Assembly: GCA_947628615.1 (NCBI GenBank)
Contig: CANRAO010000008.1
Coordinates: 1-61,919 of the forward strand
Source of the DNA: an uncultured Clostridia bacterium
Lineage (GTDB): Bacteria; Bacillota; Clostridia; Oscillospirales; Ruminococcaceae
Length of the DNA: 61,919 bases
Direction of reading: 5' to 3'
This document shows, in pieces, positions 1-61,919 of this stretch; position 1 is the stretch's first letter, and every line of letters begins with the position of its first letter. Both the position numbers and the translations under genes were made by a program. The notes below the pieces were generated by a model. It saw only the letters and a program-made list of their open reading frames with translations, was not told the origin of the DNA and ran no database searches.

Positions 1-2
1 TA

Positions 3-596
3 AGAGAAATGTGCGAGGAAAAAATGTTAGAACTTGGAGCAGATTCATTTTGGTATTGGGATATTGGTGCATTTGTATTTGCCGGAGATGAGACAACGGT
101 CTCTGTTTCAGGAAAACAATATACGACAAGTAATCGGATTATTGGTGAGACTGATATTATAACCATAGATTTAAGTCCTCAAAAGAATAACATTTGGGGA
201 GATTATGCAAGGACGATCATTATAGAAAATGGTATAGTTGCTGAAAGTAATGTAAAAAATGCTGAATGGCGAAATGGTTTGATTATGGAAGATAGATTAC
301 ATAAAGAATTATTGGATTTCGTGAAGCCTGAAACAACATTTGAAGAATTGTATTTTCATATCAATGAAATGATAACAAAGCATGGATTTATTAATCTTGA
401 TTTTATGGGGAATTTGGGTCATTCTATTGTTAAAAATAAGGATGACAGAGTGTATATTGAGAAAGGAAATAATCAGAAGCTAGGTGAAGTTTCTTATTTT
501 ACTTTTGAGCCTCATATTAGTGTTCCTTGCTCAAATTACGGATATAAAAAAGAAAATATTTATTATTTTGAAAATGGGAAACCGATTGAATTATAG
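3..596 (+). CDS. M24 metallopeptidase-fold protein (Xaa-Pro aminopeptidase-like), 5'-truncated by window edge
   Basis: The reading frame is open to the left edge, so only the C-terminal pita-bread domain is present; an internal ATG lies at 9. The five metal-ligand positions expected of M24 enzymes can be seen: Asp in ITIDLSP, Asp in WGDYART, His in NLGHSI, Glu in FTFEPHI and Glu in KKENIYYF. That suggests a dinuclear metallopeptidase cleaving Xaa-Pro bonds, although M24 relatives such as creatinases share the ligands. The domain seems short between the His and Glu motifs. A HAD hydrolase follows 24 bp downstream, possibly in the same transcript. Substrate unknown. Confidence 0.75.
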   Translation, partial: REMCEEKMLELGADSFWYWDIGAFVFAGDETTVSVSGKQYTTSNRIIGETDIITIDLSPQKNNIWGDYARTIIIENGIVAESNVKNAEWRNGLIMEDRLHKELLDFVKPETTFEELYFHINEMITKHGFINLDFMGNLGHSIVKNKDDRVYIEKGNNQKLGEVSYFTFEPHISVPCSNYGYKKENIYYFENGKPIEL

Positions 597-620
597 ATAT
601 ATAAAATATGAGGTTAATTA

Positions 621-1322
621 ATGATTAAGGCAGTTGTTTTTGATATTGGGGAAACATTAGTGAGATATAATAAGCCATTGAATTGGTCAAAGTTATATCG
701 TCCGGCACTTAGAAAAATGGCTGATGATTGCAATATTAAATTTTCAGAAAATGATTATGAAAATGCAATTCAAGTTTTGACAATGTATAATACAAGAATA
801 AATCCTAGAGAACAGGAAGTTTCTTCAGATACTATATTTAACGAAATTATTGAGGTTACAAATCAAGATATAAGTAAAATAGGAGAATTTAAGGACTCAT
901 TTTATTCATTTTTTCAAAATGACGCTGTGATTTTTCCAGAGGTTGAGGATACTTTGAGAGAACTCAATGCAAAGAAGATTGTAGTTGGAACATTAACCGA
1001 TGTGGCTTATGGAATGGATAATAAGTATGCTCTTGAAGATATAGCTCTTATTATTAAATACATTCAATACCCATATACATCAAATGATATAGGATATCGT
1101 AAGCCAAATGCTAAAGGTCTGCAATTGATTGCGAATCAACTTGAAGTAGATACAAAAAATATAATATTTGTTGGGGACGAAATGAAGGATATCCAATGTG
1201 CTTTAAATGCCGGGGCAGTGTCTGTTCTTATAAATCGCAGCAATGAGAAAAAGAACTTTGGTCAGGATTATGAGATTTCTAATTTACAGGAGTTGTTAGG
1301 AATAATAAGTGCTATAGAATAA
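621..1322 (+). CDS. HAD-superfamily hydrolase
   Basis: 233 residues with the HAD motifs in order: motif I FDIGETL at residues 8-14 (nucleophile Asp9; the usual second Asp is replaced by Glu, as in FDIGET-type phosphatases), motif II VGTLTDV near residue 117, the motif III Lys in YRKPNAK, and motif IV VGDEMKD near residue 190. A helical cap occupies roughly residues 20-90. Predicted to be a cytosolic phosphatase for a small phosphorylated metabolite; the substrate cannot be read from the sequence. GAGGT precedes the ATG. It lies 24 bp after the M24-type gene and is followed by a decayed RHS fragment. Confidence 0.8.
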   Translation: MIKAVVFDIGETLVRYNKPLNWSKLYRPALRKMADDCNIKFSENDYENAIQVLTMYNTRINPREQEVSSDTIFNEIIEVTNQDISKIGEFKDSFYSFFQNDAVIFPEVEDTLRELNAKKIVVGTLTDVAYGMDNKYALEDIALIIKYIQYPYTSNDIGYRKPNAKGLQLIANQLEVDTKNIIFVGDEMKDIQCALNAGAVSVLINRSNEKKNFGQDYEISNLQELLGIISAIE

Positions 1323-1362
1323 ATTCTATAGGTTCATATAACTGAGTTAAAGAAGTATGTAA

Positions 1363-1500
1363 ACGGTAAGTGAGTATGACTCATGGGAAAACTGCACGAT
1401 TACATATGATATAAACAGTATAGCAAAAACAAATCTTTTAAGATATAGGGGTTATAACTATGATACTGATACAGAGTTGTATTATTTGCTGCGACGGTAG
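1363..1500 (+). pseudogene. Remnant of an RHS/YD-repeat protein C-terminal core
   Basis: An open frame closed on both sides by stops encodes EYDSWENCTITYD followed about 18 residues later by LRYRGYNYDTDTELYYL. This resembles the RHS-associated core signature (YDAWGN..., then RYRGYYYDTETGLYYL). There is no start codon or ribosome site, the residue after YYL departs from the consensus, and a stop follows at once. It is read as a decayed scrap of a large RHS or WapA-type toxin gene. Confidence 0.7.
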
Positions 1501-1527
1501 CTGAATAGTTAAGGCGAATTTATATTC

Positions 1528-1556
1528 TTGACATTTGTTTTGAAATATGTTATATT
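1528..1556 (+). promoter_or_regulatory. Sigma-A promoter of the GH5 gene
   Basis: TTGACA (1528-1533), a 17-bp spacer and TATATT (1551-1556), one mismatch from consensus. The predicted start lies near 1563, leaving a leader of about 55 nt with a GAGGGGG ribosome site at 1606-1612. Confidence 0.8.
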
Positions 1557-1618
1557 AAAATAAAGCGATAAAGAGCTTTTCGTGGTATATAAGTGAAAAT
1601 ATTTAGAGGGGGATATTT

Positions 1619-3724
1619 ATGAAAGTAAGAAAATTGATTGCAAGTTTATTGGCTGCTTGCACAATGTTAGGTTCTTTGTCTTTGCAGGGAATAACAGTTG
1701 TTACTGGTATGGCTGATGATGGAGTTATGCGTGACAATATGACTGCACAGGATTATGCTGACGATATGGGACTTGGAATCAATCTTGGCAATACAATGGA
1801 ATCTTATAATGCAGGCAATTGTACGAGTTTGACTTATACATGGCCTCCGGTTATAGGAAATAACACACCTCAGGATTATGAAACTACTTGGGGTGCAGTT
1901 GTAACGACTCAGGAAATTATTAACGGAATGAAAAATGCAGGGTTTAATACTATAAGAATACCTGTATTTTGGGGTAATATGATGGCAAATGACGGTACAT
2001 ATACGATTTCAGACGCATACATTAAGCGTGTTAAGGAAATTGTAGATTATTGCCGTAATGCGGGAGTTTACGCTGTGATCAATATTCATCACTTCGATGA
2101 GTTTATAATCAGACGTAATTCAAAAGAAAAATCAGCAGAAATTTTTAAGAAAATCTGGACTCAGATTGCTAATTATTTTAAAGACTATTCAGATTACTTA
2201 ATGTTTGAGGGCTTTAATGAATATCTCGGAGGAGGTCAGATAGACGAAAATGATGAGATTAACGATTTGCCTGAAAGTGAAGGATTTGATTGGACAAACA
2301 AAATGAATCAAGCGTTTGTAGATGCAGTAAGGTCTACCGGCGGAAATAATTCACAAAGAATACTTATTGTCTCTGGTTATTTTACTAATGTAGAAAAAAC
2401 CACTAATTCAGCATTTAAGATGCCAGTTGATACGGCTAAAGACAGAATGATGGTATCAGTACATTATGTTGACGGAAACGCATACTGGTCTAAGCAAATA
2501 GGAAGCAAATACTGGAAGTTGTTTAGTATAAATCAATTAAATCTCTTGAAAAAATCTTTCACGGAAAAGGGCATACCTGTATTTATAGGTGAGACAACAT
2601 CTATATATGATAATGATCGTTTTTCTGAAAATGCTGAAGTAAAATCAACAAGTGAAGCGTTGGATTATCTTATGAGACTTATTAAGAGTTACGGATTTAT
2701 TCCGGTTCTGTGGGATGTAAATGACAATTTTTATTCAAGAACGCAGTTTAAAATAAAACAGGAAACGGATGCTAAGGTTATAGAAAAGCTTGCTAAAGAG
2801 ATCGCGGACGGAAATTTTGTTCCTATTGATACAAGTTATTATGCACCAATGGCAAAAGAAGATGCACTTGGATTGATTAAATCAGGTGGTATTCCTGTTA
2901 ATTTGGCAAGCGGAACAGCTGATGCTTCAATGGTAGGAGCAACAAAAATAAGATATATGTTTGATTGTGCTGATGATGTTTCATTCAACCCATGGGCTGG
3001 CATTAATTTGTCGGCAAACATTGCTGACAAAGAATCAAAAAATACTATAATGGGCGAGAATGACATTATCGGTGAAACTGCAATAGAAGTATTTTTAGAT
3101 CTTTCTAATCAGATAGAGAATGGTGACAGCTATAGTGTTTATGCTTCAACGTACTCATGGGAGGAAGCTAAAGACTATGTTTACTTGATTAGATGTATTG
3201 AATTTCTTGATGAAAGCGGAAATGTACTTAAGACTGTCGGAGAATCAAGCAAGCCGTCAGTGCCGCCTTCAGAAGATAAGTCGGATCAATCAAACAATAC
3301 ATCAGATTCATCTAACAATAAGCCAACACCGCCGACAAAAACCGAGCCTACAACGGCAAAGACCCCAGTACAGAATAATAATACTTCTGTAACAAATAAG
3401 CCTGCAAAAACAGTGCCAAGTACACCTAAAGTAACTGTTCAAAAACCAGCCAAAGTAAAAGCAGTTAAGCTTACTGCAAAGAAAAAGAAGCTAAATGTAT
3501 CTTGGAAAAAGGTAAGCGGAGCGACAGGCTATGAAGTGGTGTATGCGACAAACAATAAGTTTACAAAGAACACAAAGACAGTTAAAGTCAAGAAAAACAA
3601 GGTAACGTTAAAGAGACTGAAATCCAAGAAGAAATATTATGTAAGGGTAAGAGCATATAAAAAAGCAAACGGCGGTACAAATTACGGTAAGTGGAGTAAA
3701 GTTGTTAAGAAAAAAGCTAAATAA
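1619..3724 (+). CDS. Secreted GH5 glycoside hydrolase (endoglucanase-type) with C-terminal FN3-like domain
   Basis: 701 residues. A signal peptide covers about residues 1-31 (KVRK, hydrophobic core). The GH5 TIM barrel spans about 40-400, with the acid/base Glu201 in FEGFNEY and the nucleophile Glu325 in VFIGETTS, plus the conserved NTIRIPVFW and INIHH segments. Family knowledge suggests hydrolysis of beta-1,4 glucan or a related hemicellulose outside the cell. About 405-545 is an uncharacterised beta-rich, CBM-like module; 545-610 is a Ser/Thr/Pro-rich linker; 615-701 is a very lysine-rich fibronectin type III-like domain. No dockerin, SLH or LPXTG motif is seen, so the basic tail may hold the enzyme to anionic wall polymers (inference). 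It has its own promoter. Confidence 0.9.
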   Translation: MKVRKLIASLLAACTMLGSLSLQGITVVTGMADDGVMRDNMTAQDYADDMGLGINLGNTMESYNAGNCTSLTYTWPPVIGNNTPQDYETTWGAVVTTQEIINGMKNAGFNTIRIPVFWGNMMANDGTYTISDAYIKRVKEIVDYCRNAGVYAVINIHHFDEFIIRRNSKEKSAEIFKKIWTQIANYFKDYSDYLMFEGFNEYLGGGQIDENDEINDLPESEGFDWTNKMNQAFVDAVRSTGGNNSQRILIVSGYFTNVEKTTNSAFKMPVDTAKDRMMVSVHYVDGNAYWSKQIGSKYWKLFSINQLNLLKKSFTEKGIPVFIGETTSIYDNDRFSENAEVKSTSEALDYLMRLIKSYGFIPVLWDVNDNFYSRTQFKIKQETDAKVIEKLAKEIADGNFVPIDTSYYAPMAKEDALGLIKSGGIPVNLASGTADASMVGATKIRYMFDCADDVSFNPWAGINLSANIADKESKNTIMGENDIIGETAIEVFLDLSNQIENGDSYSVYASTYSWEEAKDYVYLIRCIEFLDESGNVLKTVGESSKPSVPPSEDKSDQSNNTSDSSNNKPTPPTKTEPTTAKTPVQNNNTSVTNKPAKTVPSTPKVTVQKPAKVKAVKLTAKKKKLNVSWKKVSGATGYEVVYATNNKFTKNTKTVKVKKNKVTLKRLKSKKKYYVRVRAYKKANGGTNYGKWSKVVKKKAK

Positions 3725-3907
3725 TGTGAACACATCGCAAGCACGGTTACCTTTGGAAAGATTGTAAAATATAGTTGCAATAAATTACATAATAGATAAA
3801 AATCCGACATTGGGTAGGGCTCAGTTCTGCTGATGTAAGTAAGTTTTTATAGATTGATCCATTTTATTGCTCTCTGAAAAAATAAAATTTTAAATTCAGA
3901 CACATAG

Positions 3908-3960
3908 AAAAACAGCACCCTTTTTGTTAGACATAATGTCAAACAGAGAGGGTGCTGTTT
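3908..3960 (-). terminator. Intrinsic terminator of the ABC importer operon
   Basis: A 12-bp inverted repeat, AACAGCACCCT paired with AGGGTGCTGTT, contains a second inner stem (GACAT/ATGTC). Read on the minus strand it ends in a run of T just after the ATPase stop codon. Confidence 0.85.
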
Positions 3961-3965
3961 AATGT

Positions 3966-4763
3966 TTAATTTGAAAGCAGGGCTTTATCGTTTGCAAACT
4001 CAGAACCGCTTACTTCTTCAAATTTGTGAAGCAGAGTCTCAACAGTTAACTGCTTTTTCTCTTCTCCCAGAATATCTAGAATTACTCTGCCTTCGTTCAT
4101 CATTATAAGTCGATTTCCATAGGTGATAGCATCGTTCATATTGTGAGTGACCATCATAGCTGTCAGGTTTTCACTTTTGATAATTCTGTCGCTGATCTCC
4201 AAAACCTTTGCTGATGTTTTAGGGTCAAGTGCAGCAGTGTGTTCATCTAAAAGCAATAGCTTCGGATTTTGAAGTGTTGCCATTAAAAGCGTAACGGCTT
4301 GTCTTTGTCCGCCCGAAAGTAATCCGACCTTTGATGTCAGGCGATCCTCCAAACCTAAATCAAGTACCTTAAGCATCTCTTTGTATTTTTCCTTTTCCTT
4401 GCTTGTTACACCGAATTTTAAAGTTCTTCTTTTTCCACGGCGTGCCGCTAATGCTAGATTTTCTGCGATTTCCATTGTGGCAGCAGTACCGGTCATAGGA
4501 TCCTGAAACACACGACCAAAATATTTAGCACGCTTATGTTCAGGCATATTTGTAATATTTATGCCATCAATAACAATTGAACCACTGTCAACTGGGTATG
4601 CACCTGTAATCATATTCAACAGTGTTGATTTGCCGGCACCGTTTCCTCCGATTACTGTTACAAAATCTCCGTCGGCTAAGGTAATATCAACTCCGTTAAG
4701 TGCCTTTTTTTCATTTATAGTTCCGGGATTAAAGGTTTTGCAAACGTTTTTAATTTCAAGCAT
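3966..4763 (-). CDS. ABC transporter ATP-binding protein (TrpZ/COG1101 type)
   Basis: ATPase of a solute importer. Walker A GGNGAGKST, signature LSGGQRQA, Walker B LLLLDEHTAALDP and the H-loop MMVTHNM are all present. The HTAALDP variant after Walker B is typical of the COG1101 family that pairs with COG4120 permeases. The ATG at 4763 is chosen because AAAGGAG sits 9 nt upstream; an ATG at 4772 abuts that site directly. It overlaps the permease gene by 8 bp, indicating translational coupling. Last gene of the operon, followed by a strong terminator. Confidence 0.9.
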   Translation of the reverse strand: MLEIKNVCKTFNPGTINEKKALNGVDITLADGDFVTVIGGNGAGKSTLLNMITGAYPVDSGSIVIDGINITNMPEHKRAKYFGRVFQDPMTGTAATMEIAENLALAARRGKRRTLKFGVTSKEKEKYKEMLKVLDLGLEDRLTSKVGLLSGGQRQAVTLLMATLQNPKLLLLDEHTAALDPKTSAKVLEISDRIIKSENLTAMMVTHNMNDAITYGNRLIMMNEGRVILDILGEEKKQLTVETLLHKFEEVSGSEFANDKALLSN

Positions 4764-5682
4764 TAGGCACATCTCCTTTGTTTTTTGCGGGTATTTTTAT
4801 TTTTCCTGAGTACTTATTTTTCCAATATGGTATACCGAGGAATACAGCAACAACTGCCGCTGAGAACATTTTCAGGTTGTTAGCGTTAAGACCCAGCTTC
4901 AGAACGACAGCGATAACAATATAATAAATCACACCGCCGACTACGCACGCAAGCAGTTTTAATGCAAAGTTCTTGAATATTTTGCTTAATAAAACTTCAC
5001 CGATTATAACAGCAGCCAATCCGATGACAATAGCGCCTCTGCCCATATTTACGTCAGCATTTCCGCTGAACTGTGCCAACAAGCCGCCTGACATTGCAAC
5101 GATACCGTTTGAAAGAATCAGACCGAGTATTTTTCTTGAATCGGTGTTAATTCCGTTAGCTCGTGCCATTGCCTGATTTGCACCTGTAGCACGAATGGAA
5201 TGTCCCAGCTCAGTTCCGAAGAAATAGTAGAGCAAAGCAATAACCACAGCAACGATAATAGCAATTACAATAATAGTTTTAGTAATCGTATTTACGTTAG
5301 ATGAAACGATCAAATCATATTTTCTGCGGCTGATAGGTGTGTTAGCTCTGCCTTCCATAATCAGAAGGTTGACAGAATACAAAGCAAGCTGAGTTAAAAT
5401 ACCGGCTAAAATTGCAGGTATTCCGAACTTTGTATGAAGTATACCTGTTAAAAGACCAGCAAGACAACCGGCAATAAATGAGACAAGCATTGCTATGTAT
5501 ATATTGATTCCGTTTACTGTTAAAACAACAAGAACTGCACCGCCGGTGGCTAACGAGCCGTCGACGGTAAGGTCTGCAAGATCTAAAACTCTATAAGTTA
5601 TATATACTCCAATTGCCATAATGCCCCAAATCATTCCCTGTGCAATGGGGGAGGGCAAGGACTGTAAAAATTCAATAAACAT
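4756..5682 (-). CDS. ABC transporter permease (COG4120/TrpY type)
   Basis: 308 residues, almost entirely hydrophobic, with about eight or nine transmembrane segments. The motif around residues 170-190 (RATGANQAMARANGI) is the cytoplasmic loop that contacts the ATPase in the LivH/RbsC-like permease superfamily. It forms the membrane channel for the neighbouring lipoprotein and ATPase. AAGGAG lies upstream of the ATG. Family members import tryptophan or related small solutes; the exact substrate is unknown. Confidence 0.88.
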   Translation of the reverse strand: MFIEFLQSLPSPIAQGMIWGIMAIGVYITYRVLDLADLTVDGSLATGGAVLVVLTVNGINIYIAMLVSFIAGCLAGLLTGILHTKFGIPAILAGILTQLALYSVNLLIMEGRANTPISRRKYDLIVSSNVNTITKTIIVIAIIVAVVIALLYYFFGTELGHSIRATGANQAMARANGINTDSRKILGLILSNGIVAMSGGLLAQFSGNADVNMGRGAIVIGLAAVIIGEVLLSKIFKNFALKLLACVVGGVIYYIVIAVVLKLGLNANNLKMFSAAVVAVFLGIPYWKNKYSGKIKIPAKNKGDVPNA

Positions 5683-5715
5683 CTATAATAGAACTCCTTA
5701 AAATGAAATAGATAT

Positions 5716-5747
5716 AATAAAGCGATAAGAAATCTTACCGCTTTATT
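5716..5747 (-). terminator. Intercistronic stem-loop between binding-protein and permease genes
   Basis: A 15-bp near-perfect inverted repeat (AATAAAGCGATAAGA against TCTTACCGCTTTATT) with a 2-nt gap. It has only a weak T-run, so it probably gives partial termination or 3'-end stabilisation, allowing excess binding protein over membrane subunits. Confidence 0.65.
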
Positions 5748-5773
5748 TATTATTCACTGATTTTATATGGTTA

Positions 5774-6742
5774 TTATTCCATTACGATTTGCTCATAGTC
5801 GTCAGGTATTGTTAATTTAAGAGCTTCTGCACGCTTTGCAACATACTTCTTTGTCAGGTCATTAGAGTATTCAATCGGCATTTTTTCTGGTTTTTCACCC
5901 TTTTCAAGAATTTTGTATGCCATTTCACCTGCACGGTAACCTATATCATAATAACTGATCGAAAGTGTTGCAACGCCGCAGCCTTTGCATATTCCTTCTT
6001 CGCTTGCGAAAACAGGAATTTTAGCAGGTTCGGTAATATTATTGATTGCCTCAGTGTTAGAAGCAGCGGTGTTATCAGTAGGAATGAAAAGAACATCAGA
6101 CGCATCAACAGCAGCCTGCGTTATAGATGTAACATCGTTTGTGTCAACAAACGTATAAGCCGTGCAAGTATAGCCGAGTTTCTCTAATTCTGTTTTGATA
6201 ATATCTGCCTGATACTTTGAGTTAGCTTCGTTTGAGCAATACAGAATACCAACTTTTTTCTTGTCAGGGCAAAGTTCTTTAATCATTGCAGCCTGGTCTT
6301 TCAAAGGAGCAAGGTCAGCAGTACCTGTTGCATTTATTCCTGTTGTGCCTGTCCAATTGTCAATTTCAAGTGCAGTTGCATAATCGGTTATTGATGTTCC
6401 GACTATAGGAATATCTTCCGTAGCAGCTACAGCAGCTATAAGAGAGTCTGTTGCATTAGCCATAATTAAATCTACATTTGATGAAACAAACTGTGAAATA
6501 ATTGTAGTACAGTTAGTTTTTTCACCTGAAGCGTTTTGTTCGTCAAACTTGACTTTGTCACCCAATTTTTCAGTTAGGTAATCTTTGAAGCCTTTTGTTG
6601 CGGCATCAAGCGCTTCGTGCTGAACCAACTGGCAAATACCGATTGTGTATGTGTTTTCTGATTTTTTTCCGCTGCATGATGTCATTGTACAGACCATAGT
6701 CGCTGCCATAGCAACAGCAGCTATTTTTTTAAACGTCTTCAT
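5774..6742 (-). CDS. ABC transporter substrate-binding lipoprotein (TrpX/COG2984 family)
   Basis: 322 residues. The N-terminus has a lipoprotein signal with lipobox MTSC, Cys23 being the predicted lipidated residue. The mature part has two Rossmann-like lobes (YTIGICQLVQHEALD; KKVGILYCSNEANS; DVLFIPTDNT) typical of COG2984 periplasmic-binding folds. It sits at the membrane outer face and delivers ligand to the downstream permease. The streptococcal TrpX relative binds tryptophan, but no T-box or trp attenuator is visible here, so the substrate stays open. GGAGG precedes the ATG. First gene of the operon. Confidence 0.9.
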   Translation of the reverse strand: MKTFKKIAAVAMAATMVCTMTSCSGKKSENTYTIGICQLVQHEALDAATKGFKDYLTEKLGDKVKFDEQNASGEKTNCTTIISQFVSSNVDLIMANATDSLIAAVAATEDIPIVGTSITDYATALEIDNWTGTTGINATGTADLAPLKDQAAMIKELCPDKKKVGILYCSNEANSKYQADIIKTELEKLGYTCTAYTFVDTNDVTSITQAAVDASDVLFIPTDNTAASNTEAINNITEPAKIPVFASEEGICKGCGVATLSISYYDIGYRAGEMAYKILEKGEKPEKMPIEYSNDLTKKYVAKRAEALKLTIPDDYEQIVME

Positions 6743-6819
6743 AAGTAATCCTCCATAATTTTAACGGTACAAGACCGTGAATTTCTAATAAAGATATTAT
6801 TTTTTCTTTATTATTTTAT

Positions 6820-6848
6820 ATTATATTACCAAATTTATGTCTTGTCAA
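6820..6848 (-). promoter_or_regulatory. Consensus promoter of the ABC importer operon with palindrome over the -35
   Basis: On the minus strand TTGACA, exactly 17 bp and TATAAT form a perfect sigma-A consensus. The -35 hexamer is half of the 12-bp palindrome TGTCAATTGACA (6843-6854), a possible operator. Confidence 0.8.
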
Positions 6849-6854
6849 TTGACA

Positions 6855-7241
6855 TATTTAACGAAATTGTAATTTTGGTACAAATTTAATTTTCAAATCT
6901 AAATGGAGTTTATTTTATATTAGTATTATACTTTAATTAATTTAAGATATAATTTGTATTAAAATAAATTTATAATATTATGTGAGATTAGTAACAATAC
7001 AGTTCGTGGTAGCAGAAGCATATGTGCTAATTATGCATCTACTGAAAAAAGTATATAAATAAATTTCATAAGAATATAAAAATTATTGGAAACAAAGTAA
7101 CGTCCAAAACTGCTGAATCTGTAGCTCTTTTTGTTATAGGCGCAACTGTAAAGAATAATAAACTGACTAATAACAGCAAGCGTACCGCACGGCTTATTCT
7201 GTAGGACTTCATATTACAATGTTTGCTAAAGCACTAGCTTC
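6855..7241. other. Gene-free stretch, possibly decayed
   Basis: About 390 AT-rich bases with no convincing gene. On the plus strand a short open stretch ending at about 7204 shows no family I recognise and has no start with a ribosome site. It may be decayed coding sequence. Confidence 0.4.
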
Positions 7242-7273
7242 AATCACGCCCTGAAAAAATTCAAGGCGTGATT
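7242..7273 (-). terminator. Stem-loop downstream of the small minus-strand gene
   Basis: AATCACGCC and GGCGTGATT form a perfect 9-bp stem, with weaker inner pairing. It lies 45 bp past the stop of the 53-residue minus-strand gene, but lacks a clear U-tract on either strand. Confidence 0.55.
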
Positions 7274-7317
7274 CTTAATATACCAATGTAATTATCTAAT
7301 TAACTTAACAGCCGCTT

Positions 7318-7479
7318 TTAATTTTTTTGGCATATTTCTTTCTGAACAGACATTGTCTCAAGAGTGTCGCCTAGCTGAACTAATATTGCTCCTAGAAGAG
7401 CCACTTCATCGTCGTTGAGTTTTTCAAATATTACATTTGCAATTGCTGTTACAGCCGCCGAAATTTCACAAGCATTCAT
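7318..7479 (-). CDS. Small DUF6774-like protein (53 aa)
   Basis: The start is MNACEISAAV; the middle reads LNDDEVALLGAILVQLGDTL and the end ETMSVQKEIC. The pattern of an early Cys, a short helix, then DDE-ALLGA-QLGDTL and a late Cys matches a family of tiny Firmicutes proteins that I recall as DUF6774. Their function is unknown. An AAAGGA site lies about 8 nt before the ATG. The two cysteines and clean helical periodicity argue that it is a real gene. It stands alone in the 1.1-kb gap before the ATP synthase operon. Confidence 0.7.
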   Translation of the reverse strand: MNACEISAAVTAIANVIFEKLNDDEVALLGAILVQLGDTLETMSVQKEICQKN

Positions 7480-7664
7480 ATAACCATTCCTTTTGTCAAA
7501 TATTAATATTATATGTTTTAAAAAGAAATAATGTGTTGTTAATACATAAACGGTATTACATTTTCATAAATATTTTCTTAACAAAAATTAGTATAAAAAA
7601 TTGCAATTTGTCATTTTTCACAAAATTCAAGTCCATTGTTTAGTCGTTTTTTACATATTTGTTG

Positions 7665-7693
7665 TTGACTTTTTTATTCTGATTTGCTAAAAT
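7665..7693 (+). promoter_or_regulatory. Promoter directly in front of a terminator-like hairpin
   Basis: TTGACT, 17 bp and TAAAAT. The predicted start near 7700 lies only 15 nt before the strong hairpin at 7714-7755, so the product would be a transcript of about 55 nt unless read-through occurs into atpI. Confidence 0.6.
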
Positions 7694-7713
7694 TTATGGT
7701 AAAGTATCAAGAC

Positions 7714-7755
7714 AAAAAACACAGTGTCGTGCAGTTGTTACGATACTGTGTTTTT
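7714..7755. terminator. Strong bidirectional terminator hairpin upstream of atp operon
   Basis: AAAAACACAGT...ACTGTGTTTTT continues inward through a G-U pair and TCGT/ACGA, giving a 16-bp stem around a 9-nt loop, with an A-run before it and a T-run inside the 3' arm. Confidence 0.8.
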
Positions 7756-7791
7756 CACATTTATACATAATTTTCAAAAATAATTATGTAG

Positions 7792-7820
7792 TTATAAGTT
7801 CATACCGCAGGCGATATAAT
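7792..7820 (+). promoter_or_regulatory. Probable promoter of the ATP synthase operon
   Basis: TTATAA (7792-7797), 17 bp, TATAAT (7815-7820), then AGGAG at 7836-7840 before the atpI ATG. The -35 matches 4 of 6 positions. Confidence 0.6.
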
Positions 7821-7848
7821 ACTAAGTGAAATAACAGGAGCATTTGAA

Positions 7849-8262
7849 ATGATTGCACCAAACGATAATCCTCTTAGAAAAATGTTAAGGGAAATGATTC
7901 CCGCATTATCGATTCTGACGTTTATAGCTTTTTTGATCTCTCTGTTTTGGGGATTTAGGCTGTCAGTATTAATTGGCTTTGCTCTTGGATTTATATATGT
8001 TGTTTTGTCTTATTATTTTTTGTCTGAAACTATTTACCGTTCAGTAAAGCAAAGCAAGAAAAATGCTCAGCGAATGATGTTTTTTTGCTATCTGTTAAGG
8101 TATCTGATACTTGTTATTCTGTGCCTTGTTGCCGCAATAACAAAGTTCATCAATGTTTTTGCTTTACTTGTACCGCAGTTTTTTCCGAGATTAGTATTAA
8201 TGTTCAATAATTACAGAGAAGGGAAGTCAGTTAAGAATGATAAGTCCTCAGCTGATAAATAG
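7849..8262 (+). CDS. atpI: ATP synthase subunit I (AtpI)
   Basis: 137 residues with four hydrophobic helices (about 15-33, 37-57, 72-95, 97-115) and a basic, hydrophilic tail. The position just upstream of subunit a and the topology fit the ATP synthase I family, an assembly factor for the c-ring and possibly a Mg2+ carrier. Its end overlaps atpB by 26 bp, so translation is probably coupled. AGGAG lies 8 nt before the ATG. Confidence 0.8.
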   Translation: MIAPNDNPLRKMLREMIPALSILTFIAFLISLFWGFRLSVLIGFALGFIYVVLSYYFLSETIYRSVKQSKKNAQRMMFFCYLLRYLILVILCLVAAITKFINVFALLVPQFFPRLVLMFNNYREGKSVKNDKSSADK

Positions 8263-8989
8263 CGCACTGGATATACACGGACCTAAGGTTGTCTTTACTA
8301 TTCCTTTTATTAATGTTGATATAACCGAATCTGTAGTTGTGGGTTGGCTTCTGATAATTGCTGTTGCGATTCTGTGCAAGTACCTTACTCACAACTTAAA
8401 AGTCAAGCCCGAAACAAAAAGACAGGTCATTGCAGAGTATGCAGTGGAGTTTGTAAATAAGAGTGTGCGTGATTCTATGGGTGAGAGATTTATGTGCTAT
8501 GCGCCTTATATCGCAACTCTTTTAGTTTACGCAGCACTGGGAAGTCTGGTAAGCATAATCGGACTGCGTTCAATAACAGCAGACGTAAATGTTACTATTT
8601 CGTGGGCGCTTATCACATTTGTGATGATCGTCTACACAAGATTTAAGTATAAGGGCTTTTTTGGATTTTTCAAGACCTTTGCAGAGCCGGTTCCGGTCAT
8701 AACCCCTATAAATATAATAAGTGAGTTTGCTACTCCTGTTTCGATGGCTTTCCGTTTATTTGGAAATGTTGCAGGGGGAATGGTTATTACAGGAATACTT
8801 TATATGGCTTTGGGAGGTTTGTCTGAACTTCTGCATTTGAGCTTCAGTATCGGCGGATTTACCATTAATGTAGCGTCTATAGGTATTCCCGGAATACTGT
8901 CTATTTATTTTGATTTGTTTGTTGGCTGTATTCAGGCGTATATTTTCGCAACTCTTACAATGGTAAATGTGGCAGGTGCGTCTGACTAA
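8237..8989 (+). CDS. atpB: F-type ATP synthase subunit a
   Basis: 250 residues with five or six membrane helices. The essential stator arginine is Arg173 in SMAFRLFGNVAGG, and the last helices carry VGCIQAYIFATLT, both hallmarks of subunit a. It forms the two half-channels that pass the coupling ion to the c-ring. It starts inside the end of atpI; the ATG lies 12 nt after a GGGA site, so re-initiation after atpI is likely. Confidence 0.95.
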   Translation: MISPQLINSALDIHGPKVVFTIPFINVDITESVVVGWLLIIAVAILCKYLTHNLKVKPETKRQVIAEYAVEFVNKSVRDSMGERFMCYAPYIATLLVYAALGSLVSIIGLRSITADVNVTISWALITFVMIVYTRFKYKGFFGFFKTFAEPVPVITPINIISEFATPVSMAFRLFGNVAGGMVITGILYMALGGLSELLHLSFSIGGFTINVASIGIPGILSIYFDLFVGCIQAYIFATLTMVNVAGASD

Positions 8990-9058
8990 GTAAGGGTTTA
9001 ATAACTTTGTTTAAATTCAGTTGATAAGGATTTATCAATTGTTTAATAAAGAAAATAA

Positions 9059-9343
<285 letters not shown>

Positions 9344-9359
9344 TTTAAAATCTGCAAAT

Positions 9360-9396
9360 AGGAGGTATGCTCGTAAAAGAGCATAGTATTAAAATG
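9360..9396 (+). promoter_or_regulatory. Hairpin-bridged ribosome binding site of atpF
   Basis: AGGAGGT (9360-9366) is followed directly by ATGCTC-GTAAAA-GAGCAT (9367-9384), a perfect 6-bp hairpin, then 9 nt and ATG (9394). The ATG inside the hairpin touches the Shine-Dalgarno and is too close to use; folding of the hairpin puts the next ATG at normal spacing of about 10 nt. Confidence 0.55.
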
Positions 9397-9903
9397 ATTT
9401 ACGCCAGAGTAACTGATTTTTTCTCAATTGATTTGGGAACAATTATTCCTACATTGCTAAATACTTTAATTATGTTTTTGGTGTTAAAGCACTTTTTCTT
9501 CAAGCCTGTCAATGCGATTTTGGATAAGAGAAAAGCTGAGGTTCAAAAGACATATGACGACGCCGATGAGGCAAACAGAGCGGCGGAGGAATACAAAGCT
9601 GAATATACTCAGAAGCTGTCGGGCGCTAAGGAAGAATCGGCTAAAATCATTGATATAGCAACAAAAAGGGCAAATTCGCGCTCTGATGAAATCATCACAG
9701 AGGCAAAGGCAGAAGCTAAGCATATAGTTGCCAATGCTCACAGTGAGATCGAAAAAGAAAAGAAAATTGCCGTTAATGAGATCAAAGACGAAATCACAGG
9801 AATGGTATTTGATGTTGCAGGCAAGGTTGTCAATAAAGAGCTTAACACCAATGATAACGAAAAGCTGATTGAAGAGTTTATTGAAAATGTAGGTGAACTG
9901 TAA
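9394..9903 (+). CDS. atpF: F-type ATP synthase subunit b
   Basis: 169 residues from the chosen ATG: a single N-terminal membrane helix (about 12-32, IIPTLLNTLIMFLVLKHF) then FKPV and a long charged coiled coil, the peripheral stalk that ties F1 to subunit a. An in-frame ATG at 9367 would add nine residues (MLVKEHSIK), but lies one base from the Shine-Dalgarno; see the hairpin at 9367-9384. The stop codon overlaps the atpH start (TAATG). Confidence 0.92.
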   Translation: MIYARVTDFFSIDLGTIIPTLLNTLIMFLVLKHFFFKPVNAILDKRKAEVQKTYDDADEANRAAEEYKAEYTQKLSGAKEESAKIIDIATKRANSRSDEIITEAKAEAKHIVANAHSEIEKEKKIAVNEIKDEITGMVFDVAGKVVNKELNTNDNEKLIEEFIENVGEL

Positions 9904-10445
9904 TGAAGGGTTCATTAGAAGCTAATTATGCAGAGGCTCTGTTTGAATTGTGCAATGAACGTGATAATCTTAATGAGGTACATTCTGAATTATTATGGCT
10001 GTCTGAAGTTATAGAGAATAATAGCGAGTTTATAAAATTCTTAAATGCACCGACAGTTGAGAACGAAGACAAGAAAAATGTTTTAAAGAATATTTTTGAA
10101 AGTCAGCTTTCAAAGACTTCATTTGATTTTCTATGCGTTGTTGCTGATAAAAAGAGAATAAGGTATCTCAGTAAGATTATAGAAAGCTTTAATGCCTTGT
10201 ACAACGATGAAAACAATATTTTAGAAGTTACGGCAATAACAACAGTACCTCTTTCGGAGACGCTGAGAAAAAAGCTGATAAATAAGCTGGAAAGTGTTTC
10301 AAAAAAGAAAATAGTACTTTCTGAACGTATAGATAAATCAATAATCGGCGGAATTGTACTTGAGTATAACAATACGCAGATCCAGGGAAGCATAAAGCAC
10401 AGGCTAGACGAACTGCGTAACAGGATAAATTCTGTAATAGCATAA
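9903..10445 (+). CDS. atpH: F-type ATP synthase subunit delta
   Basis: 180 residues. The N-terminal six-helix domain (YAEALFELC...) binds the top of F1, and the C-terminal segment SIIGGIVLEYNNTQIQGSIKHRL is the family signature. It links the b stalk to the alpha/beta hexamer. Overlaps atpF by one base with AGGTGA upstream. Confidence 0.93.
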   Translation: MKGSLEANYAEALFELCNERDNLNEVHSELLWLSEVIENNSEFIKFLNAPTVENEDKKNVLKNIFESQLSKTSFDFLCVVADKKRIRYLSKIIESFNALYNDENNILEVTAITTVPLSETLRKKLINKLESVSKKKIVLSERIDKSIIGGIVLEYNNTQIQGSIKHRLDELRNRINSVIA

Positions 10446-10500
10446 AAGTTATATTTTTGTTTTATATGTATTTGCATATAAATATTACTTATATTTATCT

Positions 10501-10551
10501 TCTGCATTTGCAGAAATGAATAGCTATACTGTTATCATAACGCAGTATAGC
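10501..10551 (+). promoter_or_regulatory. Two intercistronic hairpins between atpH and atpA
   Basis: TCTGCATTTGCAGA (10501-10514) and GCTATACTG...CAGTATAGC (10523-10531/10543-10551, 11-nt loop). The 135-bp atpH-atpA gap is the largest inside the operon. With only a short T-run after it, the second stem may be an mRNA-processing or stability element that sets alpha/beta output apart from the upstream genes. Confidence 0.5.
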
Positions 10552-10580
10552 AGGTTTTCAGAAAGGTATGGTATTTGATT

Positions 10581-12098
10581 ATGAAGTTACGTCCTGATGA
10601 GATTACGAGTATAATCAAAGAGCAAATTAAGAGTTATCAAAGTGAAATTCAGTATGCTGATGTGGGAACAGTTGTAACAGTCGGAGACGGGATTTCAAAA
10701 ATACACGGTCTTGACAACTGTATGTCGGGTGAGCTGCTCGACTTCGGCAACGATGTATTCGGAATGGCTCTTAATCTGGAGCAGGATTTTGTCGGAGCGG
10801 TTTTGCTGGGCGATGAAGAAAATATAAAAGAGGGTACGCTTGTTAAGAGAACAGGAAAGATCGTATCTGTTCCCGTAGGAGACGAGCTTATCGGAAGAGT
10901 AGTAAACGCGCTTGGTGAGCCTATAGACGGAAAGGGTGCAATTCTCACTAAAGAGACAAGACCTATTGAATGTCCGGCATTCGGCATTATTACAAGAAAG
11001 TCGGTAGACAGACCGCTTCAAACAGGTATCAAATCTATAGATTCGATGATACCTATAGGCAGGGGTCAGCGTGAGCTTATAATAGGCGATAGGCAGACTG
11101 GTAAGACAACTATTGCTCTTGATACAATTATCAATCAGGCAGGAAAAGACGTTATATGTATATATGTTGCAATAGGACAGAAAAGCTCAACAGTTGCAGA
11201 CGTTGTAAACACTCTTTCAAAGGCAGGAGCTATGGACTATACTGTAGTTGTAAGTGCGTCAGCGTCTGAGTTAGCGCCTTTGCAGTATATAGCACCGTAT
11301 TCGGGCTGTTCAATAGGCGAATATTTTATGCTGCAGGGCAAGGATGTTCTTTGCGTTTATGACGATCTGTCAAAGCACGCTGTTGCGTATAGAACTATGT
11401 CGCTGCTTTTGCAAAGACCGACGGGACGTGAGGCTTATCCGGGAGATGTATTCTACCTTCACTCAAGACTTCTTGAGCGTGCCTGCAATCTTAATAAAGA
11501 CTACGGCGGAGGTTCTTTGACGGCACTTCCAATTATAGAGACACAGGCAGGAGATGTTTCGGCGTATATTCCTACCAATGTAATTTCAATAACTGACGGA
11601 CAGATATTTTTAGAGAGCGAGCTTTTCCATTCAGGCGTAAGACCTGCTGTAAATCCGGGTATTTCGGTATCGAGAGTTGGAGGAGCGGCTCAGATAAAGG
11701 CAATGAAAAAGGTCGCAGGTTCGCTTAAACTTCTCTATTCGCAGTACAGAGAGCTGCAGTCATTCTCTCAGTTCGGCTCGGATTTGGATAAGGATACAAA
11801 ACGCCGACTTGATCAGGGCGAGAGAATAGTTGAAGTCTTAAAGCAGGATAAGAGTACGCCTATAAAGGTTGAAAATCAGGTTGTAATTATATATGCAGTT
11901 GTAAACGATTACCTCAAAGACATTCCGGTTGATAAAATAAAGGAATTTGAATCAGAGCTTTACGGCTATATGGATTCTCAGGGTTCTGATATTATAAGTG
12001 AAATTTCAAAGACGAAGGATCTCTCAAAGGAAACTGAAGAAAAGCTGAAAGCGGCTTTGACAAAGTTTGTGGAGGACTTTAAGACTTCTGAAAATTAA
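10581..12098 (+). CDS. atpA: F-type ATP synthase subunit alpha
   Basis: 505 residues. Beta-barrel N-terminus, Walker A GDRQTGKT near residue 170, then the [11 protein letters not shown] region. Non-catalytic nucleotide-binding subunit of the F1 hexamer. The ATG at 10581 gives the usual MKLRPDEIT start; an in-frame TTG at 10575 has better spacing from AAAGG (10563-10566), so the true start may be two residues earlier. Confidence 0.96.
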
Positions 12099-12122
12099 GT
12101 TACTTAAAAAGCAGGTGATAAT

Positions 12123-14430
<2,308 letters not shown>

Positions 14431-14442
14431 GTTACAAATCTT

Positions 14443-14477
14443 AGAAGGGAACAGTGTGAAAAAATTCACGCAGTATG
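14443..14477 (+). promoter_or_regulatory. Hairpin-bridged ribosome binding site of atpC
   Basis: AGAAGGGA (14443-14450), 3 nt, then a 7-bp stem with AAAA loop (GTGTGAA...TTCACGC, 14454-14471, one G-U pair), 3 nt, and ATG at 14475. Looping out the hairpin leaves about 7 nt between site and start. Confidence 0.5.
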
Positions 14478-14897
14478 GTGATTATTATGAATTCATATAA
14501 ACTTAAAATTGTCACACCTGAAAAGATTTTTTTTGACGGTGAAACCGAACAGATTACCGTAAGAACGACCGAAGGCGATATAGGTATCCTTGCAAATCAT
14601 ATTAAGTATGTATGTAATATTGTTGCTGGTCCTTTAAGAGTTAAGCAGAAAAACGGCGAGTACCGTGAAGCTGCACTTTCGGAGGGAATATTGAAGGTGT
14701 CTGATGAGGGTGTTACCGTTTTAGCAAGTACTGCTGAGTGGGCAGATGAAATTGATTTAGAGAGAGCCGAAAAGGCAAAACAGAAAGCCGAGAACATTCT
14801 CGCTGACCAATCAAGAGCCGATGAGTTCGGCAGAGCGGAAATTAAGCTTAAACGAGCTTTGGCAAGAATAAGCGTTGGTGAGAAGCATATGCTTTGA
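14475..14897 (+). CDS. atpC: F-type ATP synthase subunit epsilon
   Basis: 140 residues: N-terminal beta-sandwich (YKLKIVTPEKIFFDGE; TTEGDIGILANH) and C-terminal helical hairpin (ERAEKAKQKAE; RAEIKLKRALARI). Couples the rotor to F1 and can inhibit ATP hydrolysis. The ATG at 14475 is used because of the bridged ribosome site; the ATG at 14487 (MNSYKLK) with a weak GGTGA 5 nt upstream is an alternative. Last gene of the operon. Confidence 0.92.
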   Translation: MVIIMNSYKLKIVTPEKIFFDGETEQITVRTTEGDIGILANHIKYVCNIVAGPLRVKQKNGEYREAALSEGILKVSDEGVTVLASTAEWADEIDLERAEKAKQKAENILADQSRADEFGRAEIKLKRALARISVGEKHML

Positions 14898-14973
14898 TAC
14901 TTACGTTTTAGTGTAATCGATTTAGGGTTTAAAACAATAAAATTCTAAAATATGCAATTTATTCAATTAATAT

Positions 14974-15010
14974 GGCGTAGTACTATTAAAACGTACTGCG
15001 TCCTATTTTT
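14974..15010 (+). terminator. Terminator of the ATP synthase operon
   Basis: A 10-bp stem with two wobble pairs (GGCGTAGTAC against GTACTGCGTC) followed by CTATTTTT. Confidence 0.8.
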
Positions 15011-15086
15011 ATAAAAATGTTGTTAAAAAACCTTTACGGCGAAGTTTGTGATACAAAGACTTGATATACAATGTGAGCTTGGGTAA

Positions 15087-16689
15087 TTATTTAGAGTTTT
15101 TTAATATGATAAAAAGTTCATCTTCATATATAATTATATGTCCGGAATCTGTTAAAGTTTGCAAATAGTTATTCTGATTTTTATCGCCTTTAGAAATTAC
15201 AGCATATCCGGCATACTCATTATTTTTACCATTTACCATTAGGTTCAGACCTGCTCCTTCAGGCATAGCAAGATATCTGTAATCAAAGCTCCCGTACTGT
15301 GCTACCGTATTTTCCCAAGTGTCCTTATTATTAGAAATTATTATAATATTATCCAGACGGCTCTTTTCTTCTTCAATATTTAGTGCATATTGCCCTACTG
15401 ACCATCTTTCTGTAATTATTGTATCATATTTATTCCAAACACTTACAGAGGATACAAAAATCCATATGACGAGAATGATGTAAACGAGTTTTACTTTTTT
15501 TGTATTTATAAAAACAATACAGAAAAGAGCCATAAGTAATCCAGTATTGATTCCTCTGCATAAAGTCCAACTGCTGCCGGTATATAACAGACAATATCCG
15601 CATAAAAAGCCTGCCATAAGATAAAATGCAGTAAGGCATCTAATATTATGACTATCAATAACTAAATTTTTATCAGTACAATTTGTAATTGTATTTTCTT
15701 TAACACCCTTAATAAATATACCTATAAGACAGCCTAATATGATAATGTAAAGAACAAAAAACCAAAACAATATATCTTCAAGTTTAGTCATATTTGGAAA
15801 GTTCAATGTTGCCAGGTTGGAGAAAAACACATCAATTATATAACATATACCTTTATATATACCTTCTGATTTAACGACATTGATAATATTACTAAGTGTA
15901 TTTGAAGTGTAAGGTGAACTTACAATACCAATAAAATAATTTGCACTAACTGCAACAAATATGGTAGCAGCAATACTTATTCCCACTTTCAGCCAAATGT
16001 TTAATCTTCTAAAAAAGCACCAGAAAAACATTGGAATAACCAGTGCAAATATAGTGTACGCCATAATCGAATAATACAAAAAGATAGCTATTACTATATA
16101 TATAAGTACGTCAAATATTGAAAGCGAATGTACTTTTACCCTTGTTCTTCTTTCAAGCCAAATAAATAAATAAACCTATTAGAGTAATTCCCAGGGAATA
16201 GTGCAATCCCTCTGCCATAGAGGTTATTGAGTAGACTATTGTAATAACAGAACTAATATATATAAATAAAATTAACAGTATTTGTTTAATTTTTGGCTTT
16301 GTTAAAGCTAAAAAAATAGTTATAGACAATGATAAGAATGTCATATTTGCAATTGCTATTGAATTAAAATTCCAACCAAACACTTTTCCAAATATGCAAT
16401 AAGGAAGCAATGATGCCCAACCCCATGGACCCCATGTTCCAATTTCTGCATGTGTACCATTGTATCCGTAATAACCTAACGGTTTACTGCAGTGAACCAT
16501 AGTGTTTATCTGATTCCAACGGCTGACTTCGTCGTTCCATACCGGTAAAAGCATTGATGTTTTTATTCCAAAGCCATTTAAAATCAGTAATACTGCCACT
16601 ATTAAAAATGGCAGCATTACGGCAACAGCATAAAATAAATAACGCATTATATTAGGATTTGAAATTTTATTTCTTGCATTTTTAGTCAT
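15087..16689 (-). pseudogene. Membrane glycosyltransferase-like gene (GT-C fold type), frameshifted at a TTTA repeat
   Basis: Two consecutive minus-strand frames make one protein. The 5' part (from ATG 16689, GGAGG upstream) has a hydrophobic anchor, then WNDEVSRW, an acidic first-loop motif like that of GT39/ArnT-type polyprenyl-linked sugar transferases, and several membrane helices; it stops at 16153. The second frame continues the helices and ends in a soluble extracellular domain. Removing 4 nt at the repeat 16160-16174 joins them into a 532-residue protein with no other break, reading GLFIWLERR across the junction. The second frame has no good ribosome site. Either a pseudogene or a phase-off allele; the link to cell-surface glycan synthesis is an inference. 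Confidence 0.75.
16160..16174 (-). repeat. Tetranucleotide repeat (TTTA on the coding strand, 3.75 copies) at the frameshift
   Basis: The plus strand reads AAATAAATAAATAAA. The copy number puts the two halves of the gene out of register by one base; loss of one 4-nt unit restores it. Confidence 0.85.
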
Positions 16690-16833
16690 ATTAACCTCCA
16701 TTTTAATTGCATATAATATAATTACTGAATATAGCTTCACAAATTACTATTATTAACAAAGTCTATTCTTTGCATTCTTTATTTACATTTAAAGTTTAAT
16801 TCTAATAGAGAATACAGCTAAGTTTTTTGCTTT

Positions 16834-18255
16834 TTATTCCACAACAGTAACCTTTAAAAGGTTCGTTGTTCCGGAAATTCCGAGAGGTACGCCGCAGGTT
16901 AGAACAACAGTATCACCCGACTTTATAAAACCATATTCAACAGACTTTTTAACGGCTTCGTTCAAAAGGTCGTCAGTGGTTGTCATTTCGTCGATAACGG
17001 CAGGGGTAACTCCCCATGACATATTCATCTGTCTGCATGCTGTTTCACTTGTCGTCAGACCTAAAATTCTTGAGTTAGGACGGTATTTTGAAATCATTCG
17101 GGCAGTGCTTCCGCCCTTTGTGACGGCAATTATTGCCGCTGCATTTAAGTCATGTGCAGTAGTTACGGTCGCATGGGAAATAGCGTTTGTAATGCTGTTA
17201 TTAGTATCGTGCTTAATAATTGAAAACCTGCTTTCATAATCAATATCCTGTTCGGTAGTTTCAGCAATAAGAGCCATAGTCTTAACCGCTTCAACAGGGA
17301 AGTCGCCTGCCGCAGTTTCTCCTGAAAGCATTATTGCAGATGTACCATCGTAGATTGCGTTTGCCACATCGGTGATTTCTGCTCTTGTAGGACGTGGATT
17401 CTTTATCATAGATTCAAGCATCTGTGTTGCGGTTATAACCTGCTTTCCGGCGTTGTAGGCTTTTTGAATTATCTCTTTTTGAAGTGCTGGGATTTGTTCA
17501 AACGGAATTTCAACACCCATATCTCCTCTGGCGACCATAACGCCGTCTGCAGCATCTAGTATGGAATCTATGTTGTTTACGCCGTCCATATTTTCTATTT
17601 TAGCAATAATTTTTACTGTGTTCCAACCAAGACTGTATGTAAAGTTTCTTAAATATTTTACATCGGCATCGCTTCTCACAAATGATGCAGCAATAAAATC
17701 AAAGCCCATTTTTGCTCCGAATTCAAGGTCGTGCATATCAGATTCGCTTATATATGGCATTGAAAGCTGAACTCCGGGAACGTTCACTCCCTTGTGATTT
17801 GATATTACCCCTCCGTGAATTACACGACATATAATATCAGTTCGGTCAATCTTTTCAACCTTGAGCTCAATCAGCCCGTCGTCAATTAAAATACACGAGC
17901 CTTTTGTAACATCACTTGGAAGATGCTCAAACGTAATAGAGCATATTTCGTTAGTTCCTGTAATTTCCCGTGTAGTGAGTGTAAATAAATCGCCGTCATT
18001 GACTATGACAGGTTTGTTGTCTTTAAAGTTTTTTACTCTGATTTCGGGACCTTTTGTGTCAAGCATTGTAGCAATTGGCAGGTTGAGTTCTTCTCTTAGT
18101 GAAACTATATCCTTGAATCTTTTTTTGTGGGTTTCATAATCACCGTGTGAAAAGTTGAATCTTGCAACATTCATTCCTGAAAGCATAAGATTTTTTAAAA
18201 CGTCTCTGTCATCTGTAGACGGACCTATTGTACATACTATTTTTGTTTTCCTCAT
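16834..18255 (-). CDS. pyk: Pyruvate kinase
   Basis: 473 residues. Starts MRKTKIVCTIGPS; contains RFNFSHG, LDTKGPEIR, the catalytic Lys in KIENMDGV and the MVARGDMGVEIP loop. Converts phosphoenolpyruvate and ADP to pyruvate and ATP, the last step of glycolysis. It lacks the C-terminal PEP-utiliser-like extension seen in Bacillus enzymes. ATG 18255 is chosen for the canonical N-terminus; TTG 18264 is better spaced from the AAAGGA site. Own strong promoter. Confidence 0.96.
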   Translation of the reverse strand: MRKTKIVCTIGPSTDDRDVLKNLMLSGMNVARFNFSHGDYETHKKRFKDIVSLREELNLPIATMLDTKGPEIRVKNFKDNKPVIVNDGDLFTLTTREITGTNEICSITFEHLPSDVTKGSCILIDDGLIELKVEKIDRTDIICRVIHGGVISNHKGVNVPGVQLSMPYISESDMHDLEFGAKMGFDFIAASFVRSDADVKYLRNFTYSLGWNTVKIIAKIENMDGVNNIDSILDAADGVMVARGDMGVEIPFEQIPALQKEIIQKAYNAGKQVITATQMLESMIKNPRPTRAEITDVANAIYDGTSAIMLSGETAAGDFPVEAVKTMALIAETTEQDIDYESRFSIIKHDTNNSITNAISHATVTTAHDLNAAAIIAVTKGGSTARMISKYRPNSRILGLTTSETACRQMNMSWGVTPAVIDEMTTTDDLLNEAVKKSVEYGFIKSGDTVVLTCGVPLGISGTTNLLKVTVVE

Positions 18256-18318
18256 AATATACAAAACTTTCCTTTCATTGATCTAAATAGGCAAGTTACT
18301 ATAGGTTTTTCCATAATA

Positions 18319-18347
18319 ATTATACACAAATCATATAATACAGTCAA
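18319..18347 (-). promoter_or_regulatory. Promoter of pyk
   Basis: Minus strand TTGACT, 17 bp, TATAAT: 11 of 12 consensus positions. Confidence 0.8.
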
Positions 18348-18472
18348 TAAAACAAGATAAAATTTACTTGAATTTTACTATACTAATAAGATTTTGTGAT
18401 AAAATCTTGTGCTGCTTTGACAGAATATTAATTGCAAACAAGCAGGTAAAGACAAATTAAGACTAATTTCAC

Positions 18473-18501
18473 TTTACTTTTCAGGTGAAATATGGTATAC
18501 T
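18473..18501 (+). promoter_or_regulatory. Probable promoter of prmA
   Basis: TTTACT, 17 bp, TATACT, with TGG just upstream of the -10; 35 bp ahead of the prmA start. Confidence 0.5.
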
Positions 18502-18536
18502 TGACATAAACAATTCTTGCTGAAGGGAAATAATTG

Positions 18537-19520
18537 ATGCTTGACCATAAAACTGAATGGATAGAGATACATATTAAAACTTCAACTGCCGGAATAGAGC
18601 TGGTTTGCAGCAGGCTGACGGATATTGGAATAACAGGCTTTGTCATCGAAGATGCAGAGGACTTCAAGGAATTCCTTAATGATAAAAACGGCAATTGGGA
18701 TTATATCGACGACGATTTGATGAGTTTGCAGAGCTGTGAAACAAAGGTAATTGTTTATGTTAGAAACGATAGTCTTGCTAGTGAGAATATCAACTCAATA
18801 AAATCTGAACTAAAGGCTTTGAAGGATACAGACAAAAATGGTGAATACGGCACGCTTGACATTGAACTTAACAATATTGCCGAGGAGGATTGGGCTAATA
18901 ATTGGCGCAAATTCTTTAAACCATTGACTGTGGGTGACAAACTTCTTATAAAACCGTCGTGGGAGAAAGCTAATAATGCAGAATCAAGAAAGGTTGTGGA
19001 GATTGATCCTGCTTCAAGCTTTGGAACAGGTCAGCATGATACGACACAGCTTTGTCTGCAAAATCTAGAAAAAAACATTCATAACGGCGACAGGCTTCTG
19101 GATCTCGGCTGCGGAAGCGGAATACTTGGAATAGCGGGAATGTTGCTTGGAGCATCATGGCTTACTGCTGTTGATATTGATCCTAATGCTGTAAAGGTAA
19201 CTAATGAAAACATTATTAAGAATAATATTTCAAATGACTGTTTCAAAACTTTTTGCGGTGATATAACGTCAGATTCGGAACTGAGAAGTAGAATCGGCGG
19301 AGGATATGATATAATTGCTGCAAACATAGTTTCAGATGTTCTTATTGCTATGAGCGGGTATTTTAAAGAATTTTTGTCAAAGAACGGTATATTGATAGTT
19401 TCGGGAATAATCAAGCAGAGAAAAGATGAAGTAATAAGCATTATTGAAAAATGCGGATTTAAAGAAGATAGGGTAATTGAAAGTGAGGAATGGGTTTGCG
19501 TATCCTTTTCTCAAATATAA
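18537..19520 (+). CDS. prmA: Ribosomal protein L11 methyltransferase
   Basis: 327 residues. The N-terminal substrate-recognition domain (EWIEIHIKTS; DWANNWRKFFKP) is followed by a class I SAM-binding fold: FGTGQHDTT, LLDLGCGSGILGI, then the catalytic-site NIVSDVL segment. Methylates ribosomal protein L11 with S-adenosylmethionine. ATG 18537 lies 9 nt after AAGGG; a TTG one codon earlier is possible. The PII-like gene follows after 15 bp, presumably in the same transcript. Confidence 0.93.
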   Translation: MLDHKTEWIEIHIKTSTAGIELVCSRLTDIGITGFVIEDAEDFKEFLNDKNGNWDYIDDDLMSLQSCETKVIVYVRNDSLASENINSIKSELKALKDTDKNGEYGTLDIELNNIAEEDWANNWRKFFKPLTVGDKLLIKPSWEKANNAESRKVVEIDPASSFGTGQHDTTQLCLQNLEKNIHNGDRLLDLGCGSGILGIAGMLLGASWLTAVDIDPNAVKVTNENIIKNNISNDCFKTFCGDITSDSELRSRIGGGYDIIAANIVSDVLIAMSGYFKEFLSKNGILIVSGIIKQRKDEVISIIEKCGFKEDRVIESEEWVCVSFSQI

Positions 19521-19535
19521 CTGGAGGCGAATTGA

Positions 19536-19877
19536 ATGCAGCTATTGATATTTGTAACTAAAAAGGAAGATAAAATAGATCAGCTTATGAAAGAATTAGC
19601 GTTGGCTGATATAAGAGGAGCTACTGTTTTATCAAGTACTGGTATGGCAAATTCCATAAAGGATATGGAGGAGCTTCCGATGTTTGACGTTCTTACAACA
19701 ATGCTCAAGGGCGAAACGGAAATGTCCAGTAAGACGATATTGTTCGCTGTAAAGGATTCAAAGGTCGAGGACGCAAGAAAGGCTATAAATAAAGTGTTCG
19801 GGGATTTATCAATTCCAAACTCGGGCATTTTGCTTGGAATGCCTATTTCTTTCTTTGAAGGTTTGAAAGAGGACTAA
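19536..19877 (+). CDS. PII-like (GlnB-superfamily) small signalling protein
   Basis: 113 residues with the beta-alpha-beta repeat of the PII fold: MQLLIFVTKKEDKIDQLM, DIRGATVLSSTGM and a C-terminal VEDARKAINKVFGDL followed by GIL. It lacks the uridylylated Tyr and the full T-loop of true GlnB, so it belongs with PII-like proteins of unknown ligand found in clostridia. GGAGG-type site (CTGGAGGCG) upstream. Located after prmA and before a terminator shared with spoIVA. Confidence 0.75.
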   Translation: MQLLIFVTKKEDKIDQLMKELALADIRGATVLSSTGMANSIKDMEELPMFDVLTTMLKGETEMSSKTILFAVKDSKVEDARKAINKVFGDLSIPNSGILLGMPISFFEGLKED

Positions 19878-19958
19878 AAGAATAAACTGATTAGAATTAA
19901 AGATACTTTGAACTTATTGGTTTATACATAACCTTTTAATTTACGAATATATAAAGGA

Positions 19959-19990
19959 ACACCCAAAGAGATTGATTTCTCCTTGGGTGT
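19959..19990. terminator. Convergent terminator between the PII-like gene and spoIVA
   Basis: ACACCCAA...TTGGGTGT with inner GAGA/TCTC stem, followed on the plus strand by ATTTGTTTGTT. Confidence 0.8.
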
Positions 19991-19999
19991 ATTTGTTTG

Positions 20000-21478
20000 T
20001 TATATTATGAAACATATAAGTCCTGAACAGCCCTCGTTGATAATACGTTCTACAGCTTCGCTCAGCTTTTGCCTTGCTTCAGGCGGCAGTTTATGCAGCT
20101 TGTTGTGCAGACCTTCGTTTACAAGCTCATTCAGCGACTTGCCGAAAATGTTAGACGCCCATATTTTTTCTGGCGATTCTTCAAAGTCGTTCAGCATATA
20201 AAGAACCAGCTCTTCTGATTGCTTTTCGCTGCCTACGATTGGGTTAATTTCCGTAGTGATATTAGCTTTCATCATATGAATTGACGGGGCGGTGGCTTTT
20301 AATTTTACACCGTACTGACCGCCTTGCTTTATTATTTCTGGCTCATCTAAAGTCAGCTCTTCGGTTGAGGGCATAACGATTCCGTAACCTGTTGCTTCTA
20401 CCTCTTCCAAAGCACTTTCAAATTTTTCGTAGGCATTCTTGATTTTTATTAATTTCAGTATCTGAGGAAGCAAGTCGCTTTCATCATTAATATCAAGATG
20501 AGTGGCTTCCCCGATTATCTTGAAGAATAAATTGCTGTTAAGCGTAATATTCATAACAACAGTGCCTTTTCCTAAGTCCATTTGCTCGATAAAGCAGTTT
20601 GCAATGTTTTCATTTACGCTTATATAGTCTACGCAGTTTTTCACCTCACGAATATGTTCTAAGTTTTTTGTGGCTTCTTTTATAGATGTGAAAATGTTTT
20701 CTTTAAGCCAGTGTGTTTTTTCAAGCGTATTTATCCACTTGGGCATATTTATGTTTATTTCTCTGATAGGGAACTCATAAAGAATCTGTGAAATGATTTC
20801 CATAATGTCAGCTTCGTCAAGGTCAAGACAGTTTACTGCCATAACTGTTGTATTATATTTTTCCCTAAGCTCCTCACAAAGATTTTGAGACGCCTCAGAT
20901 CTAGGTTCAAGGCAGTTTAAGAGAACAACAAATGGCTTATTGATTTCGCAAAGTTCTTTAATAACACGCTGTTCGCTTTCTTCATATTCGTCTCGGGGAA
21001 GATCTGTTATACTGCCGTCTGTAGTCACAACAAGACCGATAGTGGAATGTTCTGAAATTACTTTCTGAGTTCCGATTTCCGCCGCCATATTGAAAGGTAC
21101 CTCTTTGTCAAACCAAGGGGTGTTTACCATTCTAGGGGCTTCGTCCTCAAAATAACCCACTGCGCTGGGAATAACATATCCTACGCAGTCTATCATTCTT
21201 ACAGAGAATTTTGCTCCGTCGTCAAGAGTAAGTTCAACTGCGTCTTCGGGGATAAATTTAGGTTCGGTTGTCATAATTGTTTTGCCGCCGGCAGACTGCG
21301 GAAGCTCATCAATAGCTCTTTCCTTTACATACTCGTTGTCGATATTTGGAATAACCAGAGTTTCCATAAATTTTTGAATGAAGGTTGATTTTCCTGTTCT
21401 CACAGGACCTACAACGCCTATATAAATGTCTCCGCCTGTACGTTTGGCAATATCTGAATATATCTTTTCGCTGTTCAT
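20000..21478 (-). CDS. spoIVA: Stage IV sporulation protein A, spore-coat basement ATPase
   Basis: 492 residues, the length of the Bacillus subtilis protein. Walker A GPVRTGKST with Lys30; the C-terminus ends in GCSGLICFII, as expected for SpoIVA. It hydrolyses ATP to polymerise on the forespore surface, where SpoVM anchors it. GGAGG lies 9 nt before the ATG at 21478. Transcribed 15 bp downstream of the sipL-like gene, presumably as one mother-cell operon. Confidence 0.95.
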   Translation of the reverse strand: MNSEKIYSDIAKRTGGDIYIGVVGPVRTGKSTFIQKFMETLVIPNIDNEYVKERAIDELPQSAGGKTIMTTEPKFIPEDAVELTLDDGAKFSVRMIDCVGYVIPSAVGYFEDEAPRMVNTPWFDKEVPFNMAAEIGTQKVISEHSTIGLVVTTDGSITDLPRDEYEESEQRVIKELCEINKPFVVLLNCLEPRSEASQNLCEELREKYNTTVMAVNCLDLDEADIMEIISQILYEFPIREININMPKWINTLEKTHWLKENIFTSIKEATKNLEHIREVKNCVDYISVNENIANCFIEQMDLGKGTVVMNITLNSNLFFKIIGEATHLDINDESDLLPQILKLIKIKNAYEKFESALEEVEATGYGIVMPSTEELTLDEPEIIKQGGQYGVKLKATAPSIHMMKANITTEINPIVGSEKQSEELVLYMLNDFEESPEKIWASNIFGKSLNELVNEGLHNKLHKLPPEARQKLSEAVERIINEGCSGLICFII

Positions 21479-21493
21479 CAATATTTACCTCCT

Positions 21494-23044
21494 TTAGTCG
21501 AGTATAGGAATGAGAAGCATTCCCCGTTGAAGTTTTGTGCTGTCTGACAGTTCGTTTTCCTGAGCAATAGCAGATACCGATGTTGAGAATTTTTTTGCTA
21601 TTTCCCATATATCCTCGTCCTGCTCGGCATAATACAGCTTAACCGCATAGCAGTTTTCTTTGCTTTTGATGCTGTCTTCGTTTACGTTTATACTTGTAAT
21701 CAGCTTTCTTGTGTCAAGTTCTTTTATATATCCGCTTATGAACAGCTCTGCTTTTATCTCAATTTTATCTGAAGAAGCTATTGTAAACGTACAGTTGTCT
21801 ATATATACATTAAGGTCGGCAGTTGAATTTTCATCGACCTTCATATCAAGGCAGTGCTCAAAGGAAATTGTATCTTCGATATATAAAGGACAGTTGTTTT
21901 CATCTTTTGCAATTGCCCCGATTTCAATGTTTCCGAATACGATAAAGGTTTTCTTTTCTATATTGTATTTGCTTTGAATATTAAACGGCTTTGCCCAAAC
22001 GTCAACTGCGGAATTTATCTCAGCGTCATTGCAAGTAAGTTCCGCCTTTATTGTTCGGTTTTCTTTTATCTCAATAGGCTTTTTTTCCAGCTTGATATCA
22101 GCGCAGTCATAATTGCACATATATTTTGTTGAATAGGCGTCAGTTGCAAGCTCCAGGGTGTCGTAGCGAAATGCAATACAATTTACAAGAAGAATGATCT
22201 CGCACTCTATTTCGCTTGTGTCGCTTGATTTGTTGGGAATAAGGTCTAGAGATGCTATTGAAATATTTGTCATGGCCTCGTATTGTTCGGTTATTCCGTC
22301 AATATCTATAATTTGGCTGAATGGTATAGAAAACTTAACAGTTTCAATTTTCTGAGGCTCATCATTATCAATCTCGCAGTTGTAAAGCAGAGATATCTTT
22401 GCCTCTCCCTTTATAATCAACTTATTTGCAATTATTTTTTTATCAAAGCTGTTTACAATGCAGTCGGACTTCACAACTGAATTGATTTTGCCCTTTGTTT
22501 TGCTTAGTTCAATTTCTTCGGTTATTGTAATTCTCTTAGCAGCGGTTAGTCTTTTAGCTGGGAAGGTCACATATTCCTTTTTAAGCTGTACGTTAAGACC
22601 TTTAGCGCTTGAAATTATATCCGTTGACTTTTCACATTCAAGAATCACCTTAGTGCTGACAGCACCCCTTATGTCCAGCCTTCTTGAATTTACAACTCTG
22701 CAGTTTACATAGTCAGTAGACGGTGTGATTTTAAAGCACGGATTTTCAGGAGAGCATGAGAGGTCAACGGTTTTGGTGTAATTTTGCTTTTGCTCAATGC
22801 AGTTAATACTTGACGATTCGTTCGATAAGTAAAGAATTTTTATAGACAAAGTTAAATCAAAGATAAGTTTTTCACCGTTTACGCTGTGAGAAATTACCTT
22901 TGGATAAAAAGAACACTTCAAAATTCTGAATATATCGGGAAGATAGTCGGGAAGTATGTAATCAAGCTCAACAGATTGTTCGCAGCTTCCGTCGAATGCA
23001 ATTTCGTTTGATATAAAGCTTTCGTGATCTAGTGTTAAATCCAT
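21494..23044 (-). CDS. sipL: SipL-like SpoIVA-interacting coat protein (DUF3794 repeats plus LysM)
   Basis: 516 residues. Repeated beta-rich DUF3794-type segments (about 1-450; ILPDYLPDIFRILKC at the front) and a C-terminal LysM domain (about 465-515: KLYYAEQDEDIWEIAKKF...LQRGMLLIPI). This arrangement, together with adjacency to spoIVA, matches Clostridioides SipL, whose LysM domain binds SpoIVA and brings coat to the forespore. AAAGGAGG precedes the ATG. Confidence 0.88.
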   Translation of the reverse strand: MDLTLDHESFISNEIAFDGSCEQSVELDYILPDYLPDIFRILKCSFYPKVISHSVNGEKLIFDLTLSIKILYLSNESSSINCIEQKQNYTKTVDLSCSPENPCFKITPSTDYVNCRVVNSRRLDIRGAVSTKVILECEKSTDIISSAKGLNVQLKKEYVTFPAKRLTAAKRITITEEIELSKTKGKINSVVKSDCIVNSFDKKIIANKLIIKGEAKISLLYNCEIDNDEPQKIETVKFSIPFSQIIDIDGITEQYEAMTNISIASLDLIPNKSSDTSEIECEIILLVNCIAFRYDTLELATDAYSTKYMCNYDCADIKLEKKPIEIKENRTIKAELTCNDAEINSAVDVWAKPFNIQSKYNIEKKTFIVFGNIEIGAIAKDENNCPLYIEDTISFEHCLDMKVDENSTADLNVYIDNCTFTIASSDKIEIKAELFISGYIKELDTRKLITSINVNEDSIKSKENCYAVKLYYAEQDEDIWEIAKKFSTSVSAIAQENELSDSTKLQRGMLLIPILD

Positions 23045-23089
23045 ATAAATGTCATCCTCCTTTGGAATGTTTTAGCTTCTTCCTTTAGC

Positions 23090-23117
23090 ATTATATTCAC
23101 ACATTTTTAAGTTATGC
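23090..23117 (-). promoter_or_regulatory. Possible sigma-E-type promoter of sipL-spoIVA
   Basis: On the minus strand GCATAAC and AATATAAT are separated by 13 bp, close to the mother-cell sigma-E pattern (ATA-rich -35, CATACAAT-like -10). No sigma-A -35 is as well placed. Support is moderate, since the -10 lacks the C. Confidence 0.4.
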
Positions 23118-23183
23118 ATATAATAATAGATTATTTTATTGGCGAATAATTCGGTCAATTTTAACAAATATGGTATACGGCTA

Positions 23184-23213
23184 TTTACAAAACCATATAT
23201 GTTGTGGTATACT
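23184..23213 (+). promoter_or_regulatory. Probable promoter of the topoisomerase pair
   Basis: TTTACA, 18 bp, TATACT, about 75 bp before the ATG at 23288. The octamer TGGTATAC occurs at 23171 and again overlapping the -10. Confidence 0.45.
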
Positions 23214-23287
23214 ATAATAAATATGTATAAATAATATAAAATTAGGATAAATAAATTCATAAGAACAAATGAAAGGGATATGTTTTC

Positions 23288-25276
23288 ATGGCAAAGAAAA
23301 ATAATAACTATGATAACGAAGCCATTACATCTTTAAAAGGAGCAGACCGTGTTAGAAAGCGTCCTGCTGTAATATTCGGCTCCGACGGTCTTGAAGGCTG
23401 CAAGCACTCAGTCTTTGAAATTTTGTCAAATTCTATCGACGAGGCAAGAGACGGCAACGGCGACAAGATAATACTTACTAAATACAGAGATAACGTTATT
23501 GAAGTTGAGGATTTTGGGCGTGGCTGTCCTGTAGATTTCAACAAAAGCGAGAATTGCTATAACTGGGAGCTTGTTTACTGTGAGCTTTATGCAGGAGGAA
23601 AGTATAATAATAATTCTGGAGATAATTATGAGTTTTCTCTCGGACTTAACGGATTGGGTGCATGTGCGACGCAGTATGCGTCAGAGTTTATGGACGTAGA
23701 GGTTTACAGAGACGGATATAAATATAATCTTCATTTTGAAAAGGGAGAAAACATCGGAGGCTTAGAAAAAGAGCCTACAACAAGAAAAAAGACAGGTACA
23801 AAAACCCGTTGGCGAGCAGATTTAGATGTCTTTACAGATATTAATATAGAGAATGAGTATTTTGAAGATATACTTAAAAAGCAGGCGGTAGTGAATCCGA
23901 ATGTAAAGTTTGTTCTGAGAATTCAGAACGAAAGAGGCTCGTTTGATGAAAAGACTTATTTTTATGAAAACGGAATATCCGATTATGTTTCAGAGATAGT
24001 AAATGGTGAGAATTTAACGTCAATTCAGACCTGCTATGCCGACAGAAAGGGAAAGGATAGAGAGGATAAAGAGGAATACAAGGTAAAGCTGGGCGTTGCA
24101 TTTACCTTTTCAAATAAGGTGAAGTTCTCAGAGTATTATCATAACTCTAGCTTCTTAGAGCATGGAGGTTCTCCTGAAAAGGCTGTCAGACAGGCATTTC
24201 GCTCGCAGATAGACAGTTATTTAAAGCAGAATAACAAATATACAAAGAACGAAAAGCCAATTACTTTTGAGGACGTTGAAGATTGTCTGGTACTGGTTTC
24301 AAGCTCTTTTTCGACACAGACCTCTTATGAAAACCAGACAAAAAAGGCAATTACAAATAAATTTATATATGACTGTATGACCGACTTTTTAAAGCATCAG
24401 CTTGAGATATATTTTATTGAAAACCCCGACGAAGCAATAAAAATTGCAGAGCAGGTTTTGATAAACAAGCGAAGCAGAGAGAAGTCGGAAAAAACAAGGC
24501 TTAATCTAAAGAAGACTCTTTCACAGTCAATGGATCTTGCCAATATGGTGGAGAAGTTTGTAGACTGCCGTACTAAAGACGTTTCAAGGAGAGAGCTTTA
24601 TATTGTTGAGGGAGATTCAGCACTCGGTGCAGTAAAGCTTGCAAGAGACGCTGAATTTCAGGCTGTTATCCCTGTAAGAGGAAAGATTCTCAACTGTTTA
24701 AAAGCCGATTATGACAAGATATTTAAAAATGAGATAATAACCGATCTTATAAAGATACTCGGCTGCGGAGTTGAGGTCAAATCAAAGGCAAATAAAGAGA
24801 TTTCGCTTTTTAACCTTGACGCTTTAAAATTCAATAAAATAGTTATATGCACTGATGCTGATGTTGACGGATTTCAGATAAGAACTCTGATACTTACAAT
24901 GCTATACCGTCTTACGCCTACTCTTATTGACAAGGGATATGTATATATAGCAGAATCGCCTTTATTTGAGATAACCACTAAGGATAAGACATACTTTGCG
25001 TATGATGAAAGAGAAAAGACAGAAATTCTGTCAATGATAGGTGATAAGAAGTATACTTTACAGCGTTCAAAAGGCCTTGGCGAAAACGAGCCGGAGATGA
25101 TGAATCTTACAACAATGAACCCTGAAACCAGAAGGCTTATACAGGTGCTTCCTCATGAGGAAATGGAGCATACTTCGTTTATGTTTGATATGCTGCTGGG
25201 TGATAATCTTCAGGGCAGGAAGGAATTTATATCGATAAACGGACATGATTACTTAGAGATGGCTGATATATCGTAA
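23288..25276 (+). CDS. Divergent type IIA topoisomerase ATPase subunit (ParE/GyrB-like)
   Basis: 662 residues. GHKL ATPase: Glu in SNSIDEA, VEDFGRGCPVD and GLNGLGACA; then transducer domain; TOPRIM with YIVEGDSALGA and CTDADVDG; C-terminal QRSKGLGENEPEMM. Hydrolyses ATP to drive DNA strand passage with the next gene. Departures from ordinary gyrase or topoisomerase IV include EGDSALGAVKLARD in place of EGDSAGG and a distinctive front (AITSLKGADRVRKRPAVIFG), so it appears to be an additional paralogous clade rather than the housekeeping gyrase. AAAGGG upstream of ATG. Confidence 0.88.
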   Translation: MAKKNNNYDNEAITSLKGADRVRKRPAVIFGSDGLEGCKHSVFEILSNSIDEARDGNGDKIILTKYRDNVIEVEDFGRGCPVDFNKSENCYNWELVYCELYAGGKYNNNSGDNYEFSLGLNGLGACATQYASEFMDVEVYRDGYKYNLHFEKGENIGGLEKEPTTRKKTGTKTRWRADLDVFTDINIENEYFEDILKKQAVVNPNVKFVLRIQNERGSFDEKTYFYENGISDYVSEIVNGENLTSIQTCYADRKGKDREDKEEYKVKLGVAFTFSNKVKFSEYYHNSSFLEHGGSPEKAVRQAFRSQIDSYLKQNNKYTKNEKPITFEDVEDCLVLVSSSFSTQTSYENQTKKAITNKFIYDCMTDFLKHQLEIYFIENPDEAIKIAEQVLINKRSREKSEKTRLNLKKTLSQSMDLANMVEKFVDCRTKDVSRRELYIVEGDSALGAVKLARDAEFQAVIPVRGKILNCLKADYDKIFKNEIITDLIKILGCGVEVKSKANKEISLFNLDALKFNKIVICTDADVDGFQIRTLILTMLYRLTPTLIDKGYVYIAESPLFEITTKDKTYFAYDEREKTEILSMIGDKKYTLQRSKGLGENEPEMMNLTTMNPETRRLIQVLPHEEMEHTSFMFDMLLGDNLQGRKEFISINGHDYLEMADIS

Positions 25277-25378
25277 ATGATATAGAGTAAATATTTGTAT
25301 GTTCTATTTGAGATTTTTCCGTGAAACATATTGCAGTAAAATTGTTGTTGGAACGGCTCGTAAATAAATGAAAAAAGA

Positions 25379-25397
25379 GCCTTTGATATGCAAAGGC
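25379..25397 (+). promoter_or_regulatory. Hairpin just upstream of the topoisomerase A ribosome site
   Basis: GCCTTTG-ATATG-CAAAGGC, a perfect 7-bp stem ending 2 nt before the GGGGAG Shine-Dalgarno. It may act as a processing or standby element; it is not followed by a T-run. Confidence 0.5.
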
Positions 25398-25413
25398 GTG
25401 GGGAGTTAAATTA

Positions 25414-27654
25414 ATGGCAAGGAAAAAGAAACAAGATGAAAAAAAGAAGATTCCAGAGGTAAACGCGTATATAGAGGGTGCAGGTCAGGTCGTTGAGGAG
25501 AGAATTACAGAAACCCTTGAAAAAAACTATATGCCGTATGCTATGAGCGTTATAGTATCTAGGGCGTTTCCGGAGATAGACGGATTCAAGCCTTCTCACA
25601 GAAAGTTACTTTACACAATGTATAAAATGGGGCTGCTCACAGGTGCAAGAACAAAATCAGCTAATGTTGTTGGTCAGACTATGAGACTTAACCCTCACGG
25701 CGATGCCGCTATTTATGAGACTATGGTAAGGCTCTCAAGGGGAAACGAAACGCTTTTGCATCCGTATGTTGATTCAAAGGGCAATTTCGGTAAGGCGTAT
25801 TCAAAGAATATGGCATATGCAGCTTCACGTTATACCGAGGTTAAATTAGACCCCATCTGTAATGAGCTATTCCGTGATATTGACAAGGACACTGTAGATT
25901 TTATTCCGAACTATGACAACACTATGCAGGAGCCTACGCTTTTGCCAGCGTCATTTCCGTCAATTTTGGTAAATGCAAATGTCGGAATCGGTGTTTCAAT
26001 GGCAAGCTCTGTTTGTTCATTTAATCTTTCTGAAATATGCGAGACTACTATTTCATTGATGAAGAATAAGGATTTCAATATTTTAGAGACATTAAAAGGT
26101 CCTGATTTTTCAACGGGAGCATTTATGCTCTATGATGAGGACGAGCTAAAAAAAATATATGAAACAGGCAGAGGATCAGTCAAAGTACGTGCAAAGTATA
26201 ACTATGATAAAAGCGATAACTGCATTGAAATAACAGAGATTCCGCCGACTACTACTATAGAAGCAATAATTGAAAAGATAGTATCTTTGATAAAGCTAGG
26301 TAAAATCAAAGAGATTCAGTATATAAGAGACGAAACCGATTTGAGCGGACTTAAAATCACTATTGACCTTAAAAGGGCGACCGATCCTGACAAGCTGATG
26401 CAAAAGCTGTATAAAATGACTCCCTTGCAGGATACATATTCTGCAAACTTCAATGTGCTTGTCAATGGTTATCCAAAGGTTATGGGCGTTTATGAGATAT
26501 TGGACGAGTGGATAAAGTTCAGAATAGGCTGTGTAAAGCGCAGAGTTTCATTTGATTTAAAGAAAAAGCAGGACAGACTTCACCTATTGAAAGGACTTTC
26601 AAAGATTCTGCTTGATATTGATAAGGCTATCAAGATCATTCGTGAAACAAAAGAAGAGGCAGAGGTCGTTCCGAACCTTATGATTGGGTTTTCTATTGAC
26701 GAAATTCAAGCGGAGTATGTTGCTGAAATCAAGCTCCGTCATTTGAATAAGGAGTACATCTTAAAAAGGTTGCAGAATATTGAACAGCTTGAGACCGACA
26801 TTGCGGATATGGTTGATGTTCTCGACAGCGAAAGACGTATCAAAAAGATTATAATTGACGAGTTGAGCGAGGTATCTAAAAAATACGGAAAACCCAGAAA
26901 AACTCAGTTCTATTATGTTGACGATATTGAGGATTATGTTGAGACTGAGGAAGTGCCGGAATATAAATGTACTGTTTTTCTGTCAAAGAGCGGATATTTC
27001 AAAAAGATTACTCCTCAGTCACTTAGAATGGCGAATACTCAAAAGCTAAAAGACGGTGATGTCATTTCTCAGGAAATCGAAATAACAAACAAATCAGAGC
27101 TTCTGTTTTTCACTGACAAAGCCACCGTATATAAATCAAGGGCATCACAGTTTAACGATACAAAGGCAAGCGCTATGGGTGATTATATTCCCGCGTCGTT
27201 AGGCTTCGATGACGGTGAGAATGTAAGATATATGGTTGCCACGACAGATTACAGCGGATATATGATATTTGTGTTTGAAAACGGCAAGGTAGCCAAGGTT
27301 CCTCTGAAGGCTTATGAAACAAAGACTAACAGAAAAAAACTTTCAAAGGCTTATGGTGCTAAATCCAGACTTGTTGAAGCGTTTCACATAACTGATGATG
27401 TAAACCTTATGCTTAAATCCACAAACAGCAGGGTGATTATATTTAATACAGGTATGCTTTTGCCAAAGACTTCAAGGGATACTATAGGGGTTCAGGCACA
27501 GACGCTGAAATCTAAAAATACACTTGATAAAGCGTTTATTGTCGATGACAATACCCTTAAAGTCATGTCGAAATATAAAACAAAGAATATTCCTGCTGCG
27601 GGCAGCTTTGCCAAGGATATGGAAGATCCTGATCAAATGCAGTTATCACTGTAA
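25414..27654 (+). CDS. Divergent type IIA topoisomerase cleavage subunit (ParC/GyrA-like)
   Basis: 746 residues. Breakage-rejoining domain with catalytic Tyr140 in AASRYTEV, the FKPSHRKLLY segment, coiled coil, and a C-terminal beta-propeller-like region (about 500-735) whose GyrA-box is not evident, as expected for ParC-type enzymes. The quinolone region reads PHGDAAIYE: Ala98 sits at the position of E. coli GyrA Ser83 and Glu102 at Asp87. Paired with the ATPase gene upstream (137-bp gap holding a hairpin). Confidence 0.9.
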   Translation: MARKKKQDEKKKIPEVNAYIEGAGQVVEERITETLEKNYMPYAMSVIVSRAFPEIDGFKPSHRKLLYTMYKMGLLTGARTKSANVVGQTMRLNPHGDAAIYETMVRLSRGNETLLHPYVDSKGNFGKAYSKNMAYAASRYTEVKLDPICNELFRDIDKDTVDFIPNYDNTMQEPTLLPASFPSILVNANVGIGVSMASSVCSFNLSEICETTISLMKNKDFNILETLKGPDFSTGAFMLYDEDELKKIYETGRGSVKVRAKYNYDKSDNCIEITEIPPTTTIEAIIEKIVSLIKLGKIKEIQYIRDETDLSGLKITIDLKRATDPDKLMQKLYKMTPLQDTYSANFNVLVNGYPKVMGVYEILDEWIKFRIGCVKRRVSFDLKKKQDRLHLLKGLSKILLDIDKAIKIIRETKEEAEVVPNLMIGFSIDEIQAEYVAEIKLRHLNKEYILKRLQNIEQLETDIADMVDVLDSERRIKKIIIDELSEVSKKYGKPRKTQFYYVDDIEDYVETEEVPEYKCTVFLSKSGYFKKITPQSLRMANTQKLKDGDVISQEIEITNKSELLFFTDKATVYKSRASQFNDTKASAMGDYIPASLGFDDGENVRYMVATTDYSGYMIFVFENGKVAKVPLKAYETKTNRKKLSKAYGAKSRLVEAFHITDDVNLMLKSTNSRVIIFNTGMLLPKTSRDTIGVQAQTLKSKNTLDKAFIVDDNTLKVMSKYKTKNIPAAGSFAKDMEDPDQMQLSL

Positions 27655-27686
27655 CATAAAAAGGTTACAAAAATTAATAGTTTTGT

Positions 27687-27720
27687 ATCTGCTCGGTTAA
27701 GTGCCCGGGCAGATTTTTTG
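27687..27720 (+). terminator. Terminator after the topoisomerase pair
   Basis: ATCTGCTCGG pairs with CCGGGCAGAT (one G-U), followed by TTTTTG. Confidence 0.88.
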
Positions 27721-27809
27721 TTTAATTTGCAAAAAAAGCTGCATATTAATTCATATACTAATACCTATAAAGAAACCATTTGTTATATTATATTTAGACA
27801 AAAAATGAT

Positions 27810-27856
27810 ATATTTCATAATAATTTTATAGCAACTTGAATAAAATTATGAAATAT
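27810..27856. repeat. Long AT-rich inverted repeat upstream of the pseudokinase promoter
   Basis: ATATTTCATAAT(AAT)TTTAT at 27810-27829 pairs with 27840-27856 across a 10-nt loop. The core TTTCATAAT recurs as a third copy at 27887-27895, 22 bp before the -35. No T-run follows, so an operator is more likely than a terminator. Apart from these repeats nothing else is seen between 27721 and 27917. Confidence 0.6.
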
Positions 27857-27917
27857 TTTCAATTATTACAGAATAGATACAAATTGTTTCATAATGTCTA
27901 CAATTAGTTTAAACTTG

Positions 27918-27946
27918 TTGACTTTGATTAATAATGTTGTTATCAT
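27918..27946 (+). promoter_or_regulatory. Promoter of the pseudokinase gene
   Basis: TTGACT, 17 bp, TATCAT: 10 of 12 consensus positions; GGAGG and the ATG follow at 27972 and 27982. Confidence 0.7.
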
Positions 27947-27981
27947 AAGTTACACGAGAAAGTATGTTTACGGAGGCTTTT

Positions 27982-29754
27982 ATGGAAAATATTCAAAATC
28001 TCTGTATGGGATGTATGAATGAATTGGAGGAGGATGGAACTTGCAGTTATTGTAACTACAATGCAGATTCGCCGTATCTTCAATCATACCTACCGCCGAA
28101 GTCTATGCTTGATGATGATAGATATATAGTAGGAAAGGTTTTATCGTATAACGGTGAAGGTGCGTCGTATATCGGTTATGATACGGTCACTTCTTCTAAG
28201 GTCGTTATACACGAATATATGCCTGACACACTTTGTTCAAGAACAAAGCAAAGTCCTAAGATTATGGTAAAAACCGATTCTCTAAATAAGTACAAGACAT
28301 ATATGTCGGAATATGCAGAGCTTAATAAATCATTATCCAGAATGAGAACTCTTTCGCATCTTGTTCCTGCAATAGATATGTTTGCTGAGAATAATACAAT
28401 GTACGCAATTTCAAAATATGTTGAAGGAATTTCACTCAAGAAGTTTTTGCAGGGTAACGGGGACAGGCTCAGTTGGGAACAGATTAAAAAGATTTTTCCG
28501 CCGATTTTTACAACTCTTAGTCTTATTCACAATTCGGGAATAATTCACGGTGGAATTTGCCCTGACAACATTCTTGTAACGCCAAAAGGTGAATTAAAGC
28601 TGATTGGTTTCAGCATAAGTGCGACAAGGGTAGAAAATTCCGATTTGTCGTCAGAACTTTATCCAGGCTATGCTGCTCCTGAACAGTATAATTCCTTGGA
28701 CTGGCTGGGTACTTGGACTGATGTTTATGCAATTGCGGCTGTACTTTACAAAATGCTTACTGGAGTTTTGCCGCCTAATGCCGCTTCAAGAAAACAGGCT
28801 GATAATATTATTGATTTAAGTCAGATGAGCATAAATATTCCACAGAATGTTTCTAGGGTAATTATGCAGGCTTTAAGAGTAAATCCTGAAACAAGAGTTC
28901 AGACTATTACCGAGCTTGTTACAAGACTCTTTGAACAGCCCGAATATGTAGTTGAGCATAAAAAAGGTGCTACACAAACTATACATGTAGATACATCTGA
29001 TCAACTAGTAAATAACTATAACGAAGATTACGATAATGATAATGACGATGATAACGAAGAAGCTGAAAAGAAAAATCTTATACCTACTGTCGTTGGTTCG
29101 GTAGCACTCGCTCTGCTTGTCGGAGTGGGATTGTTCTTTTTGGCAGAGATGTTTACAGGAGGCGGAGATCAAAGCGTCTCCAGTACTGTATCAAGCAATA
29201 TAACGTCTGTAACAGTTAAAGAGGAAACAACGTCGGCTGAAGGTAGTGATGTAAGCTCAGATTCTTCAAGTCAAGTTGACTATGGAACAGGTGCAGTTAT
29301 GCCTGATTTGAAGGGTCTGGAATATGAAAACGTCAGAGAATCAATTGAAAACGATTTTAACATTGAAATCAAGGAAAAGAAAAGCAAGAAATATGCTGCG
29401 GGTATTATTATAAAGCAGAGTATTCCTGCCGATGTTGAGTATGATCCTGCTAGAAAGAATACATTGAAACTCACTATATCAACCGGAAGCGGCGAATCAA
29501 GCAGTTATGATGATAATTCATCTGAGTTGTATTCAGATTCCTCGTATACCGACAAACCAGTCATTCCTGATTATTCAGGGTACACAAAAGACAGCTATGG
29601 AGAGGTTTTATCAAATCTCGGTATAACATACGTTTTTTCTTTTGCTGAAAGCGATAGCGTGCCTTCGGGTAATGTTATATCAACAAGCGTTCCTGTAGGA
29701 CAGGAGTTTGATACAACATCAGATGATGTATTGACAGTAACTATAGCTCAGTAG
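27982..29754 (+). CDS. Zinc-ribbon PASTA pseudokinase (membrane protein)
   Basis: 590 residues. Order: N-terminal zinc ribbon (C8-x2-C11, C21-x2-C24); a Ser/Thr kinase fold (about 45-320); an acidic Asn/Asp stretch; one membrane helix near 370; and two extracellular PASTA domains (about 435-510 and 525-590). All three key catalytic positions are changed: the VAIK lysine is His77 (VVIHEYMP), the HRD Asp is Gly191 (IIHGGICPDN) and the DFG Asp is Gly209 (LIGFS). The fold-keeping motifs PGYAAPEQY and TDVYAIAAVLY remain. A phosphotransfer-dead sensor or scaffold that may bind muropeptides and cooperate with PrkC is an inference. GGAGG 6 nt before the ATG; its own promoter. Confidence 0.88.
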   Translation: MENIQNLCMGCMNELEEDGTCSYCNYNADSPYLQSYLPPKSMLDDDRYIVGKVLSYNGEGASYIGYDTVTSSKVVIHEYMPDTLCSRTKQSPKIMVKTDSLNKYKTYMSEYAELNKSLSRMRTLSHLVPAIDMFAENNTMYAISKYVEGISLKKFLQGNGDRLSWEQIKKIFPPIFTTLSLIHNSGIIHGGICPDNILVTPKGELKLIGFSISATRVENSDLSSELYPGYAAPEQYNSLDWLGTWTDVYAIAAVLYKMLTGVLPPNAASRKQADNIIDLSQMSINIPQNVSRVIMQALRVNPETRVQTITELVTRLFEQPEYVVEHKKGATQTIHVDTSDQLVNNYNEDYDNDNDDDNEEAEKKNLIPTVVGSVALALLVGVGLFFLAEMFTGGGDQSVSSTVSSNITSVTVKEETTSAEGSDVSSDSSSQVDYGTGAVMPDLKGLEYENVRESIENDFNIEIKEKKSKKYAAGIIIKQSIPADVEYDPARKNTLKLTISTGSGESSSYDDNSSELYSDSSYTDKPVIPDYSGYTKDSYGEVLSNLGITYVFSFAESDSVPSGNVISTSVPVGQEFDTTSDDVLTVTIAQ

Positions 29755-29776
29755 TTTGAGGTTAATCGGAAATTAC

Positions 29777-29810
29777 AGGTGATTCCTAATTTTTGGGGTC
29801 ACTTGTTTTT
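29777..29810 (+). terminator. Terminator of the pseudokinase gene
   Basis: A 10-bp stem with three wobble pairs (AGGTGATTCC against GGGGTCACTT), then GTTTTT. Confidence 0.75.
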
Positions 29811-29860
29811 ATGAATTATAAAATAAAAATTAAACTTATGTGAATGATTGTTCTGTATCC

Positions 29861-29889
29861 TTGACTAAGCTGTTTTGCTGTGCTAGTAT
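29861..29889 (+). promoter_or_regulatory. Promoter of pfkA
   Basis: TTGACT, 17 bp, TAGTAT with TGC directly before the -10 (extended -10). Confidence 0.7.
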
Positions 29890-29938
29890 ATTTACTGAAC
29901 CATTTTATTATCAACATTTTATTGGAGGCAAAATTATT

Positions 29939-30901
29939 ATGGTAAAAACTATCGGAGTTTTAACGAGCGGAGGAGATGCTCCGGGAATGAACGCTGCGGT
30001 TAGAGCAGTAACAAGAGCGGCTCTTAACAAGGGATTAAAAGTGTTTGGTATACGCAGGGGATATAACGGATTAATAAACGGCGATATTTTTGAAATGAAT
30101 GCAAGAACTGTTTCGGGAATAATCCAAAGAGGAGGAACAGTATTATATACTGCACGCTGTCCTGAATTTAAAACCGAAGAAGGAGTTTCAAAGGCAACGG
30201 AAACCTGTAAAAAGCTAGGTCTTGACGGAATTGTTGTTATTGGCGGTGACGGCTCATTTAGAGGCGCAGCTGATCTTTCAGCACATGGCATACCCTGTAT
30301 TGGTCTGCCTGGAACTATTGATAATGATATAGCTTGTACTGAATACACAATTGGCTATGATACAGCTATGAACACAGCAATGGAAATGGTCGATAAGCTA
30401 AAGGATACAACTCAGTCACACGACAGATGCTCAGTTGTTGAGGTTATGGGAAGAAGAGCAGGATATATTGCAGTTAATGTTGCGTTGGCTGTAGGTGCTG
30501 AATGTGCTATCACTCTTGAAGAGGGATATGACTTGGAGAAAATCATTAAAAAGATTCTTGCTAACAGGGCATCGGGAAAAACACACTCTATCATTATTGT
30601 TTCAGAGGGAATAGGAAACTCTGAACAAATTGCAAGGGATATAGAGGAAAAGACTGGTATTGAGTCCAGGGCTACGATTTTAGGTCACGTTCAAAGAGGA
30701 GGCTCTCCCACGCTTCGTGACAGAATTGTGGCAACAGAAATGGGTTACTATGCTGTTGAGCTTTTAGAAAAGGGAATCGGTAACAGGGTAATTGGCCTGA
30801 GGGATAACAAGGTCTATGACGTTGATATTCAGGAAGCGCTTACTATGACAAAGCCTTTTGACAGTAAGATCTATCAGATTCTAAACGATACGGCATACTA
30901 G
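29939..30901 (+). CDS. pfkA: ATP-dependent 6-phosphofructokinase
   Basis: 320 residues, the usual PfkA length. GVLTSGGDAPGMNAA, GGDGSFRGA, the catalytic PGTIDNDI and MGRRAGYIA. GGDGS together with the Gly of PGTIDND marks the ATP-using group; pyrophosphate enzymes carry GGDD and PKTIDND. Phosphorylates fructose 6-phosphate in glycolysis. GGAGG lies upstream of the ATG at 29939; the frame is open further upstream without a ribosome site. Confidence 0.96.
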   Translation: MVKTIGVLTSGGDAPGMNAAVRAVTRAALNKGLKVFGIRRGYNGLINGDIFEMNARTVSGIIQRGGTVLYTARCPEFKTEEGVSKATETCKKLGLDGIVVIGGDGSFRGAADLSAHGIPCIGLPGTIDNDIACTEYTIGYDTAMNTAMEMVDKLKDTTQSHDRCSVVEVMGRRAGYIAVNVALAVGAECAITLEEGYDLEKIIKKILANRASGKTHSIIIVSEGIGNSEQIARDIEEKTGIESRATILGHVQRGGSPTLRDRIVATEMGYYAVELLEKGIGNRVIGLRDNKVYDVDIQEALTMTKPFDSKIYQILNDTAY

Positions 30902-30930
30902 TATGAAAATAAATTATCATACGTGTTTTT
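30901..30930 (+). terminator. Terminator of pfkA
   Basis: GTATGA...TCATAC (6 bp, starting in the stop codon) followed by GTGTTTTT. Confidence 0.65.
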
Positions 30931-31003
30931 GAGCCTTTGCCGCATAAAAGTCAATGCGTTAATTCTGGCATAACCCAAACCGGCTCAAATTCCGCAAAAA
31001 GGC
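30921..31003. repeat. Structured dispersed repeat, copy A
   Basis: Shares TTTTTGAGC, TCAATGCG, AATT-GGCA, AAACCGGCTCAAAT and AAAAAGGC, in the same order and similar spacing, with 33535-33613. The ends TTTGAGCC and GGCTCAAA are inverted repeats, so either strand can fold to a stem. It begins in the T-run of the pfkA terminator. Confidence 0.7.
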
Positions 31004-31033
31004 AAAACTATTAGAATATAGAATAATAAAAAA

Positions 31034-31139
31034 GCATACAGAGTAGGAAATCAGGCGTAAAGTGTCGGGCAGACGGGGAGTTGCTGCTTGAACGAAAAGC
31101 TTAATGCTTGCGGTTTGGTTTCCGCATCCCGCTGAATGC
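31034..31139 (+). promoter_or_regulatory. Tetrahydrofolate (THF) riboswitch
   Basis: The conserved landmarks of the THF aptamer occur in order: AGTAG, GCGTAAAGTG, GGGGAGTTG, AACGAA, GCGGT and CGCATCC-CGCTG, closed by GCAT/ATGC ends. Folate-bound RNA is expected to lower expression of the folate transporter downstream. Identification comes from motif matching by eye. Confidence 0.85.
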
Positions 31140-31185
31140 ATAACGAAGCTTTTCATGCTCCATTATGCACAAAGCATATTTTGAA
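31136..31185 (+). promoter_or_regulatory. Expression platform of the THF riboswitch
   Basis: TGCATAA (31137-31143) can pair with TTATGCA (31163-31169), or the latter can form TATGC-ACAAA-GCATA followed by TTTTG, a weak terminator. The two folds exclude each other, and the first also competes with the aptamer closing stem. Confidence 0.5.
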
Positions 31186-31198
31186 TGGAGGTTTATTT

Positions 31199-31807
31199 AT
31201 GGAAAGCTTTTTTAAATTATTTAAGGATTCAGCTGCTGAGCTGAAAAAGATTAGTACTCTCACAGTTAGCGGTGTATTGATGGCACTATCAATCGTTATG
31301 AGAAATATGGCAATCAATATCACAGCAGATTTGCGAATTACATTTGCCTTTCTTGGTATAATGGCAATTGCAATGCTTTACGGTCCTGTAGTCTGCGTTA
31401 TTGCAAACGTGGGTGTGGACGTTATAGGTTATGTTCTCGATGGCTATAAGGCAAGGGATTATAATTTGGGTCTGCTTGCAGTAAAAATTATAATTTCTCT
31501 TATTTACGGTATATGCTTATACAAAAAGACAACCGGTAAGTCAATTATAATTTCAAGTATAGTTTCAAGAGTTATAGTTGTAGTACTGTGCAATCTGGTA
31601 CTTAATTCAGCAGTACTTTACTATTGCTATACCAATAAAAATTTCCCGTTTATGTCAGCTTCAGAATGGACAGCATTTAGGATCTGGTTCACCCCAAGAC
31701 TGATTAAAAACTGCGTAATGCTGCCAATAGAGCTTGTGATGGTATCACTTCTTTTACCTATGATTTCACAGGCTTATAAAAGAATATTTAAAAAAGCATC
31801 TGCATAA
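31199..31807 (+). CDS. folT: Folate ECF transporter S component
   Basis: 202 residues, five or six membrane helices (TLTVSGVLMALSIVMRNM; FAFLGIMAIAMLYGPVVCV), the ECF S-component plan, with the RITFAF segment seen in FolT-type proteins. It binds folate and docks on the shared EcfT-EcfA module encoded elsewhere. The THF riboswitch directly upstream fixes the substrate. GGAGG precedes the ATG. Confidence 0.9.
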   Translation: MESFFKLFKDSAAELKKISTLTVSGVLMALSIVMRNMAINITADLRITFAFLGIMAIAMLYGPVVCVIANVGVDVIGYVLDGYKARDYNLGLLAVKIIISLIYGICLYKKTTGKSIIISSIVSRVIVVVLCNLVLNSAVLYYCYTNKNFPFMSASEWTAFRIWFTPRLIKNCVMLPIELVMVSLLLPMISQAYKRIFKKASA

Positions 31808-31875
31808 TCTATCTTTTTTTGCAAATTAATGTATTTATCAGATAAAAAAGTATTATTTTGAAAGGTCTTGATAAA

Positions 31876-32700
31876 ATGATAAATGTAGGATTTATCGGTG
31901 CAGGAAATATGGGCTTTGCAATAATGAAAGGCATTGCTGAAAGCGGTCTTTGCAAAAGTATTGATATGGCGACATCCCCCAGCATACAGCTTTCTGCGTT
32001 TGACACCGATAGTGAAAAGCTCAAAAGGCTGGAACAGTTCAATGTTTCAGTTTGTACATCGTCAAAGGAATTGGCAGAAAGATGTAAATATATTTTTCTT
32101 GCTATAAAGCCCCAGCAATTAGACGAAGTTTTAGATGATATAAAAGATAAGATAACAAGTGATAGTGTGATAATTTCTATATGTGCCGGAATAACAGGGG
32201 AATATATAAAATCAAGAACGAACTCAGATGTTAAGGTGGTTTTGGTAATGCCCAATACACCTCTTTTGCTGGGTGAGGGAGCTTCAGCTTTGGCAAAGGT
32301 AGAACCTGTTTCTGACGATGAATTTAAACTGGTATGTCGCATATTTACCTCCTGCGGAGAGATATCTGTTATTGATAAAGACAAGATGAAAGAGATTATT
32401 GCGATCAATGGCTCATCGCCGGCATTTATATATCTTTACGCTAAGGCTTTTGCAGACTATGCCGAGTCTGTTGGAATTGAGAAACCGGTTGCTCTAAAGC
32501 TTTTTGCTAAGACTCTTATCGGTTCAGCTAAGATGATAACCGACAGTGGTAATTCTATTGATGAACTGATAAAAATGGTTTCATCAAAGGGCGGAACTAC
32601 CATTGCAGGTCTTGAAAAGCTAAGAGAGGGCGATTTGGAGGGTACGGTAAAGAAAGCCTGTGAGGCTTGCACAAAAAGAGCCTATGAGCTATCCAAATAG
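31876..32700 (+). CDS. proC: Pyrroline-5-carboxylate reductase
   Basis: 274 residues. N-terminal NAD(P)-binding motif VGFIGAGNMGFAI, VMPNTPLLLGEGASAL, and the C-terminal SSKGGTTIAGLEKL signature. Reduces pyrroline-5-carboxylate to proline, the last step of proline synthesis. ATG 31876 gives the standard N-terminus; AAAGG is 11 nt upstream. Probably transcribed with folT (68-bp gap). Confidence 0.95.
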   Translation: MINVGFIGAGNMGFAIMKGIAESGLCKSIDMATSPSIQLSAFDTDSEKLKRLEQFNVSVCTSSKELAERCKYIFLAIKPQQLDEVLDDIKDKITSDSVIISICAGITGEYIKSRTNSDVKVVLVMPNTPLLLGEGASALAKVEPVSDDEFKLVCRIFTSCGEISVIDKDKMKEIIAINGSSPAFIYLYAKAFADYAESVGIEKPVALKLFAKTLIGSAKMITDSGNSIDELIKMVSSKGGTTIAGLEKLREGDLEGTVKKACEACTKRAYELSK

Positions 32701-32789
32701 AGGCAAGAGGCAAGATTTTGCAAGAGATTTGAAACAGAAGACAAGATACAAAACATTTGATATTTTCAAAGTATATTGTGAAAAAAGAC

Positions 32790-32816
32790 AACGGCGGCTC
32801 GCTGTTTTGCTTTTTA
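32790..32816 (+). terminator. Terminator after proC
   Basis: AACGGCG-GCT-CGCTGTT, 7-bp stem with a 3-nt loop, then TTGCTTTTTA. Confidence 0.65.
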
Positions 32817-32835
32817 TATTCGGCACATAGTAAAG

Positions 32836-32864
32836 TAATATATGTTTGTCCTAAAGCATATAAT
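32836..32864 (+). promoter_or_regulatory. Sigma-E-like sporulation promoter
   Basis: TAATATA, 14 bp, CATATAAT fits the mother-cell sigma-E consensus (KMATATT-N14-CATACAAT) with two mismatches, 35 bp before the SpoIIM-like start. Confidence 0.5.
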
Positions 32865-32899
32865 CAACTAACGAAGTTAAAAAACAGGGAGTTGATTAT

Positions 32900-33493
32900 A
32901 TGACAGAAAGAACGTCAAAGCCAAATGTTATATTCAGAATAATGCTTCTTATGATTATCGGAGTATTAATCGGAACATTGGCTTTTTCTTTTTTAAAGAC
33001 AAGCACACTGAGCGATTTAAACTTAGTAAATAATGATTATCTGTCAATGAGAGAAAACGGCGATTATATTGAGATCCTATATAGTTCTCTTTTAAATTCA
33101 TCAGTACTTATAATTTTGCTGTTTCTGCTTGGTTTTTGTGCTATTGCTCAGCCAGCGGCGGTTTTAGTTCCTGTTTATAAGGGATTGGGCTTTGGCGTAA
33201 CAATTGCACAGATATATTCAAAAAACGGTTTCAACGGCTTTTTTACAGCTTTTCTGCTCATTTTACCTTGTGCATTGGTATCGTCCTATGCACTGTTTAT
33301 AGCTGTTAGAGAGTCAATAAAAATGTCGAACCGTTTTTTTTCACAAGCCTTTTTAGACAAGCGCTCTGAAAGTACCAGTATAAATGAGTATGTAAGGCTG
33401 TATGCTGTAAAGTTCCTGGTTTTAGAGGCTGTTACCGCTGTGTCTGCTGCGGTTGACTGCCTTAGTTCTTTGGTGTATAATGTGTTAAAGTAA
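32900..33493 (+). CDS. SpoIIM-like integral membrane protein
   Basis: 197 residues, about five membrane helices, short soluble loop after helix 1. The segment PVYKGLGFGVTIAQIYSKNGFNGFF then LLILPCALVSS is characteristic of the SpoIIM/DUF95 fold (a GFxxG turn, then LP). SpoIIM works with SpoIID and SpoIIP in peptidoglycan remodelling for engulfment. The sigma-E-like promoter upstream supports a sporulation role. GGGAG upstream of the ATG. Other DUF95 proteins have no known role in spores, hence moderate certainty. Confidence 0.65.
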   Translation: MTERTSKPNVIFRIMLLMIIGVLIGTLAFSFLKTSTLSDLNLVNNDYLSMRENGDYIEILYSSLLNSSVLIILLFLLGFCAIAQPAAVLVPVYKGLGFGVTIAQIYSKNGFNGFFTAFLLILPCALVSSYALFIAVRESIKMSNRFFSQAFLDKRSESTSINEYVRLYAVKFLVLEAVTAVSAAVDCLSSLVYNVLK

Positions 33494-33514
33494 CTTAGTT
33501 TAGGGAAAGTATAG

Positions 33515-33543
33515 CGTGAAAATACTTTTTCACGTACGTTTTT
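33515..33543 (+). terminator. Terminator after the SpoIIM-like gene
   Basis: CGTGAAAA-TACT-TTTTCACG, perfect 8-bp stem, then TACGTTTTT. Confidence 0.75.
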
Positions 33544-33613
33544 GAGCTTTACTGCAAATATCAATGCGGCAATTTCGGCAGAGCCGAAACCGGCTCAAAT
33601 CCGTTAAAAAGGC
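33535..33613. repeat. Structured dispersed repeat, copy B
   Basis: Second copy of the element at 30921-31003, again starting at a terminator T-run. Internal stems TTTCGGC-AGA-GCCGAAA and GAGCCG-AAAC-CGGCTC are alternatives to the outer TTTGAGC/GCTCAAA pairing. It ends 14 bp before the next ATG, so it forms the leader of the DUF624 gene. Confidence 0.7.
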
Positions 33614-33626
33614 ATGGTGATTTTAA

Positions 33627-34517
33627 ATGGGATTTTTCAGTAACTATGAAAATGCAGGACCGGGTATTCCGAAGGCTCCGCAGGAGAAAACAGATTTCTT
33701 TAAATTCTTTGAAATTTACGGACGGCGTTTCTGGAAGTTGATGGAGTTAAATCTTATGTATTTTATTTTTTATCTTCCACTGCTTCTGGGTATGACAATA
33801 TTGTTTAAAGAAACAATTAGTGTAAATATTAAGGCTGTGGGAATAGGCGCATTGGGAATTATTTTTATTTTAACGATAGGACCGGCAACTGCGGGTTTTA
33901 CAAAGGTTATAAGAAATTACTCTCAGGAGAGAAATGCTTTTGTATTTGCTGATTTTTTTGATACATTCAAAAAATGCTATAGGCAATCTTTTATAATGGG
34001 AATTATAGATGTAATTTTCTCAGTTGGATTTGTGGTGTCGGTTATTTCCTACAGCACATGGGCTCAGCAGAATTCAATTATGTATATTCCGTTTATCATA
34101 TGTCTTAGCTGTATGCTGATGTTTATAATGATGCACTTTTACATTTATCAGCTGATAGTTTCGACAAATCTGTCTTTAATGCAGATAATTAAAAATTCGT
34201 TTCTGTTGGTCGGAATAAGCGTTAAGAGATGCTTATTTAATATAATTATTATTGCAATTATTGTATTTCTAATTTTATTTTTCTACCCGTATTCGGTATT
34301 TGTTGTTCCGTTCTTGCCTATTAGCTTCGGATGCTTTTTGATCTGCTTTAACTGTTATCCGTTTATCAGAAAATATGTAATTCAGCCTTATTACAAGGCA
34401 AGAGGAGAGGAAAGTCCCGAGTTTGATTACCTAAAAGACGATGGTGAGACTGTCTTTGAGGACAAAGGAGGTACGGAAACTCCAATAAAGAAACAGAGAA
34501 GACGAAATATAAAATAA
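33627..34517 (+). CDS. DUF624 (YesL-family) membrane protein
   Basis: 296 residues, about six membrane helices, and the N-terminal pattern KFFEIYGRRFWKLMELNLMYFIFYLPLL-type front followed by GPATAGFTKVIRNY, found in YesL/DUF624 proteins often encoded with carbohydrate importers. The cytosolic C-terminus is acidic and then ends KKQRRRNIK. Function unknown. GGTGA 6 nt before the ATG. No transporter genes are adjacent. Confidence 0.75.
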   Translation: MGFFSNYENAGPGIPKAPQEKTDFFKFFEIYGRRFWKLMELNLMYFIFYLPLLLGMTILFKETISVNIKAVGIGALGIIFILTIGPATAGFTKVIRNYSQERNAFVFADFFDTFKKCYRQSFIMGIIDVIFSVGFVVSVISYSTWAQQNSIMYIPFIICLSCMLMFIMMHFYIYQLIVSTNLSLMQIIKNSFLLVGISVKRCLFNIIIIAIIVFLILFFYPYSVFVVPFLPISFGCFLICFNCYPFIRKYVIQPYYKARGEESPEFDYLKDDGETVFEDKGGTETPIKKQRRRNIK

Positions 34518-34525
34518 TTATACTA

Positions 34526-34560
34526 AAACCGCCGTTAATAATAAAGCATAACGGCGGTTT
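34526..34560. terminator. Convergent terminator
   Basis: AAACCGCCGTTA...TAACGGCGGTTT, perfect 12-bp stem with an 11-nt loop, between the DUF624 gene (+) and the next minus-strand gene. Confidence 0.85.
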
Positions 34561-34640
34561 GCTGTTATTTTATGAAATTACCGGCAGCGATTTGATTTTG
34601 TATCTAACACGAACAGGATCACACAGCGATTTGTATTAAA

Positions 34641-35075
34641 TTACAGAAATTCACGAATGTCTGCGGTTAGCTTTTCCTCAAGATGGATTAGACGTTTTGT
34701 GATGTCTTTGGAATTTTCATCAGCGGCTTCGTACTGATTCAGATATCTGTTAAGTGTTTTTACTCCCATATTACAGCCGTCTGTTATAAGGTCTGCTATA
34801 GTTGAATCTGTATCTTCAGCGGCGAGCTTCACATTGGTTTTTATCCACGACATACTTTTTGCCATAGGATTGGGATTTTTCCCTTCGTCATGAAATCTGT
34901 CAAGACTGGTTTGAATTTCGTCTTTTAGAACCTCGTGTTCGGATTTACACTCTGACAGGCAGGTTCTGAAATAATCGCTTTGTACATGATCCATAACCTC
35001 GTCTATTGACGCAACACCCATTTTGATTCCTGCATCACATTCTCTAAGCAATTTTATGGTATCTTGTTCAATCAT
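34641..35075 (-). CDS. Predicted four-helix, ferritin-like protein of unknown function
   Basis: 144 residues, no signal or membrane helix, nearly all helix. Repeated acidic heptads and spaced Glu/His (DEVMDHVQSDYFRTCLSEC; SEHEVLKDEI) suggest a ferritin-like bundle related to DUF2383-type proteins; whether metal is bound cannot be decided. AAGGAGA precedes the ATG. Neighbour of an HD-domain gene on the same strand, with a terminator between them, so it is a separate unit. Confidence 0.65.
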   Translation of the reverse strand: MIEQDTIKLLRECDAGIKMGVASIDEVMDHVQSDYFRTCLSECKSEHEVLKDEIQTSLDRFHDEGKNPNPMAKSMSWIKTNVKLAAEDTDSTIADLITDGCNMGVKTLNRYLNQYEAADENSKDITKRLIHLEEKLTADIREFL

Positions 35076-35137
35076 AATAATTATCTCCTTTAAGTTTTTA
35101 TATATAATATATCCATTTTTATAATTTATATTTACGC

Positions 35138-35178
35138 AAAAAAACGGCAGACCCTGTTTTAAGGGAATACCGTTTTTT
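35138..35178 (-). terminator. Terminator of the HD-domain gene
   Basis: AAAAAACGG...CCGTTTTTT with inner CCCT/AGGG stem, 15 bp past the stop on the minus strand. Confidence 0.8.
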
Positions 35179-35193
35179 CATATATTATGTAAT

Positions 35194-35784
35194 TTATCCG
35201 TTTCTGCCTTCGACTAAAAATGTAGCTTCCATATCAGCAATATTAAGCACCAATGCCAGTGGGAACTTATCAAGTGCGTTTCCTACTGTGTTTTTGTTTT
35301 CCTCACCTGAAAAGCCCATGTGATAGCGTATTGCAAACGCTTCATCTCTTGAAAGCCTCATATATCCGCTAATCATATAAACAGATTTCTCTCCGTGACC
35401 GTAGGGAAGATTATCTTCAAACTGATAGTATGGAACTTTAGTCCACTGACCGCTCTCGTCTTTAACGTTTCGCATACTGGTTTTATATACATTTATTTTG
35501 CACATATCGTGTAAAAGAGCAACTATTGCAATCGTTTCATCGCTGAAGGATAAGCCGAATTCATCTTTTATCTTTTCACGGCTGAGGTAATCCTTTAAAC
35601 ATTTATATACATTTATACTGTGCTCTGCAAGTCCGCCTTCGTATGCTCCGTGGTATTTTGTCGACGCAGGGGCTTTGAAAAAGTCGCATTTTTTCTTATC
35701 CGTAAGATACTCCAAAAGCTCTTTTGCACCATCACGTTTGATATTTTCAGTATATATCTTTGTAAATTCTTCTTTTAATGTCAT
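35194..35784 (-). CDS. HD-domain phosphohydrolase-like protein
   Basis: 196 residues. HD motif LLHDMCKINVY near residue 92, an upstream His in GGLAEHSINV and further His residues (GHGEKS; IRYHMGF) that could complete the metal site. Predicted metal-dependent phosphohydrolase, substrate unknown. ATG 35784 has GGAGA 8 nt upstream; the frame extends 19 codons further but without a ribosome site. Confidence 0.8.
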   Translation of the reverse strand: MTLKEEFTKIYTENIKRDGAKELLEYLTDKKKCDFFKAPASTKYHGAYEGGLAEHSINVYKCLKDYLSREKIKDEFGLSFSDETIAIVALLHDMCKINVYKTSMRNVKDESGQWTKVPYYQFEDNLPYGHGEKSVYMISGYMRLSRDEAFAIRYHMGFSGEENKNTVGNALDKFPLALVLNIADMEATFLVEGRNG

Positions 35785-35870
35785 AATTATTCTCCTTTTT
35801 ATTTTAAACAATAGAATTACTATATACCTAAAGTATATCATAAAACAAAATTAAAATAAAGCCCATTTAC

Positions 35871-35899
35871 TTGATTTATATATCAATCTGTGGTATTAT
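35871..35899 (+). promoter_or_regulatory. Promoter of glmS
   Basis: TTGATT, 17 bp, TATTAT with TGG before the -10. The leader is about 65 nt, too short for a glmS ribozyme. Confidence 0.65.
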
Positions 35900-35973
35900 A
35901 TTAGAAAATATATTTGCAATTACATACAGAAAGAAATATTGCATAAACAGGTAATGATAGGAGACGTATTTTT

Positions 35974-37794
35974 ATGTGCGGAATAGTAGGTTATGTTGGA
36001 CAAAAAGACTGTACAAAAATATTGCTAGACTCGTTGTCAAAGCTTGAATACAGAGGATATGACTCTGCCGGTGTGGCAGTAATTCATAATGGGAACATTG
36101 TAACAAAGAAGAATAAAGGACGTCTTTCAGGTCTTAGAGAAAAGATGGATAAAGAGGGTTGGCTCAAGGGGAACTGCGGAATAGGTCATACGCGCTGGGC
36201 AACTCATGGAGAGCCGTCGGATATTAATTCTCACCCTCACGGAAATGCAAATATAACTATTGTTCATAACGGTATTATTGAAAATTATAAAAAAATCAAG
36301 GACTTTTTAGAGAATAAAGGATATGAATTTACTAGCCAGACCGATACTGAGACTGTAGCTAAGCTGTTGGATTTTTACTATAACGGTAACCCTCGTGAAA
36401 CTATTGCTAAGGCTGTATCGGAAATTGAAGGCTCATATGCTTTGGGTATTTTATTCAAAGACTTTCCAAATGAGATTTTTGCAGTGCGCAAGGATTCTCC
36501 GCTGATTGTAGGAAGAGGCGAGGGAGAAAGCTTCATTGCATCTGATGTGCCTGCAATAATCAAGTATACTAAAAAATACTACCTGCTTGATGAAGACGAA
36601 ATAGCAGTTTTAAAGGCTGATGAAATCAAGTTTTATGACATTCACGGAATGAGCGTTCAAAAAGAGCTATTAACTGCTAACTGGGATTTAGAAGCTGCTG
36701 AAAAGAGCGGTTATGAGCATTTTATGCTGAAGGAAATTCATGAGCAGCCAAATGCCATTAAAATGACGATTTCGCCGAGAATAGTTGACGGTATGCCTGA
36801 CTTTTCTGAATCAGGTATTTCGAGAGAGCTTTTAAACAGCTTTGAACATATATTTATCGTTGCGTGCGGAACAGCTATGTATGCAGGTACTGTTGGTAAG
36901 TATGTAATAGAAAGGCTTGCAAGAATACCCGTAACTGTAGATGTAGCCTCAGAGTTCAGATACAGAAACCCTATTCTGACCGATAAGGATTTGGTTATAC
37001 TGGTTTCTCAGTCGGGTGAAACGGCTGATACGCTTGCATCTCTCAGGCTGGCAAAGAAAATCGGTGCAAAAACTATGTCGATTGTCAATGTGAAAGGCTC
37101 GTCAATTGCGAGAGAATCTGATTATGTTGTTTATTCACACGCAGGACCAGAAATTTCAGTAGCGTCTACTAAAGCGTATATGGTGCAGATTTCAGTATTT
37201 TATCTTCTTGCCTTTGAACTTGCATATTCAAACGGAATTATCACTGAGGACGAATGTAAACGTCTTGTATCTGTTCTTCAGTCAATTCCTGAGAAGATTG
37301 AAGAGGTTCTTAAAGATAAAGACGGTGTATCGTATGTTGCTTCACAGCTTATTGGCACGAACAGTCTCTTCTATATAGGCAGAGGTCTAGATTATGCACT
37401 TAGTATGGAGGGTTCTTTAAAGCTCAAGGAAATATCTTATATTCATTCTGAGGCTTATGCAGCCGGCGAACTCAAGCACGGACCTATCTCACTTGTCAAT
37501 GACGGAATGCCCGTTATAGCTGTTGCTACTCAGAGAGAACTGTTTGATAAGACGATAAGCAATGTAAAAGAGGTCAAGGCAAGGGGAGCAAAGGTTATTC
37601 TTGTAACACATTCCTCTATGAGCGTGGACGAGGACGCTGCGGATTTTGTAATTGAACTGCCAACCACCGATGATATGCTTATGCCTATGATCGCGGCAGT
37701 GCCGCTTCAGCTTATCGCATATTATACATCGGTTCTTAAAGGCAACGATGTTGATAAACCGAGAAATCTGGCAAAATCAGTTACTGTTGAATAG
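35974..37794 (+). CDS. glmS: Glutamine-fructose-6-phosphate aminotransferase
   Basis: 606 residues, standard size. N-terminal glutaminase starts MCGIVGYVG with Cys2 as nucleophile; GHTRWATHGEPS and HNGIIENY follow. Two SIS domains (CGTAMYAG; VSQSGETADT; STKAYMVQ) and the C-terminal KPRNLAKSVTVE complete the isomerase half. Makes glucosamine 6-phosphate for cell-wall precursors. AGGAG before the ATG. Confidence 0.97.
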   Translation: MCGIVGYVGQKDCTKILLDSLSKLEYRGYDSAGVAVIHNGNIVTKKNKGRLSGLREKMDKEGWLKGNCGIGHTRWATHGEPSDINSHPHGNANITIVHNGIIENYKKIKDFLENKGYEFTSQTDTETVAKLLDFYYNGNPRETIAKAVSEIEGSYALGILFKDFPNEIFAVRKDSPLIVGRGEGESFIASDVPAIIKYTKKYYLLDEDEIAVLKADEIKFYDIHGMSVQKELLTANWDLEAAEKSGYEHFMLKEIHEQPNAIKMTISPRIVDGMPDFSESGISRELLNSFEHIFIVACGTAMYAGTVGKYVIERLARIPVTVDVASEFRYRNPILTDKDLVILVSQSGETADTLASLRLAKKIGAKTMSIVNVKGSSIARESDYVVYSHAGPEISVASTKAYMVQISVFYLLAFELAYSNGIITEDECKRLVSVLQSIPEKIEEVLKDKDGVSYVASQLIGTNSLFYIGRGLDYALSMEGSLKLKEISYIHSEAYAAGELKHGPISLVNDGMPVIAVATQRELFDKTISNVKEVKARGAKVILVTHSSMSVDEDAADFVIELPTTDDMLMPMIAAVPLQLIAYYTSVLKGNDVDKPRNLAKSVTVE

Positions 37795-37800
37795 TTTAAT

Positions 37801-37830
37801 GGGCAGCTTTATAGCTGCCCGCACTATTTT
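37801..37830 (+). terminator. Terminator after glmS
   Basis: GGGCAGCT-TTAT-AGCTGCCC, perfect 8-bp stem, then a short T-run (ACTATTTTCTT). Confidence 0.75.
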
Positions 37831-37896
37831 CTTAGTGTTTATTAAAAAATCATGCTATCTCTTGCTTCTTGTTTCTTGTATCTAATAGGAGGTTTT

Positions 37897-38544
37897 ATGG
37901 AAAATTACAATGCTTTTATATTTGATTTTGATTTAACTTTAGCAAACAGTACAAAAGGTATATTTATCTGCTATAAAAAATGCTTGGAGCATTTCGGTTA
38001 CAGAATACCGAATAATGATAAAATATTTAAAACTATCGGACATACTATTCGGGATTCAATAGGCTTGCTTATCGGTAAAAAGCCTGATAATGTTGACGAA
38101 ATGCATAAATACTACGTAAGTCTTGCTGATGAGTATATGGTAAAGAACACAGAGTTTTATCCAGATGTTATTGCAGTGCTTCAGGTATTAAATCAGGCAG
38201 GAAAAAAAGTAGGAATAGTATCGACAAAATTCAGGTACAGAATTATGCAAAGCTTTGAAAAAGAAGGCTCATTTCCTGTTGATGAAATAGTGGGCGGTGA
38301 AGATGTAAGATCTCATAAACCCGATCCTGAGGGACTTCTTCTTATGATTGACAGACTGGGAGTTTCAAAGAATGAAACACTTTACATAGGCGACAGCTAT
38401 ATTGACGCTGAAACTGCTCAAAATGCGGGAGTAGACTTTGCAGGAGTGCTGACAGGTTCTACTACGGAGGATGTGTTTTCAAAGTATCCTCATATAACTA
38501 TAAAGGATAGTATTCTAGATATAATTACAAGCTTGAATAATTAA
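37897..38544 (+). CDS. HAD-family phosphatase (phosphoglycolate phosphatase-like)
   Basis: 215 residues. Motif I FDFDLTLAN (residues 9-17; Gly of DGT replaced by Leu), a C1-type helical cap, motif II VGIVSTKF, motif III Lys in SHKPDPEG, and motif IV IGDSYIDAETA. Likely Mg2+-dependent phosphatase of small metabolites. AGGAGG precedes ATG 37897; the upstream open frame is inside low-complexity CTTGT-rich sequence. Confidence 0.82.
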   Translation: MENYNAFIFDFDLTLANSTKGIFICYKKCLEHFGYRIPNNDKIFKTIGHTIRDSIGLLIGKKPDNVDEMHKYYVSLADEYMVKNTEFYPDVIAVLQVLNQAGKKVGIVSTKFRYRIMQSFEKEGSFPVDEIVGGEDVRSHKPDPEGLLLMIDRLGVSKNETLYIGDSYIDAETAQNAGVDFAGVLTGSTTEDVFSKYPHITIKDSILDIITSLNN

Positions 38545-38592
38545 AGCAGCTGTATGGAAAACAATTAAATATTAATAAATTATTAAATTTAC

Positions 38593-38621
38593 TTGCCTAA
38601 AAATACATACAATGGTATAAT
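38593..38621 (+). promoter_or_regulatory. Promoter of the yicC-spoVM housekeeping cluster
   Basis: TTGCCT, 17 bp, TATAAT with TGG immediately before the -10 (extended form). Confidence 0.65.
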
Positions 38622-38692
38622 ACATTTATTGATTTTAGGAAATTAAAATAAAGTTTTAAATGTTAAAAATAATCATCGGAGGATTATTTATT

Positions 38693-39571
38693 ATGATTAA
38701 AAGCATGACCGGTTTCGGACGTGAGCAGGGCATTGTTGACGGATATGAAATTTTGGTTGAAATACGTTCTGTGAACCACAGATATTTTGAATTCAGCTCC
38801 CGAATACCAAGGAGTTTTAGCTATCTTGATGAGAAAATGAAATCTTTTATTGGCGAAAAGGTTTCAAGAGGTAAAGTTGAGACATCAGTTTCCATATCTA
38901 AAACCGAAGGTGCAGAGGCTGAAATTGAAGTCAATCTGGATATGGCTCAGGGCTATGTTAAGGCTTTAAGGCAGGCTAATGAATTGCTTGAATTGAATGA
39001 TGATTTATCCTTGTCAAATATAACAAGGTTTCCTGACGTTTTCAAAATACAAAAGGTTCAGGATGATGAAGAGGTTGTGTGGAACGCTGTAAGTCAGATT
39101 TGCAGTAAGGCTCTTGATAAATTTGTCGATATGCGTGAGATCGAGGGCGAAAAAATGTATGATGATATTTCGTCAAGGCTTAACTTCATTGAAGAAAAGA
39201 CAAATGAGATAGAAAGTATTATGCCAAGTATAATTGAGAGCTATAAAAACAGATTATACTCCAAGATCAAGGAAACGCTTGATGATAAAAACATCGATGA
39301 GCAGAGAATTTTAACTGAGGTGGCTATATTTTCAGACAAAATAGCCGTTGATGAGGAAACTGTAAGACTACATAGTCATATTTCCCAGTTTAGAGAGATG
39401 ATAAACAGTGAAGAGCCTGTAGGGAGAAAGCTTGATTTTCTTGTTCAGGAGTTGAATCGGGAGGTAAATACTATCGGTTCTAAGGCACAGGATCTATCTG
39501 TTACAAAGACAGTTGTGGATTTAAAATCCGAAATAGAAAAAATAAGAGAACAGATTCAAAATATTGAATAG
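38693..39571 (+). CDS. yicC: YicC-family endoribonuclease
   Basis: 292 residues. N-terminal SMTGFGREQG and SVNHRYFE are the YicC signature; the C-terminal part (about 205-292: DEETVRLHSHISQF, GRKLDFLVQELNREVNTIGSKAQD) is DUF1732. E. coli YicC cleaves RNA. GGAGG precedes ATG 38693. First gene of the cluster. Confidence 0.92.
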   Translation: MIKSMTGFGREQGIVDGYEILVEIRSVNHRYFEFSSRIPRSFSYLDEKMKSFIGEKVSRGKVETSVSISKTEGAEAEIEVNLDMAQGYVKALRQANELLELNDDLSLSNITRFPDVFKIQKVQDDEEVVWNAVSQICSKALDKFVDMREIEGEKMYDDISSRLNFIEEKTNEIESIMPSIIESYKNRLYSKIKETLDDKNIDEQRILTEVAIFSDKIAVDEETVRLHSHISQFREMINSEEPVGRKLDFLVQELNREVNTIGSKAQDLSVTKTVVDLKSEIEKIREQIQNIE

Positions 39572-39593
39572 AGATAAGTAGAGGATAATGCTT

Positions 39594-39869
39594 ATGCAGT
39601 TAATTAATATTGGATTTGGAAATATGATTTCAGCGTCAAGAGTTATTGCGATTGTAAGTTCTGAGTCTGCGCCGATAAAGAGATTGATAAGCGATGCAAA
39701 GTCAAAAGGAACTCTTATTGATGCGACATATGGCAGAAAAACAAGAGCGGTGGTTATTATGGACAGCGATCATGTTATTCTGACGGCAGTACAGCCTGAA
39801 ACCGTCGCAGGACGTGCAGGCGGCAGCGGTGGAGATGAATCTGCCTGCGACTTTGGGGAGCGTGTTTAA
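39594..39869 (+). CDS. remA: RemA-family (DUF370) regulator
   Basis: 91 residues, [20 protein letters not shown], then [19 protein letters not shown] and [15 protein letters not shown], the strongly conserved RemA core. In Bacillus RemA is a DNA-binding activator of matrix genes. The C-terminal tail after AGRAGG is Ser/Asp/Glu-rich and not conserved. ATG 39594 has AGAGGA 8 nt upstream. The stop is one base before the gmk ATG. Confidence 0.9.
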
Positions 39870-39870
39870 T

Positions 39871-40479
39871 ATGAACAAAGGAAATCTTTATGTTGTTTCT
39901 GCGCCGTCGGGCTGCGGAAAGGGAACTATTCTTGAAGAGGTATTAAAAAATAATACTAATTTATTTTTTTCAGTTTCAGCTACTACAAGAGACCCAAGAG
40001 AGGGCGAGGCAGAAGGGGTAAACTATTATTATATTTCCGAAGAAGAATTCAAGAGCGAAATTGAAAACGGAGGTATGCTTGAATATGCTCAGTATTGCGG
40101 CAATCTCTACGGAACGCCTAAGAAAAGGGTTTTGGAAAAACTGGATAAGGGCATAGATGTTATTTTGGAAATAGAAACGATAGGCGCAATGAAGGTTAAA
40201 AAAGCCATGAATGAGGCTATTTTGATTTTCATTTTACCTCCGTCTGTTGCGGAGCTCAGAAGACGTCTTAACAAGCGAGGGACTGAAAGTCAGGAAGTTA
40301 TAGACAAGCGTGTGAACGAGGCAGTTGAGGAAATAAAGCGTGCTGTAAATTACGATTATGTAATGATAAATGACGAATTAGAAAATGCTATAAAAGATTT
40401 TGAAGCTATTTTAAAGGCTTCAAAACTGACGATTGAAAACAATAAAAATATGATAGGGAAGGTGCTTGAAAATGCTTAG
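39871..40479 (+). CDS. gmk: Guanylate kinase
   Basis: 202 residues. P-loop VSAPSGCGKGTI, STTRDPREGE-type GMP-binding segment (SATTRDPREGEAEGVNYYY), and the lid RLNKRGTES. Phosphorylates GMP to GDP. The P-loop ends GKGT rather than the usual GKST/GKTT. ATG 39871 follows remA directly, with GGGGAG 9 nt upstream. Confidence 0.95.
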   Translation: MNKGNLYVVSAPSGCGKGTILEEVLKNNTNLFFSVSATTRDPREGEAEGVNYYYISEEEFKSEIENGGMLEYAQYCGNLYGTPKKRVLEKLDKGIDVILEIETIGAMKVKKAMNEAILIFILPPSVAELRRRLNKRGTESQEVIDKRVNEAVEEIKRAVNYDYVMINDELENAIKDFEAILKASKLTIENNKNMIGKVLENA

Positions 40480-40675
40480 ACCGGCAATTTCTCAAATTTT
40501 AAAGAATAATGAGAGTTACTATTCGCTTGTAATAGCAGTGGCAAAGAGGGCAAGACAGATTGCCGATGATGCTTGCAGTGAAAAGATTGTTTTAGAAGAA
40601 AAACCTGTAAATATCGCTATTGATGAGTTTGCAAGAGGAGATTATAAAATTATTGAGGATCCGAGTTTAAAGTGA
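40472..40675 (+). CDS. rpoZ: RNA polymerase omega subunit
   Basis: 67 residues. MLRPAISQILKNNESYYSLVIAVAKRARQIAD is the omega core, including the KRARQI helix that clamps the beta' C-terminus. Overlaps the gmk stop by 8 bp; GGGAAGG lies 8 nt before the ATG. Confidence 0.9.
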   Translation: MLRPAISQILKNNESYYSLVIAVAKRARQIADDACSEKIVLEEKPVNIAIDEFARGDYKIIEDPSLK

Positions 40676-40697
40676 CTAATTACTTGAGGTGAGATAG

Positions 40698-43163
40698 GTG
40701 CTGGATAAATATCTGGTTGCAAAAGTAGCTGTAAGCAGTACAACGTACAGCTTTGATACTGAATACAGCTATGCAGTTCCAAGCACATTCTCTCATGCTG
40801 CAAAGGAAGGATGCAGGGTAATTGTTCCATTTGGAAGGGGAAACAGACGCAGAATCGGATTTATTACTCGTCTTTATGAAAGAGACAGTTATAACCCCGA
40901 TTTAAAACTTATGCACAGCGTTATTGACAGAGAACCTTTGATTTCCGAGGAAATGCTGAAAATAATTTTTTGGCTTCATGAAAACACATTTTGCACTCTT
41001 TTTGAAGCCTACAAATGTGTAGTTCCGACAGGATTTAGTTATAATATTGTAAAAAAGTACAGGCTTGTAAACGCACATATAGACGTTTCTCTTACAAGTG
41101 AGGAGCAGAATCTTTTAAACGCTCTGTATTCCTGCAAAAGTGATAAGGAATTTGATAAAATCCTGTCATTGCAGACCGAGAGCAAATCAAAGCAAAGTGT
41201 TATTGATTCGCTTTTGGACAAGGGAGTTTTAGAAGAGATTGATAATGTTAAAAGACGAATAAATGATGAGACCGTTAAAATGGTAAAATTTACTCCAGAA
41301 TATTTGTCCGGCGAAATTTGTGTAGATTTAACCCCAAAACAGAACCTTGTTGTAAATCTTTTGCAGGAATGTGAAAGCGCCTCTGTAAAGGAAATTTGTT
41401 ATCTTGTAAATGTTACGCCGACTATTATTAAAAGGCTTGTTGAAAAACGTGTACTTACACAGTATGATTTTGAGGTTCTAAGGACTGTTAAAACTTCAGA
41501 TGTTGTTGAAAGGTCTCTTGACGATATTGTTTTATCTGAATGTCAGAGAAGTGTTTACAACGGAATTAGGGATATTATAGACAGTAATAAGCCTTCCGGA
41601 GCGTTGCTTTACGGAGTTACCGGAAGCGGAAAAACGTCTGTTTTTCTGAAGCTGATCGAGCATACTATTAAGGTGAATAAAACTGCAATAATGCTTGTTC
41701 CTGAAATTTCTCTGACGCCTCAGATGGTAGGGCAGTTTAAAAGCTATTTCGGCGATATAGTTGCTGTAATTCATTCAAGTCTGTCTCTGGGTCAGAGGGT
41801 TGATGAGTTTAAAAGGATAAAAAGCGGAAAAGCTAAAATTGTAATAGGCACGCGAAGCGCTGTTTTTGCACCGCTTAAAAATATAGGCTTGATAATTATG
41901 GACGAAGAAGGTGAACACACCTACAAATCTGAATCTTCACCGAGATACCACGCAAGAGATGTTGCAATACAAAGATGCGGTTATAATAACTGTACACTTC
42001 TAATGGCGTCTGCAACGCCTTCATTAGAAAGCTATTACTATGCTAAGAAAGGCAGATACCACCTATTTGAGCTTGAAGAGAGATATTCGAATGCCGAGCT
42101 TCCCAAAGTGGTAGTTGTCGATATGCAGAGGGAAGAGGAGTGCGGAAACGACAGCCTTTTCAGCAGAGAGCTTATTACTTCCATCAATGAGCGATTGAAA
42201 AGACACGAGCAGAGTATTCTGCTTCTCAACAGGCGGGGCTTTAATACAAATGCTGCCTGCTTAGACTGCAAAAAGCCTATAGAATGTCCTAACTGCAACA
42301 TTCCGCTGACATATCATAAGAAGAATAACCGGCTTATGTGCCATTACTGCGGCTATTCAATGGTATTTAATAATGAATGTCCCGACTGTCACGGAAAAAA
42401 CATTAAAATGACCGGCGTCGGAACTCAAAGAGTTGAAGATGAAATTCAAAGGCTTTTTCCTGACGCTCGTATTTTGAGAATGGACGCAGATACAACATAT
42501 TCGAGATTTGCATATGAAAATAACTTCAAGGCTTTCGGCGAGGGTAAATACGATATAATGCTTGGAACTCAGATGATAGCAAAGGGTCTTGATTTCCCAA
42601 ACGTAACGCTCGTAGGCGTTTTATCTTTGGATAAAGCTCTGTTTGCGGGCAGCTTTAACAGCTATGAGAGAACTTTTTCTCTTTTAACACAGGTCGTCGG
42701 AAGATCGGGAAGAGGAGAGAAAGAGGGAGTTGCGTTTATTCAGACCTATGTACCTGAGCATTATGTTTTGGAGCTCGCCTCACGGCAGGATTACAAAGAA
42801 TTCTATTCTCAGGAAATTGCTTTAAGAAAAGCACTTGTATACCCACCGTTTTGTGATATATGCGTTGTGGGAATAAATTCTCCTATTGATATTCAGGCAC
42901 AGAAGGCGTCGGACACATTCATAGGAATATTAAAGAAAAATATAAATGATTTGTCGTTTAAGTTTCCGATGAGAGTTTTAGGACCTTCTCAGTTCTCGTT
43001 AGGGAAAATAAATAACAGATATAGATATAGAATAATAATAAAGTGCAAGAATGAAAAGCATTTTAGAGAGCTGATGAGCTTATCTCTAAAGGAGGCTATG
43101 AAGCATAAAGATTTTTCTAATGTAAGAATTTATGCTGATATAAACGGTGATTTTGGGGTATAG
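40698..43163 (+). CDS. priA: Primosomal replication-restart helicase PriA
   Basis: 821 residues, GTG start with GAGGTGA upstream. N-terminal DNA-binding domain; Walker A GVTGSGKT near 305; Walker B DEEGEHTYKSE; zinc-binding cysteines in CLDCKKPIECPNC and CHYCGYS...CPDCHG; then motif VI region VVGRSGRGEKEG. Unwinds forks to reload the replisome. The position normally held by coaBC between rpoZ and priA is empty here. Confidence 0.95.
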   Translation: MLDKYLVAKVAVSSTTYSFDTEYSYAVPSTFSHAAKEGCRVIVPFGRGNRRRIGFITRLYERDSYNPDLKLMHSVIDREPLISEEMLKIIFWLHENTFCTLFEAYKCVVPTGFSYNIVKKYRLVNAHIDVSLTSEEQNLLNALYSCKSDKEFDKILSLQTESKSKQSVIDSLLDKGVLEEIDNVKRRINDETVKMVKFTPEYLSGEICVDLTPKQNLVVNLLQECESASVKEICYLVNVTPTIIKRLVEKRVLTQYDFEVLRTVKTSDVVERSLDDIVLSECQRSVYNGIRDIIDSNKPSGALLYGVTGSGKTSVFLKLIEHTIKVNKTAIMLVPEISLTPQMVGQFKSYFGDIVAVIHSSLSLGQRVDEFKRIKSGKAKIVIGTRSAVFAPLKNIGLIIMDEEGEHTYKSESSPRYHARDVAIQRCGYNNCTLLMASATPSLESYYYAKKGRYHLFELEERYSNAELPKVVVVDMQREEECGNDSLFSRELITSINERLKRHEQSILLLNRRGFNTNAACLDCKKPIECPNCNIPLTYHKKNNRLMCHYCGYSMVFNNECPDCHGKNIKMTGVGTQRVEDEIQRLFPDARILRMDADTTYSRFAYENNFKAFGEGKYDIMLGTQMIAKGLDFPNVTLVGVLSLDKALFAGSFNSYERTFSLLTQVVGRSGRGEKEGVAFIQTYVPEHYVLELASRQDYKEFYSQEIALRKALVYPPFCDICVVGINSPIDIQAQKASDTFIGILKKNINDLSFKFPMRVLGPSQFSLGKINNRYRYRIIIKCKNEKHFRELMSLSLKEAMKHKDFSNVRIYADINGDFGV

Positions 43164-43215
43164 AACAGCTTTACAGCCTATCGTTTACATAAAGAAAGGA
43201 TGAATGTAATAAATA

Positions 43216-43680
43216 ATGGCTATCAGAACTATATTAAATAAGAGTGATGAAGCTTTGTCAAAGGTCTGCAAACCTGTCGAGAAATTTGACGAAAAGCTGT
43301 GGATTTTACTAGATGATTTAGCTGAAACTCTAAAAAAAGCCGATGGTGCAGGACTTGCGGCACCTCAGGTAGGAATTCTCAGGAGAGCTGTCGTCATTGA
43401 TGTAGGAGAGGGATTGTATGAGCTTATAAATCCTGAGATTATTGAGACCTCCGGTACTCAGTACGGGGTTGAAGGCTGTTTATCCTGTCCGGGAGAATGG
43501 GGCTATGTTACAAGGGCTAAGAAGGTTAAATTCAAGGCACAGGACAGAAACGGAAAGTGGTATGAAAAAGAGGTCGAGGATCTTTTTGCAAGATGTGTTC
43601 TGCACGAATGCGACCACTTAGAGGGAAAGATATTTACAAGATTAATTGAAGAATATGTTGATGCAGAGGAAGAAAGCTGA
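43216..43680 (+). CDS. def: Peptide deformylase
   Basis: 154 residues with the three signatures GAGLAAPQVG, EGCLSCPG and HECDHLEG (two His and Cys bind the metal). Removes formyl from nascent N-termini; sits directly before fmt, which adds it to Met-tRNA. The start is 15 nt after AAAGGA, an unusually long spacing with no stem between. Confidence 0.95.
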   Translation: MAIRTILNKSDEALSKVCKPVEKFDEKLWILLDDLAETLKKADGAGLAAPQVGILRRAVVIDVGEGLYELINPEIIETSGTQYGVEGCLSCPGEWGYVTRAKKVKFKAQDRNGKWYEKEVEDLFARCVLHECDHLEGKIFTRLIEEYVDAEEES

Positions 43681-43682
43681 CA

Positions 43683-44618
43683 ATGAATATAATTTTTATG
43701 GGAACGCCAGATTTTGCAATTCCTGCTTTAAAGACGCTGATAGAATCTGAACATTCACTTTCGGCTGTATTTACACAGCCGGATAAGCCGAAAGGAAGAG
43801 GTCATAAGCTCACTCCGCCGCCTGTAAAGGTTTTGGCTGAGCAAAACGGAATAACTGTTTATCAGCCTGAAAGCTTGAAAAAAAACGCTGATGAATACAT
43901 TTCAATTATAAATGACATAAAACCTGATATAATAGTTGTAGCAGCATATGGAAAAATCCTTCCAAAGGAGGTATTGGATATTCCAAGGCTGGGGTGCGTG
44001 AACATTCACGGCTCTTTGCTGCCGAAATATCGGGGTGCGGCACCTATCCAATGGGCAGTATTAAACGGAGATAAGGAAACCGGGATAACAACAATGCTTA
44101 TGAACGAAGGACTTGATACCGGTGATATTCTGCTGACCGAAAAAACAGAAATCGGAGAAAATGAGACAGCTTCGGAGCTTTTTGATAGATTGTCATTAAT
44201 TGGAGCAGAGCTTGTGCTTAAAACGATTGATAATTTGCAAAAGGGAAATATCACACCTAAGAAGCAGGATAATTCAAGAGCAACTTATGCACCGATGCTT
44301 TCAAAGGATTTATCGAATATTGATTTTAACAGACCCGTGTATGAGGTACACAAAAAGATATGCGGATTATCTGACTGGCCTTGTGCTGTAACTTCGATTA
44401 ATGGAAAACGGCTGAAGATTTACCGTTCCCAGATCGTGTCAAACACAAAGCCGGATGCCGAGCCTGGTGAGATCATAAATGAAAAGGACTTTACAGTTGC
44501 CTGCATTGACGGAAGTATAAGGCTTGTTGAAGTACAGGCTGAGGGTTCTAAGCGAATGAAGTCTGAGGATTATTTGAGGGGCAAACCTGTTTCAAGGGGA
44601 ACAATGTTAAATAATTGA
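43683..44618 (+). CDS. fmt: Methionyl-tRNA formyltransferase
   Basis: 311 residues. IIFMGTPDFAIPAL at the front, NIHGSLLPKYRGAAPIQWA with catalytic Asn/His, and the C-terminal OB-like domain (LSDWPCAV). Uses 10-formyl-THF. Two bases downstream of def, so translation is coupled. Confidence 0.95.
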   Translation: MNIIFMGTPDFAIPALKTLIESEHSLSAVFTQPDKPKGRGHKLTPPPVKVLAEQNGITVYQPESLKKNADEYISIINDIKPDIIVVAAYGKILPKEVLDIPRLGCVNIHGSLLPKYRGAAPIQWAVLNGDKETGITTMLMNEGLDTGDILLTEKTEIGENETASELFDRLSLIGAELVLKTIDNLQKGNITPKKQDNSRATYAPMLSKDLSNIDFNRPVYEVHKKICGLSDWPCAVTSINGKRLKIYRSQIVSNTKPDAEPGEIINEKDFTVACIDGSIRLVEVQAEGSKRMKSEDYLRGKPVSRGTMLNN

Positions 44619-44646
44619 TAATTGATAGTTGATAATGGATAATTAG
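44615..44646. repeat. Degenerate TTGATAA microsatellite
   Basis: Four or five imperfect copies of a 7-8 bp unit (TTGATAA, TTGATAG, TTGATAA, TGGATAA) begin at the fmt stop codon and fill the gap to yugP. Confidence 0.6.
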
Positions 44647-44676
44647 TTATTTATGTAATACTATAAGGAGGATAAT

Positions 44677-45405
44677 ATGTTTTTTTATTATTATGATTGG
44701 ACTATTCTGATTTTAATACCGCCACTTTTGCTGTCGCTGTATGCACAGTTCAAAGTGAATTCAACATACAAGAGGTTTTCAGCGGTAAGCAATGCAAGAG
44801 GATTGACCGGCAGAGATGTTGCAAGACGTATTTTAGACGCTAACGGTCTTTACGATGTTAAGATCGAGCATATCAGAGGAAACCTTACCGACCATTACGA
44901 CCCAAAATCCAACACTGTAAGACTTTCTGATGGCGTTGACAACAGCACTTCTGTTGCTGCAATCGGTGTTGCAGCTCATGAATGCGGACATGCGGTTCAG
45001 CACGCTGAAGGTTATGCTCCTGTAAAGTTAAGAACCGCTATGGTGCCGATAACGAATTTCAGTTCAAAAACAGCTATACTTTTTATCATAGTTGGTCTTA
45101 TAATTTCTAATATGTACAAGGTAACTCAGGGGAATAATATAGGATTTACTATTGCAGTTATAGGGATCTGTCTATTTGCAGTTGCTACTGTTTTTCAGCT
45201 TGTTACGCTTCCTGTTGAGTTCAATGCAAGCTCAAGAGCGCTTAAAACTCTTGAAGCAGATATGATTTTGTATGATGATGAGATACCAATGGCGAGAAAG
45301 GTATTGTCCGCCGCAGCGTTGACTTATGTAGCTGCTTTGATTTCATCAATTGCAAGCCTTTTGAGAATTGTTCTTATTGTATTCAGCGGAAACAGGAGAC
45401 GCTGA
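44677..45405 (+). CDS. Membrane zinc metallopeptidase (YugP family)
   Basis: 242 residues. N-terminal membrane anchor, then TGRDVARRILDANGL, the metal motif AAHECGHAVQHAEGY (HExxH) and three further membrane helices; NASSRALKTLE near the end is the third-ligand region of the family. Predicted zinc protease with substrate unknown. AAGGAGG before ATG. The rsmB start overlaps its stop (TGATG). Confidence 0.88.
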   Translation: MFFYYYDWTILILIPPLLLSLYAQFKVNSTYKRFSAVSNARGLTGRDVARRILDANGLYDVKIEHIRGNLTDHYDPKSNTVRLSDGVDNSTSVAAIGVAAHECGHAVQHAEGYAPVKLRTAMVPITNFSSKTAILFIIVGLIISNMYKVTQGNNIGFTIAVIGICLFAVATVFQLVTLPVEFNASSRALKTLEADMILYDDEIPMARKVLSAAALTYVAALISSIASLLRIVLIVFSGNRRR

Positions 45406-46721
45406 TGCAAAACGCAAGGGAATTTACAAAAGATCTGCTTAATGCGTGCTTTGAAAAGTCGTCTTATTCGAACATCTTGCTTGACAACGCATTTGTTAAA
45501 AGTGATTTGACCGAACAGGATAAAAGATTTGCCGCAAATTTATTCTACGGTGTAATTGAACGCAGAATAACTCTTGATGCAGTTATAAATAAGTATTCTA
45601 AAAGGCCTGTTGAGAAATTGTCAAGCGATGTTTTACAAATTTTAAGAATGGCTGTTTATCAGATTCTTTATATGGATTCTGTACCCGACAGAGCGGCTGT
45701 TTATGAAAGTGTTAAGCTTGCAAAGACAAAGAAAAATCCAGCACTCGGCGGTTATGTCAACGGAGTGCTCAGAGCATTTCTTAGAGACGGCAAGAAAATT
45801 CCTGAATTTGGTGATAGAATAAGCAATTTATCTGTAAAGTATTCAAGCCCCAAATGGCTGATTGATAAATGGATAAGTGAATACGGCGAGAATGTTACGC
45901 TTGCTATGCTGGAAACCTCTATCGGCAGACCTCCGGTTACGGCAAGACTGAATGTTTTAAAAAAGCCTGCTGATGAGATTGTCGACGGCTTAAGAAAGTC
46001 GGGCATTGTGACTAAGACCAGAATTGAGGTCAATAATTGCGTTGAATTCTTGAACATCAGTGAAATAAGCAGTTTAGATTTATACAGCAAGGGTATGTTT
46101 CATATACAGGATATATCAAGTCAGCTTTGCTGTGAGATTTTAGATCCAAAGCCAAATGAAACAGTTCTTGATGTCTGTTCGGCACCCGGCGGTAAGGCAT
46201 TCACTATTGCTGAGATTATGAATAATAAGGGTAAAGTGATTGCTTGTGATTTGCACAAGCAGCGTGTAAGACTTATAGAAAACGGTGCTAAAAGATTGGG
46301 TATCAATATAATTGAAGCCAGATTGAACGATGCTGCAGTTTATTCTGATAAAATTGGTTTGGCAGACAGGGTTTTATGTGATGTTCCTTGCTCGGGACTT
46401 GGCGTTATCAGACGCAAGCCTGAGATAAAATATAAAAACCCAAGCGATTTTGATAATTTGAAAGATATACAGAGAAAAATTCTTGAAGTTTCTTCTAAGC
46501 ATCTTAAAAAAGGCGGTGTTTTGGTTTATTCTACCTGCACATTGTCTAAATCTGAAAATGATGATATTATTGATTGGTTTTTAGAAAACAACCCTGATTT
46601 TGAAAAGGGAAGCATAAATGGTTTTTCAAGTATTTCTGATGGAGAATACAAGATAACTGTTACTCCAAAGATGTTTGACAGCGATGGATTTTTTATTGCA
46701 AAATTGATTAAGAAAAGGTAA
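45405..46721 (+). CDS. rsmB: 16S rRNA (cytosine-967 C5) methyltransferase
   Basis: 438 residues. N-terminal NusB-like RNA-binding domain (about 1-140), then a SAM-dependent RNA m5C methyltransferase: VCSAPGGKAFTIAE, DVPCSGLGVIRRKPE (first catalytic Cys) and YSTCTLSKSEN (second). Start overlaps the yugP stop by one base with AGGAG upstream. Confidence 0.93.
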   Translation: MQNAREFTKDLLNACFEKSSYSNILLDNAFVKSDLTEQDKRFAANLFYGVIERRITLDAVINKYSKRPVEKLSSDVLQILRMAVYQILYMDSVPDRAAVYESVKLAKTKKNPALGGYVNGVLRAFLRDGKKIPEFGDRISNLSVKYSSPKWLIDKWISEYGENVTLAMLETSIGRPPVTARLNVLKKPADEIVDGLRKSGIVTKTRIEVNNCVEFLNISEISSLDLYSKGMFHIQDISSQLCCEILDPKPNETVLDVCSAPGGKAFTIAEIMNNKGKVIACDLHKQRVRLIENGAKRLGINIIEARLNDAAVYSDKIGLADRVLCDVPCSGLGVIRRKPEIKYKNPSDFDNLKDIQRKILEVSSKHLKKGGVLVYSTCTLSKSENDDIIDWFLENNPDFEKGSINGFSSISDGEYKITVTPKMFDSDGFFIAKLIKKR

Positions 46722-46734
46722 AATATAAAACACA

Positions 46735-47778
46735 ATGACAGAAAATAATCAGGAAAAAATTGATATATTGTCACTTAGCCTTGGTGAACTTGAGGAGAAA
46801 ATTCAACTTTTGGGTGAAAAAAAGTTCAGAGCTTTGCAGATTTGGCAGTGGCTTCACATAAAAAGAGTCAGAAATTTCGACAAAATGAGCAATTTATCTG
46901 CACAGTTTAGAGATAAATTATCCGATATATTTTGTATAAAATCACTAATTATTTCAAAAAGACTTGCGTCAAACATAGATAATACTGTAAAATATCTATA
47001 TGAACTGCCTGACGGCAATCACATTGAAACGGTTCTGATGGAATACAATCACGGATATAGTCTTTGTGTATCTACTCAGGTTGGCTGTAAAATGGGGTGC
47101 AGGTTTTGCGCATCCACTATTGCAGGTTTCAAAAGAAACCTTATGCCGTCTGAAATTCTTCTTCAGATATACGAAACAGAAAGGGATTCAGATATAAAGG
47201 TTTCAAGTATTGTACTTATGGGAATAGGAGAGCCGCTTGATAACTTTGAAAATGTCATAAGGTTTTTGGAGATTCTTAGCGACAAAGACGGCAATAATAT
47301 GAGTCTTCGCCATGTTTCTCTCTCCACCTGCGGAATTGTTCCCAAAATTTATGATTTGGCAGATAAAGATTACGGGATCACACTTTCTGTTTCTCTTCAT
47401 GCAACTGATGATGAAAAGAGAAGTGAAATAATGCCCGTTAATGATAAATATAATATAAATGAGCTTATTTACGCTTGCAGATATTATTTAGATAGAACCA
47501 AAAGACGTATTTCTTTTGAGTATGCGTTAATTGACGGCGTTAATGATTCAATTGAGCAGGCTAAACAGCTTAAAAGACTCTTGCGTGGTATGCAAAGTCA
47601 TGTTAATATAATACCAGTTAATAAAATAAAAGAACGTGAGTTTACATCAAGCAGGAAATCTGCTGTCAGGTTTCGGGATATGCTTATTGATTTAGGAGTA
47701 AACGCTACAGTGCGCAGAACGCTTGGTTCAGATATTGACGCAGCCTGCGGTCAGCTGAGACGAGAGTATGAGATATAG
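46735..47778 (+). CDS. rlmN: 23S rRNA/tRNA adenine-C2 methyltransferase RlmN
   Basis: 347 residues. Radical-SAM cluster motif CKMGCRFCAS, MGIGEPLDN, and a late Cys in IDAACGQLRR corresponding to the methyl-carrying cysteine. Methylates A2503 of 23S rRNA and A37 of some tRNAs. The AAAGG site is about 15 nt before the ATG, weak initiation. Confidence 0.95.
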   Translation: MTENNQEKIDILSLSLGELEEKIQLLGEKKFRALQIWQWLHIKRVRNFDKMSNLSAQFRDKLSDIFCIKSLIISKRLASNIDNTVKYLYELPDGNHIETVLMEYNHGYSLCVSTQVGCKMGCRFCASTIAGFKRNLMPSEILLQIYETERDSDIKVSSIVLMGIGEPLDNFENVIRFLEILSDKDGNNMSLRHVSLSTCGIVPKIYDLADKDYGITLSVSLHATDDEKRSEIMPVNDKYNINELIYACRYYLDRTKRRISFEYALIDGVNDSIEQAKQLKRLLRGMQSHVNIIPVNKIKEREFTSSRKSAVRFRDMLIDLGVNATVRRTLGSDIDAACGQLRREYEI

Positions 47779-47795
47779 AAAGAGGGTGAGCGAAC

Positions 47796-48524
47796 TTGTT
47801 TGTAGTTGCAAAAAGCGATGTCGGCAAAACACGACAGGAAAATCAGGACAAATTCTGTATAAAAGTAATTGATGATGAAGTGGTTGCCGCCGTTGTTTGC
47901 GATGGAATGGGCGGCGCTCAGTCAGGTGGTCTTGCCAGTGAGATGGCGGCTAATACTGTTTTTGATCGCTTGCTTTTGAATTACAGAAATGACGCCGATG
48001 ACAACAGTATAAGAAATATGCTGATCACTTCTTTAACGGCTGCCAATACACTGGTTTATGAAAAGTCAAAAGAAGATGAAGACAAAATGGGTATGGGAAC
48101 TACCTGCATCGGTGCTATAATACGTAAGGATAAGGTTTATATTGCAAGCGTCGGAGACAGCCGTGCCTATCTTCTTGACGAAAACGGAATCACACAGATA
48201 ACAAACGACCATACTATTGTTGAAATTCTCTATGAACAGGGGAAGATAGAAAAAGACGATAAAAGCAGTCATGAAATGAGTCATATTATAACGAAGGCTG
48301 TTGGTACCGAACCGGATTTGGATCCGGATTATTTTGAAGTAGAACTAAAGCAAAATTCAGTAATTCTTATTTGCTCAGATGGACTTACCAATTATTGCAG
48401 TGATGAGCTCATATATAGCTATGTATATAATAAAGACCTTGAGCGCTCACTTGAAGATTTGATCAATTATGCAAATGAAAAAGGCGGTAAGGATAACATC
48501 ACAGTAGCAATTATAAAGAATTAG
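47796..48524 (+). CDS. prpC: PP2C-family protein phosphatase PrpC
   Basis: 242 residues, TTG start (GAGGGTGAG upstream). Metal-binding motifs: SDVGKTRQENQD, VCDGMGGAQSGG, SVGDSRAYL, ICSDGLTNY and GGKDNIT. Mg/Mn-dependent Ser/Thr phosphatase that reverses phosphorylation by PrkC, encoded immediately downstream. Confidence 0.95.
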   Translation: MFVVAKSDVGKTRQENQDKFCIKVIDDEVVAAVVCDGMGGAQSGGLASEMAANTVFDRLLLNYRNDADDNSIRNMLITSLTAANTLVYEKSKEDEDKMGMGTTCIGAIIRKDKVYIASVGDSRAYLLDENGITQITNDHTIVEILYEQGKIEKDDKSSHEMSHIITKAVGTEPDLDPDYFEVELKQNSVILICSDGLTNYCSDELIYSYVYNKDLERSLEDLINYANEKGGKDNITVAIIKN

Positions 48525-48544
48525 TGATAAGGGAGGAAAATGTT

Positions 48545-50686
48545 TTGGATGCTAATATAGGAAAAAAGCTTGACGGGAGATATGAAATTACCGAGCTTAT
48601 CGGTATCGGCGGAATGGCTGATGTTTATAAGGCTGTCGACATTATGGAAGACAGAACAGTTGCCGTTAAGATTCTGAAAAATGAGTTTTCAGAAAACGAA
48701 GAGTTTTTAAGAAGGTTCCGAAACGAAAGCAAGGCTATTGCTGTACTTTCACACCCTAATATTGTTAAGATATATGATGTAGGATTTTCAGATGAAATTC
48801 AGTATATTGTTATGGAATATATTGATGGTATAACATTAAAGGAATTCATAGAGCAGCAGGGTGTTTTAAGATGGAGAGACGCTGTGCATTTTATTACACA
48901 GGTTCTCAGGGCGCTTCAGCACGCTCATGACAGAGGTATTGTTCACAGAGACATAAAGCCTCAGAACATTATGCTCTTTTCAGACGGCACTATAAAGGTA
49001 ATGGATTTCGGAATTGCACGCTTTTCACGTTCAGACGGAAAAACGCTTTCTGATAAAACGATTGGTTCGGTTCATTACATATCGCCCGAACAGGCAAGAG
49101 GCGATATTACCGACGAAAAAAGCGATATATACTCTGTTGGAGTTATGCTTTATGAAATGCTTACGGGGAAAAAACCTTTTGACGCAGAAAATCCTGTTGC
49201 GGTAGCGCTTATGCACATGCAGGAGGTTGCAAAGAATCCAAGAGAGATAATAAGCACTATTCCCGAACCTTTAGAGGAAATTGTGTACCATGCAATGGAA
49301 AGAAATCCGTCAAGAAGGTATCAGTCAGCTTCTGAAATGATAAAGGATATTGAAGCCTTTAAGCACAATCCGGATATAATATTCGGATATAAGAATATGA
49401 ATGAGGTTGATGCTCACAAATCGAGCGAATCAACTATATTTTTCAATCCAGTTAAAAATGATGAAAATAATTCGGATGACAGTGATATAATAGACGTCGA
49501 TCCGAATGCTCCTGCTGAAACTTATAATAACTATCCTGATGATTATTACGACGAAGAGGATGAAGAGCCGGTTAGAAAGCGTTCGTATGTTGTTCCGATT
49601 TTGTCGGCAGTTACTGTGGCGGTTGTAATAATTGCAGCAGTAGTAATTCTGTTTATGGTTATTAAATCTGATGCTTTCGGAAGTAATACCAATAAGGTTG
49701 AGATTCCAAACTTTGTAGGACAATCAATTGTCGACGCTAAAAATGAATACGGAGAAAAGTTAATATTTATTATTGAATCAGAATTCAACGATGAATATGC
49801 TAAGGATATTATTTATGAGCAAGATATTCCTCAGGGAACTATTAAGAAAGAGGGTTCAGAAATCAAAGTAACGGTTTCAAAGGGACCTAAGACATCTGTT
49901 ATTCCTGATTTGAAGAATCAGACGTATGAAGCAGCAAAATCTATGCTTGAAAGTCTTAATCTTGTGCCTATGCAGAGTCTTCTGCATGATGACGATATAG
50001 TAGAAGGCCGTGTAATTAAGACCAACCCTGAAACAAATGAGGAAGTTCCTCAGGGTTCGTCTATTACGGTGTTCGTCAGCAGTGGTCCGCTTGAGACTAA
50101 GGTTAAGGTTCCTTCGCTTGTTGGAAGAACTGAGGACGATGCAAAGGCATTACTCGAAGAAAATAAACTTAAATGTGAAGTTGAAAAAGTCGACACTGAT
50201 GAGGTTGATAAAGGAAAGGTTGTTTCACAATCTATTTCCAAGGGAACAAGCGTAGAAAGAGATACTGTAATAACCATTGGTGTTTCTACAGGAAAAGCAG
50301 CGTCTAAAACTGTAAATATTGATGTTTCCGTACCTGTAGGAGCATGGGGAAGCTACAAGCTATTGATATATGTCAACGGAAATCTTGAAAATACTCAGTC
50401 TTTAGGTGATGCTGAAACTGTTGCAGGCGGTTCTATAAGAGTTCCTGTTACGGGACAGGGAGAACAAACTGTATCTATTAAAGTACAGCGTGATAATGAT
50501 TCTGAAATGTACGGATCTTATAATGTAAACTTTGCTGAAGGCACTTATTCAGCCACATCGACAAATTCTAGTGCGTTTACGTCTATAACCCCTGAAAAGG
50601 AAACTACTTCATCTGAGACAGATACCACAGATAGTGAATCTGAAACGACTTCGTGGAGTCAGACAACAACAAATAATGCAGGTTAA
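48545..50686 (+). CDS. prkC: PASTA-domain Ser/Thr protein kinase PrkC
   Basis: 713 residues from the TTG at 48545, which has GGAGG 8 nt upstream; a GTG at 48524 inside the prpC stop is less likely. Active kinase: GIGGMADVYK, Lys42 in VAVKIL, Asp136 in VHRDIKPQN, DFGIARF. An acidic juxtamembrane stretch, one membrane helix (about 345-370), three PASTA domains (about 377-445, 446-512, 513-580), a beta-rich module with VGAWGSYKLLIYV, and a Ser/Thr-rich tail. Binds muropeptides outside and phosphorylates growth and spore-germination targets. Full catalytic motifs contrast with the pseudokinase at 27982. Confidence 0.95.
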   Translation: MDANIGKKLDGRYEITELIGIGGMADVYKAVDIMEDRTVAVKILKNEFSENEEFLRRFRNESKAIAVLSHPNIVKIYDVGFSDEIQYIVMEYIDGITLKEFIEQQGVLRWRDAVHFITQVLRALQHAHDRGIVHRDIKPQNIMLFSDGTIKVMDFGIARFSRSDGKTLSDKTIGSVHYISPEQARGDITDEKSDIYSVGVMLYEMLTGKKPFDAENPVAVALMHMQEVAKNPREIISTIPEPLEEIVYHAMERNPSRRYQSASEMIKDIEAFKHNPDIIFGYKNMNEVDAHKSSESTIFFNPVKNDENNSDDSDIIDVDPNAPAETYNNYPDDYYDEEDEEPVRKRSYVVPILSAVTVAVVIIAAVVILFMVIKSDAFGSNTNKVEIPNFVGQSIVDAKNEYGEKLIFIIESEFNDEYAKDIIYEQDIPQGTIKKEGSEIKVTVSKGPKTSVIPDLKNQTYEAAKSMLESLNLVPMQSLLHDDDIVEGRVIKTNPETNEEVPQGSSITVFVSSGPLETKVKVPSLVGRTEDDAKALLEENKLKCEVEKVDTDEVDKGKVVSQSISKGTSVERDTVITIGVSTGKAASKTVNIDVSVPVGAWGSYKLLIYVNGNLENTQSLGDAETVAGGSIRVPVTGQGEQTVSIKVQRDNDSEMYGSYNVNFAEGTYSATSTNSSAFTSITPEKETTSSETDTTDSESETTSWSQTTTNNAG

Positions 50687-50690
50687 TTGA

Positions 50691-51572
50691 ATGAATAAAG
50701 AGGGACTAATTATAAAACTGATCGGAGGCATCTACTTTGTAGAAGCCTCTGATGCTATATATGAGTGCAAAGCAAAGGGTTCGTTCAGAAATGATAATAT
50801 GTCTCCCGTATGCGGAGACAGGGTAGAAATTCTTATAAAAGACGGAGAAACTCCTGTCATTACCAAGGTCTATGAGCGAAAGTCTTTTATAATAAGACCT
50901 CAACTCGCAAACCTTGATTACCTTGTATTGGTCAATTCTGTCTGTGAACCTTCTCCAAACCTGCTTTTGATTGATAAGTTCATTGCTATTGCCGAATATA
51001 AGGGGATAGAACCCGTCGTCGTTTTCACTAAGATCGATAAGAAAAGTGCAGATGATCTTATGTCTATTTATGATAAGGTTGGTGTAAAGGTTTATTCTGC
51101 TGATAATACAACAGGTCAAGGGAGCGATGAAATAAAAGAACTTCTTAAGGGGAAGCTGTCTGCTTTTACAGGTAATACGGGTGTTGGTAAATCCAGTCTT
51201 CTAAATAATCTTTTTCCTGGTCTTAATTTAGATACTGGTGAGGTCAGTAAGAAATTAGGACGTGGAAAGCATACCACAAGATGTATTGAACTCTTTAAAT
51301 TAGCAGACGGCGGATACATTGCAGATACGCCTGGGTTTTCCTCATTTGATACAAATAAATATGACATAATCTTTAAAGATGAACTTGCCTCCTGCTTCAG
51401 AGAATTCGGCGAATTTATAGGCAAATGCAGATTTCAGGACTGCAATCACATCAGCGAACCGGGATGTGAGGTAATTAATGCTGTAAATAACGGCATTATT
51501 GCAAAATCACGGCATGAAAGCTATGTAAAAATGTTTGAGGAAGCGAAAGATCTTAAAGAGTGGGAGCACTGA
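50691..51572 (+). CDS. rsgA: Ribosome small-subunit GTPase RsgA
   Basis: 293 residues. OB-fold front, then a circularly permuted GTPase: G4 TKID comes before G1 GNTGVGKSS and G3 DTPGFSS; C-terminal zinc site CxxxxxxxC with HisCys (CRFQDCNHISEPGC). Helps 30S maturation. Four bases after prkC with only a weak GCAGGT site, so coupling to prkC is likely. Confidence 0.95.
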   Translation: MNKEGLIIKLIGGIYFVEASDAIYECKAKGSFRNDNMSPVCGDRVEILIKDGETPVITKVYERKSFIIRPQLANLDYLVLVNSVCEPSPNLLLIDKFIAIAEYKGIEPVVVFTKIDKKSADDLMSIYDKVGVKVYSADNTTGQGSDEIKELLKGKLSAFTGNTGVGKSSLLNNLFPGLNLDTGEVSKKLGRGKHTTRCIELFKLADGGYIADTPGFSSFDTNKYDIIFKDELASCFREFGEFIGKCRFQDCNHISEPGCEVINAVNNGIIAKSRHESYVKMFEEAKDLKEWEH

Positions 51573-51577
51573 CCGTT

Positions 51578-52201
51578 ATGAAAAAATGTCTTATAACAGG
51601 TGGCTGTGAAATTATCAATACAAAATGGCTACAAAACATTTCAAAGCAGTATGACTATATAATTGCAGCGGATAGTGGATATAAAACTCTTAAAAAGTCT
51701 GGCATTAATATTGACATTGCAATTGGTGATTTTGATTCGTTGGGTTATATTCCTGATGATGTCAAGGTTCTAAAGCTGGAAGTTGAAAAGGACGATACTG
51801 ATATAATGTCGTCAGTAAGATATGCACTTAGCAATGGTGCAAAAGAAATAGCAATAATCGGCGGAATAGGAGGACGTCTGGATCATACTGTTGCCAATAT
51901 TCAAACGCTGGGCTTTATTGCCGATAACAAAGCAATAGGAGTTCTTATTGACGAAAATAATGAAGTCAGAGGTCTTTTGCCAGGTGAGTATGAGTTTGGA
52001 AAAAGAAACGGATATTCACTTTCGACATTTTCATTAACTGATAAGGTTACAGGTCTTTGTGAAAGCGGGGTAAAATACTCTCTTGACAATGCAGTTCTGA
52101 CAAATAAATTTCCGTTTGGTGTGTCAAATGAAATAATTGACGAGAGCGCAGTTATTTCATTTGAGGAAGGTATTTTGCTAGTGTGCTTTTCAAAGCTGTA
52201 A
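51578..52201 (+). CDS. thiN: Thiamine pyrophosphokinase
   Basis: 207 residues. AADSGYKTL, IGDFDSLG, the ATP-binding Asp-rich KDDTDIMSSV, and GGIGGRLDHTVANI are the family motifs. Transfers pyrophosphate from ATP to thiamine. The gene rpe, which normally sits between rsgA and thiN in Firmicutes, is absent. ATG 51578 has GGGAG 11 nt upstream. Confidence 0.92.
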   Translation: MKKCLITGGCEIINTKWLQNISKQYDYIIAADSGYKTLKKSGINIDIAIGDFDSLGYIPDDVKVLKLEVEKDDTDIMSSVRYALSNGAKEIAIIGGIGGRLDHTVANIQTLGFIADNKAIGVLIDENNEVRGLLPGEYEFGKRNGYSLSTFSLTDKVTGLCESGVKYSLDNAVLTNKFPFGVSNEIIDESAVISFEEGILLVCFSKL

Positions 52202-52258
52202 CAATAAACGGCTTATTAGAATATTATAAAGTATTCTTATCATGAGAGGAGAGTACAT

Positions 52259-52342
52259 ATGAAAATAGTGTTGGTCAAACCTCCGAAGATCCTTTCGGGA
52301 ATACTTAGAATGGTATTTAAGATTAAAGGTCCGGAATACTAA
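52259..52342 (+). CDS. spoVM: SpoVM, forespore-membrane curvature-sensing peptide (27 aa)
   Basis: The product starts MKIVLVKPPKILSGILR. Aligned without gaps to the 26-residue B. subtilis SpoVM, residues Lys2, Lys7, Pro9, Lys10, Leu12, Gly14, Ile15 and Arg17 are the same; Pro9 is the residue known to be needed for localisation. The amphipathic helix inserts shallowly in the outer forespore membrane and anchors SpoIVA, also encoded here at 20000-21478. Location after thiN is the same as in Bacillus. AGGAGA lies upstream; a terminator follows. Confidence 0.93.
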   Translation: MKIVLVKPPKILSGILRMVFKIKGPEY

Positions 52343-52348
52343 ATAATT

Positions 52349-52375
52349 GTGCTTAGCTTGTGCTGAGCACTTTTT
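52349..52375 (+). terminator. Terminator of the housekeeping cluster after spoVM
   Basis: GTGCTTAGC-TTGT-GCTGAGCAC, 9-bp stem with one wobble, then TTTTT. Confidence 0.9.
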
Positions 52376-52424
52376 CATAAAAATGATACTTCAGCATATA
52401 AATAAATATCTGTAGATCCGAAAT

Positions 52425-52464
52425 AAGGAGGTCTTTGCTCTCTAAGGGCAAAATGTTCTGTATG
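52425..52464 (+). promoter_or_regulatory. Hairpin-bridged ribosome binding site of the M50 protease gene
   Basis: AAGGAGGT (52425-52432), one base, then TTTGCTCT-CTA-AGGGCAAA (52434-52452), an 8-bp stem with a 3-nt loop, immediately followed by ATG (52453) and a second ATG (52462). Looping out the stem leaves 11 nt to the second ATG. Confidence 0.5.
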
Positions 52465-53034
52465 TTGGAATTCTCATTAAAGAATTATAAAATCAAGCTA
52501 TCATTCAGTTTTTTTGCAGTTCTGGCTGTTCTGTTTTTCATCGGAGATAATTTTGCCGTCATAACAGCATTGCTATGCTGTTTTTTACATGAGTTTGGAC
52601 ATATGGTAATGATGTATAAATTTTCAGTACCGATAAATGAGATAACTCTTTACGGCGGCGGAATAAAACTGAAAAGCGATACAGACAGGCTGTACAGTAG
52701 GAAAAGCGAAATATGTGTTCTTCTTGCCGGAGCAGGAGTAAATATTTTATGCTTTTTTATTTTCAAGGGATTTCTTACGCAGCTTGCGTATACAAGCCTT
52801 ATCCTGGGACTTTTTAATCTTCTTCCGTTTAAATATTTCGACGGAGGACGTGTATTACAGCTGATATTTGAGGATTCGGTATCTGTTTATATGTACTCAG
52901 CATACAAGGTTTTACGTTCGCTGCTTATACTTGTAACAATCAGTGTAATAATTATAATGATATATAAGGGCATAACAAATTTATCGCTTATCATAACACT
53001 ATTATACATTGTTGTTTCTGAAATTCTTTGTTGA
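52462..53034 (+). CDS. M50-family site-2 protease (SpoIVFB-like fold)
   Basis: 190 residues, four to six membrane helices. Zinc motif LHEFGHMVMM (HExxH) in the second helix and the third ligand Asp in FKYFDGGRVLQL. An intramembrane zinc protease; the compact size and GGGIKL segment resemble SpoIVFB, but assignment to pro-sigma processing cannot be made from sequence alone and no spoIVFA is adjacent. Start uncertain: TTG 52435, ATG 52453 or ATG 52462; see the hairpin entry. Confidence 0.8.
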   Translation: MLEFSLKNYKIKLSFSFFAVLAVLFFIGDNFAVITALLCCFLHEFGHMVMMYKFSVPINEITLYGGGIKLKSDTDRLYSRKSEICVLLAGAGVNILCFFIFKGFLTQLAYTSLILGLFNLLPFKYFDGGRVLQLIFEDSVSVYMYSAYKVLRSLLILVTISVIIIMIYKGITNLSLIITLLYIVVSEILC

Positions 53035-53087
53035 TTTATTTGCAAATTGTTATACATAAAATATTAATAAAAAATTCAGGAAATATC

Positions 53088-53116
53088 TTGAATTTATAAT
53101 TTCTTTATGATATAAT
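53088..53116 (+). promoter_or_regulatory. Promoter of rplS
   Basis: TTGAAT, 17 bp, TATAAT. The predicted start (about 53121-53123) coincides with the 5' end of the leader stem. Confidence 0.8.
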
Positions 53117-53120
53117 ATAT

Positions 53121-53234
53121 AGGCATTTGAATTACCGTCGTTAAAAGCGACGAGAGTTAATGCCTGCTTGTTAAGGCAAGACATTAAAGCGGACAGTCCT
53201 CTGATTTTGTGAAGCAAAATGTATGAATGTCTGA
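53121..53234 (+). promoter_or_regulatory. L19-type ribosomal protein leader RNA
   Basis: Stem AGGCAT...ATGCCT encloses CGTCG-TTAAAAG-CGACG; a second hairpin pairs GATTTTG with CAAAAT and a flanking GACA...TGTC pair. Position between promoter and rplS fits the L19 autoregulatory leader known in Firmicutes. Fold drawn by eye. Confidence 0.55.
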
Positions 53235-53256
53235 AAATAATTAGGAGGTATTTAAA

Positions 53257-53601
53257 GTGGACGCTTTAAAGCTAATTTCAAATTCAAGTATGAAATCTGA
53301 AGTTCCCGTTCTTAGCATTGGAGATACTGTAAGGGTACATGTTAAGATCAAGGAAGGCGATAAGTCAAGAATTCAAATTTTTGAGGGAACAGTTATAGCT
53401 AAAAAGCATGGCGGAATTAATGAAACTTTTACAGTTCGCCGAGTTGCTCATGGCTGCGGAATTGAAAGAGTTTTCCCGCTTCATTCACCTGTTGTTGAAA
53501 AGGTTGAAGTAGTAAGAAGCGGTCGTGTACGCAGAGCTAAGCTCTACTATCTGAGAAACAGAGTAGGTAAAGCTGCTAAGGTTAAAGAAGCAATTAAATA
53601 A
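53257..53601 (+). CDS. rplS: 50S ribosomal protein L19
   Basis: 114 residues, GTG start with AGGAGG 8 nt upstream. [49 protein letters not shown] and the basic [11 protein letters not shown] tail are the L19 signature. It sits at the 30S-50S interface. Confidence 0.97.
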
Positions 53602-53609
53602 TTGTTTAT

Positions 53610-53640
53610 AAAGGAGCAAAGTAATTTTGTTCCTTTTCTT
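53610..53640 (+). terminator. Terminator of rplS
   Basis: AAAGGAGCAAA pairs with TTTGTTCCTTT (one G-U) around a 5-nt loop, then TTCTTTTT. Confidence 0.8.
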
Positions 53641-53651
53641 TTTAAAAGTAC

Positions 53652-53680
53652 TTGAATTTTGTATGTTTTTTTGTTAGAAT
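53652..53680 (+). promoter_or_regulatory. Promoter of lepB
   Basis: TTGAAT, 17 bp, TAGAAT. Confidence 0.6.
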
Positions 53681-53712
53681 TAAGATATATTTTATAAAAA
53701 GAGGTACTATAA

Positions 53713-54297
53713 ATGGAAGATAAAAGCAACGAGATTTACAGTAATGAAGATTATAATAAATTTAAAGAAAAAAAATCTATCGGAAACGAATTAATGGAAT
53801 GGCTTGAATCAATAGCTATTTCAATTTTTATAGTGATATTGGTATTTACTTTTGTTTTCAGAATTGTAATTGTTGACGGAAGTTCAATGGTTCCTACACT
53901 TCAGGACGGGCAAAGACTGATTATATCCCATCTTTTTTACACTCCAAAGCAGGGGGATATAGTTGTTGTAAACAGCCCGGGACTTAATAAAACTATAATT
54001 AAAAGAGTTATTGCTACTGAAGGGCAGACTGTTGATATTGATTTTGAAAAGCATACTGTTACTGTTGACGGAAAGGTTTTAGATGAGCCATATATTAATG
54101 AACCGACAGCTAGAAATGACGGTGGAAATACTTATCCTTTAGTTGTACCGGAAGATACTATTTTTGTTATGGGAGATAACAGGAACAATTCTACTGACAG
54201 CAGAAGTCCTTATGTAGGATATATTTCAATTGACGATGTGTTAGGAAAGGCTGTATTCAGAATTTTTCCTTTTGACTGCTTTGGCAGGATAAAATAG
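53713..54297 (+). CDS. lepB: Type I signal peptidase
   Basis: 194 residues. One N-terminal membrane helix (about 30-52), catalytic Ser in GSSMVPTL, catalytic Lys in IIKRVIATEG, and MGDNRNNSTDSR. Cleaves signal peptides of exported proteins such as the GH5 enzyme of this window. GAGGT upstream of ATG. Confidence 0.95.
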   Translation: MEDKSNEIYSNEDYNKFKEKKSIGNELMEWLESIAISIFIVILVFTFVFRIVIVDGSSMVPTLQDGQRLIISHLFYTPKQGDIVVVNSPGLNKTIIKRVIATEGQTVDIDFEKHTVTVDGKVLDEPYINEPTARNDGGNTYPLVVPEDTIFVMGDNRNNSTDSRSPYVGYISIDDVLGKAVFRIFPFDCFGRIK

Positions 54298-54368
54298 TTT
54301 TTGTTTAAAATTATAAAGTTAGCATCCTAAAATTTTTCAAAGATGAAATTGAAAAATGGGGTAAAATT

Positions 54369-55283
54369 ATGGTTTTGGGCGAATTAGAAAATAAGATATT
54401 GGAATTAGTTAATAGCGAAATTATTGACATAAACAAAGTCGAGGAGTTATTCAAAAATGGTGCAGATCCCAATGCGTTAGTGGATGACAAACCTGATTTG
54501 GACTTTGATAACAATATTCATTGGTCAACCTTTTTTACTTATTGTATTTTATCTTCTCAGCAAAACAATCCGGATTTTTACCCATTGTTAGAAGTCTTTA
54601 TAAAATACGGTCTGGATGTAAATAAATATGGATCGTCATTAATTGATGATTTTCATTTCATTTCTGATAGATGTGATATTTATGAAATGACAAAATTAGT
54701 TTTAAATCATGTAACTGACAGAACTAAAATTGAACCGGCATTATCAAGCATTAATACAGTAGAGTCTTGGTTAAATTGCAATATAGACGAAATATGTGAT
54801 GCTGAATCTAATGACTTTTATGGGTTATATGTGTTAGTAGAATCATTTCTCAATAATATTCCGTATAATTCATTCTATCGCTTGCCAAAGCAAATAAACG
54901 AAGAGTTTAAAAATATATATGTAAATGGTAATTTTGTATCAATAAATAAGAATAAACTATCAGTCGAAATAAATAAATTTGAAAAGTCAGTGACTACAAA
55001 AATTGTTATGGAGAATAACACATTAATTGTACAGGATAACCATAGCGTGTATATTAATAACGACGACACGCATACATATGAAGAAAATGAATTTACTGAT
55101 TATGCTAACTCTCATTTTAAGAATGAAAAAGTTATTGATATAAAGTTTAAACATTTTGAAGTAAAATTAAGTCCTGACTTATGTGCTCAAGATAGAGCGG
55201 TAACAATTAATTTTACAAATAATAAAAAGTTAAAATATGCGGTTGACATAGAAAATAATTTGATTACAATTGAAGTAATATAA
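54369..55283 (+). CDS. Ankyrin-like repeat protein of unknown function
   Basis: 304 residues, acidic, no signal peptide. Two degenerate ankyrin-like helices at the front (KVEELFKNGADPNAL and LLEVFIKYGLDVNKYG). The rest is Asn/Asp/Lys-rich with beta-type character and no family I recognise. It breaks the rplS-lepB-rbgA order usual in Firmicutes and is AT-richer than its neighbours, pointing to later insertion. Similar ankyrin-type proteins often act as immunity partners of polymorphic toxins; no toxin is adjacent here. GGGG site before ATG. Confidence 0.7.
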   Translation: MVLGELENKILELVNSEIIDINKVEELFKNGADPNALVDDKPDLDFDNNIHWSTFFTYCILSSQQNNPDFYPLLEVFIKYGLDVNKYGSSLIDDFHFISDRCDIYEMTKLVLNHVTDRTKIEPALSSINTVESWLNCNIDEICDAESNDFYGLYVLVESFLNNIPYNSFYRLPKQINEEFKNIYVNGNFVSINKNKLSVEINKFEKSVTTKIVMENNTLIVQDNHSVYINNDDTHTYEENEFTDYANSHFKNEKVIDIKFKHFEVKLSPDLCAQDRAVTINFTNNKKLKYAVDIENNLITIEVI

Positions 55284-55310
55284 TGAGGTAAGAAATTAAC
55301 TGTTAAAGGA

Positions 55311-56255
55311 ATGATAGCCATACAAGCAAAAGATATCAAGAATTCAAAACAAAAAAGTACAACAGAAGCCCCGATATCCTGGTTCCCCGGACATATGGCG
55401 AAAACACGCCGACTTATGCAGTCTAACTTAAAGCTTGTTGACGCAGTTGTTGAAATGACAGATGCAAGAATTCCTATTTCAAGCAGAAACCCGGAAATGG
55501 ACAGACTCGTTGGTTCAAAGCCAAGACTGGTTATTCTTAATAAATGTGATGCTGCCGATGAAACGGTTACCTCTATGTGGCTTGATTTCTATAAAAGAAA
55601 CGGCGTCAATGCTCTTTCAATGGATTGCAGGAGCGGTAAGGGAGTAAGTAAGTTTATTCCGGCACTAAAAGAGCTTTTAAACGATCAGATAGAAATATGG
55701 AACAGCAAAGGAATGGTCGGAAGACCTCTGAGAATAATGATTGTCGGAATCCCAAATGTAGGAAAATCATCTTTTATAAACAGACTTGCAGGCACTAAAC
55801 GAGCAAAGGTCGAGGACAGACCGGGAGTAACCAGAGGCAAGCAGTGGGTTTCAATTGGCAATGATATTGAATTACTTGATATGCCAGGAGTTTTATGGCC
55901 TAAGTTCGAGGACAAAACAGTAGGTGAGCATTTAGCTTTTACAGGTGCTGTTAAAGACGACATAATGGATTTAGAATATCTAGCTTGCAGACTTTTGCAA
56001 TTTTTATACGAGAATTATTCTGAGAATATTATAGAAAGATATAATATTAGTCTTGATAATATTCAAAATGACACAATGTCGCTTAGCGATTGCACATTGG
56101 GCTTTGAAATTCTTGAAAGAATCGGAAAGAAGCGTGGATTTCTTATTTCAGGCGGAGAGATAAATACTGAGAGAACCGCTGTAACTGTGTTAGATGAATT
56201 CAGAGGCGGAAAATTGGGACGTTTGTCAATAGAAAAGCCGGGAGATATTAAATAG
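55311..56255 (+). CDS. rbgA: Ribosome biogenesis GTPase RbgA (YlqF)
   Basis: 314 residues. WFPGHMAKTRR at the front, circularly permuted GTPase with NKCD before GIPNVGKSS, and DMPGVLWPKFE. Needed for late 50S assembly. The N-terminus carries about 20 extra residues before WFPGHM (usual start MxIxWFPGHM), and AAAGGA directly abuts the ATG, so initiation is unclear. Confidence 0.94.
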   Translation: MIAIQAKDIKNSKQKSTTEAPISWFPGHMAKTRRLMQSNLKLVDAVVEMTDARIPISSRNPEMDRLVGSKPRLVILNKCDAADETVTSMWLDFYKRNGVNALSMDCRSGKGVSKFIPALKELLNDQIEIWNSKGMVGRPLRIMIVGIPNVGKSSFINRLAGTKRAKVEDRPGVTRGKQWVSIGNDIELLDMPGVLWPKFEDKTVGEHLAFTGAVKDDIMDLEYLACRLLQFLYENYSENIIERYNISLDNIQNDTMSLSDCTLGFEILERIGKKRGFLISGGEINTERTAVTVLDEFRGGKLGRLSIEKPGDIK

Positions 56256-56264
56256 GATAAGAGT

Positions 56265-56861
56265 ATGGAATTATATGAATTTGACAGAAGTATAAGAAGC
56301 GGAAGGATAATCTGCGGTGTTGATGAAGCAGGCAGAGGTCCATTGGCAGGAGATGTATACGCTGCCGCTGTTGTTTTTGAGGATGATACTGTAATTGAAG
56401 GTATCAACGATTCAAAAAAGCTGAGTGAAAAGAAAAGAGAAGCTCTTTTTGATATAATAACAGAGAGAGCAAAAGCGTATAGTATTGCAACAGCAAGCAT
56501 TGAGGAGATTGAAAATCTGAACATTCTCAATGCGGCTATGCTTGCAATGAAAAGGGCAGTTGAAGGTCTTAAAATCAAGCCGCAGTTTGCTTTGATCGAT
56601 GGAAACAAATCACCGGAAATTGATATTCCGACAGAAACCATTGTCAAGGGCGACGGTAAATCGCAGTCTATAGCAGCGGCGTCAATTCTGGCTAAGGTCG
56701 CTAGAGACAGATATATGAGACTGCTAGACGAAAAGTATCCGCAGTATCAGTTCTCAAAACATAATGGCTACGGAACAAAACTTCATTATGAAATGATAGA
56801 GAAATACGGCATTTCGCCAGTTCACAGACCAAGTTTCTTGAAAAAGGTTTTGAACAAATGA
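56265..56861 (+). CDS. rnhB: Ribonuclease HII
   Basis: 198 residues. GVDEAGRGPLAGDVYAA provides the first acidic pair, DSKKLSEKKRE and IDGN the others, and SKHNGYGTKLH the C-terminal block. Removes ribonucleotides from DNA:RNA hybrids. Overlaps yraN by 4 bp (ATGA). Confidence 0.96.
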   Translation: MELYEFDRSIRSGRIICGVDEAGRGPLAGDVYAAAVVFEDDTVIEGINDSKKLSEKKREALFDIITERAKAYSIATASIEEIENLNILNAAMLAMKRAVEGLKIKPQFALIDGNKSPEIDIPTETIVKGDGKSQSIAAASILAKVARDRYMRLLDEKYPQYQFSKHNGYGTKLHYEMIEKYGISPVHRPSFLKKVLNK

Positions 56862-57223
56862 AAAGCAGAGAGATAGGAAATTTAGGCGAGCAAACGGTAT
56901 GTGATTACTTAGTCAAGAACGGCTATGAAATTGTAAAGAGAAATTTCACCGTTAAAGGCGGGGAGATTGACATTATTGCAATGAAAGATAATACTGTTTG
57001 CTTTGTTGAAGTTAAAACAAGAAAAGTCACTTCTTTAGCCTCGGGTGAGGAAGCTATAACAGCGTCAAAACGCAAGCATATAATATATGCGGCGGAAAAG
57101 TATATTCGAACCTTATCAATTGTTCCAAAATGCAGATTTGACGTTGCAGTTGTTCAGATGAAAAACGAAAAGATTATGAAGCTAAAGTATTATGTTAGTG
57201 CTTTTGATAACAGTCATAAGTAA
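56858..57223 (+). CDS. yraN: UPF0102 endonuclease-like protein YraN
   Basis: 121 residues with the nuclease-fold core GEIDIIAMKDNTVCFVEVKTRK (Asp, then ExK), as in archaeal Holliday-junction resolvases. Function not established. ATG overlaps the rnhB stop. Confidence 0.9.
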   Translation: MKSREIGNLGEQTVCDYLVKNGYEIVKRNFTVKGGEIDIIAMKDNTVCFVEVKTRKVTSLASGEEAITASKRKHIIYAAEKYIRTLSIVPKCRFDVAVVQMKNEKIMKLKYYVSAFDNSHK

Positions 57224-57238
57224 TTTCAGGAGGTTTTT

Positions 57239-58732
57239 ATGTATTATAAAAGTACCAGAGACAGCAATGTAAATGTAACGTCTGCGCAGGCTATTGCGCA
57301 GGGAATTTCAAAAGACGGAGGACTGTTTGTTCCCAGTGAAATACCAAGAATTACATTTGATGATATAAAGACAATGGGAGATATGAGTTATCCTGACAGA
57401 GCCGCATTTATTTTTTCAAAGTATCTGACAGATTTCAGTGAGACTGAAATAAGATACTGCGTAGACAACGCTTATACTGATAAAAATTTTGACACAAAAA
57501 ATATATGCGAACTTGCTCAGCTATTTGACGGAACATATATGCTTGAGCTTTGGCACGGTCCTACTTGTGCATTTAAGGATATGGCACTACAGATACTACC
57601 TTATCTTATTACAACATCATCTAAAAAAATCAATCTTGATAAAAAGGTTGTAATATTGGTTGCTACATCAGGTGATACCGGAAAAGCTGCCCTTGAGGGA
57701 TTTAAGGACGTTGAAGGAACTCAGATAATGGTATTTTATCCTGTTGACGGCGTATCTAAAATGCAAAAAAAACAAATGACGACTCAGGAGGGAGAAAATG
57801 TAGCAGTTTGTGCTATTAAGGGTAATTTCGACGACGCTCAAAACGGTGTGAAAGCTATATTCACTGACAGCGAGGTTGAAAATGAACTGAGTAAGAACGG
57901 TCTTATGTTCTCATCTGCTAACTCTATAAACTGGGGACGTCTTGCTCCCCAAATAATATATTATGTTTCTTCATACTCACAGCTTGTGAAAAATGAAAAA
58001 ATTAAATTGGGTGAAAAAATTAATATTGTTGTTCCTACAGGAAACTTCGGTAATATTCTTGCTGCATATTATGCTAAGAAAATGGGTATTCCTGTTAATA
58101 AGTTGATATGCGCTTCAAATTCCAACAATGTGCTTACCGATTTTCTCAACACCGGTGTTTACGACAGAAACAGACAATTTTACACGACTATCTCTCCGTC
58201 TATGGATATTCTTATTTCTTCTAATCTTGAGAGACTTCTCTATCATCTCTGCGGCGAAAATGACGGTCAGATAAGAGAGTGGTTTTCATCTCTTGCTGAC
58301 AGCGGAAAATATGAGGTTTCTGATGAAGTCAAGGCTGTATTGAAAGAAGAGTTCTATGCAGGCTTCTGTGATGATATTCAGACTAAAGCTTGCATTAAGA
58401 AGCAATTTGACAGTCATTCATATTTGTGCGATACTCACACTGCCGTAGCTGTAAAGGTTTATGAAGATTACAGAGAAAAGACAGGGGATACGACAAAGAC
58501 CGTTATAGCGTCTACCGCAAGCCCTTATAAGTTTTCTAACAGCGTTTTGGATGCACTCGGCGAATTTAACTCTTCACTAGATGAATTTGAGCTTGTTGAG
58601 AGGCTTTATAAAGTTTCAAATCTAGAAGTTCCAAAGTCTTTAGCTGAGCTTAAAGATAAGGAAGTACGCTTTAAAGATACAATAGAGAAGTCTGATATGA
58701 AAGGCTTTGTATTAAAATCACTGGGATTATAA
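57239..58732 (+). CDS. thrC: Threonine synthase
   Basis: 497 residues. HGPTCAFKDMALQ carries the PLP-binding Lys; VATSGDTGKAALEGF, NSINWGRLAPQ and PTGNFGNILAAYYAKKMG follow. Converts O-phosphohomoserine to threonine. Of the long (yeast/E. coli-like) subgroup by its N-terminus YYKSTRD. AGGAGG before the ATG; 15 bp after yraN. Confidence 0.96.
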   Translation: MYYKSTRDSNVNVTSAQAIAQGISKDGGLFVPSEIPRITFDDIKTMGDMSYPDRAAFIFSKYLTDFSETEIRYCVDNAYTDKNFDTKNICELAQLFDGTYMLELWHGPTCAFKDMALQILPYLITTSSKKINLDKKVVILVATSGDTGKAALEGFKDVEGTQIMVFYPVDGVSKMQKKQMTTQEGENVAVCAIKGNFDDAQNGVKAIFTDSEVENELSKNGLMFSSANSINWGRLAPQIIYYVSSYSQLVKNEKIKLGEKINIVVPTGNFGNILAAYYAKKMGIPVNKLICASNSNNVLTDFLNTGVYDRNRQFYTTISPSMDILISSNLERLLYHLCGENDGQIREWFSSLADSGKYEVSDEVKAVLKEEFYAGFCDDIQTKACIKKQFDSHSYLCDTHTAVAVKVYEDYREKTGDTTKTVIASTASPYKFSNSVLDALGEFNSSLDEFELVERLYKVSNLEVPKSLAELKDKEVRFKDTIEKSDMKGFVLKSLGL

Positions 58733-58752
58733 AGGTATTAAAAGCTGTATGT

Positions 58753-58784
58753 AAAATCGTCTGCCGGTTAAGACAGACGATTTT
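58753..58784. terminator. Convergent terminator between thrC and the DUF1540 gene
   Basis: AAAATCGTCTG...CAGACGATTTT, perfect 11-bp stem with a 10-nt loop; T-runs on both strands. Confidence 0.85.
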
Positions 58785-58798
58785 CTGTGATATTGGTT

Positions 58799-58963
58799 TT
58801 AGCCCTTTGGCTTAAATGTTCTGCAGATTGTTTCATCACAGCAGTCAGGCTTGTCGCAGCAGCAGCAAATATCTACTTTGCCTGCTACACATTCGCAGTT
58901 ATCTCTGTTATAAACACAGCTTGAAACATCACAGTTAATTCCTTGAATTTTATCGTGTTGCAT
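58799..58963 (-). CDS. DUF1540 cysteine-rich small protein
   Basis: 54 residues, ten of them Cys, spaced NCDVSSCVYN, CECVAG, CCCCDKPDCCDETIC. Typical of DUF1540 domains, probably metal-binding, common in sporulating clostridia; role unknown. AGGGTGAT lies 5 nt before the ATG at 58963. Confidence 0.85.
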   Translation of the reverse strand: MQHDKIQGINCDVSSCVYNRDNCECVAGKVDICCCCDKPDCCDETICRTFKPKG

Positions 58964-59066
58964 TTTAATCACCCTGCCTTTGTTTGACAAAGGCTCCTTT
59001 CTGCAATTTTACGATATTTTTCTTAAAATACAATCTTAAATTTTTAGAAAAATATCCGTAAAGCGT

Positions 59067-59113
59067 ATGTGAAATTCTTTCACATTACTTTTTGCAAGAA
59101 TGGTCTTGCAAAA
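59067..59113. repeat. Two adjacent perfect inverted repeats
   Basis: ATGTGAAA-TTC-TTTCACAT (59067-59085) and TTTTGCAAGA-ATGG-TCTTGCAAAA (59090-59113). They lie between divergent genes (DUF1540 and phosphoesterase), so they may be operators or hairpins in either leader. Confidence 0.65.
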
Positions 59114-59173
59114 TTATTATAAGCAAAATAAAAGAGATTATTCAGAAATTTATGGAAATTTGGAGGGCTTGAT

Positions 59174-59875
59174 TTGGCATTATATACTATCGGAGATCTT
59201 CATTTATCATTTGGTGTAAACAAGCCTATGGATGTTTTCAAGGGCTGGGATAATTATCAAAAAAGATTAGCAGAAAATTGGCAAAAAAAAATCAAACCAG
59301 AGGATACTGTTGTATTACCCGGTGACTTTTCCTGGGCAATTAATTTAGAAGAAGCTATACCTGACTTTCGTTTTGTTGAGAATTTAAACGGCAATAAAAT
59401 TCTTATAAAAGGCAATCACGATTATTGGTGGGAAACCAAGACTAAGATGGATAATTTTTTTAAAGATAACGGATTTAAGACGTTTTCAATTTTGAATAAT
59501 AATCATTATAAATATGGCGATTTTGGAATTTGCGGTACTCGTGGTTGGATAAACGAAAACGGAGCTTCGGCAGATAGAAAGGTTCTGTTAAGAGAGGCGG
59601 GCAGACTGGAGATGTCTATAAAGTCAGCATTGTGCGAGAACTTAAATCCTATAGTTTTTTTACATTATCCGCCGATTTATTATAACGATAAAAATTATGA
59701 GATTTTAGAGGTTCTTGAAAAGTATAATATAAAAAAGTGTTTTTACGGACATATTCACGGAAGAGCTATAAACTACGCAATAGACGGAGTTGTCGGCGAT
59801 ATTTTGTATAGGCTTGTGTCAAGCGATTATCTTGAGTTTGATCCTTTGGATATAACTGACATAATTCTTGATTAA
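59174..59875 (+). CDS. Calcineurin-type metallophosphoesterase
   Basis: 233 residues, TTG start with GGAGGG upstream. Metal motifs: IGDLHLS, PGDFSWA, KGNHDYWW, FLHYPP and YGHIHGR. Cytosolic phosphoesterase; the substrate cannot be deduced. Confidence 0.88.
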   Translation: MALYTIGDLHLSFGVNKPMDVFKGWDNYQKRLAENWQKKIKPEDTVVLPGDFSWAINLEEAIPDFRFVENLNGNKILIKGNHDYWWETKTKMDNFFKDNGFKTFSILNNNHYKYGDFGICGTRGWINENGASADRKVLLREAGRLEMSIKSALCENLNPIVFLHYPPIYYNDKNYEILEVLEKYNIKKCFYGHIHGRAINYAIDGVVGDILYRLVSSDYLEFDPLDITDIILD

Positions 59876-59891
59876 AATTAACAAAATCGTC

Positions 59892-59920
59892 TTGAAATAT
59901 GATTTGCACTGTGATATAAT
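59892..59920 (+). promoter_or_regulatory. Promoter of tig-clpP
   Basis: TTGAAA, 17 bp, TATAAT, overlapping nothing but the tail of the preceding intergenic gap. Confidence 0.75.
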
Positions 59921-59954
59921 ATTTAAGATATTTTTAAATGTGGAGGATGTTAAT

Positions 59955-61235
59955 ATGAGTTTAAAGTCTAATAAAGAGATTGAGAAAAATAAATATGAAT
60001 TGGAGATAGAAATTTCAGGCGAAGCATTTGAGGCTGCAATTGAAAAGGCATATCAGTCGAAAAAGAAAAATATAACTGTACCGGGATTTAGAAAAGGTAA
60101 AGCTACGAGAAAGATAATCGAAAAAGAATACGGCGAAGGAGTATTTTATGAGGACGCAGTAAACGCTCTGGTTCCTGGTGAGGTTGACACAGCCGTTTCA
60201 GAGGCAGGTTTGGAGCTTGTTACAAGACCTGATGTAGAAGTAGTTTCTGTAGATAAAGAAAAGGGTGTTGAGATAAAAGTTACTTGTATAACTAAACCTG
60301 AGGTTAAAATTGAGAATTACAAAGGTTTAGAAGCAACAAAAACTGTCAAAGCTGTAACTGATGAAGACATTGACAAGGATATTGATAATTTAAGGCAAAA
60401 AGGTATGAGAATTATTGATATTGATAACAGACCATGTCAAAACGGCGATGATGTTGTAATTGATTTCGACGGCTATACGGACGGAGTACCGTTTGAGGGT
60501 GGAAAGGCTGAAAAGTTTACTCTTTCACTAGGCAGCGGTCAGTTTATTCCCGGCTTTGAGGATCAGGTATGTGGTCACAGTATTGGTGATGAATTTGATA
60601 TAAACGTAACTTTCCCTGAAGATTACGGTGCTGAAGAATTAGCAGGCAAGGACGCCGTATTTAAAATCAAGCTGCATGAAATTAAGGCTAAGGAGCTGCC
60701 CGAGCTTGACGATGATTTTGTTAAGGACACAACTGAATTTGATACAGTTGAGCAATTAAAGGAAGACGTTAAGAGAAAACTGGAGGAAGCTGAGGAAAAG
60801 AAAGCAGATTCTGAGGTCGAAAGCGCACTGTTTGATCAGATTATCGACAATGTCGAGGGTGAGATCCCTGAGGTTATGTATGAAAACAGAGTTGAGGAAA
60901 TGATTCAGGATATGTCTCAGAGACTTGCGCCACAGGGAATCAGTCTTGATATGTATCTTCAGTACACAGGCTCGGATATGGATACATTGAGAAAGACATA
61001 CCGTGAGCAGGCTGAAAAACAGGTCAAGTTAAGACTTGCTCTTGAGCAGATTGCAAAAATGGAAAACATTGAAGTTACTGATGATGAGGCTGAAGAAGAA
61101 TTTAAGAAAATGGCTGAGAATTATAAGATGGACGTTGAACAGGTCAAATCTTATGTTACATCAGACGCTTTAAAGAAGGATTTAGCAGTAGGAAAGGCAG
61201 CAGATCTTGTAAAAGATTCTGCAAAAATCAAGTAA
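59955..61235 (+). CDS. tig: Trigger factor
   Basis: 426 residues. N-terminal ribosome-binding domain with VPGFRKGKA, the FKBP-type isomerase domain (about 145-240: VVIDFDGYTDGVPFEGG), and the C-terminal chaperone arms. Meets nascent chains at the exit tunnel. GGAGG before ATG 59955; the open frame upstream crosses the promoter and is not used. Confidence 0.95.
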   Translation: MSLKSNKEIEKNKYELEIEISGEAFEAAIEKAYQSKKKNITVPGFRKGKATRKIIEKEYGEGVFYEDAVNALVPGEVDTAVSEAGLELVTRPDVEVVSVDKEKGVEIKVTCITKPEVKIENYKGLEATKTVKAVTDEDIDKDIDNLRQKGMRIIDIDNRPCQNGDDVVIDFDGYTDGVPFEGGKAEKFTLSLGSGQFIPGFEDQVCGHSIGDEFDINVTFPEDYGAEELAGKDAVFKIKLHEIKAKELPELDDDFVKDTTEFDTVEQLKEDVKRKLEEAEEKKADSEVESALFDQIIDNVEGEIPEVMYENRVEEMIQDMSQRLAPQGISLDMYLQYTGSDMDTLRKTYREQAEKQVKLRLALEQIAKMENIEVTDDEAEEEFKKMAENYKMDVEQVKSYVTSDALKKDLAVGKAADLVKDSAKIK

Positions 61236-61240
61236 TACTT

Positions 61241-61267
61241 ATTCGCCCGCAAAGTTTGTGGGCGATA
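61241..61267 (+). terminator. Hairpin between tig and clpP
   Basis: TCGCCCGC...GTGGGCGA, 8-bp stem with one G-U pair, no T-run. A processing site or partial attenuator is more likely than a full terminator. Confidence 0.45.
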
Positions 61268-61302
61268 AGCGTATATGAACAAATTGAAATGGAGGAGATA
61301 TT

Positions 61303-61896
61303 ATGTCGACACTTGTCCCTTATGTAGTTGAACAAACAAGTCATGGAGAAAGAAGTTATGATATTTTTTCAAGACTGTTAAATGACAGAATAGTTATGCT
61401 TACAGGACCTATTGATGATTCTGTAGCAAGCGTTGTAGTTGCACAGCTTTTGTATCTGGAAGGTCAGGATCCGGAAAAGGATATAGATTTATATATTAAC
61501 AGTCCGGGAGGTTCGGTCACCGCAGGTTTTGCAATTTACGATACAATGCAGTATATTAAGTGTGACGTTTCAACTATTTGTATAGGTCTAGCCGCATCGT
61601 TCGGCTCATTTCTGCTTTCAAGCGGTGCAAAGGGAAAGAGATTTGCTCTGCCTAATAGTGAAATTCTTATTCACCAGCCGTTGATTTCAGGTGGAGGACT
61701 GAGCGGACAGCAGACAGATATTCAGATACACGCTGATAATATGCTCAAGACCAGAGAAAGACTTGAAAGGATACTGGCAGAAAACTGCTCAAAGGACGTT
61801 GAAACAATTCACAGAGATTGCGAAAGGGATAATTATATGACTGCAGAGCAGGCTATGCAGTACGGATTGGTAGATAAGGTTATTACAAAGAGATAA
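61303..61896 (+). CDS. clpP: ATP-dependent Clp protease proteolytic subunit
   Basis: 197 residues. Catalytic Ser99 in [10 protein letters not shown] and His124 in [19 protein letters not shown] forms the handle region. Self-compartmentalised serine protease working with ClpX or ClpA-type unfoldases. Phe-Gly-Ser replaces the usual Met-Gly-Ala after the Ser. GGAGGAG before the ATG. Confidence 0.96.
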
Positions 61897-61907
61897 GGAC
61901 GGTGCTT

Positions 61908-61919
61908 ATGCCTAACAAG
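61908..61919 (+). CDS. clpX: First codons of the next gene, probably clpX (partial)
   Basis: ATG-CCT-AAC-AAG with AAGGAC-GGTG upstream, 11 bp after clpP and cut by the window end. Only the usual clpP-clpX order supports the name. Confidence 0.4.

Follow-up and report, generated by a model that had tools for sequence, protein, structure and literature searches.

The window analysed here, 61,919 nucleotides of an uncultured Clostridia bacterium of the Ruminococcaceae (contig CANRAO010000008.1, whole stretch), encodes a zinc-ribbon PASTA membrane protein that, judged from its residues, is catalytically dead, and that stands beside an intact PrkC in one genome, as the initial annotation had proposed. 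With modest confidence, we take this protein to be a non-catalytic envelope sensor or scaffold from a dedicated pseudokinase family. It probably works in this way, and not as an enzyme, because the catalytic residues are lost in the protein itself and the catalytic Asp is lost in the sampled relatives. Its architecture, the fixed absence of the catalytic Asp alongside retained fold residues, purifying selection and co-occurrence with PrkC were all observed. By sequence comparison, moreover, it belongs to an old and widespread family that is most closely related to zinc-ribbon kinases and not to PrkC, a relationship that had not been foreseen. The features of the region are as follows.

27687..27714 (+): hairpin resembling a terminator, 3′ of the preceding topoisomerase gene; pattern match only
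27918..27946 (+): promoter-like site, its second hexamer preceded by TG; weak, pattern match only
27982..29754 (+): pseudokinase gene, 590 aa, with an in-frame alternative ATG at 27964; dN/dS 0.055-0.110 against nine close relatives
28003..28053 (+): zinc-ribbon-like Cys8, Cys11, Cys21 and Cys24; four Cys in 179/182 clade members
28111..28941 (+): pseudokinase domain, spanning approximately residues 44-320
28144..28161 (+): glycine-rich loop, altered to S55, N57, E59, by alignment with active zinc kinases
28204..28212 (+): beta3 V75-I76-H77 where A-I-K is expected, by alignment with active zinc kinases
28321..28323 (+): L114 at the alphaC Glu position, by alignment
28546..28554 (+): H189-G190-G191 where HRD is expected; Asp in 0/80 and 0/39 of two samples picked independently of the residue
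28606..28614 (+): G209-F210-S211 where DFG is expected; in the clade, Gly 146/182 and Asp 16/182
28972..28983 (+): juxtamembrane motif T331-Q-T-I334, within a linker otherwise modelled with low confidence
29080..29154 (+): transmembrane helix, residues 367-391, by structure model and hydrophobicity
29293..29487 (+): PASTA 1, about residues 438-502, Pfam stretch with limits from the structure model
29560..29745 (+): PASTA 2, residues 527-588, Pfam stretch
29775..29806 (+): terminator-like hairpin after the pseudokinase gene, pattern match
48524..50686 (+): intact PASTA Ser/Thr kinase (PrkC/Stk1), GTG start; NF033483 586.1 bits, cut-off 450

All parts of the architecture claimed at the outset were recovered. 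A Pfam scan of the protein gave matches to Pkinase (4.3e-24) and to PASTA in two stretches (9.5e-15), and the kinase fold was confidently predicted. The predicted transmembrane helix contains the 19-residue stretch of maximum hydrophobicity (370-388), and is preceded by a linker (332-363) modelled with a pLDDT below 50. No zinc-ribbon Pfam model matched the protein at E 0.001, so that the ribbon was called from the unvarying CxxC..CxxC spacing and a confident model of the four Cys, the zinc itself being putative; the three clade members without four Cys are truncated or gapped in this region. The VAIK Lys is replaced by H77, the HRD Asp by G191 and the DFG Asp by G209, exactly where the initial annotation had placed them. 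HRD has become HGG and DFG has become GFS, G190 and S211 thus being altered as well, and the glycine-loop Gly, beta3 Ala, alphaC Glu and DFG Gly are also changed. Losses at these last four positions typically go with a nucleotide site that has been emptied, and the kinase fold of the window protein probably does not bind ATP.

An alignment of 182 unique members of the clade with 49 active zinc-ribbon kinases was used for residue comparison. K/D/D is intact in all 49 active kinases and in 0/182 clade members. Taken singly, each of the three residues is present in 49/49 active kinases; in the clade, the VAIK Lys (K77) is kept by 41/182, the DFG Asp by 16/182 and the HRD Asp by 0/182. This last figure is partly so by construction, because the 182 were labelled by absence of the Asp, and the fair counts for this residue are those of two smaller samples (80 and 39 sequences, see below), which were picked by similarity or genus. 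All three residues are lost in 126/182 members, and two more are gapped at the Lys; 38 keep only the Lys, 13 only the DFG Asp and 3 both. Four additional members, from small genomes, also keep both; with seven such members, some lineages may still be able to bind nucleotide. Constant loss of the three residues, the object of the survey of orthologues that the initial annotation had suggested, holds within the genus (15/15) and gives way further out. Among the sampled relatives only the loss of the HRD Asp is universal at the sequence level, and we consider it the defining lesion, as the three-residue loss varies and this one does not.

Other positions also differ between the two groups. The alphaC Glu (0/182, Leu in 131), the beta3 Ala (A75, 1/182) and the DFG Gly (2/182, residues 209-211 reading mainly G-F-C/S) are each present in 49/49 active kinases. 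In the glycine loop, the active kinases carry G55 (49/49), G57 (49/49) and F59 (48/49), against S55 (98/182), N57 (167/182) and E59 (173/182) in the clade, where G57 is never found; N57 and E59 are new near-fixed residues. At position 77, Arg is found in 119/182 members, the window protein having His. Residues of the fold, in contrast, are fixed: H189, E234 and D247 in 182/182 and R305 in 181/182 (one gap), and, this gap aside, all four are common to the clade and the active group.

A maximum-likelihood tree (IQ-TREE, 67 sequences) placed 35/35 members, picked for diversity out of 180 with few gaps, in one clade with an ultrafast bootstrap of 97. No active kinase falls inside it, and it groups within the zinc-ribbon kinases, the active ones being its sister group, and not with PrkC; the 16 sequences labelled active without zinc were PrkC-type plus two others (L210 and L213). 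In the full tree, the node uniting all 184 Asp-less sequences had a support of only 0.169, compared to 0.952 for 145 sequences in an earlier, smaller tree. We think that the weak node is due to two sequences with HGN for HRD, L185 and L212. In the 67-sequence tree L212 is sister to the clade and L185 lies among active kinases; both were dropped for this placement, which leaves 182. L185 (15465-17354) and L212 (1496-2851) are degenerate zinc-ribbon kinases and apparently represent separate losses. The neighbours of L185, arranged with it in tandem, are zinc-ribbon kinases with K/D/D retained. Such tandem arrays were seen in related genomes (L175, L176, L178, L185, L192-L195); they comprise between two and five zinc-ribbon kinases, most of them having K/D/D intact and long, varied C-terminal parts.

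The active sister kinases, recognisable by GGFGITY, VAIKEY and HRDISPDN, share with the window protein the four-Cys N terminus (CxxC..CxxC) and EY/F-P after beta3; we found no name for them in print. They differ from it by intact K/D/D and by their C termini, several carrying other domains, for example F5/8 type C. Both PASTA and Pkinase were matched in 78/78 clade members, and PASTA in 0/9 active zinc-ribbon kinases scanned, which suggests that PASTA joined the zinc-ribbon kinase early in the clade.

The loss is old. Orthologues occur in all 15 genomes of the genus, and all three residues are absent in 15/15 (H/G/G in 13, R/G/G in 2). Close orthologues with K/D/D, which the initial annotation had named as the sign of a single recent decay, were thus looked for and not found. 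In a GTDB genome scan, at least 591 pattern stretches yielded at least 574 relatives, of which 80 were kept, chosen by similarity or genus; the HRD Asp is absent from all 80 (Gly 62, Ala 18). Their titles name Ruminococcus, Oscillospiraceae and uncultured Clostridia, with a few oddly labelled records. It is likewise absent from 39/39 kinases sampled across further genera of the bacterial family (Gly 36, Ala 3). Full-length relatives occur in two more families of the order. Outside the order, 20 regions were fetched, of which 19 contained a kinase above 100 bits, and 18 of these 19 zinc-ribbon kinases keep the HRD Asp, the exception being L212. Duplicates were dropped only if identical across the kinase region, and related genomes do not represent independent events. 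The pattern exceeds chance, since it is fixed across relatives, and the dN/dS ratios of the nine pairs indicate purifying selection.

Across the family, 292/297 sampled genomes had some match, PrkC included; presence per genome is inexact, at most 4 candidates having been scored in each. A rescan covered 7 small genomes and the 17 in which a match had been weak or lacking: dead-type fragments were found in two of the 17 (G060 and G070), and no dead-type match in the other 15. Four near-complete family genomes (G191, G222, G276 and G288) gave only PrkC-like matches, meaning that the pseudokinase is dispensable there or missing from the assemblies. The gene is kept, on the other hand, in 7/7 family members with genomes of 0.7-1.0 Mb. 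As it also accounts for half of the Pkinase matches of the window genome, a role worth keeping is likely.

We compared the protein with known systems, drawing on the available parts of PMC12599244 (a 2025 review), PMC9674922, PMC8262956 and PMC3924330. It has the plan common to the PASTA Ser/Thr kinases (PrkC, StkP, PknB, Stk1), namely a cytoplasmic kinase fold, one transmembrane helix and extracytoplasmic PASTA, and differs by its missing catalytic Asp, its N-terminal zinc ribbon and its two PASTA stretches. Membership in Stk1/PknB was rejected: the protein scores 144.9 bits against NF033483, below the cut-off of 450, and K, HRD Asp and DFG Asp are all absent. Among the pseudokinases described in the parts of the review at hand (PMC12599244), the DYD family of Firmicutes and Actinobacteria groups membrane proteins with DYD for DFG, Arg for the beta3 Lys and no alphaC Glu. 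Membrane location and the missing alphaC Glu are common to our clade, as is the Arg for most members, though not for the window protein; by description the two differ in that the HRD Asp is lost here and GFS or GFC stands without a DYD motif. GLW pseudokinases have GLW in the place of HRD (PMC12599244), where the window protein reads HGG. CP1 pseudokinases have a linked COG3899 domain and no transmembrane segment (PMC12599244), whereas the only Pfam matches here are kinase-type and PASTA, and a transmembrane helix is predicted. The membrane pseudokinase EssB/YukC has a non-catalytic function, the assembly of a secretion machine (PMC12599244); likened by description, it shares with the window protein a Firmicutes origin, the membrane and three degraded motifs, but is part of a secretion system, the window protein having PASTA and a zinc ribbon. 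By analogy, the window protein most likely works like scaffold pseudokinases such as EssB/YukC, yet it falls in none of the families tested (Stk1/PknB, DYD, GLW, CP1).

As a non-catalytic sensor or scaffold, the protein may act as follows. Outside, by analogy with their family, the two PASTA domains would probably read or bind peptidoglycan; muropeptide binding is not obligatory for PASTA domains. Inside, a well-conserved kinase fold devoid of phosphotransfer chemistry would mediate protein-protein contacts, and the zinc ribbon would be a putative second docking element. An envelope signal could thus be passed to another protein, or that protein anchored: PrkC, a PrkC substrate or regulator, or some other effector. 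A more ambitious version, which we hold to be possible and rather doubtful, sees an obligately non-catalytic PASTA receptor, the counterpart of receptor pseudokinases, fixed throughout the existence of this bacterial family and of related families, which would decouple wall sensing from phosphorylation and work by allosteric pairing, with PrkC or a zinc-ribbon output. In Gram-positive bacteria, PASTA kinases connect growth with the state of the wall. A long-retained PASTA receptor incapable of phosphorylation would reveal a non-catalytic branch of PASTA sensing, and it offers a natural separation of sensing from phosphotransfer. Bacterial pseudokinases as such are already known; of a fixed zinc-ribbon PASTA family, no description was met in literature searches covering listings, most subscription papers falling outside. 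The family contributes a large group from a lineage left unmentioned in the parts available of PMC12599244, which cites an atlas of 42 bacterial kinase families.

The TQTI motif at 331-334 might be a PrkC site. It is kept by a subset of the clade and rare in the active sister group (TQxI in 63/182, against 1/49 active zinc kinases and 0/17 others). Ile at position +3 from a phosphothreonine is well suited to FHA domains, which made a MviN-FhaA-like reading attractive: the MviN/MurJ pseudokinase, together with FhaA, is reportedly tied to wall synthesis and PknB, links that the window protein might share. The window protein has no MviN channel, however, and FHA domains gave 0 matches in the window genome (93.48% complete) and 1 in each of 6/15 genus genomes. 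We rejected this reading, as such a route is unlikely where no FHA domain is found and the motif is confined to a subset.

The intact PASTA kinase announced for this genome is indeed present, its start lying at the GTG at 48524, with the proposed 48545 being internal. The pseudokinase and PrkC are the only two Pkinase matches of the genome. PrkC, like the pseudokinase, is found in 15/15 genus genomes, and its dN/dS in the same genera is 0.031-0.073. The constant pairing, together with a topology and PASTA module as in PrkC, could point to a decoy or brake, which would lower PrkC output either by competing for wall ligands through its PASTA domains or by forming inactive heterodimers with PrkC through its kinase fold. 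Likened by description, C. difficile CD2148 would be a precedent: according to the accessible text of PMC9674922, this second, degenerate Hanks protein beside PrkC may be a pseudokinase (Ser stands in the place of its D and N), lacks PASTA and alters PrkC-dependent phosphorylation of CwlA. The kinase domain of the window protein, however, groups with the zinc-ribbon kinases and not with PrkC, its likeness to the genome's PrkC being limited to residues 107-358 at 26% identity. We therefore regard this explanation as unlikely.

Equally unlikely in our opinion is a structural anchor of the envelope or septum with no link to PrkC, in which PASTA targets sites of wall synthesis and the fold recruits division or wall enzymes. 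Loss of catalysis with conservation of the fold is in its favour, as is the precedent of machine assembly by EssB/YukC (PMC12599244, as far as available). Gene neighbourhoods do not speak for it: no conserved division or wall gene was prominent among the flank clusters examined, and the commonest neighbour is pfkA, at most 0.9 kb downstream in 46/132 members with enough flank. Neighbours differ between clades and name no pathway.

Another gene drew attention on the upstream side. Upstream sequence of 1.2 kb or more was available for 173 unique members, of which 42 have a single-pass membrane protein encoded within 2.5 kb (38 within 0.9 kb), which in several clades carries its own N-terminal zinc ribbon, the wider neighbourhoods being different. 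A sample drawn from the whole order had it in 3/197 genomes, each time adjoining the pseudokinase (3/14 inside the family, 0/183 outside). A single receptor formed by both proteins in some clades would account for this adjacency, but few family genomes of the sample have the gene, and it is absent from 10/15 genus genomes, the window genome among them, the remaining five being more distant; we consider such a receptor quite improbable. As an obligatory partner the upstream protein was rejected for the window genome, which does not encode it. The upstream proteins form a family of about 250 aa (L031, L074, L058, L115, L139 and others), some with a zinc ribbon; their outer part matched no Pfam family, and the best Foldseek match, an OsmE lipoprotein at E 0.063, is not confident.

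The protein could still be an enzyme of another chemistry, transferring AMP or glutamate like SelO or SidJ. Such repurposing is known (PMC12599244, in the parts available), and the VAIK Lys and DFG Asp are still present in some of the clade. The window protein itself lacks the Lys, the alphaC Glu, the HRD Asp and the DFG Asp. SelO-type enzymes retain metal-binding residues, which makes this alternative very unlikely. Finally, the lost catalytic residues could betray a kinase gene decaying in the window species, a reading practically refuted by the intact ORF, the dN/dS of 0.055-0.110, the same lesions in 15/15 genus members and the family-wide HRD lesion.

The pseudokinase gene is flanked by a topoisomerase IV/gyrase A-type gene (upstream) and by pfkA, and may be transcribed alone, because terminator-like hairpins are found on both sides. 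The region contains 4 such hairpins, compared to a mean of 1.3 in shuffled sequence, and 19 promoter-like sites, compared to 10.2. An Rfam scan of the window found no RNA element overlapping the gene; the sole match was a THF riboswitch elsewhere (RF01831, 31037-31136 (+), 92 bits), just 5′ of a membrane-protein ORF (31136-31807) that is possibly a folate transporter. At 20000-23044 (-), two ORFs resemble by eye what we take to be SpoIVA and a SPOCS/LysM spore protein, and for this reason the organism may sporulate.
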